Below, in pieces: positions 1 to 64,000 of a DNA stretch of 64,000 nucleotides; position 1 is the stretch's first letter; each line of letters begins with the position of its first letter. The stretch is from Halobacteriales archaeon YIM A00010 (lineage in GTDB: Archaea > Halobacteriota > Halobacteria > Halobacteriales > Haloarculaceae). The DNA lies in assembly GCA_025041175.1 (NCBI GenBank), contig JAKCFJ010000001.1, forward strand, positions 1,302,001 through 1,366,000, read 5' to 3'. The translations under genes were made by a program, and so were the position numbers. Under the pieces are notes generated by a model. It worked only from the letters and a program-made list of their open reading frames with translations, had not been told where the DNA came from and made no database searches.

Positions 1-2334
1 GCGATCGACGTCCTCGGCGTCGACGGTGTCGGACAGTCGCACGCGGGCGCTCGCTTCGGCCAGGCGTACGAACGCTTCGAGCTTTCGGGCTGTCACCGGC
101 ACCGGCGCGTCGTTGTCCGTGCCCTGTGAGCGCAAATCCACGTAGAACTCCTCGATCGTGGTTTTTGCCTCCTCGGTCATCGTCGGGAAACAGCTCCGCC
201 TCGCGTACGCGATGTATTTCCGCAACAGATCGGTGTCGATCGCCGGCTCGACGTCCTCGGTGACCGTATCGACCTCCTCTTGGGTGATGTCCGACGCGCT
301 GTTTTCGGACCGGTGGGTGTGTAACTCCCCCGCGTAGTTCGTGTTGAGAATGTGTTGTGCGAGCTTTTTGTCCTTCTCCGGGTCGGGTTTGTCCGTCACG
401 GTGAAGATGATATCGAACCGCGATATCAGCGCCGGTTCGAGATCGATCTGCCCCGCAATGGCCTCGAATTCGTCGAACCGACCGTACTTCGGGTTCGCGG
501 CACCGAGCAGCGAACACCTGGATTTGAGGGTGGCGTTGATGCCGGCCTTGCTGACGCTGATTTCCTGCTGTTCGAGGGCTTCGTGCATCGCTGACCGGTC
601 CTCGGAGTTGTGGACGACCATCCCGTTGGCGATGAAGTTGTGCGTCCCGGCGACGGTGAGATCGTACACTGACTCGTAGTCGTGGTCCTCGATCAGCCGT
701 GTGGTCTCGACCCGGTGGTAGGTGATCTCCTCTCTCCCTGTTCGAGGCGTGGTGGTCGATCGGCGGGCTATTCCGCCGTCGGTGACCGCTGGGGCCGTAT
801 CGGGCACGGCCACCAGATCGCCGGGTGCGAGCAACCCGGCGGGCGTTTCGTCGCGCTCACCCCCATCGAGAACGAAAAACGGGTGATCTGGGGTCGCCGT
901 CAGCTGCTCACCGGATTCGAGCGTGATCTCACACAACTGGCTCGGGGCGTCATACTCGTGGACCGCCTCGACCGATCGACGGTCGAGACGGTCGTCGTCG
1001 GTCGCCGTCCACACGTCGACATCCGTCCCGCGGATCGTTCTGCCGTTCTCGTGGCGTTCGGTGTCGCCGTGTGCCGCCCGTGTGAGTTCTCGGATGGGGA
1101 CGACCTCCTCGGCGGTGCGGACGAGGGTGTCGCCGGTCACACACTGCATCTTGTCCAGCTCGTCGACCGCCGCGACGCCCTGGTCCGCGAGCACGAGCGC
1201 CCCCGCTTCGAGCGACCACTGTTGGCCGTCGCTGAAGTCGTCGCGGACCGCAGCAGCGGTAAGCCCTGCCGCGGAGGAGCCTTTGCCGGAGGCGTACACC
1301 GACCGGGGGGCGATGTTCCTGACGTACTGCAGCAGCTGGGACTTTCCCGTGCCGGGATCGCCGATCAGCAGAATGTGCATATCACCCCGGATGCGCGATC
1401 CGTCGGGGAGGTGTTTCGTCACCCCGGAGAACAGCTGGAGGATGATGGCGAGTTTCTCCTTTTCGTACCCGTAGATCGACGGCGCCATCGACCCGACCAT
1501 CTGCTGGTAGACGTCCTCCTCGTCGGACAGCGAAATGATGCGCTTTTTGTCCTCATCACTGATCGTCATGTCTTCGAACCGGTCGTCCTCGATCTCGACC
1601 GCCACCCCGTCCATGTAGATGTCGAACATCGTCGACTTCTCGCCGTGGGATTCCTGCTGATCGAGGTGTAACACCCCGGTCACGCGGACGGTGTCGCCGG
1701 CGGTGACCTCCCCAGTGATATCGTCTTCGATGTTGATGTCGAGGCTCTGGGGGCGTTCTCCTCCGCGCAATCCTTCCGGGCTCTCCTGAACGCGGAGTTT
1801 CTGGGCGTCGACGAACTCGGATTGATCGAAGTTGATCCTGAACGGGCCTTGCCGCTCACAGCCCTGACACTCGTGCGGTGAGTGGAACTCTCCCCCAGTC
1901 TGTGGAATGCGCGTCAGGGTGCCACACCGCTGGCATTCGAACGCCGCGTCTTGGACTTTCGGACGGACGTTCGTCGCTTTGCGGATGATCCCCCGAATAC
2001 TCACCAGCTGTCCGTGGTGATGTGAGCGGATGTCACGGATGCCGGTCGTCTCTGGGAGATCGTACACGCGCACGTGGGCTTGTCCGAGGCTCACGTCGAC
2101 CGGGAGATCGTAGAGGCGCAATGCCTCTTCTGCGTACTCACGGAACTGGTCGGGCTGTGTTCGAACGTCCTCAGCGAGGGACTGATCGAAGCGGTAGATA
2201 TCGTCCCACGAGATGTACAGCGAGCGCTGATCGTTCGGATATTTGCGCGCCAGCTCACCGATCTCGTTGCGGTAGTAGGTGCGGTAGAACTCCTCGAAGC
2301 GATCGATGATGTCGGTGTTCTCCGCGCGGGCCAT
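1..2334 (-). CDS. mcm: Replicative DNA helicase MCM, intein-containing, 3' end beyond window
   Basis: This is the hexameric replicative helicase that unwinds DNA at forks. The reverse strand reads N-terminal MARAENTDIIDRF, an OB-fold region with a zinc-ribbon pair (CQRCG and CQGC), Walker A GDPGTGKSQ, Walker B DELDKM, then SEDRSAMHEALEQQ and the arginine-finger region SRFDIIF. The frame is open to the window edge, so the C-terminal winged helix is incomplete. A mini-intein interrupts the AAA+ core just after Walker B. I chose the ATG at 2334 because homologues begin MA..., and a TATA-like CTTAT lies about 25 nt upstream; an in-frame ATG at 2352 would add six residues. Identification is certain, the exact start less so. 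Confidence 0.95.
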   Translation of the reverse strand, partial: MARAENTDIIDRFEEFYRTYYRNEIGELARKYPNDQRSLYISWDDIYRFDQSLAEDVRTQPDQFREYAEEALRLYDLPVDVSLGQAHVRVYDLPETTGIRDIRSHHHGQLVSIRGIIRKATNVRPKVQDAAFECQRCGTLTRIPQTGGEFHSPHECQGCERQGPFRINFDQSEFVDAQKLRVQESPEGLRGGERPQSLDINIEDDITGEVTAGDTVRVTGVLHLDQQESHGEKSTMFDIYMDGVAVEIEDDRFEDMTISDEDKKRIISLSDEEDVYQQMVGSMAPSIYGYEKEKLAIILQLFSGVTKHLPDGSRIRGDMHILLIGDPGTGKSQLLQYVRNIAPRSVYASGKGSSAAGLTAAAVRDDFSDGQQWSLEAGALVLADQGVAAVDELDKMQCVTGDTLVRTAEEVVPIRELTRAAHGDTERHENGRTIRGTDVDVWTATDDDRLDRRSVEAVHEYDAPSQLCEITLESGEQLTATPDHPFFVLDGGERDETPAGLLAPGDLVAVPDTAPAVTDGGIARRSTTTPRTGREEITYHRVETTRLIEDHDYESVYDLTVAGTHNFIANGMVVHNSEDRSAMHEALEQQEISVSKAGINATLKSRCSLLGAANPKYGRFDEFEAIAGQIDLEPALISRFDIIFTVTDKPDPEKDKKLAQHILNTNYAGELHTHRSENSASDITQEEVDTVTEDVEPAIDTDLLRKYIAYARRSCFPTMTEEAKTTIEEFYVDLRSQGTDNDAPVPVTARKLEAFVRLAEASARVRLSDTVDAEDVDR
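607..1143 (-). other. Mini-intein (179 aa) inside MCM
   Basis: In frame with MCM, the segment begins Cys-Val-Thr-Gly-Asp-Thr-Leu-Val (block A). It contains TPDHPFF (block B, with the Thr-x-x-His core) and ends with DYESVYDLTVAGTHNFIANG (block F) followed by MVVHN (block G). The next residue is Ser, the expected +1 nucleophile. Removing it rejoins DELDKMQ to SEDRSAMHEA, the normal MCM sequence after Walker B. At 179 residues there is no room for a LAGLIDADG homing endonuclease and none is seen, so it should splice but not home. Boundaries follow directly from the conserved splice residues. Confidence 0.93.
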
Positions 2335-2424
2335 CGAGTCCTCGTTATGCATCTCCGGATAAGTACCTTCGCACACCCGAGTGAAAGTGAATGTGGTGGC
2401 GTACTCCAAAGAGTCCGATGCACG

Positions 2425-3330
2425 TCACGCGACCCCGAACGCTCGCGTCGCGGTGACGAGCATATCCCCGTGGATGAGCGCAATCACCAACCCGAAAAAG
2501 ACCACGGCGAGAAACGGGATGCCGGGGGTGATCCACACCGATTCGGACTCCTCCGAACAGAGGCGCACTAACCCCGACCGGAGCTGATCGGGGGTGGTTC
2601 CGTACGCGTCGCCGTCGATCGCGGACAGAAAAGCCGCCACGCCCCACGGATCGTCAGCCGATGCGCCCGGGCAGCTCGCGGGATTGCGGTGGGCGTCGGG
2701 CGACGCTCGCAGCGTGGCGAGCGACGTTCCCCGCCAGCGGAGATACATCCTGAGCGCGTCGAGATCCAGTCCACCGGTGAGGCTGGGACCGGACTCGTTC
2801 CCGAGCAGCTGGCCGTATACGTCCGGCACAGCGGTAATGGGGTACGGACGCCCGACGAACATCGCGGGAGTTATCCGTCCGTTAACGCCGTTGTACACGG
2901 CCAGAGCGACCGGAATCACCATCCCGATGAGAACGGTGTTCGTCAGTATCATGAGCGAGAACACCCCGTGAGACGCCCGTTGGAGCGGAAGGATTCCCCA
3001 CCAGAAATAGACGGTGGGACAGACGGGAAACACGAGCGCGAGCGTCCCGATCGCCTTCGCGTCCGCGCCGCCCATAGCGCCCATCCGCCAGAGAAGGTAG
3101 CCGAGCGGGGCGACCAATCCGAGACTCACCGCACACCGGAACAACAACGCGGATCGAACGGGAGCCGGTGCAGCCGCGACCCAATCGACGACGATAGCGA
3201 CCCCACCACCGACGGCGATCGGAAGCCAGATCCAGTTCGGGATCCGGCGGGTCCGAACGTCGTGGTAGCCTGCCCAGGCGAGACAGGGAACGACGAGCAA
3301 CCGGAGCAGATCGGGAGGTGCCACGAACAC
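2425..3330 (-). CDS. A24 family (prepilin/preflagellin-type) membrane peptidase
   Basis: This is an integral-membrane aspartyl protease of the FlaK/PibD/TadV type, which cleaves class III signal peptides of archaeal pilins and archaellins on the cytoplasmic face. The N-terminal helix is followed by the first catalytic Asp in GYHDVRTRRIPNW, and the second lies in GAMGGADAK (the GxGD-type motif, here GGAD). Several further hydrophobic segments follow, then a hydrophilic region around residues 190-260 and a final TM helix. The GTG start at 3330 has a TATA box (TTTATA) ending 24 nt upstream, and it lies downstream of the DUF6276 gene, whereas a longer frame would overlap that gene. Pilin-like genes occur at 43.9-46.9 kb, but a substrate link is inferred. 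About 301 aa. Confidence 0.85.
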   Translation of the reverse strand: MFVAPPDLLRLLVVPCLAWAGYHDVRTRRIPNWIWLPIAVGGGVAIVVDWVAAAPAPVRSALLFRCAVSLGLVAPLGYLLWRMGAMGGADAKAIGTLALVFPVCPTVYFWWGILPLQRASHGVFSLMILTNTVLIGMVIPVALAVYNGVNGRITPAMFVGRPYPITAVPDVYGQLLGNESGPSLTGGLDLDALRMYLRWRGTSLATLRASPDAHRNPASCPGASADDPWGVAAFLSAIDGDAYGTTPDQLRSGLVRLCSEESESVWITPGIPFLAVVFFGLVIALIHGDMLVTATRAFGVA

Positions 3331-3353
3331 ACCGGCTGTGGCTGCGTTTTCGA

Positions 3354-3360
3354 ATATAAA
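3354..3360 (-). promoter_or_regulatory. TATA box of the A24 peptidase gene
   Basis: The reverse strand reads TTTATATTCG, 24 nt before the GTG at 3330. This is the spacing expected for a leaderless haloarchaeal transcript, and it is the main reason for choosing that GTG. Confidence 0.6.
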
Positions 3361-3373
3361 GTTTGACCCGGCG

Positions 3374-3787
3374 TTACCTCTCCAAAAACTGCTCCAGCTG
3401 GTGTCGTCGCCGGTCGACATCCCAGCGTGGGTTGACGCTGCCCTGTCGGTCGAGCTGATCGAGGAGCAACAACGGATCGGCACCCGCCCGTTCCACGTGT
3501 TCGATCAGTTGCTCGATCTCCGCGCGGTTGAGCGCCAACGACTCGAGCAACCCGAGCGCGAGCGCCATCGGGATCGCAGCCTCCCCCGCCGGAAACGAGT
3601 CGCTGACACGGCTGAAATCCGGGACACTCTCGGCGTCTCCTACGGATTCGGAGACGGACGTGGCTGGGAACAGGGTGAGACACCGGGTACAGATAGCGAG
3701 CGTCTCGGTCGTCGCAGGGGCGCACTCGCGCAGATCGGGCGGTACGGTGAACGAAACGAGCGGCGAATCACACTCAGGACAGCTCAT
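3374..3787 (-). CDS. DUF6276-type zinc-ribbon protein
   Basis: This 137-aa soluble protein begins MSCPECDSPLVSF and has a second CxxC pair (CTRC) about 30 residues on, forming a small N-terminal zinc ribbon. A helical, Leu-rich region follows (ALALGLLESLALNRAEIEQL), and the C-terminus is Arg/Gln-rich. It lies 63 bp downstream of the A-ATPase subunit D gene on the same strand, an arrangement I recall from other haloarchaea. Its function is unknown; the family name is from recall and was not searched. Confidence 0.75.
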   Translation of the reverse strand: MSCPECDSPLVSFTVPPDLRECAPATTETLAICTRCLTLFPATSVSESVGDAESVPDFSRVSDSFPAGEAAIPMALALGLLESLALNRAEIEQLIEHVERAGADPLLLLDQLDRQGSVNPRWDVDRRRHQLEQFLER

Positions 3788-3850
3788 ACACCGCGTTGGG
3801 AGACCGCCTTGAAAAAGCGTTACACTCGATCCGAACAGCGACGCACCGGA

Positions 3851-4546
3851 TCAGGTGGTCGGGGCGGCTTCGCGTTCGTCCGCCGATTCGGAGTCCTGAC
3901 CGCTGGCCGCTTCTTCTTCCTCCTTTTCTTTTTTGTTTTTGATCTTCTTCAGGCGGAAAATCTCTTCACGCTCCTGTTCTTCGAGCTTCTGCTCGATGTA
4001 CTCCTGGCTCTCGTACAGGTCGGGGAGGAGTTTGAATTCGAGCGCGTTGACCCGGCGTTTGGTGGTCTCGATCTCTTCGAGCATCTTTTTCATCGCGGTC
4101 TCGACCTCCGCGGCGAGAATGATCTGCTTGAGGAGATCCTCGTAGGCTTCGGCGGCCTCGTCGATGCGGGCGCTGGTGCCGACCACGCCGTAGCCGCGTT
4201 CGTCGAGCGATTTTTTCACTTTCGAGGACTCGATCTGGGGCACTACCACGCCCATGATATTTTTCGACTGGGTCGTGATCTCGGGATACTCTTTCAACGC
4301 CGCGGCAGCACCACGTACCGCGATGTCGCCGTCCATCGCCCGGGCCATGTTGATCTTGCGCTGGGCGTCGTCGTAGGCGGTGTTGAGGTCCGAACGCACG
4401 TCCTGGGCCTGATCGAGGATGTCCATGAACTCCATGATGAGCCCATCGCGCTTTTGTTCGAGCGTGTCGTGTCCGCGCTCGGACAGCTCGATGCGGTCCT
4501 CGATCGCCATGAGGTTCTTTCGCGTCGGCTTGACGTCCGTGGCCAT
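3851..4546 (-). CDS. atpD: A-type (V-type) ATP synthase subunit D
   Basis: This is the central-stalk subunit of the archaeal A1Ao ATP synthase, coupling rotation to catalysis on the cytoplasmic side of the membrane. The N-terminus [34 protein letters not shown] is typical of subunit D, and long helices carry the conserved [14 protein letters not shown] motif near the C-terminal third. The tail is highly charged ([27 protein letters not shown]), longer and more acidic than in non-halophiles. At 231 aa it has the family's usual length. No other ATPase subunit lies in the window, so this subunit is encoded apart from the main operon or beyond reach of this sequence. Confidence 0.95.
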
Positions 4547-4631
4547 GGTTGGATGTTCGGAATTTACCGATGGAGGCTCTTACGTGTTGTTGTTGGCTGC
4601 GAAAGCCGCTCACCGATCGGAATTGTCGCGT

Positions 4632-5057
4632 TTAACACCGTTCCGTACAGATCCGGTCGATGATCTGTCCGGTCGAGAATATCTCCCCTTCGTACTGTGG
4701 TTCCTTCCCCGAAGCCCGCCTGACGACGCAGTCGAGTCCCCGCGCAGAGAGGGCGGCTTCGATCTCGCTTTCGTCGTGGTGTTGGTCGTGTCCGAGGAGG
4801 ACGACGTCAGGATCGATCCGTTCGATCGGAATGAAGATGTCTTCCGTGTGGCCGAGATGGGCCTGATCGACCATCTCCAGGGCGTCGACCATGTCACGGC
4901 GCTGGCGATCGGGAAGAACGGGAGGGTCTTTGTGGGTAACGTTGTTCCGCCGAGCGATGATGACGTGGAGTTCATCGCCCATCGCCTCTCCCTCGCGGAA
5001 GTAGTGGAGATGACCGGGGTGGAGGATGTCGAAGGTCCCTTGCGCGACGACCCTCAT
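4632..5057 (-). CDS. ribL: FAD synthase (archaeal FMN adenylyltransferase) RibL
   Basis: This nucleotidyltransferase makes FAD from FMN and ATP or a related NTP. The N-terminus [23 protein letters not shown] has the GTFD and HxGH signatures of the cytidylyltransferase superfamily, and [11 protein letters not shown] near the C-terminus resembles the ISST-type motif. It is 141 aa, the usual length for RibL. It overlaps the upstream JAMM gene by ATGA, so the two are probably translationally coupled. A related cytidylyltransferase specificity cannot be excluded from sequence alone. Confidence 0.88.
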
Positions 5058-5542
5058 CGGTGCAACTCCCGATCGATGTCCGCCTGTGTGAAATCGAAGA
5101 ACTGTTCTTCCGGATCCGGCAGCACGACGTCGAGCACCGACAGCTCCCTCGCCTTCCCTTCCTGATCGAACGCCTGCCAGTCGCTTTCCCCGTAGGGAGC
5201 GCCGAGAATGATGTGAACCGACCCTTTCCCGAAGGTGGCGAGATCCGCGTCGCTCGGCCGGAGGACGCCGTTTGGATGTGAGTGGATGGAGCCGGTAGCC
5301 CGCCAGTCGTTGGGAACCATGTTCGTCTTCACCGTCGCGCTCACCGGGGACGATTCCGTGCCGGGAATGACGAGGACCTCGGTGATGACGGTCCCCGCCT
5401 CCTCCAGTCCGAGTTTGCGGGCGTCTTCACCGCGGAGCAGCCCCATGTACTCGTCGGGGTGGGTGTTCTCGGCGGCCTCACGCGCGAACGTGAGTGTCTC
5501 CTCGGCAATGCCGAGAATCTCGTCCGAGCGGAACAGGCGCAT
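5054..5542 (-). CDS. Mov34/MPN/PAD-1 (JAMM) family metallo-isopeptidase-like protein
   Basis: This is a JAMM metalloprotease-like domain of about 162 aa. The motif is complete: an upstream Glu in HPDEYMGLL and [14 protein letters not shown] (H-x-H-x(10)-D). Archaeal relatives remove ubiquitin-like SAMP proteins (HvJAMM1) or have other isopeptidase or phosphatase-like roles; which applies here is not visible. The start [10 protein letters not shown] at 5542 is preceded by a TATA-like CCTTAGA about 28 nt upstream. A longer frame exists but adds a basic, non-conserved stretch. The stop overlaps the ribL start (ATGA). Confidence 0.85.
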
Positions 5543-5784
5543 GTGTAATACGAAGACGCGGTTTCCATCTAAGGGTTCCGAAACGCGTGCCCACCGCTCT
5601 CCTGGCGTCGTTCGCGTGGGTCTCCCGCGTCTCTCGACTTCCGTTTTGTTCGTGAGTATGGACAGCATCCCGACAAAGGTCATTCGAAAGGGAAGCGTTA
5701 ACACCGACGAGAGCCGAGTTCGGGGAAATGCCACCTTCGCGCGTCTCTATCACTATTGTCTACGACCTTGCACCGAGCTGCACG

Positions 5785-7596
5785 ATGGACGATGTGGACG
5801 TTGGTGAGTACTACCACGCCACGGTCAACGGCGTCGTCGACTACGGCGTATTCGTCGACCTCTCGGACAACCTCTCGGGGCTCGTCCACGAGTCGAAACT
5901 ACAGGACGAGTACGAGTATGGGGATTCGCTCATCGTTCAGCTCGATGAGATCCTCGACAACGGAGATCTGAGCTTCAGCGAGGCCCAACCGACCGAGTAC
6001 CGGACGGACGTCGTCGAGCCGGGACAGCTCATCACCGCAGCGGATCTCGACGATGCTGTCGGTGATCCCGCTCATTTCATCGGTGAGATCATTCAGATCC
6101 GCCAGACGTCCGGACCGACCATCTTCCAGGTGCGAGACGAGGTCGGCGTCGTTCCGTGCGCCGGCTTCGAAGAAGCCGGGGTTCGGGCGTATCCGGACAG
6201 CGAGATCGGTGAGATCGTTCGGGTGTCGGGCACTGTCGAGCAGCACAACGGCGGGAAACAGCTGGAGATCGACGAGCTAGAGCCGGTTCCCAACCCCGAA
6301 GAGGTGCGGGCACAGACCGACGAATCGCTCGATGTGGTCGCAGAGCCGAACGAGATCGAGCCGCTCGTCGACTGGCCGGAGCTCGAAACCATCCTCACGG
6401 ATCTCGCTGACGTTGCGAAAACGCTCCGCCGTGCCGTGCTCGATGGCCGACCGATCCGGATCCGTCACCACGCCGACGGCGACGGCATGTGTGCCAGCGT
6501 TCCGCTCCAGCTCGCGCTCGAACGGTTCATCGAGGATCGATACGAGACTCCCGAGGCCTCACAGTATCTGCTCCGCCGGCTGCCGAGCAAGGCGCCCTTC
6601 TACGAGATGGAAGACGTGACGCGTGATCTCAACCACGCGCTGTCCGACCGGGACCGCCACGGGCAGAAGCTGCCGCTGTTTCTGATGCTCGACAATGGCT
6701 CGACCGAAGAGGACATCCCCGCCTACCGGACGCTTGCCGAGTACGACATCCCGATCGTCGTCGTCGACCACCACCATCCCGATCCCGAGGCCGTCGAGCC
6801 GCTCGTCACCGAGCACGTCAACCCGTATCTCCACGGCGAGGACTACCGGGTCACGACCGGCATGATGTCGGTCGAGCTCGCGCGAATGATCGATCCCGAG
6901 CTGACGTCGGATATCACCCACGTTCCGGCCGTCGCAGGACTGTGTGATCGCTCGCGCGCGGACGCGATGGACGCGTACCTCTCGCTCGCCAGCGAAGCGG
7001 GCTACGAGGAACCCGACATCGAGAACATCGGTGAGGCACTCGATTACGCCGCGTTCTGGCTCCGGTACGACGACGGTAACGGCTTCGTCAACGACGTGCT
7101 CGACGTGGGCAGTGACGATTCCGATCGCCACGAGGAGCTCGTGTCGTTTCTCGCTGACCGGGCCGAGCGCGACCGCGACCGCCAGCTCGACGTGACGCTC
7201 CCACACACCGACCACGAGCAGCTCGACAACGGTGCCCACCTGTATCGGATCGATGTCGAACGCCACGCCCACCGGTTCACCTACCCGGCACCGGGAAAGA
7301 CGACCGGCGCGATTCACGACGAGAGGGTCACCGAACACGACGGCGATCCCGTGATCACGATCGGCTACGGGCCGGATTTCGCTGTGCTCCGGAGCGACGG
7401 TGTGCGACTCGACATCCCCGAGATGGTCTCCTCGCTGGCCGACGAACACCCCGAGGCGGGGGTCAGTGGCGGCGGACATCTCGTCGTCGGCTCGATCAAA
7501 TTCGTTTCGGGGCAGCGCGAAACGGTGCTGGACGCGCTCGTCGAGAAGATGGCTGACGCCGAGATCGACGAACAGCTCCGAAGCACTCTGCTCTGA
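5785..7596 (+). CDS. DHH family (RecJ-like) phosphoesterase with N-terminal S1/OB domains
   Basis: This single-strand nuclease-like protein of about 603 aa belongs to the archaeal RecJ/GAN group. An S1 RNA-binding fold occupies roughly residues 1-70 (VGEYYHATVNGVVDYGVFVDL). A second OB domain spans about 95-180 (FIGEIIQIRQTSGPTIFQV). The DHH catalytic core follows, with RHHADGDGMCAS (motif I) and VVVDHHHPDP (the DHH motif). The DHHA1 domain ends with GVSGGGHLVVGSIKF. The frame extends 19 codons upstream to 5728, but the ATG at 5785 immediately precedes the conserved S1 domain. Archaeal relatives act in replication, repair or RNA turnover, and the S1 domain would fit nucleic-acid targeting. 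Confidence 0.88.
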   Translation: MDDVDVGEYYHATVNGVVDYGVFVDLSDNLSGLVHESKLQDEYEYGDSLIVQLDEILDNGDLSFSEAQPTEYRTDVVEPGQLITAADLDDAVGDPAHFIGEIIQIRQTSGPTIFQVRDEVGVVPCAGFEEAGVRAYPDSEIGEIVRVSGTVEQHNGGKQLEIDELEPVPNPEEVRAQTDESLDVVAEPNEIEPLVDWPELETILTDLADVAKTLRRAVLDGRPIRIRHHADGDGMCASVPLQLALERFIEDRYETPEASQYLLRRLPSKAPFYEMEDVTRDLNHALSDRDRHGQKLPLFLMLDNGSTEEDIPAYRTLAEYDIPIVVVDHHHPDPEAVEPLVTEHVNPYLHGEDYRVTTGMMSVELARMIDPELTSDITHVPAVAGLCDRSRADAMDAYLSLASEAGYEEPDIENIGEALDYAAFWLRYDDGNGFVNDVLDVGSDDSDRHEELVSFLADRAERDRDRQLDVTLPHTDHEQLDNGAHLYRIDVERHAHRFTYPAPGKTTGAIHDERVTEHDGDPVITIGYGPDFAVLRSDGVRLDIPEMVSSLADEHPEAGVSGGGHLVVGSIKFVSGQRETVLDALVEKMADAEIDEQLRSTLL

Positions 7597-7616
7597 GCGT
7601 CGGGACAGTTCGACGC

Positions 7617-9320
7617 TCACCGATCGCGTTCGAAGTCGATCGTTTTGGCGAGCACTAGCGCCACCAAAACGAGGATCCCGAGCGCGGCGATGATCCCCAC
7701 GGGAAGTCCGTCGTCGGTTCCGCCCGTCCAGTCCGCGGCGAACACCTTTTCGTAGTAGTTCCCGACCGCATCCCCCGTGAGAACGACCGCGACTTCCCGG
7801 TTTTCTCGAGCGGACTCCTCGTTCCAGTTGAGACTTCCGATAACGACGTGCTCGCCGTCGACGATCACCCCTTTGGCGTGGATCTTTCCGTACCGATCGT
7901 TCGGCTCCGCAAGTTGTACCTCGAGCGGAAGATCCCGCTCGGCCGCAAGCCGGTTGAGATGCTCGGCGATCGCGCTGTTTTCCTCTTTCACGTACCACTC
8001 GTTGCTGAGGAGGATGCGAACGTCGACACCTCGACGCGCGGCCTCGAGCACTGCCCCCGTGAACGGACCGTCGGGTCCAGCGACCGACACCTGCACGACT
8101 CGGATCTCCTCAGTGGCGTTGTCGATCAGACCGATCAGCTCCGACTCGGCGTTGTCGGGCGCGAGGAGAAGCCGCGTCCGTTCGACCGGTAGCTGCTCTG
8201 GGGCTATCTCCGAGGGGTACGATTCGACCGCCCGATCGGCCGTCTCGAACGTTTCGTTTCGCCGGAACGCCGGCCACAGCATCGTATCCTTCCACCCGGT
8301 ATCGGCCACGAACACCGCCGCCAATCGGTCCGTGAGCGCTCGATCGTCGACGACCGTCCCCCATCCGCGACTCGAACGGCCGCCAACGCCCGATGGCTTC
8401 CAGTTTTCGGTCATCACGAGCGATCGGTTGTCCACGACGGCGTATTTCGCGTGGTGGTAGTCGTATCGCGCCCGCTCGCCTCCGAGCACGTGCACCTCGA
8501 TGCCAGCCGACGACAACCGATCGAGCACCGCCGCCTCGCGGGTCGTGATCCCTCCGACTGGGCCGCTCTCGACGAGTACCTCGACGTGAACGCCACGACG
8601 GTGTGCCCGAACCAGCTCGGTGGCAACCCGCTCGGACGTGAACGTGTATCCGCCGAGCAGGATCCGATCCGTGGCCGACTCCAGCGTCTCTCGGGGTACG
8701 TCCGGAGCGTCCGGCAGCACGAACAGCCGAGCCGATGTCGATCCGGTTTCGAGCGCCGAAAAGTCGGTGCTACCGATCGGCTGCCACTCCCACTGTTCGC
8801 CATCCCGCCGGTATCGTTCACCCTCTGGGGCCGTGTCGTATTCGACCGCATCGATCGGTCCGTCGTTCCCCACGAGCCGGACCCGCTCGCCGCTGTTGGC
8901 AAGTTCCAACGTTCCCGCGAGCGGTTGTACCGGCGCGTCGATCACGGCTCGGGCTGCTTCCGGCTCCGTCGAGAGCACGATCCGACCGTTCACCGTCGTG
9001 TTCGGTAACGAGACGTTCGACTCCCCATCACGGAGCTGCCAACCGCTCACGTTCGTCTCTTCCGGTATCTCGATGACGACGAACTCGCCCGCATCACTCT
9101 CGGCGACCGGATTCGGGTGGACACCGACGATTTCGATCTGGGTGTCCGACTCCGAACTGTTCGTATCACCAGCCGCCCCCGCCGATGGTCCTCCGAACGT
9201 TGCGACGACGAGTAGTACCGCCAGTACCCACGTCCATCGCAGTGGGGGTTGGCGTGGAGCCGGCTCCTGAACCGAGTCCGAAAGCCACCTCCACCCGGAA
9301 CGATCGCCTCGTGTTACCAC
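7617..9320 (-). CDS. Surface phospholipase D-like protein with lamin-tail domain
   Basis: This 567-aa protein has an N-terminal hydrophobic segment (WTWVLAVLLVVATFGGPSAGAAG) and a C-terminal TM helix (GIIAALGILVLVALVLA) ending in a basic tail, so the body is probably extracellular. After the signal region comes a lamin-tail-like domain (EIVGVHPNPVAESDAGEFVVIE...). Two PLD domains follow: YHHAKYAVVDN and IHAKGVIVDGEHVVIGSLNWN, both with HxK and downstream Asn/Ser/Glu residues. Related enzymes are nucleases or phospholipases. The GTG start at 9320 has a TATA box (TTTATA, around 9344-9350) ending 24 nt upstream. It is convergent with the DHH gene, with a gap of about 20 bp. Confidence 0.85.
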   Translation of the reverse strand: MVTRGDRSGWRWLSDSVQEPAPRQPPLRWTWVLAVLLVVATFGGPSAGAAGDTNSSESDTQIEIVGVHPNPVAESDAGEFVVIEIPEETNVSGWQLRDGESNVSLPNTTVNGRIVLSTEPEAARAVIDAPVQPLAGTLELANSGERVRLVGNDGPIDAVEYDTAPEGERYRRDGEQWEWQPIGSTDFSALETGSTSARLFVLPDAPDVPRETLESATDRILLGGYTFTSERVATELVRAHRRGVHVEVLVESGPVGGITTREAAVLDRLSSAGIEVHVLGGERARYDYHHAKYAVVDNRSLVMTENWKPSGVGGRSSRGWGTVVDDRALTDRLAAVFVADTGWKDTMLWPAFRRNETFETADRAVESYPSEIAPEQLPVERTRLLLAPDNAESELIGLIDNATEEIRVVQVSVAGPDGPFTGAVLEAARRGVDVRILLSNEWYVKEENSAIAEHLNRLAAERDLPLEVQLAEPNDRYGKIHAKGVIVDGEHVVIGSLNWNEESARENREVAVVLTGDAVGNYYEKVFAADWTGGTDDGLPVGIIAALGILVLVALVLAKTIDFERDR

Positions 9321-9541
9321 ACCGCTTCTGGTTTCGGTATTCGATATAAAGCTGTGGATCGATACGGCACGAAAACATACAGGGTCGAACGTCGGACTGA
9401 TAACCATGATAGGAGCAGGCATCAGACGTATCCAGTGAAACCGGTAGCCTGCTTCGGGCAGCGATGAGCCCTATGACGATCCACTCTTCGGACGGGGAGA
9501 ACGCCAGTCATCGCTATCCTTCCGCTGGTTTGCCAACAAGG

Positions 9542-9559
9542 GTGTGAATATATTCACAC
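9542..9559. promoter_or_regulatory. Perfect 18-bp palindrome overlapping a TATA box
   Basis: GTGTGAATATATTCACAC is a perfect palindrome whose AT-rich centre also looks like a TATA box, about 45 bp upstream of the ATG at 9595. A dimeric repressor bound here would block TFB/TBP, so it is a plausible operator for the SnoaL-like gene. Regulator unknown. Confidence 0.5.
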
Positions 9560-9594
9560 GAGATTCCATGGGGTCACCACACGTCATCTATCTC

Positions 9595-10083
9595 ATGGCT
9601 TCACGCCATCGAACGGACGTCAGAAACGAGACCGATAGACGAATCATCGACCGCTACTTCGAGGAGATCTTGAGCGATGGTGATTTCGCTGGCGCTGATG
9701 AGATACTCGCGCCCGACTTCGTCATCCACGGACTCCAAACGCTCCGAGACAGAGAAAGTTTCATCGAGGTTCAAGAAACAGTCATACGCGAGGCGTTTCC
9801 CGATCTCAAGTTTGCGGTGAAAGACGTGTTCGGAGGTGAGAACAAGGTTGCGGTTCGAGCCACGATTGAGGGCACACATCGGGGAGAGTATCTCGGAATC
9901 GCAGCGACAGGCAACCAGGTGGAAGTAGATGCGGTAATGCTACTCCGACTATCCGACGGACGGATAGCGGAAGTCTGGACGACAATGGACACACTATCGT
10001 GGTTCCAGCAGCTCGGAGCCGTCCCACCGCTAGAATGGCAGGAGAGGAGACAGACGGCGTCCGACGCCGACCAACAGTCATAA
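9595..10083 (+). CDS. SnoaL-like / ester cyclase family protein
   Basis: This small NTF2-fold protein of about 162 aa has the typical sequence order: NETDRRIIDRYFEEILSDGD, FVIHG, REAFPDLKFAVKD, then VAVRATIEGTHRGEYLGI and DGRIAEVWTTMDTLSWFQQLG. The family includes polyketide cyclases and many uncharacterised ester cyclase-like proteins, so a substrate cannot be given. Upstream in-frame starts exist (GTG 9544, ATG 9568), but the TATA-like centre of the palindrome at 9542-9559 places transcription start near 9575, favouring the ATG at 9595. It stands alone, 50 bp from the convergent HEAT-repeat gene. Confidence 0.75.
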   Translation: MASRHRTDVRNETDRRIIDRYFEEILSDGDFAGADEILAPDFVIHGLQTLRDRESFIEVQETVIREAFPDLKFAVKDVFGGENKVAVRATIEGTHRGEYLGIAATGNQVEVDAVMLLRLSDGRIAEVWTTMDTLSWFQQLGAVPPLEWQERRQTASDADQQS

Positions 10084-10133
10084 GAATTCTCTCGGTTGAA
10101 GAGTTCTCTCGTTCCGCCGGACTAGCTGGTGGA

Positions 10134-11402
10134 TCAAGCGGGCTCGGTGTCGGCCGTTGCCGTCGTGGCTCGTTTGGCCTCGGCCTGTACGAGATACGAT
10201 CGGTCGTCGTCGTACTCGCTGGCGCGTTCGAGCGCGGTTCGGGTGCCGATCCGGTTGAGCGCCCACGCGGCGCTTGCTCGAACGGTGTCGTCGTCGTCCT
10301 CGTCAAGCCGCTCGGCCAGCGGTTCGACGGCCCGGGTGTCACCGATCCGACCGAGCGCTTTCGCAGCCGCGCTGCGGATCGACGATTCTTCGGCAACGAG
10401 CTGATCGGCCACGGACTGGGTCGCTTCCTCGGAACCGATCTCCCCGATTGCCTTGAGCGTTATCGTCTGTAAGACGGGATCACCGTCCTCCTCGATGTAC
10501 GGCACCAGCGTTTCCAGCGCCCGGTCGTCGCCGATCTTTCCGAGCACTTCGATCGGTCGTTGGTTTCGCTTCTGTGCGCGCTGGTTCATTTCCTCGAACG
10601 CGGCTCGTGGACCCATCCGGCACAGCGCGTCGAGACAGTTCTCCTCCATGAATTCCGAGCCGAATTTTTCGAGTGCGAGCAGGATCGGCTCGGGATCGCC
10701 GTTCGATTCGGCAATCCGGATCACGGTGAGTTCCGGTGGGAAGTCCTTGCGGTTTTTCGGGGTCAGAACGTCGTAAAAACCCTGGCGCTCGAGCTGCTCG
10801 CGGACCGTGAGGTCGTTCCACGCCTGGGCCTCATTGATCCCATCCTGGAGGGTCTCGGTCGCGTCCAGCAGGCTCTCGATGGTGTCCGTATTGTCGTCGG
10901 GGTGGAGTTCGGCCGCTTCGACGGCGTCGCTCGCCCGAGAGAGGGCGTCCGCCGCGTCGTCAGTCGACGCTGCCTCGAGTGGTACGTCGGTGTCGAGCGC
11001 ATCGTCCACCGTCTCCAAGAACGTCTCGACGGTCCCGACGACATCCGACGCTCCCTGTTCGGTCCACCGGGTGTCAGCGATCTGTGACGCGATCGAATCG
11101 AGATCGTCAGTGATATCGCTCGCGTACGGCCCGCGCTGCTCTTCGAGCTCCTCACGGAGCGTTTCCGTGCGCTCTTGGAGACGGTCCCGAGGGGACTCTT
11201 CGTCGTCCTCTTCGGGTTCCGGAAGCGCGTCGATCTCCTCGGCCACCGCGTCGAGATCCGCCTCGATATCGTCGAGATCCGCCTCCGTCGTTGCGGTTTC
11301 GAGCGACTCCTCGGTCGCATCGAGCCGGTCAGAGAGCTCTTCGGGATCGGGATCGGATGACCCTGAGTCCGTTGCTGTGCTTTCGTCGTCCCCGTTGCTC
11401 AT
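10134..11402 (-). CDS. HEAT-repeat protein with acidic coiled N-terminus
   Basis: This 422-aa cytoplasmic protein starts with about 200 very acidic, Ser/Thr/Asp/Glu-rich residues predicted to be helical (DATEESLETATTEADLDDIEADLDAVAEEID). A conserved segment follows (REQLERQGFYDVLTPKNRKDFPPELTVIRI), then at least five HEAT/PBS-lyase-type repeats to the C-terminus, such as DDRALETLVPYIEEDGDPVLQ and DTRAVEPLAERLDEDDDDTVRASAAWALNRIG. HEAT arrays bind proteins; the partner is unknown. No export signal. It is divergent from the halocyanin-like gene. Confidence 0.8.
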   Translation of the reverse strand: MSNGDDESTATDSGSSDPDPEELSDRLDATEESLETATTEADLDDIEADLDAVAEEIDALPEPEEDDEESPRDRLQERTETLREELEEQRGPYASDITDDLDSIASQIADTRWTEQGASDVVGTVETFLETVDDALDTDVPLEAASTDDAADALSRASDAVEAAELHPDDNTDTIESLLDATETLQDGINEAQAWNDLTVREQLERQGFYDVLTPKNRKDFPPELTVIRIAESNGDPEPILLALEKFGSEFMEENCLDALCRMGPRAAFEEMNQRAQKRNQRPIEVLGKIGDDRALETLVPYIEEDGDPVLQTITLKAIGEIGSEEATQSVADQLVAEESSIRSAAAKALGRIGDTRAVEPLAERLDEDDDDTVRASAAWALNRIGTRTALERASEYDDDRSYLVQAEAKRATTATADTEPA

Positions 11403-11512
11403 GCATCAGACTGCGACAGTCGCGGGCAAGAGCGTTTCCTTTCGTGACACGCGCGAGATCCACCGGTTTCGAAAACCGCCGGGTCTATATCTCCGTGGTC
11501 GCTACCGCCGCT

Positions 11513-11941
11513 ATGGACCGGCGCGCGTTTTTGGCGACCGCAGCGGGGATCACGAGCGCCACGCTTGCGGGATGTTTCGCTCGGGGTTCGCTCTCCGCTG
11601 AGGAGTACGATGTCGGAATGACATCGAACGCGTTCACACCCGACCACCACACCATCTCGGCGGGCGAGACCGTCGTTTGGGGAAACACCAACTCCCGCGC
11701 ACACTCAGTGACCGCGTACGAAAACGCGATCCCCGGCGGCACGGAGTACTTCGCCTCCGGGGGCTTCGACACCGAAGCCGCTGCCAGGGAATCGTGGACC
11801 GAACACAACGGCCGCGACGGCGGTAAAATTCTCACTGGACAGACGTATTCACACACCTTCGAGACGCCAGGAACGTACAGCTACTTCTGTATTCCACACG
11901 AGCAGGTCATGACCGGCGTGATCGTCGTCGAGGAAAAGTAA
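11513..11941 (+). CDS. Halocyanin-like blue copper lipoprotein
   Basis: This type I copper protein of 142 aa probably acts as a membrane-anchored electron carrier on the outer face. The N-terminus MDRRAFLATAAGITSATLAGC combines an RR (Tat-like) signal with a lipobox-type LAGC. Copper ligands are visible as His in SRAHSV, Cys in SYFC, His in IPHEQ and Met in VMTG, with spacing as in plastocyanin/halocyanin domains. TCTATAT about 26-30 nt upstream of the ATG suggests a leaderless transcript. It is convergent with rps3ae, 25 bp away. The redox partner is not encoded nearby. Confidence 0.88.
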   Translation: MDRRAFLATAAGITSATLAGCFARGSLSAEEYDVGMTSNAFTPDHHTISAGETVVWGNTNSRAHSVTAYENAIPGGTEYFASGGFDTEAAARESWTEHNGRDGGKILTGQTYSHTFETPGTYSYFCIPHEQVMTGVIVVEEK

Positions 11942-11966
11942 ATTTTCAGATGGCTACGGATTCGGT

Positions 11967-12608
11967 CTACGCGTCGAGTTCCACGTCGTCTTCTTCGACG
12001 CTGACCGACGTCTCTTCTTCTGCTGCGATCTCTTCGGGGTGGGCTTCGAGCGTCGCTTTTTGGATCTCCACGCGCCGAAGCGGGTAGATGGTTTTCGCCT
12101 CGTTGTAGATACCACCCGACAGCCGACCCGAGACGATGCCGTCGATGAACTCCTCGAACGTTCGTTCGTCGGCGGCGGTCTCTACGATGTCGGTCATCTG
12201 TCGTCGGATGGCCTTCTCCTGGCTGTGGTCTGCCTTCTTGGTGGTGTAGGCGACAGGCTGGACCTGGACCCGGTAGTCGTCGGCCGTGAGGACCGTCACG
12301 AACGCGCCGACTTTCGAGGAGCCGCGCCGGACGAGGCTCCGGAGATAATCGCGCGTGAGTTCGTGTTTGATGAACTCCGTGTAGGCGCTGTCGCTTCCCA
12401 CGTCCGTGATCTTGAACGTGAGTTTGGTGTTGTTCTCGCTGGCGTCGTTTTGCAACGCGCCGAGCGTCGTTTCGATCGTTCGCCCGTCGAGTTGTTCGGG
12501 CTCCCGTGCGACTGTTTCACCGAGTTCGGCCCGGTCGAACTGCTCCGGGGCGAACACCGTGTACCAGCGTTTCTCTCGTTTTCGTCGTGAGACTGATCGT
12601 TCACTCAT
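11967..12608 (-). CDS. rps3ae: 30S ribosomal protein S3Ae (eS1)
   Basis: This small-subunit protein of 213 aa is specific to archaea and eukaryotes. It begins MSERSVSRRKREKRWYTVFAPEQFDRAELGET and carries the family motifs TLGALQNDASENNTKLTFKI and FVTVLTADDYRVQVQP. The C-terminus is acidic, as expected for a halophile. It overlaps pcc1 by 8 bp and is the last gene of the rps15 - DHH - pcc1 - rps3ae operon, so coupled translation is likely. Confidence 0.97.
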   Translation of the reverse strand: MSERSVSRRKREKRWYTVFAPEQFDRAELGETVAREPEQLDGRTIETTLGALQNDASENNTKLTFKITDVGSDSAYTEFIKHELTRDYLRSLVRRGSSKVGAFVTVLTADDYRVQVQPVAYTTKKADHSQEKAIRRQMTDIVETAADERTFEEFIDGIVSGRLSGGIYNEAKTIYPLRRVEIQKATLEAHPEEIAAEEETSVSVEEDDVELDA

Positions 12609-12837
12609 GGTTGTTGGTCGTGTCGTTCGTCAGCTGTGCTGCTACCGTGAGGTTCGTGACGTAATCGTCCACCGTCGTCCGCAATCCACCGGTCGTCGGC
12701 CGCTCGATCGTCGTCTCGATCGTCCCTTCGCGCACCGTCGTCGTCATCTCCTCGGTGTTGTCCGGTGTGAGTGCCGCCGCGATGACACTCGCGCGGGCGT
12801 CGTCGGTCTCCGTCCGGATGGTTGCGCGCCGGGTCAT
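12601..12837 (-). CDS. pcc1: KEOPS complex subunit Pcc1
   Basis: This is a small dimerising subunit (78 aa) of KEOPS, which makes N6-threonylcarbamoyladenosine at position 37 of ANN-decoding tRNAs. The sequence MTRRATIRTETDDARASVIAAALTPDN...TTIERPTTGGLRTTVDDYVTNLTVA matches the Pcc1 two-helix, three-strand fold and its usual length. Its start overlaps the stop of the upstream DHH gene (TAATG) and its end overlaps the rps3ae start, tying tRNA modification to ribosomal protein synthesis. Confidence 0.9.
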   Translation of the reverse strand: MTRRATIRTETDDARASVIAAALTPDNTEEMTTTVREGTIETTIERPTTGGLRTTVDDYVTNLTVAAQLTNDTTNNHE

Positions 12838-13973
12838 TAGATCGCCTCCCGAAACGCGTCTACATCCGTGCCCTGTGGCGCTATAGACGCGCGGGCGTAC
12901 CGTCCACGCCCGGTCACCGTCCCATCATCCTCAGCAGCCGAGACGGCCGCAGCGAGTGGCGCCGTGAGGTCTCGGTCTCTGGCTCGAGCCGTGGCTACAG
13001 CCACGCTGTCCGCGGTGGCGAGCACGACCGGCTCGGGCGAGCGATACTCCCGAACGAGTCGGGCAACCGTTTCGACCGCTGGCGTCGGCGCTCCGGTAAG
13101 ATCCGCAACGACACACCCCGGATACCGATCGAGCTCAGCGGTCCGAACGGCGTCGTGAACGGTCCGAGCGTGATCACGCCAGCACGCGAGCGCGTTCTCG
13201 GAACTGCCGTGCCCGAGCGCGAGCGCCAACCCCTCACCCGGACTCGACCGACCGAGCGCGTCGAGTACGTCCGCATAGCCTGCGAGCGTAGCGAACGGAC
13301 AGCCCTCGCTCGATTCGACAACGTGGGGATGGAGCGCCCGCTCGATCGCCGTCGACGCGCGTGTGTTCGGCTCGTCGACGACCGACACCGCGAGCATCGA
13401 CGCGGTCTGGACGCGGGTTTCAGTACCGCCGGCGTCCGCGTCGATCCCGGACAGCGCATCGCTCGTCGCGTCGATATCTCCGGAAAAGGGCGCGTGAACC
13501 AGCGTCGTGTGTGCCAACCCATCGACAGGATCGGCTGTTGGGACGCCGACCCCCGGACGGCTATCGATCGTGAGAGAGTCCTCGAACACGTCCGCGTGGT
13601 CGTCTATCTCTCGCTCGGCCGCGATGATGCCGGCAAGCGCGAGCGCTCGGATCGGCGGGGGCAGCTCGGCTGTGCCGTCCGAAAGCGCTTGTGCGACTTC
13701 GACAGCGCGCGCCGCTACCGGTCTGTCAGTGATCGACACGTCGCCTTCCGTGCGTCCGACAGCGACTGTCAGATCCGCCTCGCTCGCTCCGGCCGTGTCG
13801 GTTCGGACCACCCGCGCCTGATACGGGATCGAAAGCACCCGCGCAAGGACGCCTGTCGCTGCCAGTGCGTCCCCGTCCGGTGAAGCGAGAAACCGGACGA
13901 ACTCCGCTCTCTCGAGTTCGACGGCCAAGTCGCTGACCCGGCGATCGGTCGCGGCGTGATCAGTGGTGGACAT
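12837..13973 (-). CDS. RecJ/DHH-superfamily protein, degenerate, of the rps15 operon
   Basis: This 378-aa protein aligns by eye with haloarchaeal proteins annotated as RecJ-like and encoded between rps15 and pcc1. The N-terminal FVRFLASPDGDALAATGVLARVL resembles DHH motif I (HxDxDA) with the leading His replaced by Ser (SPDGDA). No intact DHH triad is seen. The C-terminal GRYARASIAPQGTDVDAF resembles a DHHA1-type end in position only. It may therefore be catalytically reduced, comparable in principle to Cdc45-like scaffolds, but that is inference. It sits 14 bp after rps15 and overlaps pcc1. Confidence 0.72.
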   Translation of the reverse strand: MSTTDHAATDRRVSDLAVELERAEFVRFLASPDGDALAATGVLARVLSIPYQARVVRTDTAGASEADLTVAVGRTEGDVSITDRPVAARAVEVAQALSDGTAELPPPIRALALAGIIAAEREIDDHADVFEDSLTIDSRPGVGVPTADPVDGLAHTTLVHAPFSGDIDATSDALSGIDADAGGTETRVQTASMLAVSVVDEPNTRASTAIERALHPHVVESSEGCPFATLAGYADVLDALGRSSPGEGLALALGHGSSENALACWRDHARTVHDAVRTAELDRYPGCVVADLTGAPTPAVETVARLVREYRSPEPVVLATADSVAVATARARDRDLTAPLAAAVSAAEDDGTVTGRGRYARASIAPQGTDVDAFREAI

Positions 13974-13987
13974 CGGTGGATACCAAG

Positions 13988-14458
13988 CTACTCCCGATCG
14001 AGGAGTTCGCGCGCCGTCTCGTAGGTGTAGTCGAACTCCGAATCGAGGACGTCTCCCCGGTAGTAGCTCGCCAGACGGCGAACTTTCGACTCCGTGTTCT
14101 GGAGCGCCAGCTTGTTCTGGTGGTCACCAGGGTGTTCCTCCATGTGCTCGTGCAAGCGCACGGCGCGTTCGAGGAGGTTCCGGAGGTCTTCCGGAATCTC
14201 CGACCGAGCGTCGTTCTCTTCGAGGATTTCAGTGACTTTCTTTCCGGTCGCTAGCTTCACGTCCGGAACCGGAACGCCCTGAACGCCCTCGTCTCGGAGC
14301 TTCAGGCCGATGACGCTCGGGTCGTGGCCCTGTTCTGCGAGTTCGACGACGCGCTCTTCGATCGCGTCTGTATCTACGTCACTCCACTCCGGTGGTTCGT
14401 CTGCCGCCGGGCGGTCCGAACCGGACGACCCTCGACGGCGGGTGTGCATTCGTGCCAT
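13988..14458 (-). CDS. rps15: 30S ribosomal protein S15 (uS15)
   Basis: This small-subunit primary rRNA-binding protein is 156 aa in the archaeal long form. The start MARMHTRRRGSSGSDRP is typical. The core includes VIGLKLRDEGVQGVPVPDVKLATGKK and RLHEHMEEHPGDHQNKLALQNTESKVRRLASYY, with the conserved HxxDHxNK-type rRNA-contact region. An in-frame upstream extension has no conserved sequence and was not used. It is the first gene of a four-gene operon and is divergent from tRNA-Ala. Confidence 0.97.
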   Translation of the reverse strand: MARMHTRRRGSSGSDRPAADEPPEWSDVDTDAIEERVVELAEQGHDPSVIGLKLRDEGVQGVPVPDVKLATGKKVTEILEENDARSEIPEDLRNLLERAVRLHEHMEEHPGDHQNKLALQNTESKVRRLASYYRGDVLDSEFDYTYETARELLDRE

Positions 14459-14648
14459 AGTCGTGATTGGAACCACACGAACCGCTCTATGCAGCGCTCG
14501 CGCGAGACGAGTCGCTGTTGCACTACCGCACTCCCAAAGCCGTGGAAGCCCGCGGCGATGTCGGATATGCGGTCGTGCCGTTCCCATCCGATTGTACACC
14601 GTCAGCCTCAAAACGGTTTCTACTTCGCACCCCAACGCTTCGATGGGG

Positions 14649-14654
14649 TTAAGT
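14649..14654 (+). promoter_or_regulatory. Box A (TATA-like) of tRNA-Ala
   Basis: TTAAGT lies about 28 nt upstream of the first tRNA nucleotide, the standard archaeal stable-RNA promoter spacing. Confidence 0.5.
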
Positions 14655-14679
14655 TACCCGGACGGATACCACTGTGTGC

Positions 14680-14751
14680 GGGCTCGTAGATCAGAGGTAG
14701 ATCACTCCCTTGGCATGGGAGAGGCCCCGGGTTCAAATCCCGGCGAGTCCA
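14680..14751 (+). tRNA. tRNA-Ala (anticodon GGC)
   Basis: The 72-nt cloverleaf has acceptor stem GGGCTCG paired with CGAGTCC (one G-U), discriminator A, D-arm GATCAGAGGTAGATC, anticodon stem CTCCC/GGGAG, loop TTGGCAT with anticodon GGC at 14712-14714, and T-arm CCCGGGTTCAAATCCCGG. There is no encoded CCA and no intron. No second copy of its 3' end was seen in the window, so there is no evidence that it is an active attachment site. Confidence 0.96.
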
Positions 14752-15231
14752 TGACGAACGAGTTCTACGAAGTGATCCGGCGAGCCCATCTGTAAGTATC
14801 TACCGTGAGCAGGGTCTCCGTCTGCAAGGAACCGACCCTGAAACGGCCGAATTCGTCATTTTTAGCCAGTATCGATGCACGATCAGCCGGAGAGTGGCTT
14901 GTGCAGATACACTCGAAGCCACAAACACCGGAAGTGACCGGCGCACGTGCCCAAGAATGAGATAAATACAACAAATATCGGATAGAAACGATGGATAGAT
15001 GCATCTAATAAAGCTCGTCCGTGATCCTTGTTTGTGGTCGATTCTCACTCCGTATATTTTATAACGAATACAAGTGTTTCCACTAATATCTTCTCCTCAA
15101 AGATATTCGTGGGTTTGTTCGCCTATATCTACCCACCAGACTGAACGAATGATTGTCATTCTGTCCAAATTTTTAGCCCAAATATCTATAGAAAAATTTA
15201 ATACTAACCCGGTAATCGGGTTGGTAAAATC
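14752..15231. other. AT-rich intergenic region after tRNA-Ala
   Basis: About 480 bp of much lower GC than the surroundings, with no credible ORF; short frames lack haloarchaeal codon use. It starts the AT-rich stretch that runs to about 17.97 kb. The last 100 bp contain TATA-like sequence for the ORF at 15232. Confidence 0.6.
15203..15225. promoter_or_regulatory. Inverted repeat just before the unknown ORF
   Basis: ACTAACCCG-GTAAT-CGGGTTGGT pairs 8 of 9 positions and ends 6 bp before the ATG at 15232. It could be an operator or a short 5' hairpin that controls the start codon; the sequence does not show which. Confidence 0.4.
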
Positions 15232-16002
15232 ATGTACAAATCAGAACGGTTCAAATTCGGCGCGATAACGCTTCCAGCGGCTGTACGTCCGTCTCTAGAG
15301 GACGTTCGTGACGCGATTGAGGTGTCGGCAGACGACGCGCCCCGTTGTTCCCGGAACGACACGCCCACACATTGTGATTCGGTCGACGCTGTGGTTCTTG
15401 GATTTGGCCACGGAAATCATTCTTATTGTCATTTCCAATACCAAACTGTTCTCTCCGAAAGCGGCGTTACTCGCACTCGTGGGGCGGAATTTTCGAGGGC
15501 GCAACCGTGGCACGTCCGTTCACGAGTTTTTTATTTTCAGAACGGACAGTTCGCGGTCCAGCCCACGCGCGGCCTGGCGGACGAGTGGCTCCCGTCGTTC
15601 ATCGCTCGAATAACGGACACTGACGCGGACGACGAGTTTGAATTCTACGGCTCGACAGGGAGGTCTGATTCACAACGGACACCTCGAATCTCCCCACCGA
15701 ACGGATCGGTCAGCCGTGTGTCAGCGGGCGATGGATCCGCTTCCGTCTCTGCACCGGCAGTCGCGGACGATCGGGCACCCCGCTCGGCCGGTGATCCCGC
15801 GGATTTACTGAAAGAAGCCACCCAAACAGGAGAGATCGAACCGGACCACGTGCCCCCTGACGGATCCGCAGTCACCGTCTTTGCGCCGGGAACGGTGGTT
15901 GCGACGTGGGATGAGACCGACTGGTCAAACGACGCGGGAGAGACCCAACGAGCTAAAGAGATCCACAGACAGATCGTTCCGTATCTCCAGAGTCACGCGT
16001 AA
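15232..16002 (+). CDS. Hypothetical protein, unrecognised
   Basis: This is a 256-aa ORF starting MYKSERFKFGAITLPAAVRPSLEDVRDAIEV. I recognise no family. It has no signal peptide or TM helix. The middle (residues ~130-195) is low-complexity, rich in Ser, Pro, Asp and Arg, which suggests a linker. The C-terminal ~70 residues (DLLKEATQTGEIEPDHVPPDGSAVTVFAPGTVVATWDETDW) look like a small folded domain. Codon use in the second half is normal for a haloarchaeon, but the gene sits in AT-rich DNA with no conserved neighbours, fitting a lineage-specific or acquired gene. Two hairpins follow the stop. Confidence 0.6.
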   Translation: MYKSERFKFGAITLPAAVRPSLEDVRDAIEVSADDAPRCSRNDTPTHCDSVDAVVLGFGHGNHSYCHFQYQTVLSESGVTRTRGAEFSRAQPWHVRSRVFYFQNGQFAVQPTRGLADEWLPSFIARITDTDADDEFEFYGSTGRSDSQRTPRISPPNGSVSRVSAGDGSASVSAPAVADDRAPRSAGDPADLLKEATQTGEIEPDHVPPDGSAVTVFAPGTVVATWDETDWSNDAGETQRAKEIHRQIVPYLQSHA

Positions 16003-17023
16003 ACCCCCCTGCTCGGCTCTATCCGACACCCCGGATCGGATAGTGTGATCTCCCACGCCCGATCACGCTCGATATCCAGTGAATACTGCCACAACATTGC
16101 GTGGGCTGCTCTCTCCGAAACGAGGGATGACGACGCGCTACACAGATATGTTTGTACACCTCATAACCTAAAACATAATTAATAAACGCGAATCTGAGTA
16201 AACACGCGCGTATAAGCTGTGATGGTTGGGATATACGATGGAAATAATACTATAAAACTATCTGTAGCGATCTTCGATATATGGTGTTCAGCAATCTAGC
16301 TTATACGGCGGTCTACCCATCTTGTATGAAAGCACACAGTTAAAATCGATGTGTACAGATTTGATCCATGCTACTGTCAGTTCGAGCCGAAAACCACGAA
16401 TAGCGGCTCTGTGTACCACAGTAACACCGGACGCAGTCCCGATCAGCAATTGATTTTATTATGAGGATATAAATTAGAATAATAGACAAAATATAAGATA
16501 AAATTGTATTTTTCTATATAGTCATGTAACAAACACATTGAGGCGTGCTGGATCCACCGTCCCAGGAAAGATAAATTATGTGAGGTATATGTTCGTGCTC
16601 CTCCACTACCGAGTAGGACAGTGATCGGCTCGTCCCCGTGATTGGTTAGTGTTGGTAGAGAGAACGTTGGCTGAGTCTACCACACGATCGTGGTAGGATA
16701 TCACTACCCAATATCAAGATCACGTCGGGTGATTTTTCACCATTACGTCTTGCTCACATCTAGCAGGGGATCCGGGAGTATCGGTCGTCTCATCGACCGG
16801 TGGACCGTCCGTCCGTGACACGCCATTGCGTGTAAAATACTTATAGCGATAACGCCCGTCTGCGCATACATTATCTTAAAAATGATATCAAATTCGCACC
16901 ACAGTGGGTAGGTACCCTGAATCGTCCGAGAAACGGTAGTATATCCATCATTCTCCGATTACAGGATTGTATCTTGTATTCCCCAACGATAGACTTATTT
17001 GTGAACGGATACAACATCAGTCC
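16003..17023. other. 1-kb AT-rich gene desert
   Basis: No ORF with haloarchaeal character on either strand. It contains hairpins near its left end, an inverted repeat CTACCAC-ACGATC-GTGGTAG at 16677-16696, and several TATA-like stretches (around 16240-16260 and 16470-16520). A TATA-like ACTTATTTG near 16991-16999 fits the PadR gene promoter. I found no recognisable transposase remnant. Confidence 0.55.
16019..16043 (+). terminator. Hairpin after the unknown ORF
   Basis: CTATCCGA and TCGGATAG (8 bp) flank a 9-nt loop 17 bp after the stop at 16002; a second, weaker hairpin (GTGATC/GATCAC) follows. No T-run, so a terminator or mRNA 3'-end role is only inferred. Confidence 0.4.
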
Positions 17024-17311
17024 ATGCACGATCTGACTGGCTTTCAGCGTGACCTGCTGTACGTGATTGCTGGCCGAGACGAGCCGCACGGACTGGCAAT
17101 CAAGGATGAGCTCGAAGACTACTACGAAAAGGAGATCCACCACGGCCGTCTGTACCCGAACCTCGACACCCTCGTCGAGAAAGGTCTCGTGGAGAAGGGA
17201 CAGCTGGACCGGCGGACGAACTACTACGAAGTGACCCGTCGCGGGCAACGGGAGATCGAGGCCCGCAACGAGTGGGAAGCCCAGTATCTCGAGGCCGACT
17301 CGAGCGAATAA
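17024..17311 (+). CDS. PadR family transcriptional regulator
   Basis: This is a 95-aa winged-helix DNA-binding protein: MHDLTGFQRDLLYVIAGRDEPHGLAIKDELEDYYEKEIHHGRLYPNLDTLVEKGLVEKGQLDRRTNYYEVTRRGQREIEARNEW. The HGLAIKDEL...GRLYPNLDTL order is diagnostic of the compact haloarchaeal PadR group, which lacks the long C-terminal helices of bacterial PadR. The ATG at 17024 has a TATA-like ACTTATTTG about 25 nt upstream, giving a nearly leaderless mRNA. No obvious target gene is adjacent; a MITE follows within 50 bp. Confidence 0.9.
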   Translation: MHDLTGFQRDLLYVIAGRDEPHGLAIKDELEDYYEKEIHHGRLYPNLDTLVEKGLVEKGQLDRRTNYYEVTRRGQREIEARNEWEAQYLEADSSE

Positions 17312-17357
17312 CCTTTTCGTGCATAGGGGGACGCGGTGTTCTCCCTGCTGATTCTCA

Positions 17358-17456
17358 TACTGTCGGACAGAGCCACGTACGGATCGAGACGGACTATCCA
17401 GCTGCTGTCTGGCGGTTCACCAGTATCTGATATTCGATCACCTCTGTCCGACAGTA
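17358..17456. mobile_element. MITE-like element, sub-family B (copy B1)
   Basis: A 99-bp element with perfect 15-bp terminal inverted repeats TACTGTCGGACAGAG / CTCTGTCCGACAGTA, flanked by a 3-bp direct repeat TCA (17355-17357 and 17457-17459). The interior closely resembles the copy at 59564-59661. It encodes no protein. It lies downstream of the PadR gene. Confidence 0.85.
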
Positions 17457-17459
17457 TCA

Positions 17460-17972
17460 GCACCAGTGACCCTGGCAGAACCATCGCTGCCGACCGGCTC
17501 CGTACAGACAGCACAGCAGTATCCCCATTCAGGAGGCGCAGGGCTGTTATCGAAACCACTAGGCGTTTGCACAACAAAAGCAACTATCCTACGCGCATAT
17601 ACAAGGCAGTGGGACGTATTCAAAACGTAAGCCGGACGCATTGTCATGCAATTACAACCATACTCCTGTAATGTTCGTATCAACGAGTTTTCTTGGAACG
17701 GCTGTGACTGCTCCCGCGGCTACAGGCAACGGTGACGGCGCGCCCCCTATGATCTATTCGCGCGCGTGCGACCCCTCGACTCGGGATCGTCCCGACCCGT
17801 GCCAACGCGAGCGGTAATCACGCTGTCCACGAAAAACCGATGGTTTGCCACCCATTGGCGATCCGTACGGATTGTAACTGTTGTGCCCCACAATCGTATC
17901 ACAATACCTTAACTTATAATTTAATTTTTTGGTAATAAAATATATACGTGCAACGTCCGACTACTGATTACC
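17460..17972. other. Intergenic region upstream of the HTH-10 gene
   Basis: About 510 bp with no credible ORF. The last 90 bp are strongly AT-rich (ATAATTTAATTTTTTGGTAATAAAATATATACG) and probably hold the promoter of the regulator gene starting at 17973. A small hairpin (CGGGA-TCG-TCCCG) lies near 17783. I see nothing else. Confidence 0.5.
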
Positions 17973-18716
17973 ATGGCAACTCATATCACGTGCCATCTCC
18001 CCACCGACGAGTTCGCCTTACACGAAGCGCTCAGCAGCGTTTCTGATCTTTCACTCACGTGCGAGCGTATTGTAGGATTGGGAGACAAGACTGCGACACC
18101 ACTGCTCAGGTTTCGAGGCTCTGATCTCAGTTCGCTCGAATCAGCACTCGAGGCTGATTCGACGGTTGATGGATTTGAGGTGTTGACGCGCGTTCAGGAC
18201 GAGGCGTTGTGCCACGTCAGTTGGAACAGCCAAGTCTGCTTACTCGTTCGGATGTTGACCGCGACGGAGGGACTCGTCCTCTCAGGGGCAGCGACAGAAC
18301 GCCGGTGGACGTTCCGCCTCCTTTTTTCGACGCGTGATTCACTTTCCCAGCTCGATGAGTTCTGTACCAAGCACAACCTCTCGTTGGACGTGAGCAGCGT
18401 AGAGACGTGGGATGGAAACGGACCCGATTCGCTCGGGCTGACAGCCGATCAGTACGAAGCACTCGTGACCGCGTACAAGCACGGGTATTTCAAAGTTCCC
18501 CGCGAGATCGTTCTCGACGAGCTCGCTGTCGAGATGGGTATTTCCCACCAGGCGCTTTCCGAACGACTGCGTCGCGGGCACGACACGCTCGTCCAGCGGG
18601 TGCTTCACCCGACAACGATCGAGCACGAGGCGGACCTCTCGGGCGAAGAAACCGAATCGGCCGAACCGTCGTCCTCCCTCCTGTCCTCCCGGCTATCGAC
18701 CGTTAACCTCGATTAA
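17973..18716 (+). CDS. Bacterio-opsin activator (Bat)-type HTH-10 regulator
   Basis: This 247-aa protein ends in a typical HTH-10 domain: LGLTADQYEALVTAYKHGYFKVPREIVLDELAVEMGISHQALSERLRRGHDTLVQRVL. The first ~150 residues are a ligand- or signal-sensing region without a PAS/GAF signature that I can recognise. Haloarchaea carry many such paralogues, which control adjacent or distant genes, and no specific target is evident. A long AT-rich upstream region offers room for regulation. The C-terminal ~30 residues are acidic and probably disordered. Confidence 0.88.
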   Translation: MATHITCHLPTDEFALHEALSSVSDLSLTCERIVGLGDKTATPLLRFRGSDLSSLESALEADSTVDGFEVLTRVQDEALCHVSWNSQVCLLVRMLTATEGLVLSGAATERRWTFRLLFSTRDSLSQLDEFCTKHNLSLDVSSVETWDGNGPDSLGLTADQYEALVTAYKHGYFKVPREIVLDELAVEMGISHQALSERLRRGHDTLVQRVLHPTTIEHEADLSGEETESAEPSSSLLSSRLSTVNLD

Positions 18717-18823
18717 CGTGTGCACGCATCGCGCGGTTCTAATCGTCTCGTTTGGTTCATCCCGGTTGCGGTAATGATACTGCAAGCACCACTGATATTG
18801 TGTTACCCAACCACATACAGACC

Positions 18824-18970
18824 ATGCCTCAGTGCCAAAACTGCGATGCATTCGTGTCGAGACAGTATGCCCGCGTCTTCACACCGAATGGCGTCAGTGA
18901 CCCTCGCGTCTGTCCGAACTGCGAGGACAAGGTGCGCGACGGCAACAGCGTTCGAGAAGTCCACAACTGA
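18824..18970 (+). CDS. Small DUF7563-type zinc-ribbon protein
   Basis: This is a 48-aa protein: MPQCQNCDAFVSRQYARVFTPNGVSDPRVCPNCEDKVRDGNSVREVHN. Two CxxC pairs (CQNC and CPNC) about 25 residues apart make a compact zinc ribbon. Such proteins are widespread and unstudied in haloarchaea; the DUF number is from recall. It has no TM segment. An upstream in-frame extension to 18752 lacks conservation. A MITE (18989-19096) begins 18 bp after its stop. Confidence 0.75.
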   Translation: MPQCQNCDAFVSRQYARVFTPNGVSDPRVCPNCEDKVRDGNSVREVHN

Positions 18971-18988
18971 GCAGCACTCGTTCTTTTA

Positions 18989-19096
18989 TACCGTCGGTCA
19001 TATTCATTGACACTCTACGACCGCTTGTTGGGTGAGTCGCGGTCGATCCCGTGGTGAACAGGCAACCGAGTGTTCCAAGGCCCATGACCGACGGTA
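18989..19096. mobile_element. MITE-like element, sub-family A (copy A1, diverged)
   Basis: A 108-bp element with 13-bp perfect inverted ends TACCGTCGGTCAT / ATGACCGACGGTA. It shares the right-hand stretch GAAC-GGCAACCGAGTGTTC with copy A3. The flanking triplets (TTA and TAC) do not match, unlike the other copies, so it is probably older. It ends 7 bp after the gatE stop codon. Confidence 0.75.
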
Positions 19097-19103
19097 TACT
19101 GAT

Positions 19104-20957
19104 TCAGGTTCGCTTTTGGATCTCCTCACGAAGGACAGCACTCACCAGCTCTCCGTCGGCTTTGCCTCGGAGCGCTCCCATGCATTCGCCCATCAGCGCG
19201 GAAAACGCTCCCATCCCTTCCTCTTGGATCTGGGTCTCGTTACGGTCTGCGACCTCCGCGACCGTCGCTCGCACGGCCTCCTCGTCGACACCGGCCAGGC
19301 CGGCCTCCTCAACGGCCTGTTCGGCGCTCAGACCGGGATCAGTTGCGAGCACTCGGAGCACCGCGGTGAGACCTTCTTTCGCAAGCTCGTCCCCGACGAG
19401 TTCGAGCGCGGCAATGAGGTGGGCTTCGGTGAGGTTTTCGACGGATACGTCGTCACGACGAAGCTCCGTGATTGTGCCTTCGAGCGTTCTGGCAGCGAGC
19501 GTCGGATCGATCCCCCGTTCGATCGCCCGCTCGAACGTCGGCATTCGCCGCCCGTAGGCGACCTGCTCCGCGAGCGTCGGATCCAACGCCAGTTCGGAAA
19601 CGTACCGTTCTTCCTTCTCCGTGAGCAGCTCCGGCGTTTCCACGCCGGACGGATCGAGTTCTACCGGTGGAACGTCCGTTTCCGGATACATCCGCGCTGC
19701 CCCGGGAAGCGGTCGGAGATACTCCGACGTGCCGTCGGTGGTTGCTCCCCGCGTCTCTTCGGGAACGCCATCAATCGCAACGCGTGCACGGTCAGTAACC
19801 GCCTCGATCGCCCCCCTGGCGACGGAATCGGCGGCCGCGACCAGCGCGACAGCGTCGTGCTCGCCCGCGCCGACGGTCTCCCGGAGCGCATCGACTTCGG
19901 TTTGGGTAATGCCGTAGGCGGGCAGCTCGTCCGTGTGGAAGATGCCCCCGGCACCGCTGCGCTTTGCGTGATCGGAAAACTCGGTGCCGAGCCGTCGATC
20001 GGGCTGGATCTCCCGGCCGACGAGTCCCTCGAAGCCGAACAACGGAACGGCCACGACCGTCTCCGCGCCGGCGATCACGCCGCTGTCGGTGTTCTCGAAC
20101 ACGTCGGTCACGTCGCTTGGCTCGCCGACGCTCGCTCCCCGCTCCGTGAGCGTCTCGCTGATGTCGAGGAGTTCGAGCTGTCGATCGACCTCGCGTTCGA
20201 CGATGGCCGCGATCTCATCGAGGCTTTGGACGCCTTTCAGCTCGACACGAGCGCCGCCCTCGATGGAGACGTTCACGTCCTGGCGGATGGTTCCCAGTCC
20301 CCGCTTGACCGATCCGGTCGAACGGAGCAACATGCCGAGCGTGGCGGCGGCCTCCTGGGCTTGCTCGGGCGATCGGAGATCCGGCCCGGTGCCGATCTCG
20401 ACCAACGGAATGCCCAACCGGTCGAGGCTGTAGGTGACGCCTTGCTCCGTCTCTTCGACCCGCTGACAGCTTTCCTCCTCGATGAGCAAGTCGGTGATCT
20501 CGACCGGTCCCGCCTCGGTCTCGATCTCACCGTCGGTAGCGATCAGCGCCGAGCGCTGGAACCCCGACGTGTTCGATCCATCGACGACGATCTTCCGCAT
20601 GATGTGGGCCTGATCCACGACGCTCATGCCAAGCAGCTGTGCGATCTCCAAGGTGACCGACAGCGCCTCCCGATCGATGCGGTGGGGAGGCTCGTCGTCC
20701 TCCTCGACCAGACACGTGGTGTCGTAGGCCAGATACGTGAACTCCCGTTCGATGCGGCTCTCTTCTAAGGCTGCCTCGTCGATCTCGCCCAACTCGCTCC
20801 GCGTCGGGTGGAGATACCTGGTTACCTGGCGCATTGCTTCTTGTGGCTCTCGCCGGCGCGTCGGACACTCACAGAAGAGCTTCGTGTCGGTGTCGAGCTG
20901 CTGGTGAATCTCTAACCCCGCCACCAGCCCGACGTCCGCGTAGTCGCGTTCGGTCAT
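19104..20957 (-). CDS. gatE: Glu-tRNA(Gln) amidotransferase subunit E
   Basis: This is the archaeal tRNA-recognition and activating subunit (617 aa) of GatDE, which converts Glu-tRNA(Gln) to Gln-tRNA(Gln). The N-terminus MTERDYADVGLVAGLEIHQQLDTDTKLFCECPT and the cradle-domain sequences (RKIVVDGSNTSGFQRSALIATDG; GLGTIRQDVNVSIEGGARVELKGVQ) are diagnostic, and a GatB/YqeY-like tail domain ends the protein. The GatD partner is not in the window. The stop codon lies 7 bp from a MITE end, so the native 3' UTR has probably been replaced. Confidence 0.97.
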   Translation of the reverse strand: MTERDYADVGLVAGLEIHQQLDTDTKLFCECPTRRREPQEAMRQVTRYLHPTRSELGEIDEAALEESRIEREFTYLAYDTTCLVEEDDEPPHRIDREALSVTLEIAQLLGMSVVDQAHIMRKIVVDGSNTSGFQRSALIATDGEIETEAGPVEITDLLIEEESCQRVEETEQGVTYSLDRLGIPLVEIGTGPDLRSPEQAQEAAATLGMLLRSTGSVKRGLGTIRQDVNVSIEGGARVELKGVQSLDEIAAIVEREVDRQLELLDISETLTERGASVGEPSDVTDVFENTDSGVIAGAETVVAVPLFGFEGLVGREIQPDRRLGTEFSDHAKRSGAGGIFHTDELPAYGITQTEVDALRETVGAGEHDAVALVAAADSVARGAIEAVTDRARVAIDGVPEETRGATTDGTSEYLRPLPGAARMYPETDVPPVELDPSGVETPELLTEKEERYVSELALDPTLAEQVAYGRRMPTFERAIERGIDPTLAARTLEGTITELRRDDVSVENLTEAHLIAALELVGDELAKEGLTAVLRVLATDPGLSAEQAVEEAGLAGVDEEAVRATVAEVADRNETQIQEEGMGAFSALMGECMGALRGKADGELVSAVLREEIQKRT

Positions 20958-21018
20958 TACGTCGTGGTGTGTGTCCGAACAGTAAAAACCCATTCAGTCG
21001 AAGCGACTCCCCACCCCA

Positions 21019-21516
21019 TCACCGGGGCAGCCAGTGTTTCGTGGCGTCGTCTAACCGGTCCTCGGGGTACTCGGTGGTACTGTTGTGTGGCAACTGATAC
21101 CGAAGCCCCGCCTCCTTCATCAGTCGACGACAGCTCGGGAGGGAGTAGTCGATCCCGAACCGATCGCGGACGTATCGGCGGACCAGCTCCGGCGTCCACG
21201 CCACGGCGTCGCCGAACGCCTCGGGCGGCCGGTGGAGAGCCAGCTCCAAGGAATCCCGTTGTTCCTCGGTGAGCTTGCGCGGCCGGCCCGACCGGTGGGC
21301 GTCACGGACCGCGTTCTCGATCGTCGGATCCTCCAACCGCTTGAGCCAGCTGTAAATCGTCCGGCGCTGGACACCGTACCATTCGGCCAGTTCCGTCTGG
21401 GTCACACCGTTTTTGTACGCGATCGCCGCGAGGAGCCGCATGGCCGGTTTTTTCTCCTCGACGCGATCGAGTGCCCGTTTGAGGTCTTCGAGTGAGATAT
21501 CCTCGAGATGATCCAT
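21019..21516 (-). CDS. IS630-type transposase N-terminal half (HTH only), truncated or domesticated
   Basis: This 165-aa protein corresponds to the DNA-binding half of haloarchaeal IS630 transposases: MDHLEDISLEDLKRALDRVEEKKPAMRLLAAIAYKNGVTQTELAEWYGVQRRTIYSWLKRLED, then GRPRKLTEEQRDSLELAL and SLPSCRRLMKEAGLRYQLP. The DDE catalytic domain is missing; the frame stops after HWLPR and no DDE remnant follows, because gatE starts only 61 bp away. The open frame is intact, so it may be a retained DNA-binding protein rather than debris. No terminal inverted repeats were recognised around it. Confidence 0.78.
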   Translation of the reverse strand: MDHLEDISLEDLKRALDRVEEKKPAMRLLAAIAYKNGVTQTELAEWYGVQRRTIYSWLKRLEDPTIENAVRDAHRSGRPRKLTEEQRDSLELALHRPPEAFGDAVAWTPELVRRYVRDRFGIDYSLPSCRRLMKEAGLRYQLPHNSTTEYPEDRLDDATKHWLPR

Positions 21517-21826
21517 ATCTGTGATTGTAATTATGAGTAGAAAATTCTAACGGATTTTGATAGGGTGAAAAATAGCACGGCGAACGATCCGACACCGTCG
21601 TTTACCAGTCAATACGCCGGAACCGGGATCGATCGGCTCGTACGATCCGGGAAATACCTAATGAGCGTGCGCAGTCAGGACTCTCGCCGCGTGTGCAGCT
21701 ACCCGGATGATACTGGCCCTATTCGGCCAGAAACCGCAGAAAACACGCCGTGTTTGCGCCGGGAACGCGATACAGATGCTATTCAGATCTGAATTCCCAT
21801 TTGTAGCAGATGTATAATCGATCGAA
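21517..21826. other. Intergenic region between IS630 fragment and fumC
   Basis: About 310 bp without a credible gene. It contains a small hairpin (CTGGCC-CTATTC-GGCCAG near 21714-21731) and the perfect palindrome ATTCAGATCTGAAT at 21781-21794, about 30 bp from the fumC stop. No IS end or promoter that I can place with confidence. Confidence 0.45.
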
Positions 21827-23245
<1,419 letters not shown>

Positions 23246-23296
23246 ACTGCATCATCTTCCGGTCCGCTCGTAAAACCCATCGAAAGACATCGCTGA

Positions 23297-23403
23297 TACT
23301 GTCGGTCATACTCACGTGACTCGACAGTGGCGTTTTCGGGGGCATGGAGCAATTGCCTGACCGAACAGGCCATCGAGTGTTCGACGATTCATGACCGACA
23401 GTA
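23297..23403. mobile_element. MITE-like element, sub-family A (copy A2)
   Basis: A 107-bp element with 13-bp perfect ends TACTGTCGGTCAT / ATGACCGACAGTA, flanked by TGA on both sides (23294-23296 and 23404-23406). The interior is largely identical to copy A3, including CGACAGTGGCGTTTTCGGGG and GAGCAATTGCCTGA. It lies between the divergent fumC and surface-protein genes. Confidence 0.87.
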
Positions 23404-23454
23404 TGAGTACCCCTGAGCGGAATTGAAGGAGACATCCACACGTACCAGAAAGCA

Positions 23455-23460
23455 TTTATA
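23455..23460 (+). promoter_or_regulatory. TATA box for the upstream ORF / surface-protein gene
   Basis: TTTATA ends 25 nt before the ATG at 23486, the usual haloarchaeal leaderless spacing. It points to 23486, not 23548, as the first translated ATG. Confidence 0.6.
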
Positions 23461-23485
23461 AGGGTAGACCCACGTTCGGAATATC

Positions 23486-23551
23486 ATGCCGGAGTCGTTT
23501 GGTTGGAGCGGAGGATCGTTCCGACAGCGAGCGACTCCGAGCCAACAATGA
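23486..23551 (+). CDS. Possible 21-codon upstream ORF coupled to the surface protein
   Basis: ATG at 23486 begins MPESFGWSGGSFRQRATPSQQ, and its TGA stop overlaps the ATG of the next gene (ATGA at 23548-23551). The TATA box sits at leaderless distance from this ORF. It may act as a leader peptide that delivers ribosomes to the main start. Alternatively it is a chance ORF and translation starts at the TTG at 23503 in the main frame. Confidence 0.4.
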   Translation: MPESFGWSGGSFRQRATPSQQ

Positions 23552-25227
23552 GGGACAGAAACGTGGGGGGTGTTAGACGTACAACGGAGATACTACGGGC
23601 GATTCGAACCCATTTCATACCGGTCGTCGTGTTGTGTTCGGTGTTTGGCGGTGTTATAGGCGGATCCGTCGTCGTGGGTGCGGTCTCGGGCGGCACGAGT
23701 ACCACACCCACACAGACCGATCGGCTGCACGCAGTCGAGGCGGCGGACGATCGGGTTCGAGGGGACGATTCGGGGATGGTCTCTGAAACGATCGATCAGA
23801 TGGCAGTCGAGGCGGTCACGATACGGACGGCACCGGGATCGCGGTTCGACGACGTGGATCCGAGAGGCGGCGTCTCGGATCTCACGACGGAGAAAGAGAC
23901 GATCGCTGCTGGTGATGTCCTCGTCATCGAGGTAGCGTCTACGGAGCTGTCGAACGCGCTCGCCTCGGATACCGAGGCGACCGACCCGGGGACCGATCCG
24001 AACGCGCGTCTGCTCGAACTGGTGCGGTCCGGGGAACTCGAGGTTCGAATCGCAGACAGCGATTCGAACGCGATGCTCGACCTCTCGGCAACGAACGAGG
24101 CAGGAGGGCTTCGAGTGGTCCCCGAGACGGACGGATCCGGCGCGTCCATCCTCATCGATACGGAACAGGCGGTGTTCGAAGGTGAAACGACCGGTGTTAC
24201 GCCTGGGGAGTTCGACGTGGTAATCGGCGGTCGAGCTGACGAGCCGGTTTCAAAGAGCGTTACAGTCGCGCCGCGGAACGCGTCGTTCGAGACGGACGAG
24301 AACAGCAGGATCACCCTCACAGCCGACGCGAACCGAACCATCACCGGCGACACGACGGTGGCACCGGGCACGAATCTCACGGTCCACATCCGCTCGAAAG
24401 AGCCAGCAGCGTTCAATATCACCCGTACCGCTCGGGTGAGAGAGGACGGGACCTTCGGTTTGCGAGTCGATTTCGGTAACGTGACCAAAGGGACCCGGTT
24501 CGAAGTGACGATACCGGACGAGGGCTTTGCCGCGGCGGCGGCGACAGACGGTGTTCTCACCGCCACATCGACCGCGTCGGTTCGTCTCACACCGCAGCGC
24601 GTCGGGACCGACGGCACACAGACCGTCGTCGTGGAATCCGTCAACCTCTCCGAAGGCGGATTTGTGACCGTGTACGATCGGTCGTTCCTCACCAGCGATC
24701 GGTCGGAAGCGCACAAAAGCTACCGTGGCTCGTCCGAGTATCTTCCGGCGGGGAGCCACACGAACGTCAACGTCACCCTCGACAACGCCTACGAGAGAGA
24801 GGGCACCCTCGTCGTGGTCCCCCACCTGGACACGAACGATAACGGTGAGTTCGACGGTCACAACGCGTCGGTCGACGAACCGTACCGAGGGGCCGATGGG
24901 GGGGCGATCATCGCCATTGCGAACGTCTCTACCAGGACAGGAGACAGCAGCAACCCCTCGACCGACAACCAGCACGCCGGTCCGCCCGACGCGAGTACCG
25001 AATCCGGCGAAACGAACGCCAATAGTCTCGACAGTGACCACGCCGATGGCTCCGACGACGGACCCGGTGACTCCGGGAACGAAACCGACACCACGAGCAC
25101 CGGCGGAGGAGGACCGACGGAGGCTCAGCTGTCGGAAGCGGACGGCCCGGGCTTTGGACCGCTGACCGGTCTCACGGCGGTCGCCATTATCGCGTTGCTG
25201 GTGGTCGCGCTCGCCAGACGGCAGTGA
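23548..25227 (+). CDS. S-layer-like surface protein with PGF-CTERM sorting signal
   Basis: This exported protein of about 559 aa has an N-terminal hydrophobic stretch (FIPVVVLCSVFGGVIGGSVVVGAVSG) followed by a long Thr/Asp-rich extracellular region. It contains a domain like the haloarchaeal surface BGTF region (ITLTADANRTITGDTTVAPGTNLTVHI) and a DUF7282-like domain (LPAGSHTNVNVTLDNAYEREG, then DTNDNGEFDG). A Ser/Thr/Asp/Gly-rich linker follows. The end GPGFGPLTGLTAVAIIALLVVALARRQ is a PGF-CTERM signal: PGF motif, TM helix, basic tail. ArtA, encoded 220 bp downstream, is the enzyme known to process such signals. Several NxT/S sequons suggest N-glycosylation. Confidence 0.85.
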   Translation: MRDRNVGGVRRTTEILRAIRTHFIPVVVLCSVFGGVIGGSVVVGAVSGGTSTTPTQTDRLHAVEAADDRVRGDDSGMVSETIDQMAVEAVTIRTAPGSRFDDVDPRGGVSDLTTEKETIAAGDVLVIEVASTELSNALASDTEATDPGTDPNARLLELVRSGELEVRIADSDSNAMLDLSATNEAGGLRVVPETDGSGASILIDTEQAVFEGETTGVTPGEFDVVIGGRADEPVSKSVTVAPRNASFETDENSRITLTADANRTITGDTTVAPGTNLTVHIRSKEPAAFNITRTARVREDGTFGLRVDFGNVTKGTRFEVTIPDEGFAAAAATDGVLTATSTASVRLTPQRVGTDGTQTVVVESVNLSEGGFVTVYDRSFLTSDRSEAHKSYRGSSEYLPAGSHTNVNVTLDNAYEREGTLVVVPHLDTNDNGEFDGHNASVDEPYRGADGGAIIAIANVSTRTGDSSNPSTDNQHAGPPDASTESGETNANSLDSDHADGSDDGPGDSGNETDTTSTGGGGPTEAQLSEADGPGFGPLTGLTAVAIIALLVVALARRQ

Positions 25228-25303
25228 TGGTTCGAAGCGTTTTCTCGCACCATATTTGCCACGTCCCGTTGGAAGACACCGTGCGATGTTTCCGAACGGC
25301 TGA

Positions 25304-25392
25304 TACTGTCGAACAGAGGTGATTGCGTATCGGCTGCTGATGAATCGCCAGACGGCAGAGACCGTCGCGCTCCGTCCGCAGGTCCGACAGTA
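25304..25392. mobile_element. MITE-like element, sub-family B (copy B3, diverged)
   Basis: An 89-bp element with ends TACTGTCGAACAGAG and GTCCGACAGTA (one mismatch in the first nine or so bases), flanked by TGA on both sides (25301-25303, 25393-25395). The interior shares little with B1/B2. It lies between the PGF-CTERM gene and artA and may influence artA expression. Confidence 0.78.
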
Positions 25393-25446
25393 TGAATCGG
25401 ATCGAGACCCAACAGCTATGCGGTTCCTGGTCGAATATCTCAGTCG

Positions 25447-26403
25447 ATGGTCGATGAGTTCGTTCGGTTGCTTGCGTGGAGTCACCGCCTTTCGGATCCG
25501 TTGGCGTGGGTGGTAGTCGCGGTCTTTCTGGGTGGTGCAGTGCTCGAATGGAGAGATCGGGACGGTGCCCGGCCGCTCACCGTCGCCGGGTGGGTGCTGT
25601 TCGCCGTCTTTTGGTTTTCGTTGATCCACTACTATCTCGTCGTCTCCAAAAGCGTCATCGAGGGGATCGGCTGCATCGTCGCCGTCCCGGCGTGTGTGTA
25701 CACGGGGTATCTGCTGTTTGATGGGCGGGATTCGCTGTTCGTGCTGTCCCGCGCCGTCGGTGCGATGGGACTCATCTTCTTTCCCTTCGAGGCGATCCCG
25801 GTGTTGACGACGGCGCTGATCGAGACCGTGACCCACCAGACGGAGTTTCTGATGGGGTTGATCGGCCAGACCGCCCCCGAGGATTTCCGCGTCGTCAGCG
25901 GGGCGTTCGTAGACCGCCCGGACCGCCGGAGCACGTTCCTGTTCGTCGACGAAACCGGCCATCAGATCACGTACACGATCCGAATCGCGTGTACGGGCAT
26001 CGGCAGCATGGCCATCTTCGGCGGGCTGATCGGTGCCGTTCGCGCGCCCCTCACGCGGAAGCTCCGCGCGCTGGCGGTGTCGATCCCCGTGATCTACGTC
26101 CTCAACCTCGTTCGGAACACGTTCATCGGCCTGACGTTCGGCCAACAGCGCCTCCACGTCGCCCCGGATCTCGTGTTAGGAGCGTTCTCCGCCACGGATC
26201 CCTACAAAGTGTCGTATTTCCTCGCCGACCGGGTGCTCGCCCAGAGCCTGTCGGTCCTCGTGCTCGTCGCCATCACGTGGCTCGTGGTCCGAGAACTCCC
26301 CGCAACGCTGGTCGTCATCGAAGATCTGTTGTATCTGTTCACCGGCACCGACTACGAACTGCAGTCGGTCGTCGCGGGCGGTGAGCCGGACGCCTCCGAC
26401 TAG
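25447..26403 (+). CDS. artA: Archaeosortase A
   Basis: This multi-pass membrane transpeptidase-like enzyme (318 aa) processes PGF-CTERM proteins and supports their lipid anchoring. About eight hydrophobic segments are visible. Catalytic residues fit the family: Cys182 in RIACTGIGSMAIF and Arg223 in LNLVRNTFIGL, with a further Arg in the following periplasmic stretch. The TYTIRIACTGIGS motif is diagnostic. It is immediately downstream of a PGF-CTERM substrate gene, from which a MITE separates it. The stop overlaps the convergent dph5 stop at a shared CTAG. Confidence 0.93.
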   Translation: MVDEFVRLLAWSHRLSDPLAWVVVAVFLGGAVLEWRDRDGARPLTVAGWVLFAVFWFSLIHYYLVVSKSVIEGIGCIVAVPACVYTGYLLFDGRDSLFVLSRAVGAMGLIFFPFEAIPVLTTALIETVTHQTEFLMGLIGQTAPEDFRVVSGAFVDRPDRRSTFLFVDETGHQITYTIRIACTGIGSMAIFGGLIGAVRAPLTRKLRALAVSIPVIYVLNLVRNTFIGLTFGQQRLHVAPDLVLGAFSATDPYKVSYFLADRVLAQSLSVLVLVAITWLVVRELPATLVVIEDLLYLFTGTDYELQSVVAGGEPDASD

Positions 26404-27176
26404 TCAGAGACGCCGAGACAGTCCTGTGGCGCGCCCGCGAGCTCGCGGAGGGCGTCGGCTTCAATGTGGTGGAGCGCGCCCGGAACGACGAGCAGGTGCA
26501 GCGGATCGCCGAACGCCCGGTCAGCGAGCGCGGACAGCCGGTCGGCCGCGACGACTGGGTCAGGGCTTCCAGCCCGACAGACCGCGACAGCGAGCACGTC
26601 CTCATACGCCTCTGCGAGCAGTTCGCTCGCGGTGGACGCGCGCATGAACTCGTCCCGTTCGGCCTTGATGTCGAGGTAGACGAGCGTGTGCAGCTCCCGT
26701 TTTCGGTTGTCGTCGATCGTGTCGATGACGCTCGCGGGCACCGAGTCCGCGCCGTGGGCGTACGGAAACGGCAGCGTCGTCGCCTTTCCAAAGCGGTAGT
26801 TTTGGAGACCGGTGAGCGAACTGGCCGCCGCTTGGGCCGTGGTGCCGTGAACGACGCGGGTCTCGACGCCGCGTTCGCGCGCACGGAGCCGGAGATCGGC
26901 GTGCGTGGTCGAAATCATCGGATCGCCCGCCGTGAGAAAGACGACCCGATCGGTTTCGGCCGCGTCGAGGATCGGCTCCGGATCCTGTTCGACGCCCGCG
27001 CGGTCGCGCAGCTCGATAGAGATGTCGTGGTACGATTCGAGCGCCTCGAGCGTGGTTCCGGTGAGCCGGCTGGTGTAGAACTCCGCCACCACGTGGTCGG
27101 CCGTCGCGATCGCCTCCCGACCCACAACGGTGATCGAGCGCTCGTCGTACAGCCCCAACCCCACGAACGTGAGCAT
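26400..27176 (-). CDS. dph5: Diphthine synthase
   Basis: This SAM-dependent methyltransferase (258 aa) acts in diphthamide formation on elongation factor 2. The N-terminus MLTFVGLGLYDERSITVVGREAIATADHVVAEFYTSRLTG and the SAM-binding VVFLTAGDPMISTTHADLRLRA belong to the tetrapyrrole-methylase fold of Dph5. The later FPYAHGADSVPASVIDTIDDNRKRELHTLVYLDIKAE is also typical. Length is normal. It is a single gene, convergent with artA. Confidence 0.96.
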   Translation of the reverse strand: MLTFVGLGLYDERSITVVGREAIATADHVVAEFYTSRLTGTTLEALESYHDISIELRDRAGVEQDPEPILDAAETDRVVFLTAGDPMISTTHADLRLRARERGVETRVVHGTTAQAAASSLTGLQNYRFGKATTLPFPYAHGADSVPASVIDTIDDNRKRELHTLVYLDIKAERDEFMRASTASELLAEAYEDVLAVAVCRAGSPDPVVAADRLSALADRAFGDPLHLLVVPGALHHIEADALRELAGAPQDCLGVSD

Positions 27177-27268
27177 GGCAGAGCTGGGTCGTCAACCGGG
27201 TTAAACCGTGCGAAGACGATCGTCCCAGTTCGAACGATTCACCACGGCCACAGCTGGTGGTCGCTCAT

Positions 27269-27374
27269 ACTGTCGGTCATCATTACGTGAATCGACAGTG
27301 GCGTTTTCGGGGGGATAGAGCAATTGCCTGACTGAACTGGCAACCGAGTGTTCAACGATCCATGACCGACAGTA
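27269..27374. mobile_element. MITE-like element, sub-family A (copy A3)
   Basis: A 106-bp element with 13-bp perfect ends TACTGTCGGTCAT / ATGACCGACAGTA, flanked by TCA on both sides (27266-27268 and 27375-27377). It is closely similar to A2. Its right end lies inside the reading frame of the small membrane protein at 27352-27726 and supplies that protein's last residues and stop codon. Confidence 0.87.
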
Positions 27375-27726
27375 TCAGCTCACGCACCGTTACGACGGTC
27401 CCGAGGAAGAAGCTCGAACTCCCCCCGAGCGGTATCCACAGCGAAGTCATCTTGGTGTTGCACCCATCGTACCACGAGAGCTGCATTTTCATCGGAGCGA
27501 TCTCGATCGATCGAACGATGGGAACGGAGATCCCGAACAGATCCCAGTGAGTCATACGATCGGAACAGAGAACGGCGGTGCCTGCCATCGGAGATATAAA
27601 CGTGTAAACAACGAATCCGACGCCGAGGAGAAGTAGCGTCCCACCGCCTAGAAGACGACCGTATTTCGAACGCACACTCCGTTTCATCGGTGTTCGTTCC
27701 CCATTGGCAATCTTTTCTAGTGACAT
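27352..27726 (-). CDS. Small membrane protein, C-terminus replaced by a MITE
   Basis: A protein of about 124 aa with two hydrophobic helices: LLGGGTLLLLGVGFVVYTFI near residue 30 and LWIPLGGSSSFFLGTVVTVRELIL at the end. The loop between has two Cys (VLCSD, DGCNT), possibly extracellular. I do not recognise a family. The final residues, LSVMDR plus the TGA stop, are read from MITE A3, so the native C-terminus was probably lost. The start could also be the ATG at 27687 (111 aa); neither has a convincing promoter. It is divergent from the tRNA methyltransferase. Confidence 0.6.
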   Translation of the reverse strand: MSLEKIANGERTPMKRSVRSKYGRLLGGGTLLLLGVGFVVYTFISPMAGTAVLCSDRMTHWDLFGISVPIVRSIEIAPMKMQLSWYDGCNTKMTSLWIPLGGSSSFFLGTVVTVRELILSVMDR

Positions 27727-27809
27727 ATGTGTTTTGTCGTTTCCCAACCGGGCTGCGGATGTCCGCCGTGAAGCGTCAGGTTCACTCCGATCGCCCGGTG
27801 AGTAGGCGC

Positions 27810-28772
27810 ATGACTACTGTTCCCTGTGTTCGTGTGCGGCCGTCGGAGGGCGAGGCGATCCGTCAGGCGCTCGCAGAGCAGGATCTCATCCACCCGGGCT
27901 ACGAGATCACCGTCGAGGAGGGGAGGCTGTACATCCCCGTGGTGGAGGCTCCGGACGGGTACGCCGTCGAGGAGCGTTCGGTGCCCGAGCGCGATCAACA
28001 GACGATGCCGGCCGATACGCTGGGGTTCGAGCCGTCCTACGGCCGCCTCGGTGACATCGCGATCCTCGACGAGGACGATCCCGAACGGGCAACGGAAATC
28101 GCCGACGCGCTGGTCGGTTCGGATCTCCCCGTTGCAAGCGTCGTCAACCGCGCGTCGAAGGTGAAAGGCGAGCTTCGGGTGCGCGAGTGGGACGTGCTCG
28201 CGGGCAAGACGACGACCGTCCACCGGGAGTACGGCACCGAGTTCGCGCTCGACGTTGCGGACGTGTACTTCTCGCCGCGGCTCGCCACCGAACGCCACCG
28301 CGTCGTCGAGCAGGTGCGGGACGACGAGCGGTTTATAGACATGTTCGCCGGCGTCGGTCCGTTCGTCGTTCCCGCCGCTGCGCGCGGGGCGAGCGCCGTG
28401 GGTGTGGATCTCAACCCGGCTGCGATCGAGTTCCTCGAGGAGAACGCCGAGCGCAACGGCGTCGCAGACCGCGTGACGGCCATCAACGCGGACGTGCGCG
28501 AGATCGAGTACACCGACTGGGCCGACCGGATCGTGATGAACCTCCCACACAGCGCCGAGGAGTTCCTCGACACCGCTGTCGGGCTGGCCGGCGACGAGTG
28601 TGTGCTCCACTACTACGACATCCAACACGAGGACGACCCGTTCGGTCCCGGCGAGCGCGCGATCCGGGAAGCCGCGTCGGAGTACGCCGTCGCTGTCGAA
28701 ACCAGACACACCGTTCGATCCTACGCCCCACACGAGCTGAACGTCTGCTTGGACGTTCGAATCACCCAGTGA
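27810..28772 (+). CDS. tRNA (guanine-N1)-methyltransferase, Trm5/TYW2 family
   Basis: This class I SAM-dependent methyltransferase of 320 aa modifies G37 of tRNA. The N-terminal domain (MTTVPCVRVRPSEGEAIRQAL) is followed by the D2/D3 core: EYGTEFALDVADVYFSPRLATERHRV, the SAM-binding FIDMFAGVGPFVVPAA, and the catalytic motif MNLPHSAEEFLD. Those are Trm5 hallmarks. Distinguishing Trm5a, Trm5b and a wyosine-pathway Tyw2 from the sequence alone is unsafe. The ATG at 27810 begins the conserved region, although the frame is open to 27690. A 9-bp MITE-like relic follows the stop directly. Confidence 0.88.
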   Translation: MTTVPCVRVRPSEGEAIRQALAEQDLIHPGYEITVEEGRLYIPVVEAPDGYAVEERSVPERDQQTMPADTLGFEPSYGRLGDIAILDEDDPERATEIADALVGSDLPVASVVNRASKVKGELRVREWDVLAGKTTTVHREYGTEFALDVADVYFSPRLATERHRVVEQVRDDERFIDMFAGVGPFVVPAAARGASAVGVDLNPAAIEFLEENAERNGVADRVTAINADVREIEYTDWADRIVMNLPHSAEEFLDTAVGLAGDECVLHYYDIQHEDDPFGPGERAIREAASEYAVAVETRHTVRSYAPHELNVCLDVRITQ

Positions 28773-28781
28773 CCGACAGTA
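28773..28781. mobile_element. Relic or solo end of a sub-family A/B element
   Basis: CCGACAGTA, the outermost bases of the A/B right end, lies between two TGA triplets (28770-28772, which is the stop codon of the methyltransferase gene, and 28782-28784). It could be what remains after deletion of a whole element. At 9 bp it could also be chance. Confidence 0.35.
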
Positions 28782-28787
28782 TGACGA

Positions 28788-30500
28788 TCAGATCAACAAC
28801 AGCGCGATCGTTCCCACGAGGACGAGCGTCACGAGCAACACGCTCGTCCCGATGCCTGCGCTCAGTCGAACGTCGTCTCTGCCAGCGAGGCGGCCCACAG
28901 CCCGCCCCGGGTTCTCGACAGCGTGGATCGATACGCGCGCGAGCACCACCACGCCCCGGTCGACCCTGGCGTACAGCTCCGTTACGCCGACGACCACCCC
29001 GCGCGTGCCGTACAGCGTCAGAGGGTTGTACAGCCGATCGATGTCGGGCACGCGACCGACCCGTTTGAGCGGGGCTTTCAGGAAAACGAAGCCGACGGCG
29101 GCGATGGCGCCGAGCACCAGCGTCTCACCGACGTGGCCAGGGGTGTACGTCGTGTACTCGAAGCCTTCGGTTGGGAGAATAGTGAACAGCGCCGATGGAG
29201 CGACGCCGTACAGCACACACAGCCCAGCAACGAGGATCATCGCAGCCGATTGCCCCTGGTTGGCGTCTCTCACTGGGCCGTCGTACTCGCCCTCGACGAA
29301 CGCGCTGTACCCCAGCTTGATGAACGAAAGGAACGTCCCGACGCCCCCCGCCAGCAGCAGATACCAGAGCACATCGAGGTGTTTCTTGTGGGCGGCACCG
29401 ACGACCATCCCCTTCGAAACGAAGCCGTTGAACCCCGGGAATCCAGAGATCGACAGCGCCGCGATGGCGAACGTGATGGCCGTGATGGGCATCTTCCGCC
29501 CGAGACCGCCGACCTTCTTGAGACTCTCTTCGTTCGTGCGGTAGATTATCACTCCGACGGTCATGAACAGCAGGCTCTTATACAGGATGTGGTTGAACAC
29601 GTGGCCGAACGCGCCACCGGTGGCGAGCGTGCCACCGATGCCGACGCCGGCGATCATGTAACCGACCTGCGACTGGATGTGGTAGGAGAGGAGCCGGCGC
29701 ATGTCGCTTTGGAGCAACGCCATTCCCGCGCCGAAGACGGCCATCAGCCCGCCCATGTAGGCGATCGCGAGCTGCCCGTCGGGGAACGCCCGGTACATTC
29801 CGTACACGCCCGTTTTCGTCGTGTACACACAGAGGAAGACGCTCGCCGCGATGTGGGGGCGGGGGTAGGTGTCCGGAAGCCACGCGTGCAGCCCGATGAA
29901 TCCGACGTTGACACCGATGCCGAGCGCCGCCAACACCGGTGCGACGCTTCCGGCGAGTCCGCCGTCGGCCGCGGTGAACAGGAACGAACCGACGGCCGCG
30001 TAGTGCCACACGACCGCTCCGAGCAGGAGCGTCCCGCCGATCCCGTGCAACAGCGCGTACCGGAATCCCGCGCGCACCGCGCGCCCGCCGTAGTGCCAGA
30101 CCAACAGCGTGCTGGTGACCGCCATGAGCTCCCAGAAGAAAATGAGCGTCAGCCAGTCACCGCCGAACACCGCGCCGAGGCTCGTTCCCACGTAGCCGAG
30201 CGCGAACGCGGTCTGGATCGGCGGGGCGTCGCTGGCCCACGAGTAGAGCACGGCGACCGCGCCGATGAACGCGAAGATGATCCCCATCAGCGTGGAGAAC
30301 GGGTCGATGTTGAGCAGCACGGCGTCGAATCCGAACAGCTTCACGGGAAGGTGCTGGCCGTCGGCCGCCAGCCAGATGTACGGCACGAGCGCCCCCGTCG
30401 TGAGAACGCCGAGCGCGTGGCCGACGCGCCGGCCGACGAAAGGAACCACAAGAGCGACCGCCAACACAGGAGCGAACGGCGGAACGATCGGGTCGACCAT
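28788..30500 (-). CDS. Mrp-type antiporter proton-channel subunit (MrpD/MrpA-like), third copy
   Basis: This is a 570-aa protein of the NuoL/M/N-MrpA/D family with about 14 TM helices. Signature regions are FFWELMAVTSTLLVWHYGG (the conserved helix-5 Glu), a Lys-bearing stretch TKTGVYGMYRA, and LLSYHIQSQVGYMIAGVGIGG. The C-terminal part carries a longer amphipathic and TM extension ending VLLVTLVLVGTIALLLI. It is the last gene of the operon, and its start overlaps the previous stop by 1 nt. With no full-length MrpA here, one of the three D-like subunits may provide the MrpA proton-channel role (inferred). Confidence 0.86.
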   Translation of the reverse strand: MVDPIVPPFAPVLAVALVVPFVGRRVGHALGVLTTGALVPYIWLAADGQHLPVKLFGFDAVLLNIDPFSTLMGIIFAFIGAVAVLYSWASDAPPIQTAFALGYVGTSLGAVFGGDWLTLIFFWELMAVTSTLLVWHYGGRAVRAGFRYALLHGIGGTLLLGAVVWHYAAVGSFLFTAADGGLAGSVAPVLAALGIGVNVGFIGLHAWLPDTYPRPHIAASVFLCVYTTKTGVYGMYRAFPDGQLAIAYMGGLMAVFGAGMALLQSDMRRLLSYHIQSQVGYMIAGVGIGGTLATGGAFGHVFNHILYKSLLFMTVGVIIYRTNEESLKKVGGLGRKMPITAITFAIAALSISGFPGFNGFVSKGMVVGAAHKKHLDVLWYLLLAGGVGTFLSFIKLGYSAFVEGEYDGPVRDANQGQSAAMILVAGLCVLYGVAPSALFTILPTEGFEYTTYTPGHVGETLVLGAIAAVGFVFLKAPLKRVGRVPDIDRLYNPLTLYGTRGVVVGVTELYARVDRGVVVLARVSIHAVENPGRAVGRLAGRDDVRLSAGIGTSVLLVTLVLVGTIALLLI

Positions 30501-32191
30501 CAGACGCTCACCCCCGTCACGCTGGAAACGATGAGCCTGACGATCCGCAAAAACACGGCACTGTCAGGGACGATACCGAGAACAACCGACCCGGCAGCTG
30601 CAAACAGGATCGGCCCGAGCATGAACCACGTCGACTCCCCGCCGCCCCACCCACGGTGTTCCCAGGCGAGGCTGTCGTCGGGACCGTGTTCGTGACGAAT
30701 GTGCGCCTGTGCTTCGTGGCGATCCTGTGGTCCCTGTCCCTCGTGATCCGGCGCGTAGCCGTGGTCGTCGTTCTCGGCCCCGTGGCCGCCGTCCGTGACC
30801 GCGTCAACAGCGTACCGACCGCCCAACGCGTTCTCCACGAGCGGCTTGGGATCACCGTTCTCGGGCGACTCGAAGAAGGCGGTGTACACCACCGGCCAGA
30901 AGTACGCGATGTTGAGGATCCCCGAAACGAGCAACGCGCCGGTGAACACGACGTGCCCCGCCGAGACGGTTCCGATGAGCAGGAAATACTTGCTGACGAA
31001 CCCGGCGACCAACGGGATGCCGGCCATCCCTAACGACGCGACCCCGAAGGCGGACATCGTCAACGGCATCCGCCTACCGATCCCGGCCATGTTGCTGATG
31101 TCGTCGGTGTGGGTCTCGACGTGGATGGCCCCGGCACAGAAAAACAGCGTGAGCTTCATGAACGCGTGGGCAGGGATGTGAAGAAGCCCTCCCACCAGTG
31201 ATACCGGGGTGAGAACGGCCAGCCCGAGCACGATGTACGACAGCTGACTCACTGTCGAGAACGCGAGCCGACGCTTGAGGTTGTCCTGTCGGAGCGCGAT
31301 GATGCTGGCTGCCACGAGCGTGAACGCTGCGACCGCCGCCAGCGGTAGCCCGACGCCAAGATCGCCGACCAGACCCGGACCGTACACGTCGAGAACGACG
31401 CGTGCAACTCCGAACACGCCGGATTTGACGACTGCAACCGCGTGCAACAGCCCGGAGACGGGCGTCGGCGCGACCATCGCGTCGGGGAGCCACGAGTGCA
31501 ACGGCATCAGCGCAGCCTTGACGCCAAAGCCAGCGGCCAGCAGGGCAAACGCCGCGCGCCCGAAGACCGGATCGGTGGTGGCGAGCGCCGCGATGCCCCC
31601 CGGCGTGAACGCCGTCGTTCCCGTCAGCCAGAATACGAGCACCGTGCCCGCGAGCACGGCGACACCCCCACCGAATGTGTACGCGAGATACTTCCGACCA
31701 GCGGCGCGCGCCTCGTCGGTTCCGTCGTGTGCGACCAGCGGGTACGTCGCAACCGTGAGCAGTTCGTAGAAGACGTACAGCACGATCAGGTTGGATGCAA
31801 AGGCGATGCCGATCGTCGAGGAGAGACTGGCTGCAAACGCCGCGAAATACCGGGTTTGTGCGTGTTCGTCTAGACCACGCATGTAGCCGATGCTGTAAAA
31901 GCTCGTCACCAACCACAGCAGGCTCGCCAACAGGGCGAACAGCACGCCCAATGCGTCCGCTCTCAGTGCGAACCGAACGCCCGGCACGAACGCTCCAAAG
32001 TCGGTGACGTACACCCGGCCGGCGAGCACGCCTGGAACCATGCTACCCACGAGCCCAAGCTTCGTCACGGCAGCGAGGATCGTCCACGACTCCCGCAGAT
32101 TCGGGCGTCTGTGGGAGGCGAGGATGAGGATGACAGCGATTGCTGATACGAGCACTGCAGCGATCGGTCTGAGGGATGTAACGTCTGTCAT
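30500..32191 (-). CDS. Mrp-type antiporter proton-channel subunit with His-rich loop, second copy
   Basis: This 563-aa NuoM/MrpD-like membrane protein has the signatures NLIVLYVFYELLTVATYPLVAHDG (helix-5 Glu), VVKSGVFGVARV (Lys) and STVSQLSYIVLGLAV. Near the C-terminus, between the last two TM segments, lies a hydrophilic stretch rich in His, Asp and Glu (HGAENDDHGYAPDHEG ... HRHEAQ-type repeats), not expected of the family core. Its ATG overlaps the upstream stop (ATGA). Function in the complex is proton or cation translocation; the role of the His-rich loop is unknown. Confidence 0.87.
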   Translation of the reverse strand: MTDVTSLRPIAAVLVSAIAVILILASHRRPNLRESWTILAAVTKLGLVGSMVPGVLAGRVYVTDFGAFVPGVRFALRADALGVLFALLASLLWLVTSFYSIGYMRGLDEHAQTRYFAAFAASLSSTIGIAFASNLIVLYVFYELLTVATYPLVAHDGTDEARAAGRKYLAYTFGGGVAVLAGTVLVFWLTGTTAFTPGGIAALATTDPVFGRAAFALLAAGFGVKAALMPLHSWLPDAMVAPTPVSGLLHAVAVVKSGVFGVARVVLDVYGPGLVGDLGVGLPLAAVAAFTLVAASIIALRQDNLKRRLAFSTVSQLSYIVLGLAVLTPVSLVGGLLHIPAHAFMKLTLFFCAGAIHVETHTDDISNMAGIGRRMPLTMSAFGVASLGMAGIPLVAGFVSKYFLLIGTVSAGHVVFTGALLVSGILNIAYFWPVVYTAFFESPENGDPKPLVENALGGRYAVDAVTDGGHGAENDDHGYAPDHEGQGPQDRHEAQAHIRHEHGPDDSLAWEHRGWGGGESTWFMLGPILFAAAGSVVLGIVPDSAVFLRIVRLIVSSVTGVSV

Positions 32192-33696
32192 GTGAGAAGG
32201 TGTTCGATAGTCGGTTCGAGTAGCTGTCCGTATTCGAAGGCGGCCGCGCCGAGGACGACAGCCAATACGGCTGCCGCCACGACCGTCGCCCACATTCCCA
32301 TCGAGGGTGGGGTACCAGTGCCGTCCGTGGCGACATCGATCGCCACCTTCGATTCGGCCGTCTCGACGCTCGAGGAGGTGGCGACCGGTTCTCGGAAGTA
32401 CATGCGCTCAATGAGCCGCGCGAAGTAGGCCAGCGTCAACAGCGTGCTCGAGAGGATGACGACCGCGAGCGGCCACGCTTGGGCTTCGACCGCACCCAGG
32501 GCGATGTACCATTTGCCGACGAACCCGATCGTTGGGGGAACGCCGACCATCGCGAGCGCGAGGACGCAAAAGGATCCCGCACCGACCGGCAGGTACTCGC
32601 CCAATCCCTCGAACTCGTCGACGGTCCGGGCACCGGTGGTGCTCGCGACCAGCCCCGCCGTCAGGAACAAGCCGCCTTTCATGATGGCGTGGCCCACGAG
32701 GTGGATCGCCGCGCCCGTCAGGGCTGTGCCGTTGGCCACCGCGACGGCACCGATGATCAACCCGAACTGGGACACCGACGAGTACGCGAGCAGCCGTTTG
32801 ATTTCGCTCTGAGAGACCGCGAGCAGGCTGCCGACCACGATACTGACCGCCGCTCCGGCCATGAGGACGTTCCGAGCGAACGGGTTGGCCGCGAGAAAGT
32901 CTACGGTGAAAACGGAGAAGACGATCCGGATCAGCGCGTACGCCGAGACGGTCGAGACGAGCGCCGAGATGAGACCGCTCACCGTGTCCGGTGCACCAGC
33001 GTACGCAGCCGGTTGCCACGTGTGGAGCGGGAACACGGCGATCTTGACGAACAGCCCCACGACGAGCAACCCGAACGCCACCCGCACCAGGGGAGACGTG
33101 TACCCCACCGCGGCGAGTTGTGCGGAGAGATCGTTCATGTTGAGCGTTCCCGTGGCGACGTACGCGTAGCCGATGCCCAACAGGAACAGCGACGCGCCGA
33201 AGGTGCCGACGAGAAGGTACTTCAGCGCGGCGAGCGCCGACCGACCACCCTTGCCGCTGGCGACCAGCGCGTACGCCGCAAGCCCCGTGATCTCGAGGAA
33301 GACGTACATGTTGAACACGTCGCCGGTGACGCTCATGCCCGTAAGTCCGGCGACGAGCAGGAGATACGTCGCGTAGAACGGGTTCGAGCGCGGTCCCGCC
33401 GTCCGAGCGTAGCCGAGTACACCGAGAGAGACGACAGCCACGAGAACGACCATCGTCGCCGAAAGCCCGTCGACGACGAGTTCGATGCCGTAGGGAGCGG
33501 TGAACCCCCCGACGACGTACCGGACCGGCTCGTCGCCGAACCCGCGGCTCCCGAGCACGAGAGCCATTCCGACCTGCACGACCGACGCGAGAGCAGCGAT
33601 CGGCCAGCCGGTCCGCGAGCGAGCGAGTCCGGCGAGCAACACGACGATGGACGCGAAGATTGGAAACACGACCAGTAGCGCCGGGAGGTCACTCAT
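32188..33696 (-). CDS. mnhD: Mrp-type antiporter subunit D
   Basis: This 502-aa proton-channel subunit resembles MrpD/NuoN. Signature stretches are NMYVFLEITGLAAYALVASGKG (the key Glu on TM5) and the quinone-oxidoreductase-type core LIRIVFSVF...SQSEIKRLLAYSSVSQFGLIIGAVAV. About 14 TM helices. It overlaps mnhC by 8 bp and the next D-like gene by ATGA, so the subunits are translated together. Among the three D-like subunits it follows C directly, as in bacterial Mrp operons, so it is the likely orthologue of MrpD. Confidence 0.9.
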   Translation of the reverse strand: MSDLPALLVVFPIFASIVVLLAGLARSRTGWPIAALASVVQVGMALVLGSRGFGDEPVRYVVGGFTAPYGIELVVDGLSATMVVLVAVVSLGVLGYARTAGPRSNPFYATYLLLVAGLTGMSVTGDVFNMYVFLEITGLAAYALVASGKGGRSALAALKYLLVGTFGASLFLLGIGYAYVATGTLNMNDLSAQLAAVGYTSPLVRVAFGLLVVGLFVKIAVFPLHTWQPAAYAGAPDTVSGLISALVSTVSAYALIRIVFSVFTVDFLAANPFARNVLMAGAAVSIVVGSLLAVSQSEIKRLLAYSSVSQFGLIIGAVAVANGTALTGAAIHLVGHAIMKGGLFLTAGLVASTTGARTVDEFEGLGEYLPVGAGSFCVLALAMVGVPPTIGFVGKWYIALGAVEAQAWPLAVVILSSTLLTLAYFARLIERMYFREPVATSSSVETAESKVAIDVATDGTGTPPSMGMWATVVAAAVLAVVLGAAAFEYGQLLEPTIEHLLT

Positions 33697-34045
33697 CGTC
33701 GCTCACCTCCCGGATGATCTCGGTGTCGAGGGTGCTGTACTCCCCGTAAATGCGGACGATGAGTCCGAGAGCGACGGCGGTGAGACTCACCCCGACGACG
33801 ATCGCAGTGAGGATCAGCACGTGGGGAAGCGGACTCACGTACGGTCCCGGGGCGGTCAACAACGGGGGACTCGCCCCCGACACGTACGCTATCACGATGA
33901 AAAAGAGGAAGATGCCTGATTGGAAGACGTTCATCCCGATGACTTTCTTTACGAGATTCCCTTTATCGATCATCATGTATGTCCCAATCCCTATCAGCAC
34001 GAACGCCACGAGGTAGTAGAGCCGCACACTCAATGCGTCGATCAT
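33689..34045 (-). CDS. mnhC: Mrp-type antiporter subunit C
   Basis: This 118-aa NuoK-like subunit has three TM helices: LVAFVLIGIGTYMMIDKGNLVKKVIGMNVFQSGIFLFFIVIAYVSGA, then PHVLILTAIVVGVSLTAVALGLIVRIYGEY. The order HVLILTAIVVGVS is the MrpC/NuoK family signature. ATGA overlap with mnhB upstream and 8-bp overlap with mnhD downstream. Confidence 0.93.
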   Translation of the reverse strand: MIDALSVRLYYLVAFVLIGIGTYMMIDKGNLVKKVIGMNVFQSGIFLFFIVIAYVSGASPPLLTAPGPYVSPLPHVLILTAIVVGVSLTAVALGLIVRIYGEYSTLDTEIIREVSDDE

Positions 34046-34512
34046 GCAGTCTCACCCCCGCTGTTTCGCATTCCGGCCGCGATGACGAAAAAGAGGCCCG
34101 TCACGATGCCCGAGACGATGAGACCGATCGCAAGTTCGACGAGTTCGATCCCGTATTTGGAGGCGTGGTGAACGCCGTAGGCGTGGTACTCCAGGAACGC
34201 TCCACCGAGCAGTACGGGGCCAATACCGATCAGGAGGAACGCGAGAACGCCCGCACCGACCAGCACGACCGGCAGTTTCGGACCGACCCACTCGCGCGTG
34301 GTCTGGATGCCAAACGCCATGCCGAGCATGAGAACGACGGTGCCAACGATGACCCCTCCCTGAAAGCCGCCACCGGACGAATCCGCCCCGTGGAACATCA
34401 CGAACAGCCCGAAGGTGAACACGAACGGCGCGACGACGCGGACGGTCGCCATGATGATCGGACTCTCGACGTACCGCGTGGGAGACTCCGACTCTGCCGT
34501 GTCGTCGCTCAT
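34042..34512 (-). CDS. mnhB: Mrp-type antiporter subunit B
   Basis: This 156-aa MrpB domain protein shows four TM helices and the conserved FGLFVMFHGADSSGGGFQGGVIVGTVVLMLGMAFG (the HG-x-x-SPGGGFQGG signature in haloarchaeal form). The N-terminal 15 residues are acidic and cytoplasmic. ATGA overlaps with both neighbours. Confidence 0.93.
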   Translation of the reverse strand: MSDDTAESESPTRYVESPIIMATVRVVAPFVFTFGLFVMFHGADSSGGGFQGGVIVGTVVLMLGMAFGIQTTREWVGPKLPVVLVGAGVLAFLLIGIGPVLLGGAFLEYHAYGVHHASKYGIELVELAIGLIVSGIVTGLFFVIAAGMRNSGGETA

Positions 34513-35045
34513 TCGAACACCTCCTTGTGGAGGACGAGGAGAATGCCGATGCCCGCCGAGTAGACCACGACCGCTTCACCGAGCGTGTCGAACCCACGGT
34601 AGGCCGCGAGAACGGCCGTGACGGCGTTGTGAACCTCCGTTTCCGTATACGCGTTCTCCAGATAGTACCGAGTCACGTCGTCAGTGACGACCGCCGAATC
34701 GCCAGCACCCACCGGTGGGAGCGCGAACAGGGTCGTCGACAGTACCGCAACGAAGGCGATCGTGACGCCGAGCGCCCGGACGTTGACGCGTTCGATCGTC
34801 TTTTCGCCGGCTGGACGGACGGTTTTGGCGATGGTCAACAGGAACAACACCGTCATGACGCCAGCACCGACTGCGGCCTCCGTGAGACCCACGTCGGGTG
34901 CCCGAAGGAACACCCAGATGATCGAAATACCGAGACTGTAGGCGCTAAACGCGATGATAGACCCGAGCACGTCACGGAGCAGCGCCGTAGCGAGCGCCGA
35001 TACCACGACGAACGCCAACAGCCCGATCTCGAGCGCGCTACTCAT
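34509..35045 (-). CDS. DUF4040 / MrpA C-terminal-like antiporter subunit
   Basis: This 178-aa membrane protein matches the C-terminal part of bacterial MrpA: LLAFVVVSALATALLRDVLGSIIAFSAYSLGISIIWVFLRAPDVGLTEAAVGAGVMTVLFLLTI (DUF4040), followed by an MrpB-like stretch with a Lys/Arg-rich turn and a final TM helix. So MrpA is split here: its channel part must come from one of the D-like subunits. The ATG at 35045 overlaps the mnhG stop; the upstream extension of the frame is inside mnhG. Confidence 0.87.
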   Translation of the reverse strand: MSSALEIGLLAFVVVSALATALLRDVLGSIIAFSAYSLGISIIWVFLRAPDVGLTEAAVGAGVMTVLFLLTIAKTVRPAGEKTIERVNVRALGVTIAFVAVLSTTLFALPPVGAGDSAVVTDDVTRYYLENAYTETEVHNAVTAVLAAYRGFDTLGEAVVVYSAGIGILLVLHKEVFE

Positions 35046-35359
35046 GATTCTTCGTCCTCCGTCGTCCACGGCTCGATGCCTTGATCGGCCGCTGCCCGCA
35101 CGATAGCGTGGGCAGCGGTTGGATTCGTGATGAACATGAACACCAACAGAAGCACGGTCTTCAGCGTCGAGAGGTCGTTGCCGAAGGTGAGCGCCACCGC
35201 AGCGAGCGCCAGCACCGCACCGAACGTCTCGCTCTTCGAGACGCTGTGCGTTCGCGTGTAGATGTCGGGAAGACGAATAAGCCCGATCGCGGCGACGACA
35301 GCGAAGAAGACGCCGCCGGCGGACAACACGAGGATCGCAATCTCCCGTGGACTCATCAC
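35042..35359 (-). CDS. mnhG: Mrp-type antiporter subunit G
   Basis: This 105-aa protein has three TM helices and the MrpG signature GGVFFAVVAAIGLIRLPDIYTRTHSVSKSETFGAVLAL. The C-terminus is acidic (QGIEPWTTEDEES). It overlaps mnhF and the DUF4040 gene by ATGA. Confidence 0.94.
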   Translation of the reverse strand: MMSPREIAILVLSAGGVFFAVVAAIGLIRLPDIYTRTHSVSKSETFGAVLALAAVALTFGNDLSTLKTVLLLVFMFITNPTAAHAIVRAAADQGIEPWTTEDEES

Positions 35360-35631
35360 AACACCTCACCCCGGTCGACGGTGAACTTGGATATGGTAAT
35401 ACTCAACAAGAAATTCAGAAGGGCATACACGAGTGCGATGTCGAGCGCGCCGGGTTCACCGATGGCCGCTGCCAACAGGGCAATGACGATGACGACGTTC
35501 GAGCCGATGACGTTGATAGCGATGACGCGGTCGGGCATCGTGGGACCACGGAGGATCCGGTAGACGGCGATCAGCGAGGCACCAACGAACGCGGCGCCGG
35601 CTGCAAGGAGGATATCGGTGACGAGCGTCAT
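35356..35631 (-). CDS. mnhF: Mrp-type antiporter subunit F
   Basis: This 91-aa protein has three TM helices; the RILRGPTMPDRVIAINVIGSNVVIVIALLA region is the MrpF signature, and ALVYALLNFLLSITISKF closes the protein. ATGA overlaps with mnhE and mnhG. Confidence 0.94.
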   Translation of the reverse strand: MTLVTDILLAAGAAFVGASLIAVYRILRGPTMPDRVIAINVIGSNVVIVIALLAAAIGEPGALDIALVYALLNFLLSITISKFTVDRGEVL

Positions 35632-36677
35632 GCGTTCTCATCCCCGTCGTTCGTGCGTTCTCGTGGACTCGGAATCTCCATGGCTGCCCGGCCGTAGAAA
35701 ACGAACCGAACCGCCCGTTCGAGCCCTCCGGCTAACAGGTCCTCGTGCGTGTCACGAGTGAGCGCGTGGACGGTGAAGCGTCGTTGGGAGACATCGACGG
35801 TCAGGGTCCCTGGGATGAGCGTGATGCTGTTGGCGAACGTCGTCACTGATATTGCCGACCACACGGCGGCGTCGAACTCGACGACCTTGGGATCGATCGG
35901 TAGCTCCGGATGGAGGACGACGTAGGCGATGTGAAGGTTCCCTTTTGCGATCTCCCACAACAGATACAGCACGTACAGCGCGAACCGCCCGAGCTGTTTG
36001 ACCGTCCGGACGGGACGAACTGGAGAGGTAAGCGATACTCTCCACAACGCGACTGCGACGACGCTGGCGCTGATCGCGCCCGTAACGAGTTCGTACGTCG
36101 CCGCCGATCCAGCCAACAACAAATAAAAAACGTAGGAAACGCCGAACAGCGTTAGAAACTGGGCGACAGTGGCACGCCGCACCAGCGGTGGGCTCTGTCG
36201 TTCCCTCTTGACTGCCGCCTCTTCGACCTCGAGACCGGCCTGTTGTACTTCGGCCTCCAGCGGTGGCAGCAGTGGCGTCGTTCCGAGCGGAGAAAATCCG
36301 GGATCGAACACCGCGACACCGAGGTCGTGGTTGCGGGCGTACCGCACGAGAACGTCGGCGTAGTCCCCCGGGCTGAACAGATACTCGCGGGTGCCGACCA
36401 CCGCGGTTTCGATGGTCATCTCGTCGGCGTTTTCCCCGATGTCCTCCTCGGCCCACACGGTTACTCGGTCGAGGAGTGTGCGAGCGGTTTCTGTTTCCTC
36501 CATCTCCGAATCGAACGTGGGGCGCTCGGAGACCGGGTACACGAAGTGGATCGCGGCTGGGCCACCGGTTTCGCTGGTCCGTTCGAGGGCCTGGCGGATC
36601 GCGTACGCGACGGTGTTCCGTAGCGTCACCGATTCTGAAACCGGAACGAGCAGACGCAGACCGGTCAACGCGACCAC
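35628..36677 (-). CDS. mnhE: Mrp-type antiporter subunit E with N-terminal Usp-like domain
   Basis: This 349-aa protein has two parts. Residues 1-~165 look like a universal-stress-protein-type Rossmann domain (LRLLVPVSESVTLRNTVAYAIRQAL ... TVWAEEDIGENADEMTIETAVVG). Residues ~180-349 form the MrpE domain: TM helices, WEIAKGNLHIAYVVLHPELPIDPKVVEF, and SVTTFANSITLIPGTLTVDV, the MrpE signature. Bacterial MrpE lacks the Usp-like domain, which may sense nucleotides (inferred). GTG start at 36677 with TTAGTA about 24 nt upstream. First gene of the operon. Confidence 0.9.
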   Translation of the reverse strand: MVALTGLRLLVPVSESVTLRNTVAYAIRQALERTSETGGPAAIHFVYPVSERPTFDSEMEETETARTLLDRVTVWAEEDIGENADEMTIETAVVGTREYLFSPGDYADVLVRYARNHDLGVAVFDPGFSPLGTTPLLPPLEAEVQQAGLEVEEAAVKRERQSPPLVRRATVAQFLTLFGVSYVFYLLLAGSAATYELVTGAISASVVAVALWRVSLTSPVRPVRTVKQLGRFALYVLYLLWEIAKGNLHIAYVVLHPELPIDPKVVEFDAAVWSAISVTTFANSITLIPGTLTVDVSQRRFTVHALTRDTHEDLLAGGLERAVRFVFYGRAAMEIPSPRERTNDGDENA

Positions 36678-36919
36678 CTCCCAAACGGACAGGACAACGT
36701 ACTAACCAGAGCAGATGACATCAATGCTTCGCGTAATCATTAGACCACGCGGGTTAAAGGATTTCTTTCTCAGCCTGTTTGGATCACGACTGATTCCGCC
36801 GATAGAGGACCGTTACCAGCCAATATAGCCGGTTACCACCATTGGTGATGTGGGACCGTCGCCGAGGTGGGGTGTGTTCCACTGGCAGCCAACGGAGTGT
36901 GGCACAGCCGAACGGACGC

Positions 36920-38101
36920 TCACCCCTCTATCGCTCTCGGCCGGCTCCGATCGGGTGCGATCCGTCTGACTGCGTTTGCGGCGAAAACAGCGATAGCGAT
37001 CTCGAGACCACCGGCAGCGAGAAATGCCGGAAGATAGCCGTACAGCTCCGTGACGATCCCACCAACGAGGAATCCACTCAGCATGCCAAGGCTCCCAAAC
37101 ACGTTGAATCCACCCATCGCAACACCGCGCTCTGTGGCAGGGACGATGTCGGTGACGAGCGCCATCGTCGTCGGCGAGACGAACGCCCCACAAACCCCGC
37201 TAGCGACCAGTAACCCAGCAGCCAGCACGTAACCGGGCGCGATCCCGATTCCGACGATCGTCACGCCGTAGAGCACCGACCCGACGACGACCGGGAGGAA
37301 CCGACCGATCCGGTCCGACAGCCACCCGACGGGATACTGCAACACTGCGAACGGCACGAAAAACAACGCCAGCGTGAGTCCAGCCTGTGCCGCACCGATC
37401 CCGAACGCATCCCGGAAGTAGGCGACGCCGGTCAGAGCGAAAAAGCCGGCAGTCAGCCGGTCGATGTAGCCGAAGGCAAAGGGCACGAGCAGCGCGGGAC
37501 GGCTGCGAACGCGGTCGACGATCGCGTCGGCTGCCAACCCGTCCTCGGGGCTTCGGTCCGGGATCGTCGCAGCGAGGACAGCCACCCCACCGAGCAGCGC
37601 CGCGCCGCCGTACAGGGGAGCGAGCGGATCGACTGCTGCGAGCTGGCCGCCGGCAACCGATCCGAGCGCCGCGCCGAGCCCCACGGCTGTCCCGGCCGCC
37701 CCCATGTTCCGGCCGTGTCCCCCCGAGAGGTCCATCAACATCGTGATCGACAGCGAGAACGCGCCGATCGTAAACGCCCCGCCGACCACTCGCAACAGGA
37801 GCACAGCGTCGAAGGTGAGACCCCATCGGGGAATCAGCGCGACCGCGGCGTAGCTGACGGCACCACCGGCCGCGCCGAGGACGACGAGCGGGGTTCGACG
37901 CCCCAGCACGTCGCTCCCGATCCCCCACAGAACGGCACAGACGACGAACGCACCGAATTCGGCGACGAGAAACCACGTGCTAGCGAGGATGGTGTCACCG
38001 CCGCCCAGCGCTGTGACCGTATCCTCTAAACCGGGATACAGAAACACCTGTGAGACGAGCACGCTCCACACGATGAGGGCAAGGCGGACTCGGTCACTCA
38101 T
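36920..38101 (-). CDS. MFS family transporter
   Basis: This 393-aa major-facilitator protein has 12 hydrophobic segments. The loop-2 motif appears as GIGSDVLGRRTPLVV, with its repeat in the second half at GWLSDRIGRFLPVVVGS. Substrate not deducible; such haloarchaeal MFS proteins are usually annotated as putative drug/metabolite transporters. It is a stand-alone gene. The 242 bp on its 3' side include the promoter region of mnhE and nothing else I recognise. Confidence 0.9.
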   Translation of the reverse strand: MSDRVRLALIVWSVLVSQVFLYPGLEDTVTALGGGDTILASTWFLVAEFGAFVVCAVLWGIGSDVLGRRTPLVVLGAAGGAVSYAAVALIPRWGLTFDAVLLLRVVGGAFTIGAFSLSITMLMDLSGGHGRNMGAAGTAVGLGAALGSVAGGQLAAVDPLAPLYGGAALLGGVAVLAATIPDRSPEDGLAADAIVDRVRSRPALLVPFAFGYIDRLTAGFFALTGVAYFRDAFGIGAAQAGLTLALFFVPFAVLQYPVGWLSDRIGRFLPVVVGSVLYGVTIVGIGIAPGYVLAAGLLVASGVCGAFVSPTTMALVTDIVPATERGVAMGGFNVFGSLGMLSGFLVGGIVTELYGYLPAFLAAGGLEIAIAVFAANAVRRIAPDRSRPRAIEG

Positions 38102-38595
38102 ACAGCATCGATCGGTTTGGTTCTCGGTCAGTGTCGAGGCAGCCGCTCTGCTCTCGTCGATCGAAACGGCACAACTCGGGGGGTCGATTCATCGGGATCA
38201 CGTTTCGTGTATCGTTCCGTTCGGTCGCCACCGGATTCGCACTCCGATCGCACCGACGGACGTTCAGTTTTGCTTACTCTGCAGACGAAGTAGTCAGTAC
38301 CGGTTTCGTCCGGTGTCGGACTGCTCCGACGGACCGACCGGGTGGGGATTCGCGCGACCACCTATGAGCGAGGGAATGGGGTGGGTCTCCCACCCAGGGT
38401 TCGAATCAGGAACGAAAATCATTGTTTTGTTGATTGTTCGATGAGGCTGTTCGATGGGAGTATCTCTGCCGGGCCGTGACCTAGATAGGAACCACACAGT
38501 GTGGGGCTGAGAATCCACAAACTACACGTCTCCGCCGTCCTCACAGACGACCACTGACTGAAAAGAGGAGAGCCCCGTCAGTCGCCACGATCGGG
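38102..38595. other. Intergenic region between MFS and TFB genes
   Basis: About 490 bp with no credible protein gene. It holds a strong hairpin at 38379-38395 (GGGTGGG-TCT-CCCACCC) followed by GGTTCGAATC, reminiscent of a tRNA T-loop, but no cloverleaf can be built. The hairpin could be an RNA 3' end or a small RNA. Confidence 0.45.
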
Positions 38596-39564
38596 TCACG
38601 CGACGACATCCAGCTCTTCGATCTGTTCTTGGTATCGGTTTCGGATGGTAACTTCGGTCACCTGTGCCACGTCGGCGATGGCGTTTTGGGTTCGTTTGTC
38701 GTTACAGAGCAGCGACGCGGCGTAGATCGCTGCGGCCGCGTATCCCGTCGGGGATTTCCCGGAGAGGAGCCCCGCCTCGGCGGTTACGTCGATGATGTCG
38801 TTGGCTTTCGTCTGCACTTCCTCGGAGAGATCGAGATCCGAGCAGAACCGGGGAACGTACTGTTTCGGGTCAGCGGGTTTCAGCTCCAGCCCGAGGTTTT
38901 GAGAGACGTAGCGGTACGTCCGTGCGATCTCTCGGCGGTCGATCCGGGCCACTTCCGTCACTTCGTCCAGGCTCCGCGGGATCCCTTCCTGGCGGCAGGC
39001 GGCGTACAGCGTCGAGGTGGCGACCCCCTCGATCGACCGGCCCCGGATGAGATCCTCGTCCAGCGCGCGTCGGTAGATGACCGACGCGACCTCACGAACG
39101 GATTTGGGAACGCCGAGCGCGCTGGCCATGCGATCGATCTCCGAGAGCGCAAGCCGGAGGTTGCGCTCGCCGTTGTCCACGGTGCGAATGCGGTCGTGCC
39201 ACTTTCGCAGCCGGTTGATCTGGTTGCGCTTTTTCGAGGAGAGAGACTGACCGTAGGCGTCTTTGTTCTTCCAACTGATGTCGGTCGTCAGCCCCTTGTC
39301 GTGCATCGTGTTGGTCGTCGGCGCACCCACGCGGGACTTGCGGTCTCGCTCCTGGCTGTCGAACGCGCGCCACTCCGGCCCGCGATCGATCAGTTCCTCT
39401 TCCAGAACGAGTCCGCAGTTCCGACAGCACCGCTCGCCCTGTTGTTGTACAGCGTCTTCTGCTCCGCACTCGGGACAGACAGCGGTCTCCTCCTCGTCGT
39501 CGGTTTCCTCCTGCTCGATGCGGCTGGATCGGTTGTGAAGGCGTTTGGTCGTCGTTTGTGACAT
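38596..39564 (-). CDS. tfb: Transcription initiation factor IIB (TFB)
   Basis: This 322-aa general transcription factor recruits RNA polymerase to TBP-TATA complexes. The N-terminal zinc ribbon is CPECG...CRNCGLV, followed by the B-reader/linker (PEWRAFDSQERDRKSRVGAPTTNTMHDKGLTTDISWKNKDAYG). Two cyclin repeats follow, including the RTYRYVSQNLGLELKPADPKQYVPRFCSDL boundary, and the C-terminal helix-turn-helix VTEVTIRNRYQEQIEEL contacts BRE. Haloarchaea carry several TFBs, so the paralogue number is unknown. It is divergent from the pilus operon. Confidence 0.96.
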   Translation of the reverse strand: MSQTTTKRLHNRSSRIEQEETDDEEETAVCPECGAEDAVQQQGERCCRNCGLVLEEELIDRGPEWRAFDSQERDRKSRVGAPTTNTMHDKGLTTDISWKNKDAYGQSLSSKKRNQINRLRKWHDRIRTVDNGERNLRLALSEIDRMASALGVPKSVREVASVIYRRALDEDLIRGRSIEGVATSTLYAACRQEGIPRSLDEVTEVARIDRREIARTYRYVSQNLGLELKPADPKQYVPRFCSDLDLSEEVQTKANDIIDVTAEAGLLSGKSPTGYAAAAIYAASLLCNDKRTQNAIADVAQVTEVTIRNRYQEQIEELDVVA

Positions 39565-39782
39565 TGGTATCACCCTGTTAGTGTGTCGGGCGGGACCTGG
39601 ACCATCCCGCCGGCAGCCTCGTCTCCTATCGGTGGCGCACACCGGAAGACGATCTTCAACTACTTCTCCACACCCGTACTAAAAGGGAATTGTCACCGAT
39701 TCCTCAAAATGGATCGCCGGCGGGCGAAATCGCAAACACTCCCCACCGTAATCCCGTCCGTACCTGCCGGAGCCACCAAACA

Positions 39783-39788
39783 TTTAAA
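39783..39788 (+). promoter_or_regulatory. TATA box of the pilus-type operon
   Basis: TTTAAA, preceded by a purine-rich stretch, ends 25 nt before the ATG at 39814. This supports a leaderless first gene and excludes the long in-frame upstream extension. Confidence 0.6.
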
Positions 39789-39813
39789 CCGGATAACCTG
39801 GCGAATCCCCCGC

Positions 39814-42054
39814 ATGCAGGTGGGTGTCGGTAACGAAAGCGGAGAACGATGCGTTCCGCCGCCGGTTCCACCGGATGCACCGGAATCGTGGTACACACCG
39901 GCGGTGTGCGCCCAGTACGAGGTTCATCCGGGTGTCGTGGTGACGATTCGGCGGGCGAGCCAAGGAGCGACGTACGAGATCCGTGAGCCCCGGTTGACCG
40001 AGCGGGGTAAGCGGGCGCTCGACCGGTTCACCGATCACTTCCGGGAGGACGCTCCGGATCCACCACACACGAGAGCGGGGGCAGCCGATCGGATGCGCAC
40101 GGGGTTCGCGCCGAAGTACCGGCGGCTGTTCGACCGGCTAGTCGAGGAGACGCTTCCCGCTGTGATCCGGCGGCGGGTCGAGTACCACTCGATCGCCCGC
40201 GTGCGCTGCTTTGGGCGTCTCACGCCGTACGCGCTCGATGAGCAAATCACGGAGCGGACCACGAACGACGGCGAACTCGTCGTCGGAACGCGCGAGTACG
40301 CATCCATGAGAACGGGGGTTGCGATCGACGCCGAGCACCGATCGTGTTGGCACCGCTTGCTGAGCGAGCGTCGTCGCAGGTACACGGTGGCGTTTCTCGG
40401 CTTCGAGATACCGGTCGTCGTCTACCGCGAGCACACGCGGGACGAAAGCCCGTTCACGAGGCGGTACGCGGTGTGTGAACCCGATCTCATGCCGGGGGAT
40501 CCGATGCTTCTCGAAGCGTGTAAAGAGCGTCTCTGGGAGACCGACGTGAGCGAGATCCTCACGCGCCGGAACGGCTCCCAGGCCGCCGAATCCGGAGCGT
40601 CCGAGTCGTCGCTCACACACCGCGATCGCATCACGTTCGTGCGCGAGCGGGCCGAGCAGCTCCTTACACGGCTGCTCACGGCGCAGTCCACGCACGGGCG
40701 GTTCGATTCGCTCCGCCACCGCGTTCGCGCGGTGCTTGCCGAACACAGCCGCCTCGATCCGCCGGGGAGCGAGCTGATCGATTCCGATCGACTGAACGAT
40801 CTCCTCTACTACGTGCTCCGGGATTTCGTCGGATACGAGCGGTTGACGGTTCCGATCCACGACGACCGGCTCGAAGACATCGAAGTCAACCGCGTGGGCG
40901 ACCGGATCAAAGTCGTCCCTCGCGGCGCCGTCGGTCGAATGCCGACGAACCTCCGATTTGCGAACGAAGGGGCGTTCAGCAACGTGGTGACCCAGCTCGC
41001 CGCCGCCGACGGCGTCGAACTCAACGCGAGCACGCCCAGCGCGAAGGTGAACCTCGATCCCGTCGGCAAGGCGGGTGACACGGACGAGACGGTCCGGTGT
41101 GCTCTCGCGTTGGGCACCATCTCCGAGGGTGGTCCACACGTTTCGATCAGGAAGCAACGCTCCGATCCGCTCACCCCAGTCGAACTGATCCGGAACGGTT
41201 CGATCCCCACGTCCCTGGTTGCGCTGTTGTGGCTGGTGTTCGAGTACCACGGTGTTGTGCTCTTTTCGGGACCGACCGGCGTCGGAAAAACGACGCTGAT
41301 GAACGCCCACATCCCGTTCATCCCCCACGACGACCGGCCGATCAGCATCGACGAGGGGTCGCGTGAGGTCCGGGTTCCCCACGAAACCGGGGTGTCGTTG
41401 CGGACCCGCGATCACCGCGAATCCGACAAACGGGTGTCGATGGCCGACCTGATGACCGAGTCGAACTACCTCAATCCGGACGTAGAGATCATCGCGGAGA
41501 TCAACACGCCCGAAAGCTTCGCCACGTTCGGTGAGAGCATCTCGACGGGCCATGGGATCGTCGGCACCACCCACGCCGAGACGATCGAGCGTCTCACAAA
41601 CCGCGTTATCGAGCAGGGGCTACCGCCCCACCTCCTTCCGGAGATCGATCTCGTGGTGTTTCCGCGCCACGTCGACGGCGAGCGGTACGTGGGCAAGGTC
41701 GTGGAGCTCGTTCCGGAAACGGCCAGCGAATCGGTCGACACCGCGATCGAACGCGACGGTGTGACGGTGTCGTACAACACGGTGCTCCGCCGGACTGCCG
41801 ATAGGGGGTTCACCGCCGCGTGCGATCGTCCGGCGCTCGGCGGTTCGAAAACGGCGTCGGGTTTACACCTGTTCGAACGGCTGGCCGACCGGACCGACCT
41901 CCCTGTCGAAGAGATCGAGGCGTCGTTTCGTCGGAAACACCGGTTCGTGGAATCGCTCCTCGAGGAGAACGTCACGGAAATGGACGCGCTGTTCGAACGG
42001 CTCGCCCGCCACGACGAGCCGTCGATCGACGCCGAACACCGAGGTGGTGAGTGA
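39814..42054 (+). CDS. Type II/IV secretion (pilus assembly) ATPase, PilB-like
   Basis: This 746-aa hexameric ATPase powers archaeal type IV pilus-like assembly. The N-terminal half is divergent and charged. The motor follows: LHDDRLEDIEVNR-type DUF region, SIRKQRSDPLTPVELIRNGSI (Asp/His-region start), Walker A GPTGVGKTT near residue 485, the Asp/Glu box SIDEGSREV, Walker B-like VEIIAEINTPESFATF, and His box GIVGTTHAETIERL. The conserved ...TPE rather than GRE after the Walker B Glu is normal in haloarchaeal PilB proteins. Its stop overlaps the next start (GTGAGGATGA region), and the membrane subunit and pilin-like genes follow. Confidence 0.9.
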   Translation: MQVGVGNESGERCVPPPVPPDAPESWYTPAVCAQYEVHPGVVVTIRRASQGATYEIREPRLTERGKRALDRFTDHFREDAPDPPHTRAGAADRMRTGFAPKYRRLFDRLVEETLPAVIRRRVEYHSIARVRCFGRLTPYALDEQITERTTNDGELVVGTREYASMRTGVAIDAEHRSCWHRLLSERRRRYTVAFLGFEIPVVVYREHTRDESPFTRRYAVCEPDLMPGDPMLLEACKERLWETDVSEILTRRNGSQAAESGASESSLTHRDRITFVRERAEQLLTRLLTAQSTHGRFDSLRHRVRAVLAEHSRLDPPGSELIDSDRLNDLLYYVLRDFVGYERLTVPIHDDRLEDIEVNRVGDRIKVVPRGAVGRMPTNLRFANEGAFSNVVTQLAAADGVELNASTPSAKVNLDPVGKAGDTDETVRCALALGTISEGGPHVSIRKQRSDPLTPVELIRNGSIPTSLVALLWLVFEYHGVVLFSGPTGVGKTTLMNAHIPFIPHDDRPISIDEGSREVRVPHETGVSLRTRDHRESDKRVSMADLMTESNYLNPDVEIIAEINTPESFATFGESISTGHGIVGTTHAETIERLTNRVIEQGLPPHLLPEIDLVVFPRHVDGERYVGKVVELVPETASESVDTAIERDGVTVSYNTVLRRTADRGFTAACDRPALGGSKTASGLHLFERLADRTDLPVEEIEASFRRKHRFVESLLEENVTEMDALFERLARHDEPSIDAEHRGGE

Positions 42055-43181
42055 GGATGACCGGACCCACCGTTCTCGACCGGGGGGTGTACGCGCTGTT
42101 CGCCCGCAACGCCGATCGCTCGCGCCACGATCAGGACCGTCTGTACTACCGCAGCGCGGCGCTCGGCGTGGCGTTCGATCGGTACGTGGCGCGCGTGTAC
42201 GCCCTCTCGTGGCTCGCGTTCGGATGCGTTCTGTGTTGCTCGCTCGCTGTCGTCGCGGTCGTTCCCGCCGCGTTGCCAGGTCCGGCTCCGTCGTTTTGGT
42301 CGCGCGTCGCGGGCGGTGCGGTCGGAACGGCGGCGGGTCTCGCGGCCAAACGCGCGGTCGTGTTGGGGAGCCGCTACTATCTCAAATGGCTCGGTTCCCT
42401 TCGGCGCGAGCGGATCGAGCAGACGCTTCCCGGCGCAGTGCGGTATCTCCGTGCGCTGGCCGGGGGGAGCGACGATCAACGGACGATGTTCCGGAAGGTG
42501 GCAGCCCAAGACAGCTACGGGGAGACGGCCGTCGCGTTCCGGCGGGTGCTCAACCACGCCACTCTCACCGGGAGCTTCGAGCGTGGGTTACAGACAGTCG
42601 CCCGCGACACGCCGTCGGAGGATTTGCTCGCTCCCTTTTTGCTGAAGTTCGGCGAGCACGCCGGACAGGGCGACGATGCGCTCTCCCGGTATCTCCGGAT
42701 GGAGTCACGAATGCAGTCCCACAGACAGGCACGGGCGCGCCAGCGGTCGAGCGATTTTCTCGAACTCATCGCGGAGTTGTTCGTCGTGCTGTTGGTGGTG
42801 CCAGCGTTGCTAGTCATCGTTCTCTCGGTGCTGACGGTGCTCTCCCCGCGTCTGTCCCAGCAGCTGTACACACCGCTCGGAGGGATTTCCCTCCGGTCGA
42901 CGTTGGTGTACGGCAGCTCCGTGTTCGTTCTGTGGGTCGGCGCTGGCACCGCGTGGCTCATCGGGACGATTCGACCGCCGGGGATGGCTCCGACGGGGTA
43001 CAATCGGCCCGACGGTGTGGTCACAACGTTGTCGAGCGTGCCGTCCAACCCGGCGAGCGCGAGCGTCCTCGCGGTTCCGCTGTCGGTCGTCGCGGGCGGC
43101 GTCGCCCTCGGGAGCGGCGTCTCCCCGGTGAACGCCGTCCTCCTCGGATACGTCGCGGGGGGATCGTCGTGGGCGGTGTAG
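42051..43181 (+). CDS. Pilus membrane subunit (PilC/GspF-like), N-terminal part, frameshifted
   Basis: This 376-aa product contains the first GspF/T2SSF domain: QTLPGAVRYLRALAGGSDDQRTMFRKVAAQ ... LNHATLTGSFERGLQTVARDTPSEDLLAPFLLKFGEHAGQGDDALSRYLRMES, then two TM helices (FVVLLVVPALLVIVLSVL and STLVYGSSVFVLWVGAGTAWLIG). It ends abruptly in the middle of another hydrophobic helix (VNAVLLGYVAGGSSWAV). The other frame continues that helix as GGIVVGGVAARRRRS, so this and the next feature are most likely one gene, broken at a run of six Gs (43157-43162). Partner of the ATPase upstream. Confidence 0.82.
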   Translation: MRMTGPTVLDRGVYALFARNADRSRHDQDRLYYRSAALGVAFDRYVARVYALSWLAFGCVLCCSLAVVAVVPAALPGPAPSFWSRVAGGAVGTAAGLAAKRAVVLGSRYYLKWLGSLRRERIEQTLPGAVRYLRALAGGSDDQRTMFRKVAAQDSYGETAVAFRRVLNHATLTGSFERGLQTVARDTPSEDLLAPFLLKFGEHAGQGDDALSRYLRMESRMQSHRQARARQRSSDFLELIAELFVVLLVVPALLVIVLSVLTVLSPRLSQQLYTPLGGISLRSTLVYGSSVFVLWVGAGTAWLIGTIRPPGMAPTGYNRPDGVVTTLSSVPSNPASASVLAVPLSVVAGGVALGSGVSPVNAVLLGYVAGGSSWAV

Positions 43182-43885
43182 CGGCGCGCCGGCGGCGATC
43201 CGACGGCGCCAAGGACCACGAACTCCGTGATTTCGTACACGCCGTCGCGGGGCGCATGCGGCTCGGACACCCCTTCGGCGTCGCGGTCGAGCGCGTCGCC
43301 ACTGACGTCGAGTTCGGGGCGCTCCAGCCAGACGTCAACGCACTCGCGTTCAGACTCGGGTTGTTGACGACTACCGACGGCAAAACGGCGGTCCACACAG
43401 CAGCGCTGGATCGCTTCGTGGAACGGGTCGGAACGCCGCTTGCGGCCCAGACGATCGGTCTCGTGACCGGCGCGCTCGATGCCGGGAGCGACGCCGATGC
43501 GGTGTTCGAAACCCTTCAGACGGAGATCGGCCGGCTCTACCACGAGAAACGAGCGCTCAGGAGCACGATGGCCGTCTACGTCGCCGTCGGGTGGACGACC
43601 GCGCTGCTCGTCATTGCCATCATGATCGCGGTGAACAGCTACGTGCTCGATAGCTTCGCGCAGCTCGCGGCGGTTTCCGGACCGACGGAAGGGCTGGGGA
43701 TCGCTCCGGGCGCGGTCGATCCCGAACGTGATCGGTTCCAGTTCTACGTCGTTGCCCAGTCGACGATGCTCGCGTGTGGCTGGTTCGCCGGTGGAGCGCG
43801 TGGCGGGCGCTACGGAGCCGTGTTACACTCCGCGCTGTTGGTCGGTGGGTCCTACGCCGTCTTCACTGGGGTGGGAATGGTATGA
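43169..43885 (+). CDS. Pilus membrane subunit (PilC/GspF-like), C-terminal part
   Basis: The frame after the break encodes the second GspF domain: DHELRDFVHAVAGRMRLGHPFGVAVERVA ... FVERVGTPLAAQTIGLVTGALDAGSDADAVFETLQTEIGRLYHEKRALRSTM, followed by three TM helices (VAVGWTTALLVIAIMIAV, VVAQSTMLACGWFAGGA, AVLHSALLVGGSYAVFTGVGMV). If a separate gene, it could start at the GTG at 43169, inside the stop region of the first part. The two parts together (about 614 aa) fit a two-domain haloarchaeal PilC. ATGA overlap with the first pilin-like gene. Confidence 0.8.
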   Translation: MGGVAARRRRSDGAKDHELRDFVHAVAGRMRLGHPFGVAVERVATDVEFGALQPDVNALAFRLGLLTTTDGKTAVHTAALDRFVERVGTPLAAQTIGLVTGALDAGSDADAVFETLQTEIGRLYHEKRALRSTMAVYVAVGWTTALLVIAIMIAVNSYVLDSFAQLAAVSGPTEGLGIAPGAVDPERDRFQFYVVAQSTMLACGWFAGGARGGRYGAVLHSALLVGGSYAVFTGVGMV

Positions 43886-44589
43886 CGCTCTCCCGCGGAC
43901 AGTCCCACGTCGTCGGCGTCGTGCTGCTGTTGGGTGTGACAGTCATCTCGATCTCGGCGATCACGGCGAGCGTCGGCGTGCTCGTCGACCGACAAGTGGC
44001 CAGCGCGGACGCGACCCGCGTCGCCGACGGAATGGACGCGTTCGATCCCCGGGAAACGACTGGCGTTCGCCGGGACCGGTTGACGTTCGCCGATGGGACC
44101 CTCCGTCCCGCCGATCGGCAGCTGCGGATCCTCGATGGGGAGGTGATTCGATCCGTCGACGCGGACGCGCTCGTGTTCACCAGTGGTGACCAGCGGGTGG
44201 CGTTCGTGGCCGGAGCGATCACACGCGGCCCCCCCGGAGAGGCGTGGCTCCACGCGGAACCGACGGTAACCGCGCCAACCAACGAATCGGTGCTCGTCGT
44301 CGGCGTGCCCACGATCGGTTCGCCCGACGCCGTTTCGGGGAGCGGAGGCGTGACGGCCACGGTCGAACGGAACGCGAGCCACGAGCGGTCGTTGATCGGA
44401 AACGGCTCCTACGCCGTTGCGATCGAGACCGCGACGCCCGGCCCGTTGGCTCGGCATTTCTCCGAACAGGGTGCAGCCGTCGAGCGGCGGGATCTCGACG
44501 GCGACGGCGTCGAGAGCGTCGTTGCAACGTTCGAAGGGCGACGCCGGACGTACCTTGTCGTTCACGATCTCGACGTGGAGGTGACCTGA
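43882..44589 (+). CDS. Pilin-like secreted/membrane protein, pilus operon gene 3
   Basis: This 235-aa protein begins MTLSRGQSHVVGVVLLLGVTVISISAITASVGVLVDRQVA. The positively charged start, Gly-Gln and one long helix resemble haloarchaeal pilin-like proteins (the DUF7289-type group, from recall). The rest is a beta-rich extracellular domain with NxS/T sequons (NESV, NASH, NGSY) and the Ca-binding-like DLDGDGVESV. It overlaps the membrane-subunit stop, so co-translation is likely. Whether it is a pilin or an assembly component cannot be told. Confidence 0.72.
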   Translation: MTLSRGQSHVVGVVLLLGVTVISISAITASVGVLVDRQVASADATRVADGMDAFDPRETTGVRRDRLTFADGTLRPADRQLRILDGEVIRSVDADALVFTSGDQRVAFVAGAITRGPPGEAWLHAEPTVTAPTNESVLVVGVPTIGSPDAVSGSGGVTATVERNASHERSLIGNGSYAVAIETATPGPLARHFSEQGAAVERRDLDGDGVESVVATFEGRRRTYLVVHDLDVEVT

Positions 44590-44592
44590 GCC

Positions 44593-45054
44593 GTGGACGA
44601 TCGCGGTCTCACACCGGTCGTGAGTGAAACGCTAGTGATCGGTCTCGTGCTGTTGTACATCGGGCTGTTGACGGTGGTGCTGTACGGAAGCGTGATACCG
44701 GAGTATCAGACGACGACCGGCGCGGAGATCGGTGATCGGGTGCTCGCCACCGCCACGGACCGTGTCGAGCAGGACGCGACCGAATCGTACCGACTCGACG
44801 TCCGGAGCAGCGTCGAACTACCGTCGACCATCAACGACCGAGCGTATTCGCTCCGGGCAGAGAACCGGACGCTGGTGCTCGAACATCCTCACCCGGAGAT
44901 CGGCGGACGGGCCCGACCCGCACTCCCCGAATCCGTCCGCGCGATCAACGGGAACTGGCGGAGCCACGCACCGCTCCTCATCCGTGTCGTGGGTGATGAG
45001 ACGGGATACCGGATCACGATCGAGGAGGACAACGATGCTACCCAACACGGATGA
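44593..45054 (+). CDS. Pilin-like protein, pilus operon gene 4 (DUF7266-like)
   Basis: This 153-aa protein begins MDDRGLTPVVSETLVIGLVLLYIGLLTVVLYGSVIPEY. The RG-x-x-P-V-x-x-x-L pattern at the start of the hydrophobic helix is typical of archaeal pilin N-termini processed by prepilin peptidase or kept as a signal anchor. The remaining ~110 residues are a small extracellular domain. GTG start 3 bp after the previous stop. The A24 peptidase at 2425-3330 would be a candidate processing enzyme. Confidence 0.7.
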   Translation: MDDRGLTPVVSETLVIGLVLLYIGLLTVVLYGSVIPEYQTTTGAEIGDRVLATATDRVEQDATESYRLDVRSSVELPSTINDRAYSLRAENRTLVLEHPHPEIGGRARPALPESVRAINGNWRSHAPLLIRVVGDETGYRITIEEDNDATQHG

Positions 45055-45742
45055 TCCAGACGCGTCGGAGACGCGATCCGACGCCCGAGCGACTGCGGAC
45101 GCGAAAACGCGGGGACAGGCGGGACTTCTCGCGCTCGTCGTCTCGTTGGTCGTGCTCACGTCGGTCGTGGGGTTGGCGCTCGCGGTCGTCGATGGGGCCT
45201 ACCGGAGCGCCGACCGGGAGCCGGCCGAGCGGCGCATCGCCACGTCGCTTGCTGAGAAGCTAGTGAGCGAGGAATCGGAGCACACCACGCGTGCGAACGT
45301 CGTGAACGCGACGGAACTGCACACGCTCACTGGAGAGCGTCTGGATCGCGCGCATCCGTTCATCCGGGAGACGGAGCTTCGCATCCGACTGGGCAACGAG
45401 ACGCTCGTCGAGCGCGGGGATCCGACGGGAGGGACGACGGTTCGACGGCTCGTTCTCCGCGAACACCAGCGGCAAGTGACGCGGTCGGTTGGTGAGGATC
45501 CCACGATCCCCAGCGGGAGCCAACTGGCAACGATCACTGTTCCTCCCGGTGGAGCAGCCACCACGGTTCGGGCGAACGACAGCGTGATTCTCCACGAGCC
45601 GGACGGACTCACCGGCTCGTTCGAGATCGCGCTCACAGGTCCTGAACCGACGCGGCTCCGGATCGATGAGGGGACCGCGACGGTCACGTACGCCCAGATG
45701 CGGACGACGCCGACGGAGCTGGTGGTGACCGTCGATGCCTGA
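45035..45742 (+). CDS. Pilin-like protein, pilus operon gene 5 (DUF7263-like)
   Basis: This 235-aa protein has an acidic cytoplasmic N-terminus of about 28 residues (MLPNTDDPDASETRSDARATADAKTRGQAG) followed by one long TM helix (LLALVVSLVVLTSVVGLALAVVDGAYRSA) and a 180-residue extracellular part with NxT/S sequons. It starts 20 bp inside the previous gene and ends by overlapping the next. The DUF number is recalled, not searched. Function unknown beyond context. Confidence 0.7.
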   Translation: MLPNTDDPDASETRSDARATADAKTRGQAGLLALVVSLVVLTSVVGLALAVVDGAYRSADREPAERRIATSLAEKLVSEESEHTTRANVVNATELHTLTGERLDRAHPFIRETELRIRLGNETLVERGDPTGGTTVRRLVLREHQRQVTRSVGEDPTIPSGSQLATITVPPGGAATTVRANDSVILHEPDGLTGSFEIALTGPEPTRLRIDEGTATVTYAQMRTTPTELVVTVDA

Positions 45743-46211
45743 GTCCGGAGAGCATCCCGCCGATCGGTCGGCGCGGATGCAACGTTCGGGATCGTTTCGA
45801 GCGGATCGGACGGTGCCCAACGGATCGAGAGCACAGCTATCGCTGTCCCTGCTGGAGGTAGCGATCGGTGTGCTGGTCGTGTTCGCCGTGCTGTCGGGAG
45901 TCATCCTCGGCGTTCCCACGCCGGAGCGCCACACACAGCTCGACGCGTACGCCCACGACGCGGCCATTGTCCTCGAAGATCCGTCCACTCGACCCCGTCC
46001 CTCCGAACTCACAGCGTCTCGATCGGCGTTCGAGCAGGGGCGAGCGGCGCTTCACGCCCGTCTCGATGGGCTGTTGCCCGAAAATCTGATGATCCGGATC
46101 GAAACCCCACACGGCGCGGTCGGGTATCACTCGCCCTCGGACGAGCCGGTCGGCCGCGCAACGATACCGACCCCCAACGGAAGCGTGAGAGTGCTGGTAT
46201 GGTACCCATGA
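45735..46211 (+). CDS. Pilin-like protein, pilus operon gene 6 (DUF7262-like)
   Basis: This 158-aa protein has a basic, Ser-rich N-terminal stretch of about 35 residues (PADRSARMQRSGSFRADRTVPNGSRAQ) and then one hydrophobic helix (LSLSLLEVAIGVLVVFAVLSGVILGV). The Glu within SLLEVAIGV at position +5 of the helix recalls the type IV pilin Glu5. That makes it the best true-pilin candidate in the operon. A C-terminal extracellular domain follows. Overlaps at both ends (8 bp with the previous gene, ATGA with the next). Confidence 0.7.
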   Translation: MPESGEHPADRSARMQRSGSFRADRTVPNGSRAQLSLSLLEVAIGVLVVFAVLSGVILGVPTPERHTQLDAYAHDAAIVLEDPSTRPRPSELTASRSAFEQGRAALHARLDGLLPENLMIRIETPHGAVGYHSPSDEPVGRATIPTPNGSVRVLVWYP

Positions 46212-46897
46212 GCGACAGATCACACGCCACCACGACCGAGCGGGGGCAGCTGGTGCTCGTTGCCGCGGTGTTCATCGCCGTGGCATGCGTTCCGATCACC
46301 GTAGCGTACCTCCAGCTGGGCTACGACGCGGACATCGAGTCGAGCGGCGATGGGGCGGACGAATCGCTACGATCGACGACGCGGCTGCTACAGCGCGCCA
46401 CCCACGACGCAACAACGAACAACACGACTGCATGGGCACACCGCAACGACACCGTCACAGCGATTCGCAACCGGCTGGAACCACACGTCTCCGCGATCGA
46501 AACGGAGCGCATCACCGCCGGGACGGTACAGCGCGTGCGGTACAACGAATCAGCAGCGACGGAGTGGGCCACCTCGAACTGTCCGAACGGCTCCGCTCGC
46601 CGGTTCGGGTCGTGTACGGCCGATCGTGGCGCCGTCGTTCAAGAACGTGCCGGTGAAACACACGTTCTCGCGGTCGCGTTCGACGTGACGCTCACGAGCG
46701 ATCGAAAACGGGTTGAGGCGACGGTGCTCGTCAGACCGATCGATCGGCTCACGAACCGGTCACGAGAATCGTTCCACCAAACACCAACAGACCGACGGCG
46801 AACAGCGCGAACTGCGACCACCCCTCCCGAGAAACCAGATCGAACGAAAGCCGAGAGTCTGCGAACGGGAGCAACGGACGAACGCCGGAGCCGGTGA
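46208..46897 (+). CDS. Pilin-like protein, pilus operon gene 7 (DUF7261-like), with odd C-terminal extension
   Basis: This protein of about 229 aa begins MSDRSHATTTERGQLVLVAAVFIAVACVPITVAYLQLGYD, with a pilin-like RGQLVLVAAVFIA helix, then an extracellular domain with paired Cys (SNCPNGSARRFGSCTADRG). The last ~50 residues (from DRLTNRSRESFHQTPT) are basic and low-complexity, and are read antisense to the 3' end of the hydrolase gene (46749-47294). That suggests loss of an original stop. ATGA overlap with the previous gene; last gene of the operon. Confidence 0.7.
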   Translation: MSDRSHATTTERGQLVLVAAVFIAVACVPITVAYLQLGYDADIESSGDGADESLRSTTRLLQRATHDATTNNTTAWAHRNDTVTAIRNRLEPHVSAIETERITAGTVQRVRYNESAATEWATSNCPNGSARRFGSCTADRGAVVQERAGETHVLAVAFDVTLTSDRKRVEATVLVRPIDRLTNRSRESFHQTPTDRRRTARTATTPPEKPDRTKAESLRTGATDERRSR

Positions 46898-47294
46898 GCG
46901 AATCACCCAGGAGGTGAAGCAGGACCGAACCGGTTCCGATCACGAACCCGATCCGGGCGTTCCGCATCAGATTGAACGGGCTTTGCTCGGTGCTGCCGGA
47001 GACGATGACCGGCTGCCCGAACGCCAACTCCGTGAGCGAGCTAATGAAATAACCCGTGAGTACGTACGCCCCGACACCACACAGAACCCCGACCACGAGC
47101 GCGCCGAAAAGCGAGTGGCTCGTCCCCCGGTGTTCGGCACCCGGAAGAAACCCATCGAGATCCACCAGCGGCTCCAGCACGAGCAGCCCCAACAACCCAA
47201 AAACGGCGAGCCCGGCCTGGCCGGACCGGATCAGATAATACGCGATCGGTGTATACACGAGCAGATTCAACCCGGCGTGACCGTGGCGGTCCAT
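46749..47294 (-). CDS. YdjM-like membrane-bound metal-dependent hydrolase
   Basis: This 181-aa integral-membrane protein begins MDRHGHAGLNLLVYTPIAYYLI and has about four TM helices. The His/Asp pattern (DRHGHAGLN, LEPLVDLDGFLPGAEHRGTSHSLF, LLHLLGDSLTGSG) matches the metal-binding residues of the YdjM/LexA-binding inner-membrane hydrolase family. Its biochemical role in archaea is not established. Its 3' end overlaps the last pilin-like ORF by 149 bp in antisense. Confidence 0.87.
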   Translation of the reverse strand: MDRHGHAGLNLLVYTPIAYYLIRSGQAGLAVFGLLGLLVLEPLVDLDGFLPGAEHRGTSHSLFGALVVGVLCGVGAYVLTGYFISSLTELAFGQPVIVSGSTEQSPFNLMRNARIGFVIGTGSVLLHLLGDSLTGSGVRPLLPFADSRLSFDLVSREGWSQFALFAVGLLVFGGTILVTGS

Positions 47295-47412
47295 GCTCGT
47301 ACTGGCTGCTACAACCCCTAAACCGTCCCGAACACAGTATCAAAATCGTACCATCTACAAACATAAACATGATTATTATTACCCATTATAACATTTTTTG
47401 ATAATATCTAGA

Positions 47413-47420
47413 TATAATTA
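47413..47420 (+). promoter_or_regulatory. TATA box of the PQQ-repeat protein gene
   Basis: TATAATTA lies in a strongly AT-rich stretch, ending 26 nt before the ATG at 47447. This is leaderless spacing. Confidence 0.6.
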
Positions 47421-47446
47421 TATGCGTGGGGCTCGACTAGCGTGGT

Positions 47447-48820
47447 ATGGATGCCGACAACGTCTCCCGTCGACGGGTTATGCAAGGTGTTGGCATGATG
47501 ACCGGGGTTGGTGTCACAGGGAGCCAGGGGAAGAGCCGCCGTCCCGGCGCTGCTGGAGAGTCCAGCGAGCAGCCAGACAGGACCGCGCCGGAGCCAGGGA
47601 GACAAACCACGTGGCCACAACTGGGGGGAAGCGGTGCCAACGCGGGGTACCGACGCGGAGCACAGGGACCGAAATCGACCATCACGTTTCGCTGGCAGGT
47701 CGCGGGAAGTTCGCGGTTGTCGGGCGTCGTCGTGGATGACTCGATCGTGTACGCGAGCGATGCGGGGGTGTTGTACGCGCTATCGGCCGCCGACGGATCG
47801 ACGCGATGGACCGTCGGTACTGACCGATCGCTACGCCGTGTGAGCGCGCCGGCGGTCGATAGTGGGCGCGTCTACGTGGGGTGTATTCCCTCAGAGTCCG
47901 GATGCGACAGTTCGACCACCGGCGCTTCCGACGCCGGTGGATTCGACAGCCACGTTCGTGCAGTGGACGGAGAGACCGGAACGGAAGCGTGGCGGTTCGA
48001 GCCGGCCCAATCCGTGGCCATGTTCCATACCCCGACGGTCGCAGACGGGATCGTCTACACCGTCGGACAGAACGCCGGCGGCGGCACAGTCGGGCGGCTC
48101 TACGCGCTCGACGGCGAGAACGGCGAGTCGTTGTGGTCCCACGATACCGGTCGGTCGGAGATCAACGGCTACGACGCCCCGCCAGTGGCAGCCACAGACG
48201 GCGTCGTCTACCTCGCCGCCGATGAGCTGGTAGCGCTCGATGCAGAGACCGGAGCGGTGCACTGGTCGGTCGATCCTGACACGACGTACAAAGCGTCGGG
48301 AGCCAACGCGCCAGCGGTCGCGGACGAGCGGCTGTACATCGGCCGCGGAACGGACACAGCGACCACGTTCGAAGCCCGATCGGTCACGGACGGCTCGCTC
48401 GCGTGGACACACACCGTAACGGAGGAGCGAGCCACTCACACCAGGAACACGGAGGCAAAACCGCTCACGGGCGCGTGGACCGCTCCGGCAGTGGTCGACG
48501 GATCGGTGTACGTCGGCTTCAACGAGCGGTCACCCCGAACCGAACGAACGTCGGTCGTCGTCGCCCTGCGCTCGGGCACGGGCGCCGTTCGGTGGCGGAC
48601 GACGTTCACCGACGATCGACACACTGTACACGCGCCGGCCGCCACCGAGGAAATGCTTTACACGGGGGGGACAGCGCTCGATCTCGACGATGGAGCCGTC
48701 CGCTGGCGGTTGGACGCTCCCCCCACCCGACGGGTCGACACCTTCGCACCACCGGCGATCGCGGACGAAACAGTGTACGTCGGTGGAACCTCGCTCCGGG
48801 CGATCACTGGACAGTCGTGA
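47447..48820 (+). CDS. Secreted PQQ-like beta-propeller protein (Tat signal)
   Basis: This 457-aa protein starts MDADNVSRRRVMQGVGMMTGVGVTGSQG, an RRxxM Tat-type signal. About seven beta-propeller blades of the PQQ/WD40-like type follow, each with a motif such as VVDDSIVYASDAGVLYALSAADGSTRW, GRLYALDGENGESLWSHD or VVYLAADELVALDAETGAVHW. The Ala-Trp/Tyr docking motif is partial, so PQQ binding is doubtful; most haloarchaeal members are presumed scaffolds. It carries a low-complexity linker after the signal. It is convergent with the beta-helix gene, 3 bp away. Confidence 0.88.
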   Translation: MDADNVSRRRVMQGVGMMTGVGVTGSQGKSRRPGAAGESSEQPDRTAPEPGRQTTWPQLGGSGANAGYRRGAQGPKSTITFRWQVAGSSRLSGVVVDDSIVYASDAGVLYALSAADGSTRWTVGTDRSLRRVSAPAVDSGRVYVGCIPSESGCDSSTTGASDAGGFDSHVRAVDGETGTEAWRFEPAQSVAMFHTPTVADGIVYTVGQNAGGGTVGRLYALDGENGESLWSHDTGRSEINGYDAPPVAATDGVVYLAADELVALDAETGAVHWSVDPDTTYKASGANAPAVADERLYIGRGTDTATTFEARSVTDGSLAWTHTVTEERATHTRNTEAKPLTGAWTAPAVVDGSVYVGFNERSPRTERTSVVVALRSGTGAVRWRTTFTDDRHTVHAPAATEEMLYTGGTALDLDDGAVRWRLDAPPTRRVDTFAPPAIADETVYVGGTSLRAITGQS

Positions 48821-48823
48821 TGG

Positions 48824-49879
48824 CTACGGACGGATCCGTGCCCCGTTCTGCGTGCTTATCCACAGAGAACCGTTCCAGACGGCCAGACCGAACGGTCCGG
48901 TAGTGCCGTCGTTGATGGCGCGCTCGCCCTCGTACTGGCCCACAACGGTCGATAGATCGGTCGGTTCGAGCACACCCTCGTTCCTGGTTTTCTCACCGGT
49001 GTCGGCCACGAGAAACGACGAATCGTCGAGGGAGTAATGGCTGTCCCGGTGGAGCTCCGTGTTCAGAGAGCGGTCGTTCACCACGAGTCCGTTCAGGTTC
49101 CGGTATTCGAGGTTCCGGACCGAACAGTTGTTCGAGGTCTGGAACCGAATCCCGTTCGTCTCCGGGTGGTCGTAGCCGTTGAGATACGACTCGGCAATGG
49201 TGGCCGACTGGGCGTCGGTGACCAGCAGTTGATCGGAGGTGTTACTGCCGTTTCCCTCGATGTAGGCGTTCTTGATGGAGAACACCTCGCTTCCCTCGAT
49301 GTACGCCCCTTGATCTCCGTTGCGTTCCAACCCGCCACCGACCCACGAACTCGCGTAGTTGTTCTTCGACCACAGCCCCCGTAGCCCGTTTGAAAGCGCC
49401 CGACAGCCGACGAACAGCGTGCTGTGAGCGCCATCATCCGCGAAAAAACCGTTCCCATCGTTCGAGTGGGCATCACAGTAGAAAAAGCGGTTGCTGTTCG
49501 GAGCGGTGTCGTGATTGAGCAAAATGAATCCGTGATCAGACGCGTTCTCCGCGATGCACCCAACGAAGTTGCAAAACCGTGCCCTCTGGACCTTGAACGC
49601 CGTTTCCACACCCTGTGCATCGACGTACACGTTCACGAGCGTGACGCCAGGCGGCCGATTCGGTCCCTGTAAGTCGAGAACGAACGCTGCCTCAGCGGTC
49701 TCTGGTACCTCGATGCGGTTGTGCGGCGACGACTCGATCCGTATCTCCGTATCGATCGTGATCGGCCAGGTGTCGTTCGTCGCATCGTACCCGTCAGTGA
49801 TGACTACGCTGTCCCCACGGGCTATCTCTTCCAACACCGACTGTAACGAATCTCGCTTGCGAACGACGTACGTCCCCAT
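48824..49879 (-). CDS. Right-handed parallel beta-helix protein
   Basis: This 351-aa protein has repeated short strands and Asn/Gly turns characteristic of pectate-lyase-like folds: ARFCNFVGCIAENASDHGFILLNHDTAPNSNRFFYCDAHSNDGNGFFADDGAHSTLFVGCRALSNGLRGLW. The N-terminus TYVVRKRDSLQSVLEEIARGDSVVITDG looks like a capping region. No signal peptide is visible, unusual for a glycan-active protein, so its location is uncertain. No catalytic residues can be assigned. The TATA-like TTAATA lies about 28 nt before the ATG at 49879; a GTG four codons upstream is possible. Confidence 0.8.
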   Translation of the reverse strand: MGTYVVRKRDSLQSVLEEIARGDSVVITDGYDATNDTWPITIDTEIRIESSPHNRIEVPETAEAAFVLDLQGPNRPPGVTLVNVYVDAQGVETAFKVQRARFCNFVGCIAENASDHGFILLNHDTAPNSNRFFYCDAHSNDGNGFFADDGAHSTLFVGCRALSNGLRGLWSKNNYASSWVGGGLERNGDQGAYIEGSEVFSIKNAYIEGNGSNTSDQLLVTDAQSATIAESYLNGYDHPETNGIRFQTSNNCSVRNLEYRNLNGLVVNDRSLNTELHRDSHYSLDDSSFLVADTGEKTRNEGVLEPTDLSTVVGQYEGERAINDGTTGPFGLAVWNGSLWISTQNGARIRP

Positions 49880-50083
49880 AACGTTTCCCACAACGATTTG
49901 GAAACAATATTAATTTTTTCCCTTATTTTCCGAAATTTATGTTAGTATATAGCAGTATCACGTAAGAATGAATGATATTTGTGTATTTTCACCAGGGATG
50001 GGGGAGACGAGGGCGGCGTTGTGATCTCACGGTGGTCAGTACACCTCGCAATATTCATTACCGGTGTTACCTTGGATACAGTA

Positions 50084-50656
50084 GTGTCGGACGATAGTCG
50101 GGATACACCGGCCGAGCAGCCGTCTGGGAGCCTATCGGCCGACGACATCTTCGAGTTGCTCGCCCATCACCGGCGGCGGTACGTCATCGAGTGTCTCGAT
50201 CGGTACGGTTCTCCCATGTCGTTGCCTGATCTGGCTGACGAGTGCGTGGTAATGGAACACGAACGTCCGCTCGATGACATTCCGGCTGAGGCTGTAAAGC
50301 GGATGTACATGTCGTTGTATCACTGTCACGTTCCAAAGCTGGTCGAGATCGGTGCGATCGAGTACGATCAAGCCCGTGATCTGGTGACGGCAGGTCCCGC
50401 GATCGCACAGTTCCACGCGCATATGGATCTCACTCGGGATGCGCTTTCTTCGACGGTCGAGCGCGCGCTCGAAGCGCTCCGTGGGGCCACCGGTGGTGAT
50501 GAGGGCTGTTCGGCCGACGGACTGACGATCACCCACACCCGCGAAACGCTTCGGAACGCGGGGTACGACGAGAAGACTGTGAGGAGGGTGATCAGCCGCC
50601 TCGAACGCACCGGCTACATCTACTTCGTGGGTGACTGCGTCCGGCTCGTCGATTGA
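50084..50656 (+). CDS. DUF7344-type winged-helix regulator
   Basis: This 190-aa protein contains two related winged-helix halves: ADDIFELLAHHRRRYVIECLDRYGSPMSLPDLADECVVMEHERPLDDIP ... YHCHVPKLVEIGAIEYD, and a second C-terminal HTH-like stretch (LTITHTRETLRNAGYDEKTVRRVISRLERTGYIYFVGDCVRL). LLAHHRRRYVI is the hallmark of the haloarchaeal DUF7344 group. The GTG at 50084 has an ATATT box about 28 nt upstream; longer frames begin at 49979. Its TGA stop codon is the left target-duplication copy of a MITE. Confidence 0.78.
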   Translation: MSDDSRDTPAEQPSGSLSADDIFELLAHHRRRYVIECLDRYGSPMSLPDLADECVVMEHERPLDDIPAEAVKRMYMSLYHCHVPKLVEIGAIEYDQARDLVTAGPAIAQFHAHMDLTRDALSSTVERALEALRGATGGDEGCSADGLTITHTRETLRNAGYDEKTVRRVISRLERTGYIYFVGDCVRLVD

Positions 50657-50764
50657 TAAGGGTTGTTGCGACCAGTTGCCGGTGAGTGACGAACGATCTC
50701 CGTTCAGAGCCATAGAGATCATCGTGATGTGGGGCAGCGAAGAAAGTAATCGCGACAACCCTTA
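50657..50764. mobile_element. MITE-like element, third type (C)
   Basis: A 108-bp element with imperfect inverted ends TAAGGGTTGTTGCGAC / ATCGCGACAACCCTTA (about 15 of 17 positions pair), flanked by TGA on both sides (50654-50656, which is the stop codon of the preceding gene, and 50765-50767). Ends differ from A/B, but the size and 3-bp T-N-A duplication are the same. Confidence 0.72.
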
Positions 50765-50794
50765 TGAAGGGTGAGGTTCGATCGGGATGCCGGC

Positions 50795-51577
50795 TCACCG
50801 AATATCCGTCGACCGGAACCACAGTCGGCCCACACTGCTCAGTACTACCGCGGCGGCGAGCAGAAACAGCCCATCGGTCGCCGCGTAGGCGTTCGTGACC
50901 AGGATCGCCGTCGGGTCGTAGTAGTGTGCCGGAGTGAGCGCACTGAGCCACTCGTAGGGGGTTCCATCGACGCGTCGTGCGAACAGGAACAGACCGAGAA
51001 CGACCGCCGCGCTGGCCACGGAGCCACGGCTGCTGGTGGAGGCTCCGACGGAGAACAGGAGACCGATCGACGCACAAACCAACAGGTACGGGATCGAGAA
51101 CGCGTGTACCGCGAGGAGATCCATCGGTCCGATCGGGGAACCGACGGCGATGGTACCGAGATACACGACGACGCAGACGGCGGCGTTGACGACGAGCATC
51201 GTGACGAGCAGCGCGAGAAACCGTTGACGCACGACCGTCGAACGGGAGACGGGCGCGGATAACAGCACGTCCACGCGGTCGACGTCGTCCGCCAGCAACG
51301 ACCCGGCGCTGTACGCGAAGTAGATCCCGAGTCCGAGCACCCAACCGAACTGGTACAGCCCCGACGCGAGAAACGCGTCGATCGTTTCGGAACCCGCCTC
51401 GCCCGTGGTCCCGATCGTGGCACTGACGGGTTGGATGGCGGTTCCGGTGGGATCGCCCAGAACACCGGTGTCGGCCACGACGGCGAGGAGGGCGAGCGCA
51501 AGCCCCGCGAATCCGGCCGTGACTGCGATCGTTTCCAGCCGCCGCTGGCGCACGCGGTGTTTGGCGATTTCAAACAC
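50795..51577 (-). CDS. ABC transporter permease (ABC-2 type)
   Basis: This 260-aa membrane protein has six hydrophobic helices: N-terminal FEIAKHRVRQRRLETIAVTAGFAGLALALLAVV, then ASGLYQFGWVLGLGIYFAYSAGSLLADDVDRVDVLLSAPVSRSTVVRQRF, typical of ABC-2 permeases that start Fxx(A/E)KxxL. The final helix ends LLAAAVVLSSVGRLWFRSTDIR. It overlaps the ATPase gene by 8 bp, so this is a two-gene exporter. Substrate unknown. Confidence 0.88.
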   Translation of the reverse strand: MFEIAKHRVRQRRLETIAVTAGFAGLALALLAVVADTGVLGDPTGTAIQPVSATIGTTGEAGSETIDAFLASGLYQFGWVLGLGIYFAYSAGSLLADDVDRVDVLLSAPVSRSTVVRQRFLALLVTMLVVNAAVCVVVYLGTIAVGSPIGPMDLLAVHAFSIPYLLVCASIGLLFSVGASTSSRGSVASAAVVLGLFLFARRVDGTPYEWLSALTPAHYYDPTAILVTNAYAATDGLFLLAAAVVLSSVGRLWFRSTDIR

Positions 51578-52517
51578 TCACACCACCACCGTTGGCGCCG
51601 AGTCGTGCGCCGTACCAGTGGGTCAGTACCTCCTCGAGCGGTGCCTCCTCGACGGTCAGTTCGCGGATCGAGTACTCGGAGAGATGTTCGAGCAACGCCC
51701 CGTACGCGCCCGTATAAACGAAGCGAACGGTCGTTCGGGGGGGTGCGTCGGAGACGCCGGGATCTGTAGGGTCGGTTTCGACGCCGTAGCTGTGATCGAG
51801 CGTGACGTCGCCAGCCTCGATCGGACCCGTCGTCACGAACCGGACGACGCTTCCCCCGTGATCGGGAAGCTGTTCGTTCGTCAGGAGATCGACGAGGTGA
51901 CCGTTCCGGAGGATGCCGACACGGTCACAGAGGGTGCACGCGGTGGTAAGGCTGTCCGATCCCACAAAGAGGGTCGTTCCACGGTCCCGTTCCGCGCGGA
52001 GAAACGCTCGGAGGCGTTCCCGTGTCGAGGGATCGAGACCGGCAGTCGGTTCGTCCAACACCGCGAGAGCCGGATCGTGCATGAACGCCACCACTGTAGC
52101 GAGCAACCGTCTGCGTTCCGGTGAGTACGCGCGGATCTGCCGGTCGAGGTGTGGATCGAGCCCGAACAGTTCGAGAAGCTCCTCGCGGCGCTCGTCCGCT
52201 TTGAGCGAGGCGTGATACGCGAGGAACTGTGCGCCAGTGAGCGAATCATCAAACGACGGCTCGCTCGGGAGATACCCGACGTCTCGTTTCATCGCCGTTC
52301 GTTCTCGACGGCGCTCGATGTCGTGGTCGAGCACCGATATCCGGCCCCGTGAGGGGAACTGTAGCCCCATCAGCGTTCGGATCGTCGTGGTCTTTCCGGC
52401 TCCGGCTGGACCCAGTAGCCCGAACACCTCCCCCGGCTCGACGGTGAACGTAAGCCCCTCGACGCCCCGCGTATCGCCGTAGTGTTTCGTCAGATCGTCC
52501 ACGTCCATGCTCGCCAT
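51570..52517 (-). CDS. ABC transporter ATP-binding protein with degenerate signature
   Basis: This 315-aa nucleotide-binding subunit begins MASMDVDDLTKHYGDTRGVEGLTFTVEPGEVFGLLGP. Walker A (GPAGAGKTTTIRTLMGL) and Walker B (ALAVLDEPTAGLDP) are intact, and the Q-loop region is recognisable (YLPSEPSFDD). The ABC signature LSGGQ is replaced by YSPERRR, and the switch-loop His is absent (LFVGSDSL where SSH is expected). It may hydrolyse poorly or need a partner. The C-terminal ~90 residues are a DUF4162-type extension. It forms the exporter with the overlapping permease gene. Confidence 0.87.
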   Translation of the reverse strand: MASMDVDDLTKHYGDTRGVEGLTFTVEPGEVFGLLGPAGAGKTTTIRTLMGLQFPSRGRISVLDHDIERRRERTAMKRDVGYLPSEPSFDDSLTGAQFLAYHASLKADERREELLELFGLDPHLDRQIRAYSPERRRLLATVVAFMHDPALAVLDEPTAGLDPSTRERLRAFLRAERDRGTTLFVGSDSLTTACTLCDRVGILRNGHLVDLLTNEQLPDHGGSVVRFVTTGPIEAGDVTLDHSYGVETDPTDPGVSDAPPRTTVRFVYTGAYGALLEHLSEYSIRELTVEEAPLEEVLTHWYGARLGANGGGVSV

Positions 52518-52581
52518 ATTCGGTCGGTATCTTTGGTGTGGACTGTACGCAGTTGCATGTGTCGTTGTCCCCGCGGCCGGT

Positions 52582-53355
52582 TCACCCACCGAGACACTGC
52601 TCGAACCAGTCGTCGAGCAACCCGATGAAAACGGCGGCGACGTTGGTTCCGTCGCTCCAGATGGCCGCCTCGTTGTCGGACCCGGAGGAGCCCCCACGCG
52701 TGCTGAGCAACACGGTCTCCCTGTCGGCAGCGAGGACGCGCCCTCGTTGCCCTTCGATCATCATATCTTCCGTGATGTGGTGCGTCTCGACGCCGGTGCC
52801 AGCGAACCGCTCACAGACCGCCCGGTCCTCGCTGATGACGGTCACCTCGACGTTTTCGGTAACGCCTGCGAGCGTCTCGACGATCGCGTCGCTCACCAAC
52901 GCGTTTTCTGCCGCGCCGAACAGGATGCGATCGTCGGCCCGCCCAGCGAGATCGACGATGCGGTCGTCGATCGTCGCCGTGCCGCTGACGGTCCAAACGT
53001 CCACCTGCGTCTCGTCGTCGACAGCGTGTTCGCCCCGGACCGCTTGGAGGTGGTCGAACGCGCGTCGTTCCTGTTCTTCCAGCCGCGCGCGAAGCCGTCT
53101 GCGCGCAGTTTCGAGCCCGATCGCTCGGTACTGGATCGGATTCGACTGCTGGACGCCGATGAGACCCAGCTCTTCGAGGCGTTCTGCAGCGCCGTACACC
53201 TGCGATCGGGGAACGTCCGTGATGCGGTCGACCTCGCTCGCGGTGCCGGTTTCGAGCTGCTGGAGGGCGATGAACACCGCCGCCTCGTACTTCGAGAGAC
53301 CGAGCTGTCCGAGCGCGTCGATGGCGGCGGCCTTGGGTGGGTGTGCGTCAGTCAT
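52582..53355 (-). CDS. TrmB-like transcriptional regulator
   Basis: This 257-aa regulator has an N-terminal winged helix (LGQLGLSKYEAAVFIALQQLETGTASEVDRITDVPRSQVYGAAERLEELGLIGVQQSNPIQYRAI), a coiled linker (RRRLRARLEEQERRAFDHLQ), and a C-terminal PLD-like sensor fold (ADDRILFGAAENALVSDAIVETLAGVTENVEVTVIS) as in TrmB-family proteins. Its start overlaps the MMPL gene's stop (8 bp), so both are on one mRNA. It may control the MMPL promoter, where an operator-like palindrome lies (57166-57187). Confidence 0.85.
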   Translation of the reverse strand: MTDAHPPKAAAIDALGQLGLSKYEAAVFIALQQLETGTASEVDRITDVPRSQVYGAAERLEELGLIGVQQSNPIQYRAIGLETARRRLRARLEEQERRAFDHLQAVRGEHAVDDETQVDVWTVSGTATIDDRIVDLAGRADDRILFGAAENALVSDAIVETLAGVTENVEVTVISEDRAVCERFAGTGVETHHITEDMMIEGQRGRVLAADRETVLLSTRGGSSGSDNEAAIWSDGTNVAAVFIGLLDDWFEQCLGG

Positions 53356-56300
53356 CGGTGAAGCTCTCATCGCTCGCCGTTTCAAACGGTGTTGGTGTGG
53401 TCTCGAAGGCGTCGTTGGGTCCGAACCACCGCGTCCACACGACGAGGAGGCTCGGGAGGACGACCACGCTGGCCAGGAACGCGTAGATGATGGTGAGACC
53501 AGTGATGATGCCGAACTGCCGGAGCGGCGGCAAAATTGCGAACGCGAGCACCCCGAAGCCGCCGACGGTCGTCGCGGCGCTTCCCAGCAGCGCGCCGCCG
53601 GTGCCGGTGACCGCCGTCTCCAGGGCCTGCCACGCCGTCGTATCGGGTCCGAGTTCGAGGCTGTAGCGCTCCGAGAGGTGAATGCTGTAGGCGATCCCCA
53701 ACCCGACGGTGAGGCTCGTGATCAGCCCCGTGATGACGTTGAAGGGGATGTAGAGCAGGTACATCGTGCCCAGGATCCACGTCACGCTGAACCCGACGGG
53801 AAGCATCGTCACGAATCCCAACGAGGCGCTGCCGTACAGATACCGGTAGACGAGCATCAAGAAGAGGAACGTCACGCCGAGCGTGATGAGCAGGCTCTCG
53901 ATCACCGTCTGGAGCAGCTGGTCTTGCACGTTCTTGAACACGATCGGCTGTCCCGTCGCGGTCGCTTCGAGGTGGCTCGTCTCCTCGACGTTCGCCGCGA
54001 CCGCACGCATCTGTTCGGTCACCGCGTCGCCGCCCGCGCCGCCGTCGATCGAGACGGTCATGTGCAGGGCCGCATACTCCTCCTCGTCCGTCCGTTGGAT
54101 CACCGACGACGCCGCGTCGGGATCGGTCTCGTACAGCGAGTCGTAGACGCGCTCGAGGTCCTGATCCGGGACGCCGTCCCCATCCGTGTCCGCAGCAGTG
54201 AACGTCTCGTTGAACGATTCGTTTTCTGCCGCGACGGACTCCATCACCGACAGCGGACTCGTGATGTCGCTGTCTCCGTTCGAGAGGGTCGCTGTCACCT
54301 CCTTGTCGCTGGCGTTCCGTTCGGCACGCTCGACCGCTGCTACCGTCTCCGGATCGGTGACGTTCCCGCGTATGAGCAGTTCGGCGCTCGAATCCTCCCG
54401 AACGAATCGGTCGTTGACGAACGACATCGACTCCTTGGCGGTGTACTCGCCGGGTGCGAACGGCTCGGGAAGCGAGTCCATCCACCCGTCGGGATCATCC
54501 GCGAGGAAGTCATCCTGAGCGAAGCTGGTGTCGACCTGCGAGCCACCGACCCCGCCCGCGACCGTCAGTAAGAGCGCGACGAGCAACACGACGTGTGGTG
54601 CCCGGCGAGCTGCCGTTGCGCCGCCGGACAGCAGCGTTCCGAGCGCCCCGCCGCCGGTTCCGACCGCGCGTTTGCGACGGCTCCAGCCGCGCGCTTCGAG
54701 CAGGCTGTCGAGTTCGACTTTCAGCGCCGGCACGAGCAGCCCAAACACCAACAGCGCGGCGGAGATCCCCACCGCGCTCACCACGCCGAACTCGCGGATC
54801 GGCGGCACCGAGCTGGTGAGGTTCGAGAGAAAGCCGATCACCGCCGTCAGCGTCACCAACACCAGCGCGACGGCGATGCCACCGATCGCCGAGCGCATCG
54901 AGCGCCGAACGCCCGTGACGTTCTCGCGGCGCTCGCGGTGGCGCATGAAGACGTGAATCGCGTAATCGATCGACAGCCCGATCAGCAACACCGGCACCGC
55001 GATGAAGATCTGGTTGAACGCGATCCCCGCCCAGCCCATGAAGCCGAACGTCCACACCAACACCACGCCGATTCCGAACAACCCGAGCAGGATGTCGAGG
55101 AGATCCCGGTAGGCGATCACGAGTACGATCAACACGAACACCAGCGCCAACGGCCCGACGATCGCCAGACTGTCCGTCATCGATCGCTCGATCTCGTCGG
55201 TGATGATCCCCGCACCGAACACCGACGCCTGTTGTTGCCCGTACTCCTCCTGAACGATCTCCTGGATGGCCAGCTGGGAGTCGACGATCCCGTCGCTCGC
55301 GGTCCCGCCGGCCGAGGGCCCGTTCGCGCCCTGAGTGAGCATGATCATCGTCGCGTTCGCTGTGGTGTCCCCTGGATCGTAGCTAGAGGGCATGAACGCG
55401 AACGCTCCCTCGCGCTCGTCCGTGGTGTTCCCACCGAGCACCGCCTCGACGGCCGTTTGGATCTCCGATTCGTTCCGAGATTCGAGCACGTCGATCCGTT
55501 CCGATAGCGACAGCTGTATCTCGCTGTTCTGTAGCTCTTCCCGGTCGGCGTCCAACTGCTCGACGTCCCGTTTGAGCGCCTCCCGATCGGTCTCGATCTT
55601 CTCGCTGTCGTTTTTCAGCGCTTGTCCGCTCTGATTCAGCTCCTGAGAGTCGTTCTCGAGCTGTTGTTTGCGCTGTTGTAGCTCCTCACTGCGCTGTTCG
55701 AGTTCCTGTCGATCAGATTTCAGCTGTTGGCCTTGTTTCTCCAACTGCTGGCCACGCTGTTCGAGCTCTTGCCGATCGGCTTTCAACTGCTGGCCTTGCT
55801 CTTCTAACTCCTGGCCACGCTGTTGTAGCTCCTCACGGCTCTGGTTGAGCTGTTGGGCCTGCTCTTGGAGCTGTGCAGCGTCGTTTTCGAGCGCTGCCCG
55901 ATCCGATTCGAGCGTTTGGGCGCGTTGTTGGAGCTGTTGTTTGCGCTGTTGTAGCTCGGTGCGGCTCTGGTTGAGCTGTTGGGCCTGCTCTTCGAATTGG
56001 GCGGCGTCGCGCTCTAGAGCCGCCCGGTCCGCTTCGAGTTCGTCGGCTCGTTGTTCGAGGGCGGCCGTGTCGTTTGCCAGCTCGCGCTTGTCGCGGTCGA
56101 GCTGTTGTTCGCGCTGTTGTAGCTCCTCGGGCGGAACGTCACCGGAGCGCCGGTCTTCGGCGAGCTGCTTCTCGCGCGCGGCGATGTCACGCGCGCGCTG
56201 TTCGAGCGAATCGCGCGTCTCGTTGATCGATCGCGCGCGTTGTTGGAGCTGTTGTTTGCGCTGTTGTAGCTCGGTGCGGCTCTGGTTGAGCTGTTGGGCC

Positions 56301-57127
56301 TGCTCTTCGAGTTGGGCGGCGTCGCGTTCGAGCTGCTGTCGATCGGATTGCAGCTGTTGAGCCCGTTTTTCTAACTCCTGGCCACGCTGTTGTAGCTCGG
56401 TGCGGCTCTGGTTGAGCTGTTGGGCCTGCTCTTCGAGTTGGGCGGCGTCGCGCTCCAGCTCGTTGCGGCTTTCGTTGAGCTTCTCCGCGCGCTGTTCCAG
56501 CGCTTGTGCGTCTGCTTCCAGCTCATTTCGGCTTTCGTTGAGCTTCTCCGCGCGTTCCTGGAGCGACTGCCCGCGTTCTTCGAGACGGTTTCCGTCCTGT
56601 TCGAGCGTCTTGCCGCGCTGTTGTAGCTCCTCACGAGTCTCGTTGATCGATTCACTCCGTTGCTGTAACTCCGTTCCTCGCTGTTCGAGCTCTTCACCAC
56701 GGCGTTCGAGCGCCTCGCCGCGCTGTTGTAGCTCCTCTGCGCGATCCATCTGGACCGCAGCGGTCGAGACGACGGTTGCGACGCCGACGCTAGAATCGTT
56801 CGTTAGCGTCTCGTTGACGGTGTCGTTCTTCTCGATCGCCCGTTGGAGCCGAAGCTGCCGAGCCAACGACTCCTTCGACAGGACGTTGTCCTCCTGAACG
56901 ATGATCTGTACCGACGTGCTGTTCTCGTCCCCGCTCGTGAAGTTCTCCGAAATGTACGACTCTGCTTGGGCCGCCTGGCCCGTCTCGCTCTGAAACGAAT
57001 CGAGCGAGGAACTCTGTGTGATCATCGGTGCGCCCGCGCCCATGACCACAGTCACAAGCAACAACGCGACGATGACTGGACGACTATACCGCGTTACTCC
57101 GGCCGTTATGCGCTCTAATACACCCAT
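53348..57127 (-). CDS. MMPL/RND transporter with giant coiled-coil loop
   Basis: This 1259-aa protein has TM1 near residues 18-34, an external region to about residue 630 containing 58 uninterrupted heptads (132-537), then the RND membrane core. First-half signature: GLSIDYAIHVFMRHRERRENVTGVRRSM. The second half has a large external domain with an EF-hand-like DTDGDGVPDQD, then GLGIAYSIHLSERY, where the usual Asp after GLGI is Ala. So only the first half keeps the conserved Asp. Haloarchaeal MMPL proteins of this group are usually 800-900 aa without the coil. Coupled to the TrmB-like regulator. Confidence 0.9.
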   Translation of the reverse strand: MGVLERITAGVTRYSRPVIVALLLVTVVMGAGAPMITQSSSLDSFQSETGQAAQAESYISENFTSGDENSTSVQIIVQEDNVLSKESLARQLRLQRAIEKNDTVNETLTNDSSVGVATVVSTAAVQMDRAEELQQRGEALERRGEELEQRGTELQQRSESINETREELQQRGKTLEQDGNRLEERGQSLQERAEKLNESRNELEADAQALEQRAEKLNESRNELERDAAQLEEQAQQLNQSRTELQQRGQELEKRAQQLQSDRQQLERDAAQLEEQAQQLNQSRTELQQRKQQLQQRARSINETRDSLEQRARDIAAREKQLAEDRRSGDVPPEELQQREQQLDRDKRELANDTAALEQRADELEADRAALERDAAQFEEQAQQLNQSRTELQQRKQQLQQRAQTLESDRAALENDAAQLQEQAQQLNQSREELQQRGQELEEQGQQLKADRQELEQRGQQLEKQGQQLKSDRQELEQRSEELQQRKQQLENDSQELNQSGQALKNDSEKIETDREALKRDVEQLDADREELQNSEIQLSLSERIDVLESRNESEIQTAVEAVLGGNTTDEREGAFAFMPSSYDPGDTTANATMIMLTQGANGPSAGGTASDGIVDSQLAIQEIVQEEYGQQQASVFGAGIITDEIERSMTDSLAIVGPLALVFVLIVLVIAYRDLLDILLGLFGIGVVLVWTFGFMGWAGIAFNQIFIAVPVLLIGLSIDYAIHVFMRHRERRENVTGVRRSMRSAIGGIAVALVLVTLTAVIGFLSNLTSSVPPIREFGVVSAVGISAALLVFGLLVPALKVELDSLLEARGWSRRKRAVGTGGGALGTLLSGGATAARRAPHVVLLVALLLTVAGGVGGSQVDTSFAQDDFLADDPDGWMDSLPEPFAPGEYTAKESMSFVNDRFVREDSSAELLIRGNVTDPETVAAVERAERNASDKEVTATLSNGDSDITSPLSVMESVAAENESFNETFTAADTDGDGVPDQDLERVYDSLYETDPDAASSVIQRTDEEEYAALHMTVSIDGGAGGDAVTEQMRAVAANVEETSHLEATATGQPIVFKNVQDQLLQTVIESLLITLGVTFLFLMLVYRYLYGSASLGFVTMLPVGFSVTWILGTMYLLYIPFNVITGLITSLTVGLGIAYSIHLSERYSLELGPDTTAWQALETAVTGTGGALLGSAATTVGGFGVLAFAILPPLRQFGIITGLTIIYAFLASVVVLPSLLVVWTRWFGPNDAFETTPTPFETASDESFTDD
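55517..56734 (-). repeat. 58 heptad (21-bp) coiled-coil repeats within the MMPL gene
   Basis: Residues 132-537 of the transporter read in 7-residue units such as ELQQRGQ, QLEEQAQ, QLNQSRT and ELEQRGQ, with Leu or Ile at position 2 of nearly every unit and never out of phase; even SGDVPPE is exactly one unit. At DNA level, blocks of about 40-60 bp recur (for example GTTGAGCTGTTGGGCCTGCT, four times), pointing to growth by duplication. Confidence 0.9.
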
Positions 57128-57165
57128 TGCTCACCTTAGTACGATCGAACACTGACCGCTACCAC

Positions 57166-57187
57166 TGTTAGTATGATCCTACTAACA
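57166..57187. promoter_or_regulatory. Operator-like palindrome upstream of the MMPL gene
   Basis: TGTTAGTA-TGATCC-TACTAACA has perfect 8-bp arms with a 6-bp spacer, 39 bp upstream of the ATG at 57127. A related half-site (CTTAGTACGATCG) occurs close by. It is a candidate site for the co-transcribed TrmB-like regulator. Confidence 0.5.
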
Positions 57188-57271
57188 CGGATATTTGATA
57201 AGCCTACCGAAATTCTCCAAGAGTGTACATTGCGTGCTCCGTTTCGCTGGGTGGGTGACCACCGGGAGTGA

Positions 57272-57781
57272 TCACAGTATCTGTAGCGTACTGACCGTGA
57301 GCACCGCGAGCGCGGATTCGAAGACGATCGTTCCGATCACGGAGCCGACGACGAACCGGCGGGTGTTCAGCCGGGCGAAGCCGGCTGGAATGGTGCACAT
57401 CCCTCGAGTGAACGGGAGTGCGTTGCTCACGACCACGGACAGCGTTCCCCACCGATCGAACCACCTGTCGAACCGACCGAGTCGGTCCTCGGAGACGCGG
57501 ACCCACCGGTGTTCGAACAGGCGATCGCGTCCCCATCGTTTTGCGAGCAGAAACAGGGCGGTCTGACCGATCGTCGCGCCCACCGCGGCGACTCCGACAA
57601 CGACCGCTATTTCGAGCGGGGTATGATTCGTGAGAAAGTAGATCGCGCCGGGAACCAACGATTCGCTCGGCGCGAAATACAACAACATCGCCCCTTCGAG
57701 AACGAAGATACCGAACAGGGCGGCATACCCATACTCCAGTAATAACCCTTCGACGAACGCTGAAAGATCTGTGAACGACAT
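57272..57781 (-). CDS. DedA family membrane protein
   Basis: This 169-aa protein has four or five hydrophobic segments and DedA/SNARE-associated signatures: YFAPSESLVPGAIYFLTNH (F/Y-x-P-G-E position), VGAAAVGATIGQTALFLLAKRWGR-type G-rich turn, DRWGTLSVVVSNALPFTRGMCTIPAGFARLNTRRF (the R-x-x-P-x-x-R gate). DedA proteins are linked to lipid scrambling and envelope homeostasis; the substrate is unknown here. Shorter than the usual 190-220 aa. ATG at 57781. Confidence 0.88.
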   Translation of the reverse strand: MSFTDLSAFVEGLLLEYGYAALFGIFVLEGAMLLYFAPSESLVPGAIYFLTNHTPLEIAVVVGVAAVGATIGQTALFLLAKRWGRDRLFEHRWVRVSEDRLGRFDRWFDRWGTLSVVVSNALPFTRGMCTIPAGFARLNTRRFVVGSVIGTIVFESALAVLTVSTLQIL

Positions 57782-57995
57782 TAGTGTCCTCGATGACGGG
57801 AAGTCCTCGCGTCATTCATCACCACCGACACGCTTAACGTTTCATTCTCGCTTGGCCCGGTCGGGCACCCCGGAGCCACCGGTGTTTGCTGAGAACGAAA
57901 CAAACTCGTAGCAACAGTTTGTGCATCCGACCAACCATGGCTCCATCAACGAGGGACGTGCATACTCATACCGACCGGGTTCGTAGGAGGAAGAC

Positions 57996-59525
57996 ATGAG
58001 CGGCGGATCGGATCGAAACGTCGTCTTCATCGTCATGGATACGGTTCGGAAGGATCACCTTTCGGTCTACGGGTACGATCGCAAAACCACCCCGGAGCTC
58101 GACCGATTCGCCGAGGAGGCACGGGTGTTCGAACAGGCCGTCGCCCCGGCACCGTGGACGCTGCCCGTCCACGCGTCGGTGTTCACCGGGCTGTACCCCA
58201 GCCAGCACGGCGCCAACCAGGAACGGCCGTATCTCGAATCGTCCGTTACGCTGGCTGAAACGCTTTCCGCGCAGGGGTACACCACAGCGTGTTACACTTC
58301 TAACACGTGGATCACGCCGTACACGAAGCTCACGCGTGGCTTCGACGACCACGACAACTTCTTCGAGGCGCTCCCGAGCGACGTGCTCAGTGGACCGTTG
58401 GCGCGGGTGTGGAAGGAAATGAACGACAGGGACCGGCTCCGGACGGCTGCAAACTGGCTCGTCAACGCGGGCAACACTGTCCACGAGTATTTCGCGTCCA
58501 ACCAGCAGGCGGATTCGAAAACCCCCGCGGTGATCGATCGAACGACCGAGTTCATCGATTCGACGGACGAACCGTACTTCGCCTTCCTCAACCTGATGGA
58601 CGCCCACCTGCCGTACCACCCACCCGACGAACACCGCGAGGAGTTCGCGCCCGGCGTCGATTCGACCACCGTGTGCCAGAATTCGAAGGAGTACAACTGT
58701 GGAGCGCGGGCGATCGACGACGAGGAGTGGGACGCGATCACGGGGTTGTACGACGCCGAGATCAGGCACATCGACGCGGAGATTGCCCGGCTGTTCGAAT
58801 GGCTGCGGGCCAACGACGAGTGGGAGGAGACGCTGGTCGTCGTCTGTGCCGATCACGGCGAGCTTCACGGCGAGCACGATCTCTACGGCCACGAGTTCGG
58901 TCTCTACGACCCGATCGTCAACGTTCCACTGCTCGTCAAACATCCGGATCTCGATTCCGGACGCGACGAGCGACAGGTCGAGCTGTTGGATCTGTACCAC
59001 ACGGTGCTCGATCACGCCGGGACGACGCCGGCGGAGGCGGGCGAGTTCGACGCGGACGCCGTTTCGACCAGCCCGGCTCGCTCGCTCCTCTCGGAGAGCT
59101 ACCGGACGCCGACCGAGGACAGCGCGCTGATCGACGCCGGTGACACCGCGTTCGTCGAGTATTTCCGACCGATTATCGAACTGAACCAGCTCGAAGGGAA
59201 AGCACAAGCGGCCGGGATCACGCTCGACGACGACTCGCGCTTTTACTCGCGGATGCGCGCTGCCCGGCGACCGGACGCCAAGTACGTCAGAAACGAACGG
59301 ATTCCCGACGAAGCCTACCGACTCGACGACGATCCCGACGAACGAACCGATCTCGCCGGCGACGACCCGATCGTCGCCGAGATCGAAACAGCGCTTCGGA
59401 CGTTCGAGTCCGACATCGCCAAACAGTGGACCGACAGCTCCGCCCAAACGGACGACGAGGAGCTGCTGGACGGCATGAGCGAGCAAGCAAAAGAGCGCCT
59501 CGAGCATCTGGGCTACAAGGAGTGA
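57996..59525 (+). CDS. Sulfatase-superfamily hydrolase with non-canonical active site
   Basis: This 509-aa alkaline-phosphatase-superfamily protein has metal ligands in VVFIVMDTVRKDHLSVYGY, VVVCADHGELHGEHDLYGHE (DHGE-type) and H in MDAHLPYHPP. The catalytic motif reads PAPWTLPVHASVFTG: where sulfatases have C/S-x-P-x-R, this has T-x-P-x-H. That T-x-P form is common in haloarchaeal members. It may act as a phosphodiesterase or phosphoethanolamine transferase-like enzyme. No signal peptide, so cytoplasmic. It is single; MITE B2 follows. Confidence 0.85.
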   Translation: MSGGSDRNVVFIVMDTVRKDHLSVYGYDRKTTPELDRFAEEARVFEQAVAPAPWTLPVHASVFTGLYPSQHGANQERPYLESSVTLAETLSAQGYTTACYTSNTWITPYTKLTRGFDDHDNFFEALPSDVLSGPLARVWKEMNDRDRLRTAANWLVNAGNTVHEYFASNQQADSKTPAVIDRTTEFIDSTDEPYFAFLNLMDAHLPYHPPDEHREEFAPGVDSTTVCQNSKEYNCGARAIDDEEWDAITGLYDAEIRHIDAEIARLFEWLRANDEWEETLVVVCADHGELHGEHDLYGHEFGLYDPIVNVPLLVKHPDLDSGRDERQVELLDLYHTVLDHAGTTPAEAGEFDADAVSTSPARSLLSESYRTPTEDSALIDAGDTAFVEYFRPIIELNQLEGKAQAAGITLDDDSRFYSRMRAARRPDAKYVRNERIPDEAYRLDDDPDERTDLAGDDPIVAEIETALRTFESDIAKQWTDSSAQTDDEELLDGMSEQAKERLEHLGYKE

Positions 59526-59563
59526 TAGTGACTGTTGTGAGTAGCGGCACGGTCGTTGAGTGA

Positions 59564-59661
59564 TACTGTCGGACAGAGTCACGTACGGACTGAGACGGAA
59601 TATCCAGTTGCTGTCTAGCGGTCACCAGCAGCCGATATTCAACTATCTCTGTCCGACAGTA
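59564..59661. mobile_element. MITE-like element, sub-family B (copy B2)
   Basis: A 98-bp element with perfect 15-bp ends TACTGTCGGACAGAG / CTCTGTCCGACAGTA, flanked by TGA on both sides (59561-59563 and 59662-59664). The interior is mostly identical to B1 (17358-17456), 42 kb away. It lies between the sulfatase and MATE genes. Confidence 0.88.
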
Positions 59662-59793
59662 TGACGACTGCTCTGGGGTTTCACGAACCGTTCTGTGTCG
59701 CCACAGCGGTACGGAACCACAACAGTCCCTATGATCATCGGATCCGAGCGTGTCACTGCTCTTAGGTTGCTCCGGTGAGTACCGGACACGACA

Positions 59794-61260
59794 GTGCTTT
59801 CGACGCTTCGACGACGGCTCCGGGCGGTGATCGTTCGCTATCCCGCGCTGTTGGCGCGGCTCGGACTTGTCGACCGGAAGAAGGGGACGGAAGCGTTCGA
59901 TCTCGCCGTGCCAGTGATGGTCAGCGGCGGGATGCGCACCGTTCTCCGAATGACCGATTTTTTCATGGTGAGCCTCGCACTGGGCGATGCGGCCGTCGCC
60001 GGACTGGAGCTTGGCTTCCAGTACTACTTCATCGGCTTCGGTCTCGCCCTCGGGCTGTCGAGCGGCACGATCAGCGTTGTCTCGCGGTGTATCGGTGCCG
60101 GGGAGCAAGCGAACGCGGAGTTCGCCGTCAAGCAGTCGCTCTGGCTTGCGCTCCTCGTCACCATCCCCCTGACGCTGTTCACGTGGCTGTTCAGCGAGGG
60201 CATGATCGAACTGTTGACCGACGATCCCCGGACGATCCAGCTCGGGAGCACCTACCTCCGGATCGTTATGCTCTCGGTGTCGTTTCGGTTCTGGAGCATG
60301 ATCGCCGCCCGCGCGCTTCAGGGCGCGGGGGATACCCGCACCCCGATGTACGTCCGTCTGGTATCGATTCCGACCAACATCGGCCTGAACGCCGTGTTGA
60401 TCTTCGGGTTCGGGCCGTTCCCGCAGCTCGGAATCGCCGGAGCAGCGTGGGGCACGACGATCGCAAACACGCTCGCTGCGGTGATCTTCGCCGGCGTGTT
60501 GGTTTCCGGCGTGTACTCTATCCGGTTCCGAATCGGCGGCACACAGTGGGACACGGAGATGGTCAGGGAACTCATCCGCGTGGGCTACCCGCTCGCCGGG
60601 ATGCAGTTGATCCGCACACTCGGGCGTTTTCCGTTCTTGCTCATTCTGTCGACGATCGGAACGCCCGTCGTTGCTGCGTACGCCATCGCCCGACGCGTCA
60701 TGTTGCTAGCAATGATGCCGGCGTGGGGGTACTCGACCGCCGCAAGCACGCTCGTCGGCCAGAACATCGGGCTCGGAAACGAGACCGACGCGACCCGGTA
60801 CGGCTGGCAGACCCTCCGGATCGCGGTCGTCACACAGGTGCTGATCGGTGGGATACTTGTGGCGCTATCGCCCTGGATCGTACGCCTGTTCAACGCGGGA
60901 TCACCGGAACTCACTGTCGCGTTCGTTCGGGTGTTCGGTCTCGGGGTGGTGGCGTTCAGCGTCTCGCGCACCATGCGCGGGGGGCTGCGCGGGGCCGGAG
61001 ACACGCTCTGGCCGCTGTACGGCACTGTTCTCGCAACGGGGTTGCGGGTCCCGATCGCGGCGCTGGGGCTGCCGGTCGGCGTGGCGCTTGCGTCGGTCGC
61101 GGGCTGGACACTGGCCCCCGGGATGGGTCTAGGTCTGTGGGCTATCTACGCAGCGATCCTCGTGGACATGTACAGCCGGGCCGGCGTCAACCTGTTTCGC
61201 TTCTCGACCGGTCGGTGGAAAAACATCGCGCGTCAGTCGGCCGTCGGGACCGACGACTGA
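59794..61260 (+). CDS. MATE family efflux transporter
   Basis: This 488-aa protein with 12 TM helices is a cation-coupled exporter. The two pseudo-symmetrical halves both have the R-x-x-x-A/G-GAGDT motif: RALQGAGDTRTPMYV in the first and MRGGLRGAGDTLWPLY in the second. The start is a GTG at 59794. The substrate is unknown. The tnpB element inserted about 35 bp after its stop. Confidence 0.93.
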   Translation: MLSTLRRRLRAVIVRYPALLARLGLVDRKKGTEAFDLAVPVMVSGGMRTVLRMTDFFMVSLALGDAAVAGLELGFQYYFIGFGLALGLSSGTISVVSRCIGAGEQANAEFAVKQSLWLALLVTIPLTLFTWLFSEGMIELLTDDPRTIQLGSTYLRIVMLSVSFRFWSMIAARALQGAGDTRTPMYVRLVSIPTNIGLNAVLIFGFGPFPQLGIAGAAWGTTIANTLAAVIFAGVLVSGVYSIRFRIGGTQWDTEMVRELIRVGYPLAGMQLIRTLGRFPFLLILSTIGTPVVAAYAIARRVMLLAMMPAWGYSTAASTLVGQNIGLGNETDATRYGWQTLRIAVVTQVLIGGILVALSPWIVRLFNAGSPELTVAFVRVFGLGVVAFSVSRTMRGGLRGAGDTLWPLYGTVLATGLRVPIAALGLPVGVALASVAGWTLAPGMGLGLWAIYAAILVDMYSRAGVNLFRFSTGRWKNIARQSAVGTDD

Positions 61261-61302
61261 ACGGGCGAGGTGCTCGATCGGACACTCGGCGGATGTGAAC
61301 TA

Positions 61303-61348
61303 CCCCGCCCTCAACGAGCCGTCTACCGACGGCTCGTTGAGGGCGGGG
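61303..61348 (-). ncRNA. Right-end hairpin of the tnpB element, probable omegaRNA part
   Basis: A perfect 21-bp inverted repeat with a 4-nt loop covers the last tnpB codons, ending at the TAG stop. In TnpB systems the guide (omega) RNA covers the 3' end of tnpB and the right end, with the guide taken from flanking DNA. Here that would be ATCCGCCGAGTGTCCG after TAGTTCAC on the minus strand. Inferred, not demonstrated. Confidence 0.55.
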
Positions 61349-62119
61349 CTTCCTGTTTCGATGACGCGCTTTGCAGATACAGGTGTATCCACAGGGAGCG
61401 CAGTCTCCACAGGCATTGATTCGGAGTGTCCCACTCCTATCTGTTCAAGACCACGAGCAAGAATGTTCCACGCCGCGTTCGCATCCCTGTCCGCTGTGAA
61501 CCCGCATGACGGACAGGAGTGTTCACGGACCCACAACGGTTTATCTGTCGAAACGCCGCACGCCGCACACTCGTTGGTCGTCCCTGCTGGCTCAACGGCG
61601 ACGAAGTGCGTCCCTTCGCGTTCGCACTTGTATTCGAGCAGCCGCTTGAACGTTCCCCACGCCGCACCAGCACGATTGCGGGAATTACCATCGAGTTCGA
61701 TCAAGCCCGTTGCGTCTAGGTCCTCAACAGCTACGAGATCGTACTCTGTGGCGTAGTAGGTTGAGAGTTTATGCAGAAAGTCACGGCGTTTGCGTTTGAT
61801 GTCAGCGTGGCGGTGAGCCACGACGGTCCGTTGTTTCTCCCAGTTGGCAGAGCCGTATTCTTTGCGAGAGAGTGCCCGTTGCTCACGTTCAAGACGGGCA
61901 CGTTCGACCGACAGGTCGAGCGAGCCAATTGCTGTCCCATCGGTGTCGTGAGCGTACTTCAGAATCCCCACGTCAATGCCAACGCAGTTCGTGGGTTCTA
62001 CAGGTGGCTTCGGTGGTTCGTGATCCATTTCGATCCCGAAGATAGCGAACCACTCACCGGTTGGCTCTTTCTTGAGTGTGACCTCTTTGACCGTGGCATC
62101 GTCCTCAGGAATCGATCGG

Positions 62120-62169
62120 TGTCGCCAGAACCAGAGGTTCTGGCTGCTAACCAGAATCTTCGATTCTGG
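62120..62169. mobile_element. 50-bp double-hairpin insertion in tnpB
   Basis: Two hairpins with 8-bp arms and 3-nt loops, CCAGAACCAGAGGTTCTGG (62125-62143) and CCAGAATCTTCGATTCTGG (62151-62169), are separated by 7 bp. The 4-bp GGTG occurs at both edges (62118-62121, 62168-62171). It interrupts conserved tnpB sequence, and 50 bp breaks the frame. Confidence 0.65.
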
Positions 62170-62607
62170 TGATGGATCTGAATCGGAATGTCCGCAAGTT
62201 TCGAGAGCGACAACACAGTCTGACCACTCTTCTTGTCGAGTTCGAAGCCCGACTGGTTGTAGGTGAAACTACGGAATTCCCGTGGTGGCTTCCATTTGAG
62301 TTCGCCGACCTTGTAGCCCTGATCCTTGAGTTCGCCAAGCGCGTTGACGTTGTGTCTGATCCGCATCACGGTGGGTTGAAGCACCTTCGCGTACACATCG
62401 GTCAACTCGTCCCACCAGGTTTTGAGATCAGGCAGCTCATCACGGATCGTCCGAACGCGCTGTTTGACCGTACCAGCACGCTCCGGAATCTGGTTGAACC
62501 GATAGAGTGCGTGGTTATAGAGTTGTCGACAGATATCGCGGTGATAATCCAACGTCTCACGGTGAGCATCGGTCGGATGCAGGCGATATCTGTAGTTGTA
62601 GTTCATG

Positions 62608-62751
62608 TTATTCGTCGGGCGGATCGGTGACACGGACGACCTTGACTGTCGATCCGGCCCACGCTTTCGGGACATAGACGTGCGCACCGTTGCCCGAGCG
62701 TTTGGCGTGGGCTTCAATCACTTCGTGCCCCTCGACTTCGTACCGATCCAT
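62608..62751 (-). CDS. DUF2080 transposase-associated small protein
   Basis: This is a 47-aa protein: MDRYEVEGHEVIEAHAKRSGNGAHVYVPKAWAGSTVKVVRVTDPPDE. The SGNGAHVYVPKAW motif is that of DUF2080 proteins, which accompany haloarchaeal tnpB genes. It is related in look to AbrB/SpoVT-type DNA-binding folds (inferred). Its stop is 1 bp from the tnpB ATG, so it is the leader gene of the element. Too short for many gene callers. Confidence 0.82.
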   Translation of the reverse strand: MDRYEVEGHEVIEAHAKRSGNGAHVYVPKAWAGSTVKVVRVTDPPDE

Positions 62752-62757
62752 TAAGAA

Positions 62758-62776
62758 GTATCTACAATGTAGATAC
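62758..62776. promoter_or_regulatory. 19-bp palindrome upstream of the DUF2080 gene
   Basis: GTATCTACA-A-TGTAGATAC, perfect 9-bp arms, begins 6 bp before the DUF2080 start codon. It may be an autoregulatory operator for DUF2080. Further hairpins lie upstream at 62848-62866 (ACGAGATC-AAA-GATCTCGT) and 62893-62909 (GGGGAT/ATCCCC), probably part of the element's left end. Confidence 0.45.
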
Positions 62777-62968
62777 CAATAAACGTTACGAAAACGTAGG
62801 CCTGTGGGCTTGCAATCGAACGTGTCTGACGGGTGATGACGATGTTGACGAGATCAAAGATCTCGTTCGCACACCAGAAATCTTTGATTTTTGGGGATGC
62901 TGTATCCCCTCCCTACTCACTCGCTACGCTCGTTCGTTGAGGAAGGGGGCTTAGCACCTACAGGTCAG

Positions 62969-63763
62969 CTAAAGCGTTCCTTGGCTGGCGCTGGCGTCGC
63001 TGGTCACGGTGAGTTCGTAGTCTCGGTCGGGCTGGCGGCGGAGTTCACACACCCCGGCGACCGAGACCGTGGTTCCGTGTCCGCCGCTCCAGTTGAGCAC
63101 GCATGCGCCGTTTTTCCCCTCGGTCGTCTCGTCCGGATCGGGTTGGATACGCCCAGCGGGGAGGCGACGGCGTGCCTGGGGGACAGGGGGATCGCCGTCC
63201 AGTCCGATTCCCACGGGCGCGTCGTCGGGACCGATGCTCGTGGTCGGGCTGTACGAGCCGAGGACACCACGCTCCAACTCCACGCCGACCGACAGGGTGG
63301 TGAGCGTCGTGCTCCCGGCACCGTCGTCGGGCTGTGTCGGCGTGGCGGCGGTCCACATCCAGAGCCGATGGGTCGCTTGTTCTTCTGTCCGATCATCGGG
63401 TGCCTCGACACGATACAGGACAGCAGCGATATCGATTGGGACGTGTATCCCTTCGTCCTCGGCTGGGGACCCGAGCACCCACTGGTCGCTCCACGCCCCC
63501 ACGAGCGCGAGTCGTTCGGAGGAGCCGGGGTCCTGGTTCCCGTTTTGGATGCCCCAGACGCCGTGTGGCCCGTACCGATCGCGGATTCGGCCGGCGTACG
63601 CGTCGAATTCGGTCGCCGTGTGCGCCGATTCGGCTTCTGAGACCGAGAGCCGGTGTGAATCCGAAGCGCTCCGGGTCAGCCAGTCCAAACAGCCGGTCGT
63701 GGTGGCTGTACCAGCAGCGCCGACCGCCAGGAGGACCCGTCGACGAGTGTGTGACCGAGGCAT
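62969..63763 (-). CDS. Putative Tat-exported lipoprotein, unknown function
   Basis: This 264-aa protein begins MPRSHTRRRVLLAVGAAGTATTTGCLDWLTRSASD: an RRR signal and a lipobox-type TTGC, so probably anchored outside the cell. The body is Thr/Asp-rich without a domain I can name. A Cys pair (NGACVLNWSG ... VAGVCELRRQ) near the C-terminus may form a disulfide. The start at 63763 fits the signal; a longer frame reaches 63895. Its 3' end is next to the left end of the tnpB element. Single gene. Confidence 0.72.
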   Translation of the reverse strand: MPRSHTRRRVLLAVGAAGTATTTGCLDWLTRSASDSHRLSVSEAESAHTATEFDAYAGRIRDRYGPHGVWGIQNGNQDPGSSERLALVGAWSDQWVLGSPAEDEGIHVPIDIAAVLYRVEAPDDRTEEQATHRLWMWTAATPTQPDDGAGSTTLTTLSVGVELERGVLGSYSPTTSIGPDDAPVGIGLDGDPPVPQARRRLPAGRIQPDPDETTEGKNGACVLNWSGGHGTTVSVAGVCELRRQPDRDYELTVTSDASASQGTL

Positions 63764-63833
63764 ACGTATCGTGAAAGATGGCACAAAAGAAACATCTTTC
63801 GAGATACGAATGGACACGCGGTGTCGGGTTGGA

Positions 63834-64000
63834 TCAGGTTTCGGTGTTGTCGATCCACTTTTCGACTTGGGGCGGCTCGTAGGCGGCGAACGCATCGAGG
63901 AGGGATCGCGGCGTCGATTCGACGACGATCATCTCACGGTGAAGTCGTTTCACGAACTCCTCGGCGACGGCGTGATCGAGAAACGCCGTCAGCGCGTCGT
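63834..64000 (-). CDS. LOG family (TIGR00730-type Rossmann fold) protein, C-terminal end only
   Basis: The visible C-terminus reads ALTAFLDHAVAEEFVKRLHREMIVVESTPRSLLDAFAAYEPPQVEKWIDNTET, which resembles the end of haloarchaeal LOG/TIGR00730 proteins (often called putative lysine decarboxylases or cytokinin-nucleotide phosphoribohydrolases). The catalytic GGxGTxxE region would lie beyond the window, so the assignment is tentative. Confidence 0.55.
   Translation of the reverse strand, partial: DALTAFLDHAVAEEFVKRLHREMIVVESTPRSLLDAFAAYEPPQVEKWIDNTET

Follow-up and report, generated by a model that had tools for sequence, protein, structure and literature searches.

Exporter Gene and Its Genomic Context

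The window, a 64,000-nucleotide stretch of a haloarchaeal contig, carries on its minus strand the gene of an HAE3-like RND/MMPL exporter (53348..57127), whose open reading frame encodes 1259 amino acids. The initial annotation as an MMPL transporter is confirmed by the Pfam model PF03176, which matches two MMPL stretches of the protein with E=2.1e-40 and 139.1 bits against a curated cut-off of 20.5. The best NCBIfam match, TIGR00921 (HAE3), reaches 234.5 bits against a cut-off of 351.9, and by this model's own cut-off the exporter is not assignable to the HAE3 subfamily. Sequence comparison shows the core of the protein to be an RND/MMPL exporter, and the host is a Halocatena-like haloarchaeon. 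Its genus is apparently the one that includes Halocatena marina and H. pleomorpha, as the proteins of the relatives L008 and L007 agree in length and identity with those of the named loci L035 and L039. Weak profile matches to SMC, Rad50, and ERM were rejected as reflecting coiled-coil composition.

According to hydropathy, TM1 covers residues about 11–38 (57014..57097, minus strand), while alignment with coil-less paralogs assigns residues 538–652 (55172..55516, minus strand) to the rest of periplasmic domain 1 (PD1), with TM2 starting from about residue 653. A whole-length copy of the exporter is present in the source genome and in six genomes of the same genus, where it co-occurs with coil-less paralogs of 818–897 residues. 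An RND fold is indicated by the predicted structure (pLDDT 80.6) of a close relative, the compact 994-residue protein L046, in which five shorter helices are bundled where the long stalk sits in the exporter. The best Foldseek match of this model is MmpL5 (8zkp, E=9.2e-22), followed by MmpL4, NPC1L1, NPC1, Patched, and HpnN. For the model of the exporter itself, whole-chain matches are no more than weak, since the long coil outweighs the remainder of the structure; at the sequence level, the exporter matches the HpnN structures (5khn, 6wu0) with E=8.4e-13.

The end of the exporter gene is overlapped by a gene for a TrmB-family regulator (52582..53385, minus strand; PF01978, E=4.7e-16), and among 84 related exporter genes, 59 have a TrmB homolog immediately after them. 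In the Halocatena group, an ABC exporter pair is found downstream. A Pfam scan of the neighboring genes recognized neither an Ig-fold partner of the HVO_A0466 type nor an S-layer or membrane-anchored docking partner, and no MmpS-like gene was seen in it.

Heptad Array and Its Midpoint

Residues 132–537 (55517-56734, minus strand) are built of 58 in-phase heptads, and the coordinates, strand, and phase proposed initially for this coil within the 1259-residue frame hold. The coil is preceded by a leading helix (residues 116–131; 56735..56782, minus strand), which begins at residue 116 in the AlphaFold2 (AF2) model. Leu, Ile, or Phe occupies a fixed position in 57 of the 58 units (52 L, 4 I, 1 F), whereas 5,000 shuffles gave 12 such units on average and never more than 20. 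Thus, of the initial description of 58 Leu/Ile units without a stutter, the unbroken phase stands; the count is 57 with one Phe among them, and the deviating unit at the midpoint had been missed.

This unit, SGDVPPE (residues 328–334; 56126..56146, minus strand), is the only one lacking an in-phase hydrophobic residue, and the midpoint of the coil falls at 334.5. Its prolines 332 and 333 are the only prolines from residue 34 to 580. The heptad phase is kept through SGDVPPE without a stutter, while continuity of the helix across a Gly and a Pro-Pro pair cannot be expected. At SGDVPPE, the coil turns back on itself as an antiparallel hairpin, with an ascending arm of 28 heptads (residues 132–327; 56147..56734, minus strand), delimited by the heptads, the AF2 model, and the charge register, and a descending arm of 29 heptads (residues 335–537; 55517..56125, minus strand), delimited by the heptads and AF2. 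With 196–203 residues in each arm and a rise of 0.1485 nm per residue, the hairpin is about 29–30 nm high, which is half of the 60-nm span calculated originally for a continuous helix.

Matched Arms and a Predictable Tip

The antiparallel two-helix hairpin formed by residues 132–537 is supported by five sequence, comparative, and modeling tests that agree with each other: arm lengths, even-heptad changes, position of the helix breaker, charge pairing, and the AF2 model. Of the arrangements that the initial annotation had named as contradicting its rod, a hairpin folded on the membrane or a cytoplasmic coil, the analysis bears out the hairpin and shows neither a fold onto the membrane nor a cytoplasmic position. 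In the coil-less paralogs, the positions corresponding to residues 132 and 538 are adjacent or linked by a short segment, and from the end of the coil to TM2 there are no more than about 115 residues. Both ends of the insert therefore belong to one periplasmic domain, which rules out a straight 60-nm helix.

The arm lengths were compared in 62 haloarchaeal relatives that bear a helical head domain instead of the simple tip. The lengths of the ascending arm (N) cluster around 15, 19, 26, 33, 47, 54, 61, 68, and 75 residues, and those of the descending arm (C) around 5, 8, 15, 22, 36, 43, 50, 57, and 64, so that the relation C = N − 11 holds closely, about within two residues (r = 0.97). The sole outlier in the plot, L101 (N 33/C 44), had its head start misaligned by three heptads and was re-read by eye as 54/44; in L109, whose insert begins three residues late, N was changed by eye from 58 to 61. 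With these two eye-corrected values, the heptad numbers of the arms match in 70 of 71 rows (the 62 headed relatives and nine long headless coils), whereas no shuffle gave more than 25 matching rows of 71. Arms of the nine headless coils were measured to the turn itself, and their equality therefore restates the tip test described below. At least 19 changes of arm length can be placed on a tree for which only the C-terminal part was used. Moreover, inserts that share one of the two main head types are always an even number of heptads apart in length (0 odd differences among 46), a test that requires no alignment of the coil. The Halocatena orthologs fall into two length classes, which lie 42 residues, or six heptads, apart.

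The arm rule predicts where the tip should be in coils without a head: at insert position 216.5 in L005, L008, L010, and L011, at 195.5 in L006 and L007, and at 209 in the Haladaptatus plasmid copies L038, L040, and L052. A helix breaker is found at the predicted tip in all nine proteins, the six orthologs and the three plasmid copies. The residues there are VPPEE, VPPDE, LTDAE, VPPSE, VPPAE, or LNDTE, preceded by SGD, SGT, AGN, SGN, or NGT. Tips that lack the Pro-Pro pair (GNLTDAEIEQRR, GTLNDTEYQQQ) resemble the G-x-I-x-x-x-x-Y turns in the head domains of the relatives, and the simple tip is thus probably a remnant of such a head.

Charge Register and Structure Model

If the chain is reflected about an axis and charge products are scored at heptad position g, L005 gives a g–g′ score of −18 over 30 pairs at axis 216.0, a value that no other register approaches. 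Ranked by summed score, the predicted axis also comes first in each of the eight remaining long-coil proteins; ranked by mean score, L007 has a better one elsewhere (−0.57 over 14 pairs). For the best axis at any position, P is about 0.0005 in L005, L006, L008, L010, and L011, 0.004 in L007, and 0.009–0.03 in the Haladaptatus copies, values to be read with the relatedness of the nine sequences in mind, which makes the tests non-independent, and with the fact that four heptad positions were inspected. Charge pairing at positions e, b, and c gave no register signal; only g–g′ did.

An AF2 run on exporter residues 1–830 with 23 sequences gave helices at 116–191, 210–328, 333–460, and 465–534 and a turn at 329–332, with pLDDT of about 90 around the tip; the model as a whole has a low pTM of 0.37, and its helix breaks at 192–209 and 461–464 are of low confidence. 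AF2 is prone to fold long coils back on themselves.

An exception is the long coil of L098, which comes from a metagenome-assembled genome of the Halococcaceae: 46 of its 47 units are in phase, it lacks both a turn and sequons, and charges do not pair where the tip is predicted. Either its arrangement truly differs, or the coil is an artefact of assembly.

Surface of the Stalk

Position d of the coil is a large hydrophobic residue in 98% of units, as against 0–2% at every other position, and position a is Ala, Gly, or Ser in 55% and charged in 40%. Judged from this pattern, such a single hydrophobic seam would be enough for a two-helix coil and is not obviously enough for a six-helix barrel. 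The whole 1259-residue protein has no Cys, and residues 132–537 have no Met.

The coil contains 12 N-x-S/T sequons, where 1.2 are expected, which is a tenfold enrichment, and its Asn residues lie mostly within sequons. There are 12–13 sequons in all nine long-coil proteins and 11 in the compact L046, and 0–1 in three of the counted Natronococcus relatives. Genes for STT3-type oligosaccharyltransferases are present in the genome, and the stalk may be glycosylated. The sequon count is inflated because the repeats have been duplicated, and it thus supports a location outside the membrane without proving it. The RND topology established for the family likewise places the TM1–TM2 loop outside. The stalk is therefore probably extracytoplasmic, in agreement with the external TM1–TM2 placement originally proposed.

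DNA Repeats and Length Evolution

The repeated DNA blocks that had suggested a recent length change are confirmed. An exact 76-bp repeat has one copy in the ascending arm (residues 273–298; 56235..56310, minus strand) and one in the descending arm (residues 378–403; 55920..55995, minus strand), and an exact 68-bp repeat covers residues 226–248 (56385..56452, minus strand) and 268–290 (56259..56326, minus strand). The coil DNA shows tandem periodicity of 63 and 126 bp, and tandem copies are found in orthologs as well (102 bp, exact, at a distance of 63 in L010; 83 bp in L006). Recent tandem duplication in the stalk DNA is thus visible.

Among the relatives, the insert varies from 27 to 776 residues, and the comparison of matched arms shows stalk length to evolve by equal gain or loss of heptads in both arms. 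In long inserts of the Natronococcus type, the head has been amplified rather than the stalk. In two lineages (L110; L045 with L055), among the Natrinema/Haloterrigena relatives, the stalk has been lost and a linker of about 28 residues is found instead; the stalk is thus an add-on that the core pump can do without. In four divergent orthologs, the coil is exactly 406 residues long, and its conservation despite recent duplication points to selection on the height of the stalk.

Comparison with Known Systems

Among known designs, the nearest is the coiled-coil hairpin found in the mycobacterial proteins MmpL4, MmpL5, and MmpL10, which share with the exporter the RND/MMPL fold and an antiparallel coiled-coil hairpin inserted in an extracytoplasmic domain. 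The MmpL5 coiled coil lies in PD2, comprises 196 aa, is about 13 nm long, and has a disulfide at its tip and a Met-lined lumen (PMC12501195). In contrast, the archaeal stalk is placed in PD1, the TM1–TM2 domain, is twice as long (406 aa, about 29–30 nm), has no Met, and belongs to a protein without any Cys. It also differs from all three mycobacterial hairpins in being hydrophilic, with the single seam and many sequons; half of the MmpL10 extension is hydrophobic, whereas the archaeal coil is so at position d only. The HpnN hopanoid transporters have the same RND core and are not known to bear a comparable stalk.

A haloarchaeal RND permease, HVO_A0467, is similar by description in having MMPL domains and large extracytoplasmic domains, and is a probable siderophore exporter (PMC11349517). 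The stalk gene differs from it in being followed by trmB and in having no HVO_A0466-type Ig-fold partner among the neighbors scanned. The hairpins of the adaptors AcrA/EmrA and the arms of SMC/Rad50 are likewise antiparallel coiled coils of variable length (the EmrA coil is 12.7 nm, PMC4158417, and the SMC arm 49 nm, PMC5526789); they are separate protein families, whereas in the archaeal exporter the arm forms part of the pump. No earlier description of the archaeal stalk was found in the literature searched.

Possible Role of the Stalk

It is rather probable that the gene encodes an exporter in which an antiparallel PD1 hairpin of about 29–30 nm, with length-paired arms, acts as a strut or reach arm. 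A helix of about 28 heptads would rise from the porter domain, turn at SGDVPPE, and come back in register, so that in each protomer a stalk of about 29–30 nm would fix a small tip at a set height with respect to the S-layer, which would serve to anchor the pump to that layer or to put the tip beyond it. The pump core would perform transport, while the role of strut or reach arm is what we infer for the stalk. By analogy with the mycobacterial MmpL proteins, a trimer of three hairpins is possible. In H. volcanii, the S-layer has a height of only 12.5 nm (PMC5744192), and its pores are about 1.3 nm wide (PMC8640222). A two-helix coil does not fit through such pores and could cross only at a gap or in another lattice; a stalk of 30 nm would have to pass through a gap, be tilted, or meet a lattice of another kind. 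If this reading is right, archaeal pumps, in an envelope without an outer membrane, have evolved long hairpin stalks in another domain than the mycobacterial ones.

A bolder suggestion, advanced only tentatively, is that in haloarchaeal RND pumps a glycosylated, hydrophilic hairpin serves as an adjustable "ruler", whose paired heptad tuning (from 0 to about 30 nm) would set the distance from the pump to the S-layer or hold the tip outside. Such a stalk would take in archaea the place that the adaptor or tube has in diderm efflux systems.

It is somewhat doubtful that the hairpin is mainly an arm for oligomerization or partner docking, tilted in the pseudo-periplasm, e.g., onto the S-layer glycoprotein or a partner anchored in the membrane, with no need to cross the S-layer. 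Such an arm would be consistent with a stalk of 30 nm exceeding the 12.5-nm height of the H. volcanii S-layer (PMC5744192), with oligomerization driven by the MmpL10 coil (PMC12183618), and with the frequent location of an Ig-fold fiber protein gene next to H. volcanii RND genes (PMC11349517). However, Pfam recognized no such partner gene in the neighbors scanned, and the 406 residues shared by four divergent orthologs suggest that the height itself matters.

A conduit as in MmpL5, where three hairpins of a trimer would form a six-helix tube carrying the substrate, is unlikely, even though MmpL5 is the closest solved fold of the compact relative and the insertions of MmpL5 and MmpL10 have been modeled as trimeric tubes (PMC12501195, PMC12183618). 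The one large hydrophobic position per heptad, which also disfavors the coil-linked conduit of the initial annotation, the lack of Met in the coil, the insertion in PD1 rather than PD2, and the complete loss of the stalk in some relatives all argue against it.

Very unlikely is a functionless low-complexity expansion, a slippage-prone array tolerated since it can fold as a hairpin: the 63-bp tandem repeats with exact copies and the wide range of insert lengths would fit, whereas the paired arm changes, the electrostatic register, the tip at the midpoint, and the equal length in divergent orthologs indicate selection. Finally, a rod about 60 nm long, formed as one continuous parallel coiled coil by dimerized or trimerized protomers and reaching far past the cell, is scarcely credible, as the 58 consecutive in-phase units and the length arithmetic behind it are outweighed by the Gly/Pro-Pro unit at the midpoint, the equal heptad changes in both arms, the antiparallel g–g′ register, and the need for the chain to be back in PD1 about 115 residues ahead of TM2.

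The matched heptad changes that favor the hairpin also provide a natural series, from no stalk to 28 heptads per arm, in which stalk height can be set against the S-layer, and they show that the pairing of arms can be read from lengths alone.

The window exporter (1259 residues, gene 53348-57127, minus strand) carries Asp-Tyr at residues 721-722 in its first half, and this pair is invariant, as is Ala-Tyr at the equivalent site of the second half. MmpL3 has a paired Asp-Tyr motif, of which the window exporter lacks one half. A TrmB-like regulator gene (52582-53385, minus strand) adjoins the exporter gene, and it does so in most relatives.

In Natronococcus-type exporters (L044, L071, L075, L077, and L078), the TM1-TM2 insert reaches up to 776 aa, growing by repetition of the helical head domain and not through the stalk. 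Among the Natrinema/Haloterrigena relatives, L110 on the one hand and L045 with L055 on the other have independently lost the entire helical insert, and a linker of about 28 residues stands in its place. The related exporter L098 has a long coil with heptads in phase, but it has neither a turn nor sequons, and charge pairing is absent at its family-predicted tip; it is either a misassembly or an exception to the hairpin rule.

A coil-less RND paralogue in the same genome (G000:C2:990363-992885) contains an in-frame TAA inside the matched region, reflecting either a sequencing error or a pseudogene.

Within the window, an IS605-type TnpB-like transposase (61300-62717, minus strand) is split between two reading frames, with Pfam matches to PF07282/PF01385 at 61300-62028 and to HTH_OrfB at 61998-62717 (both minus strand), and is a decayed insertion element.
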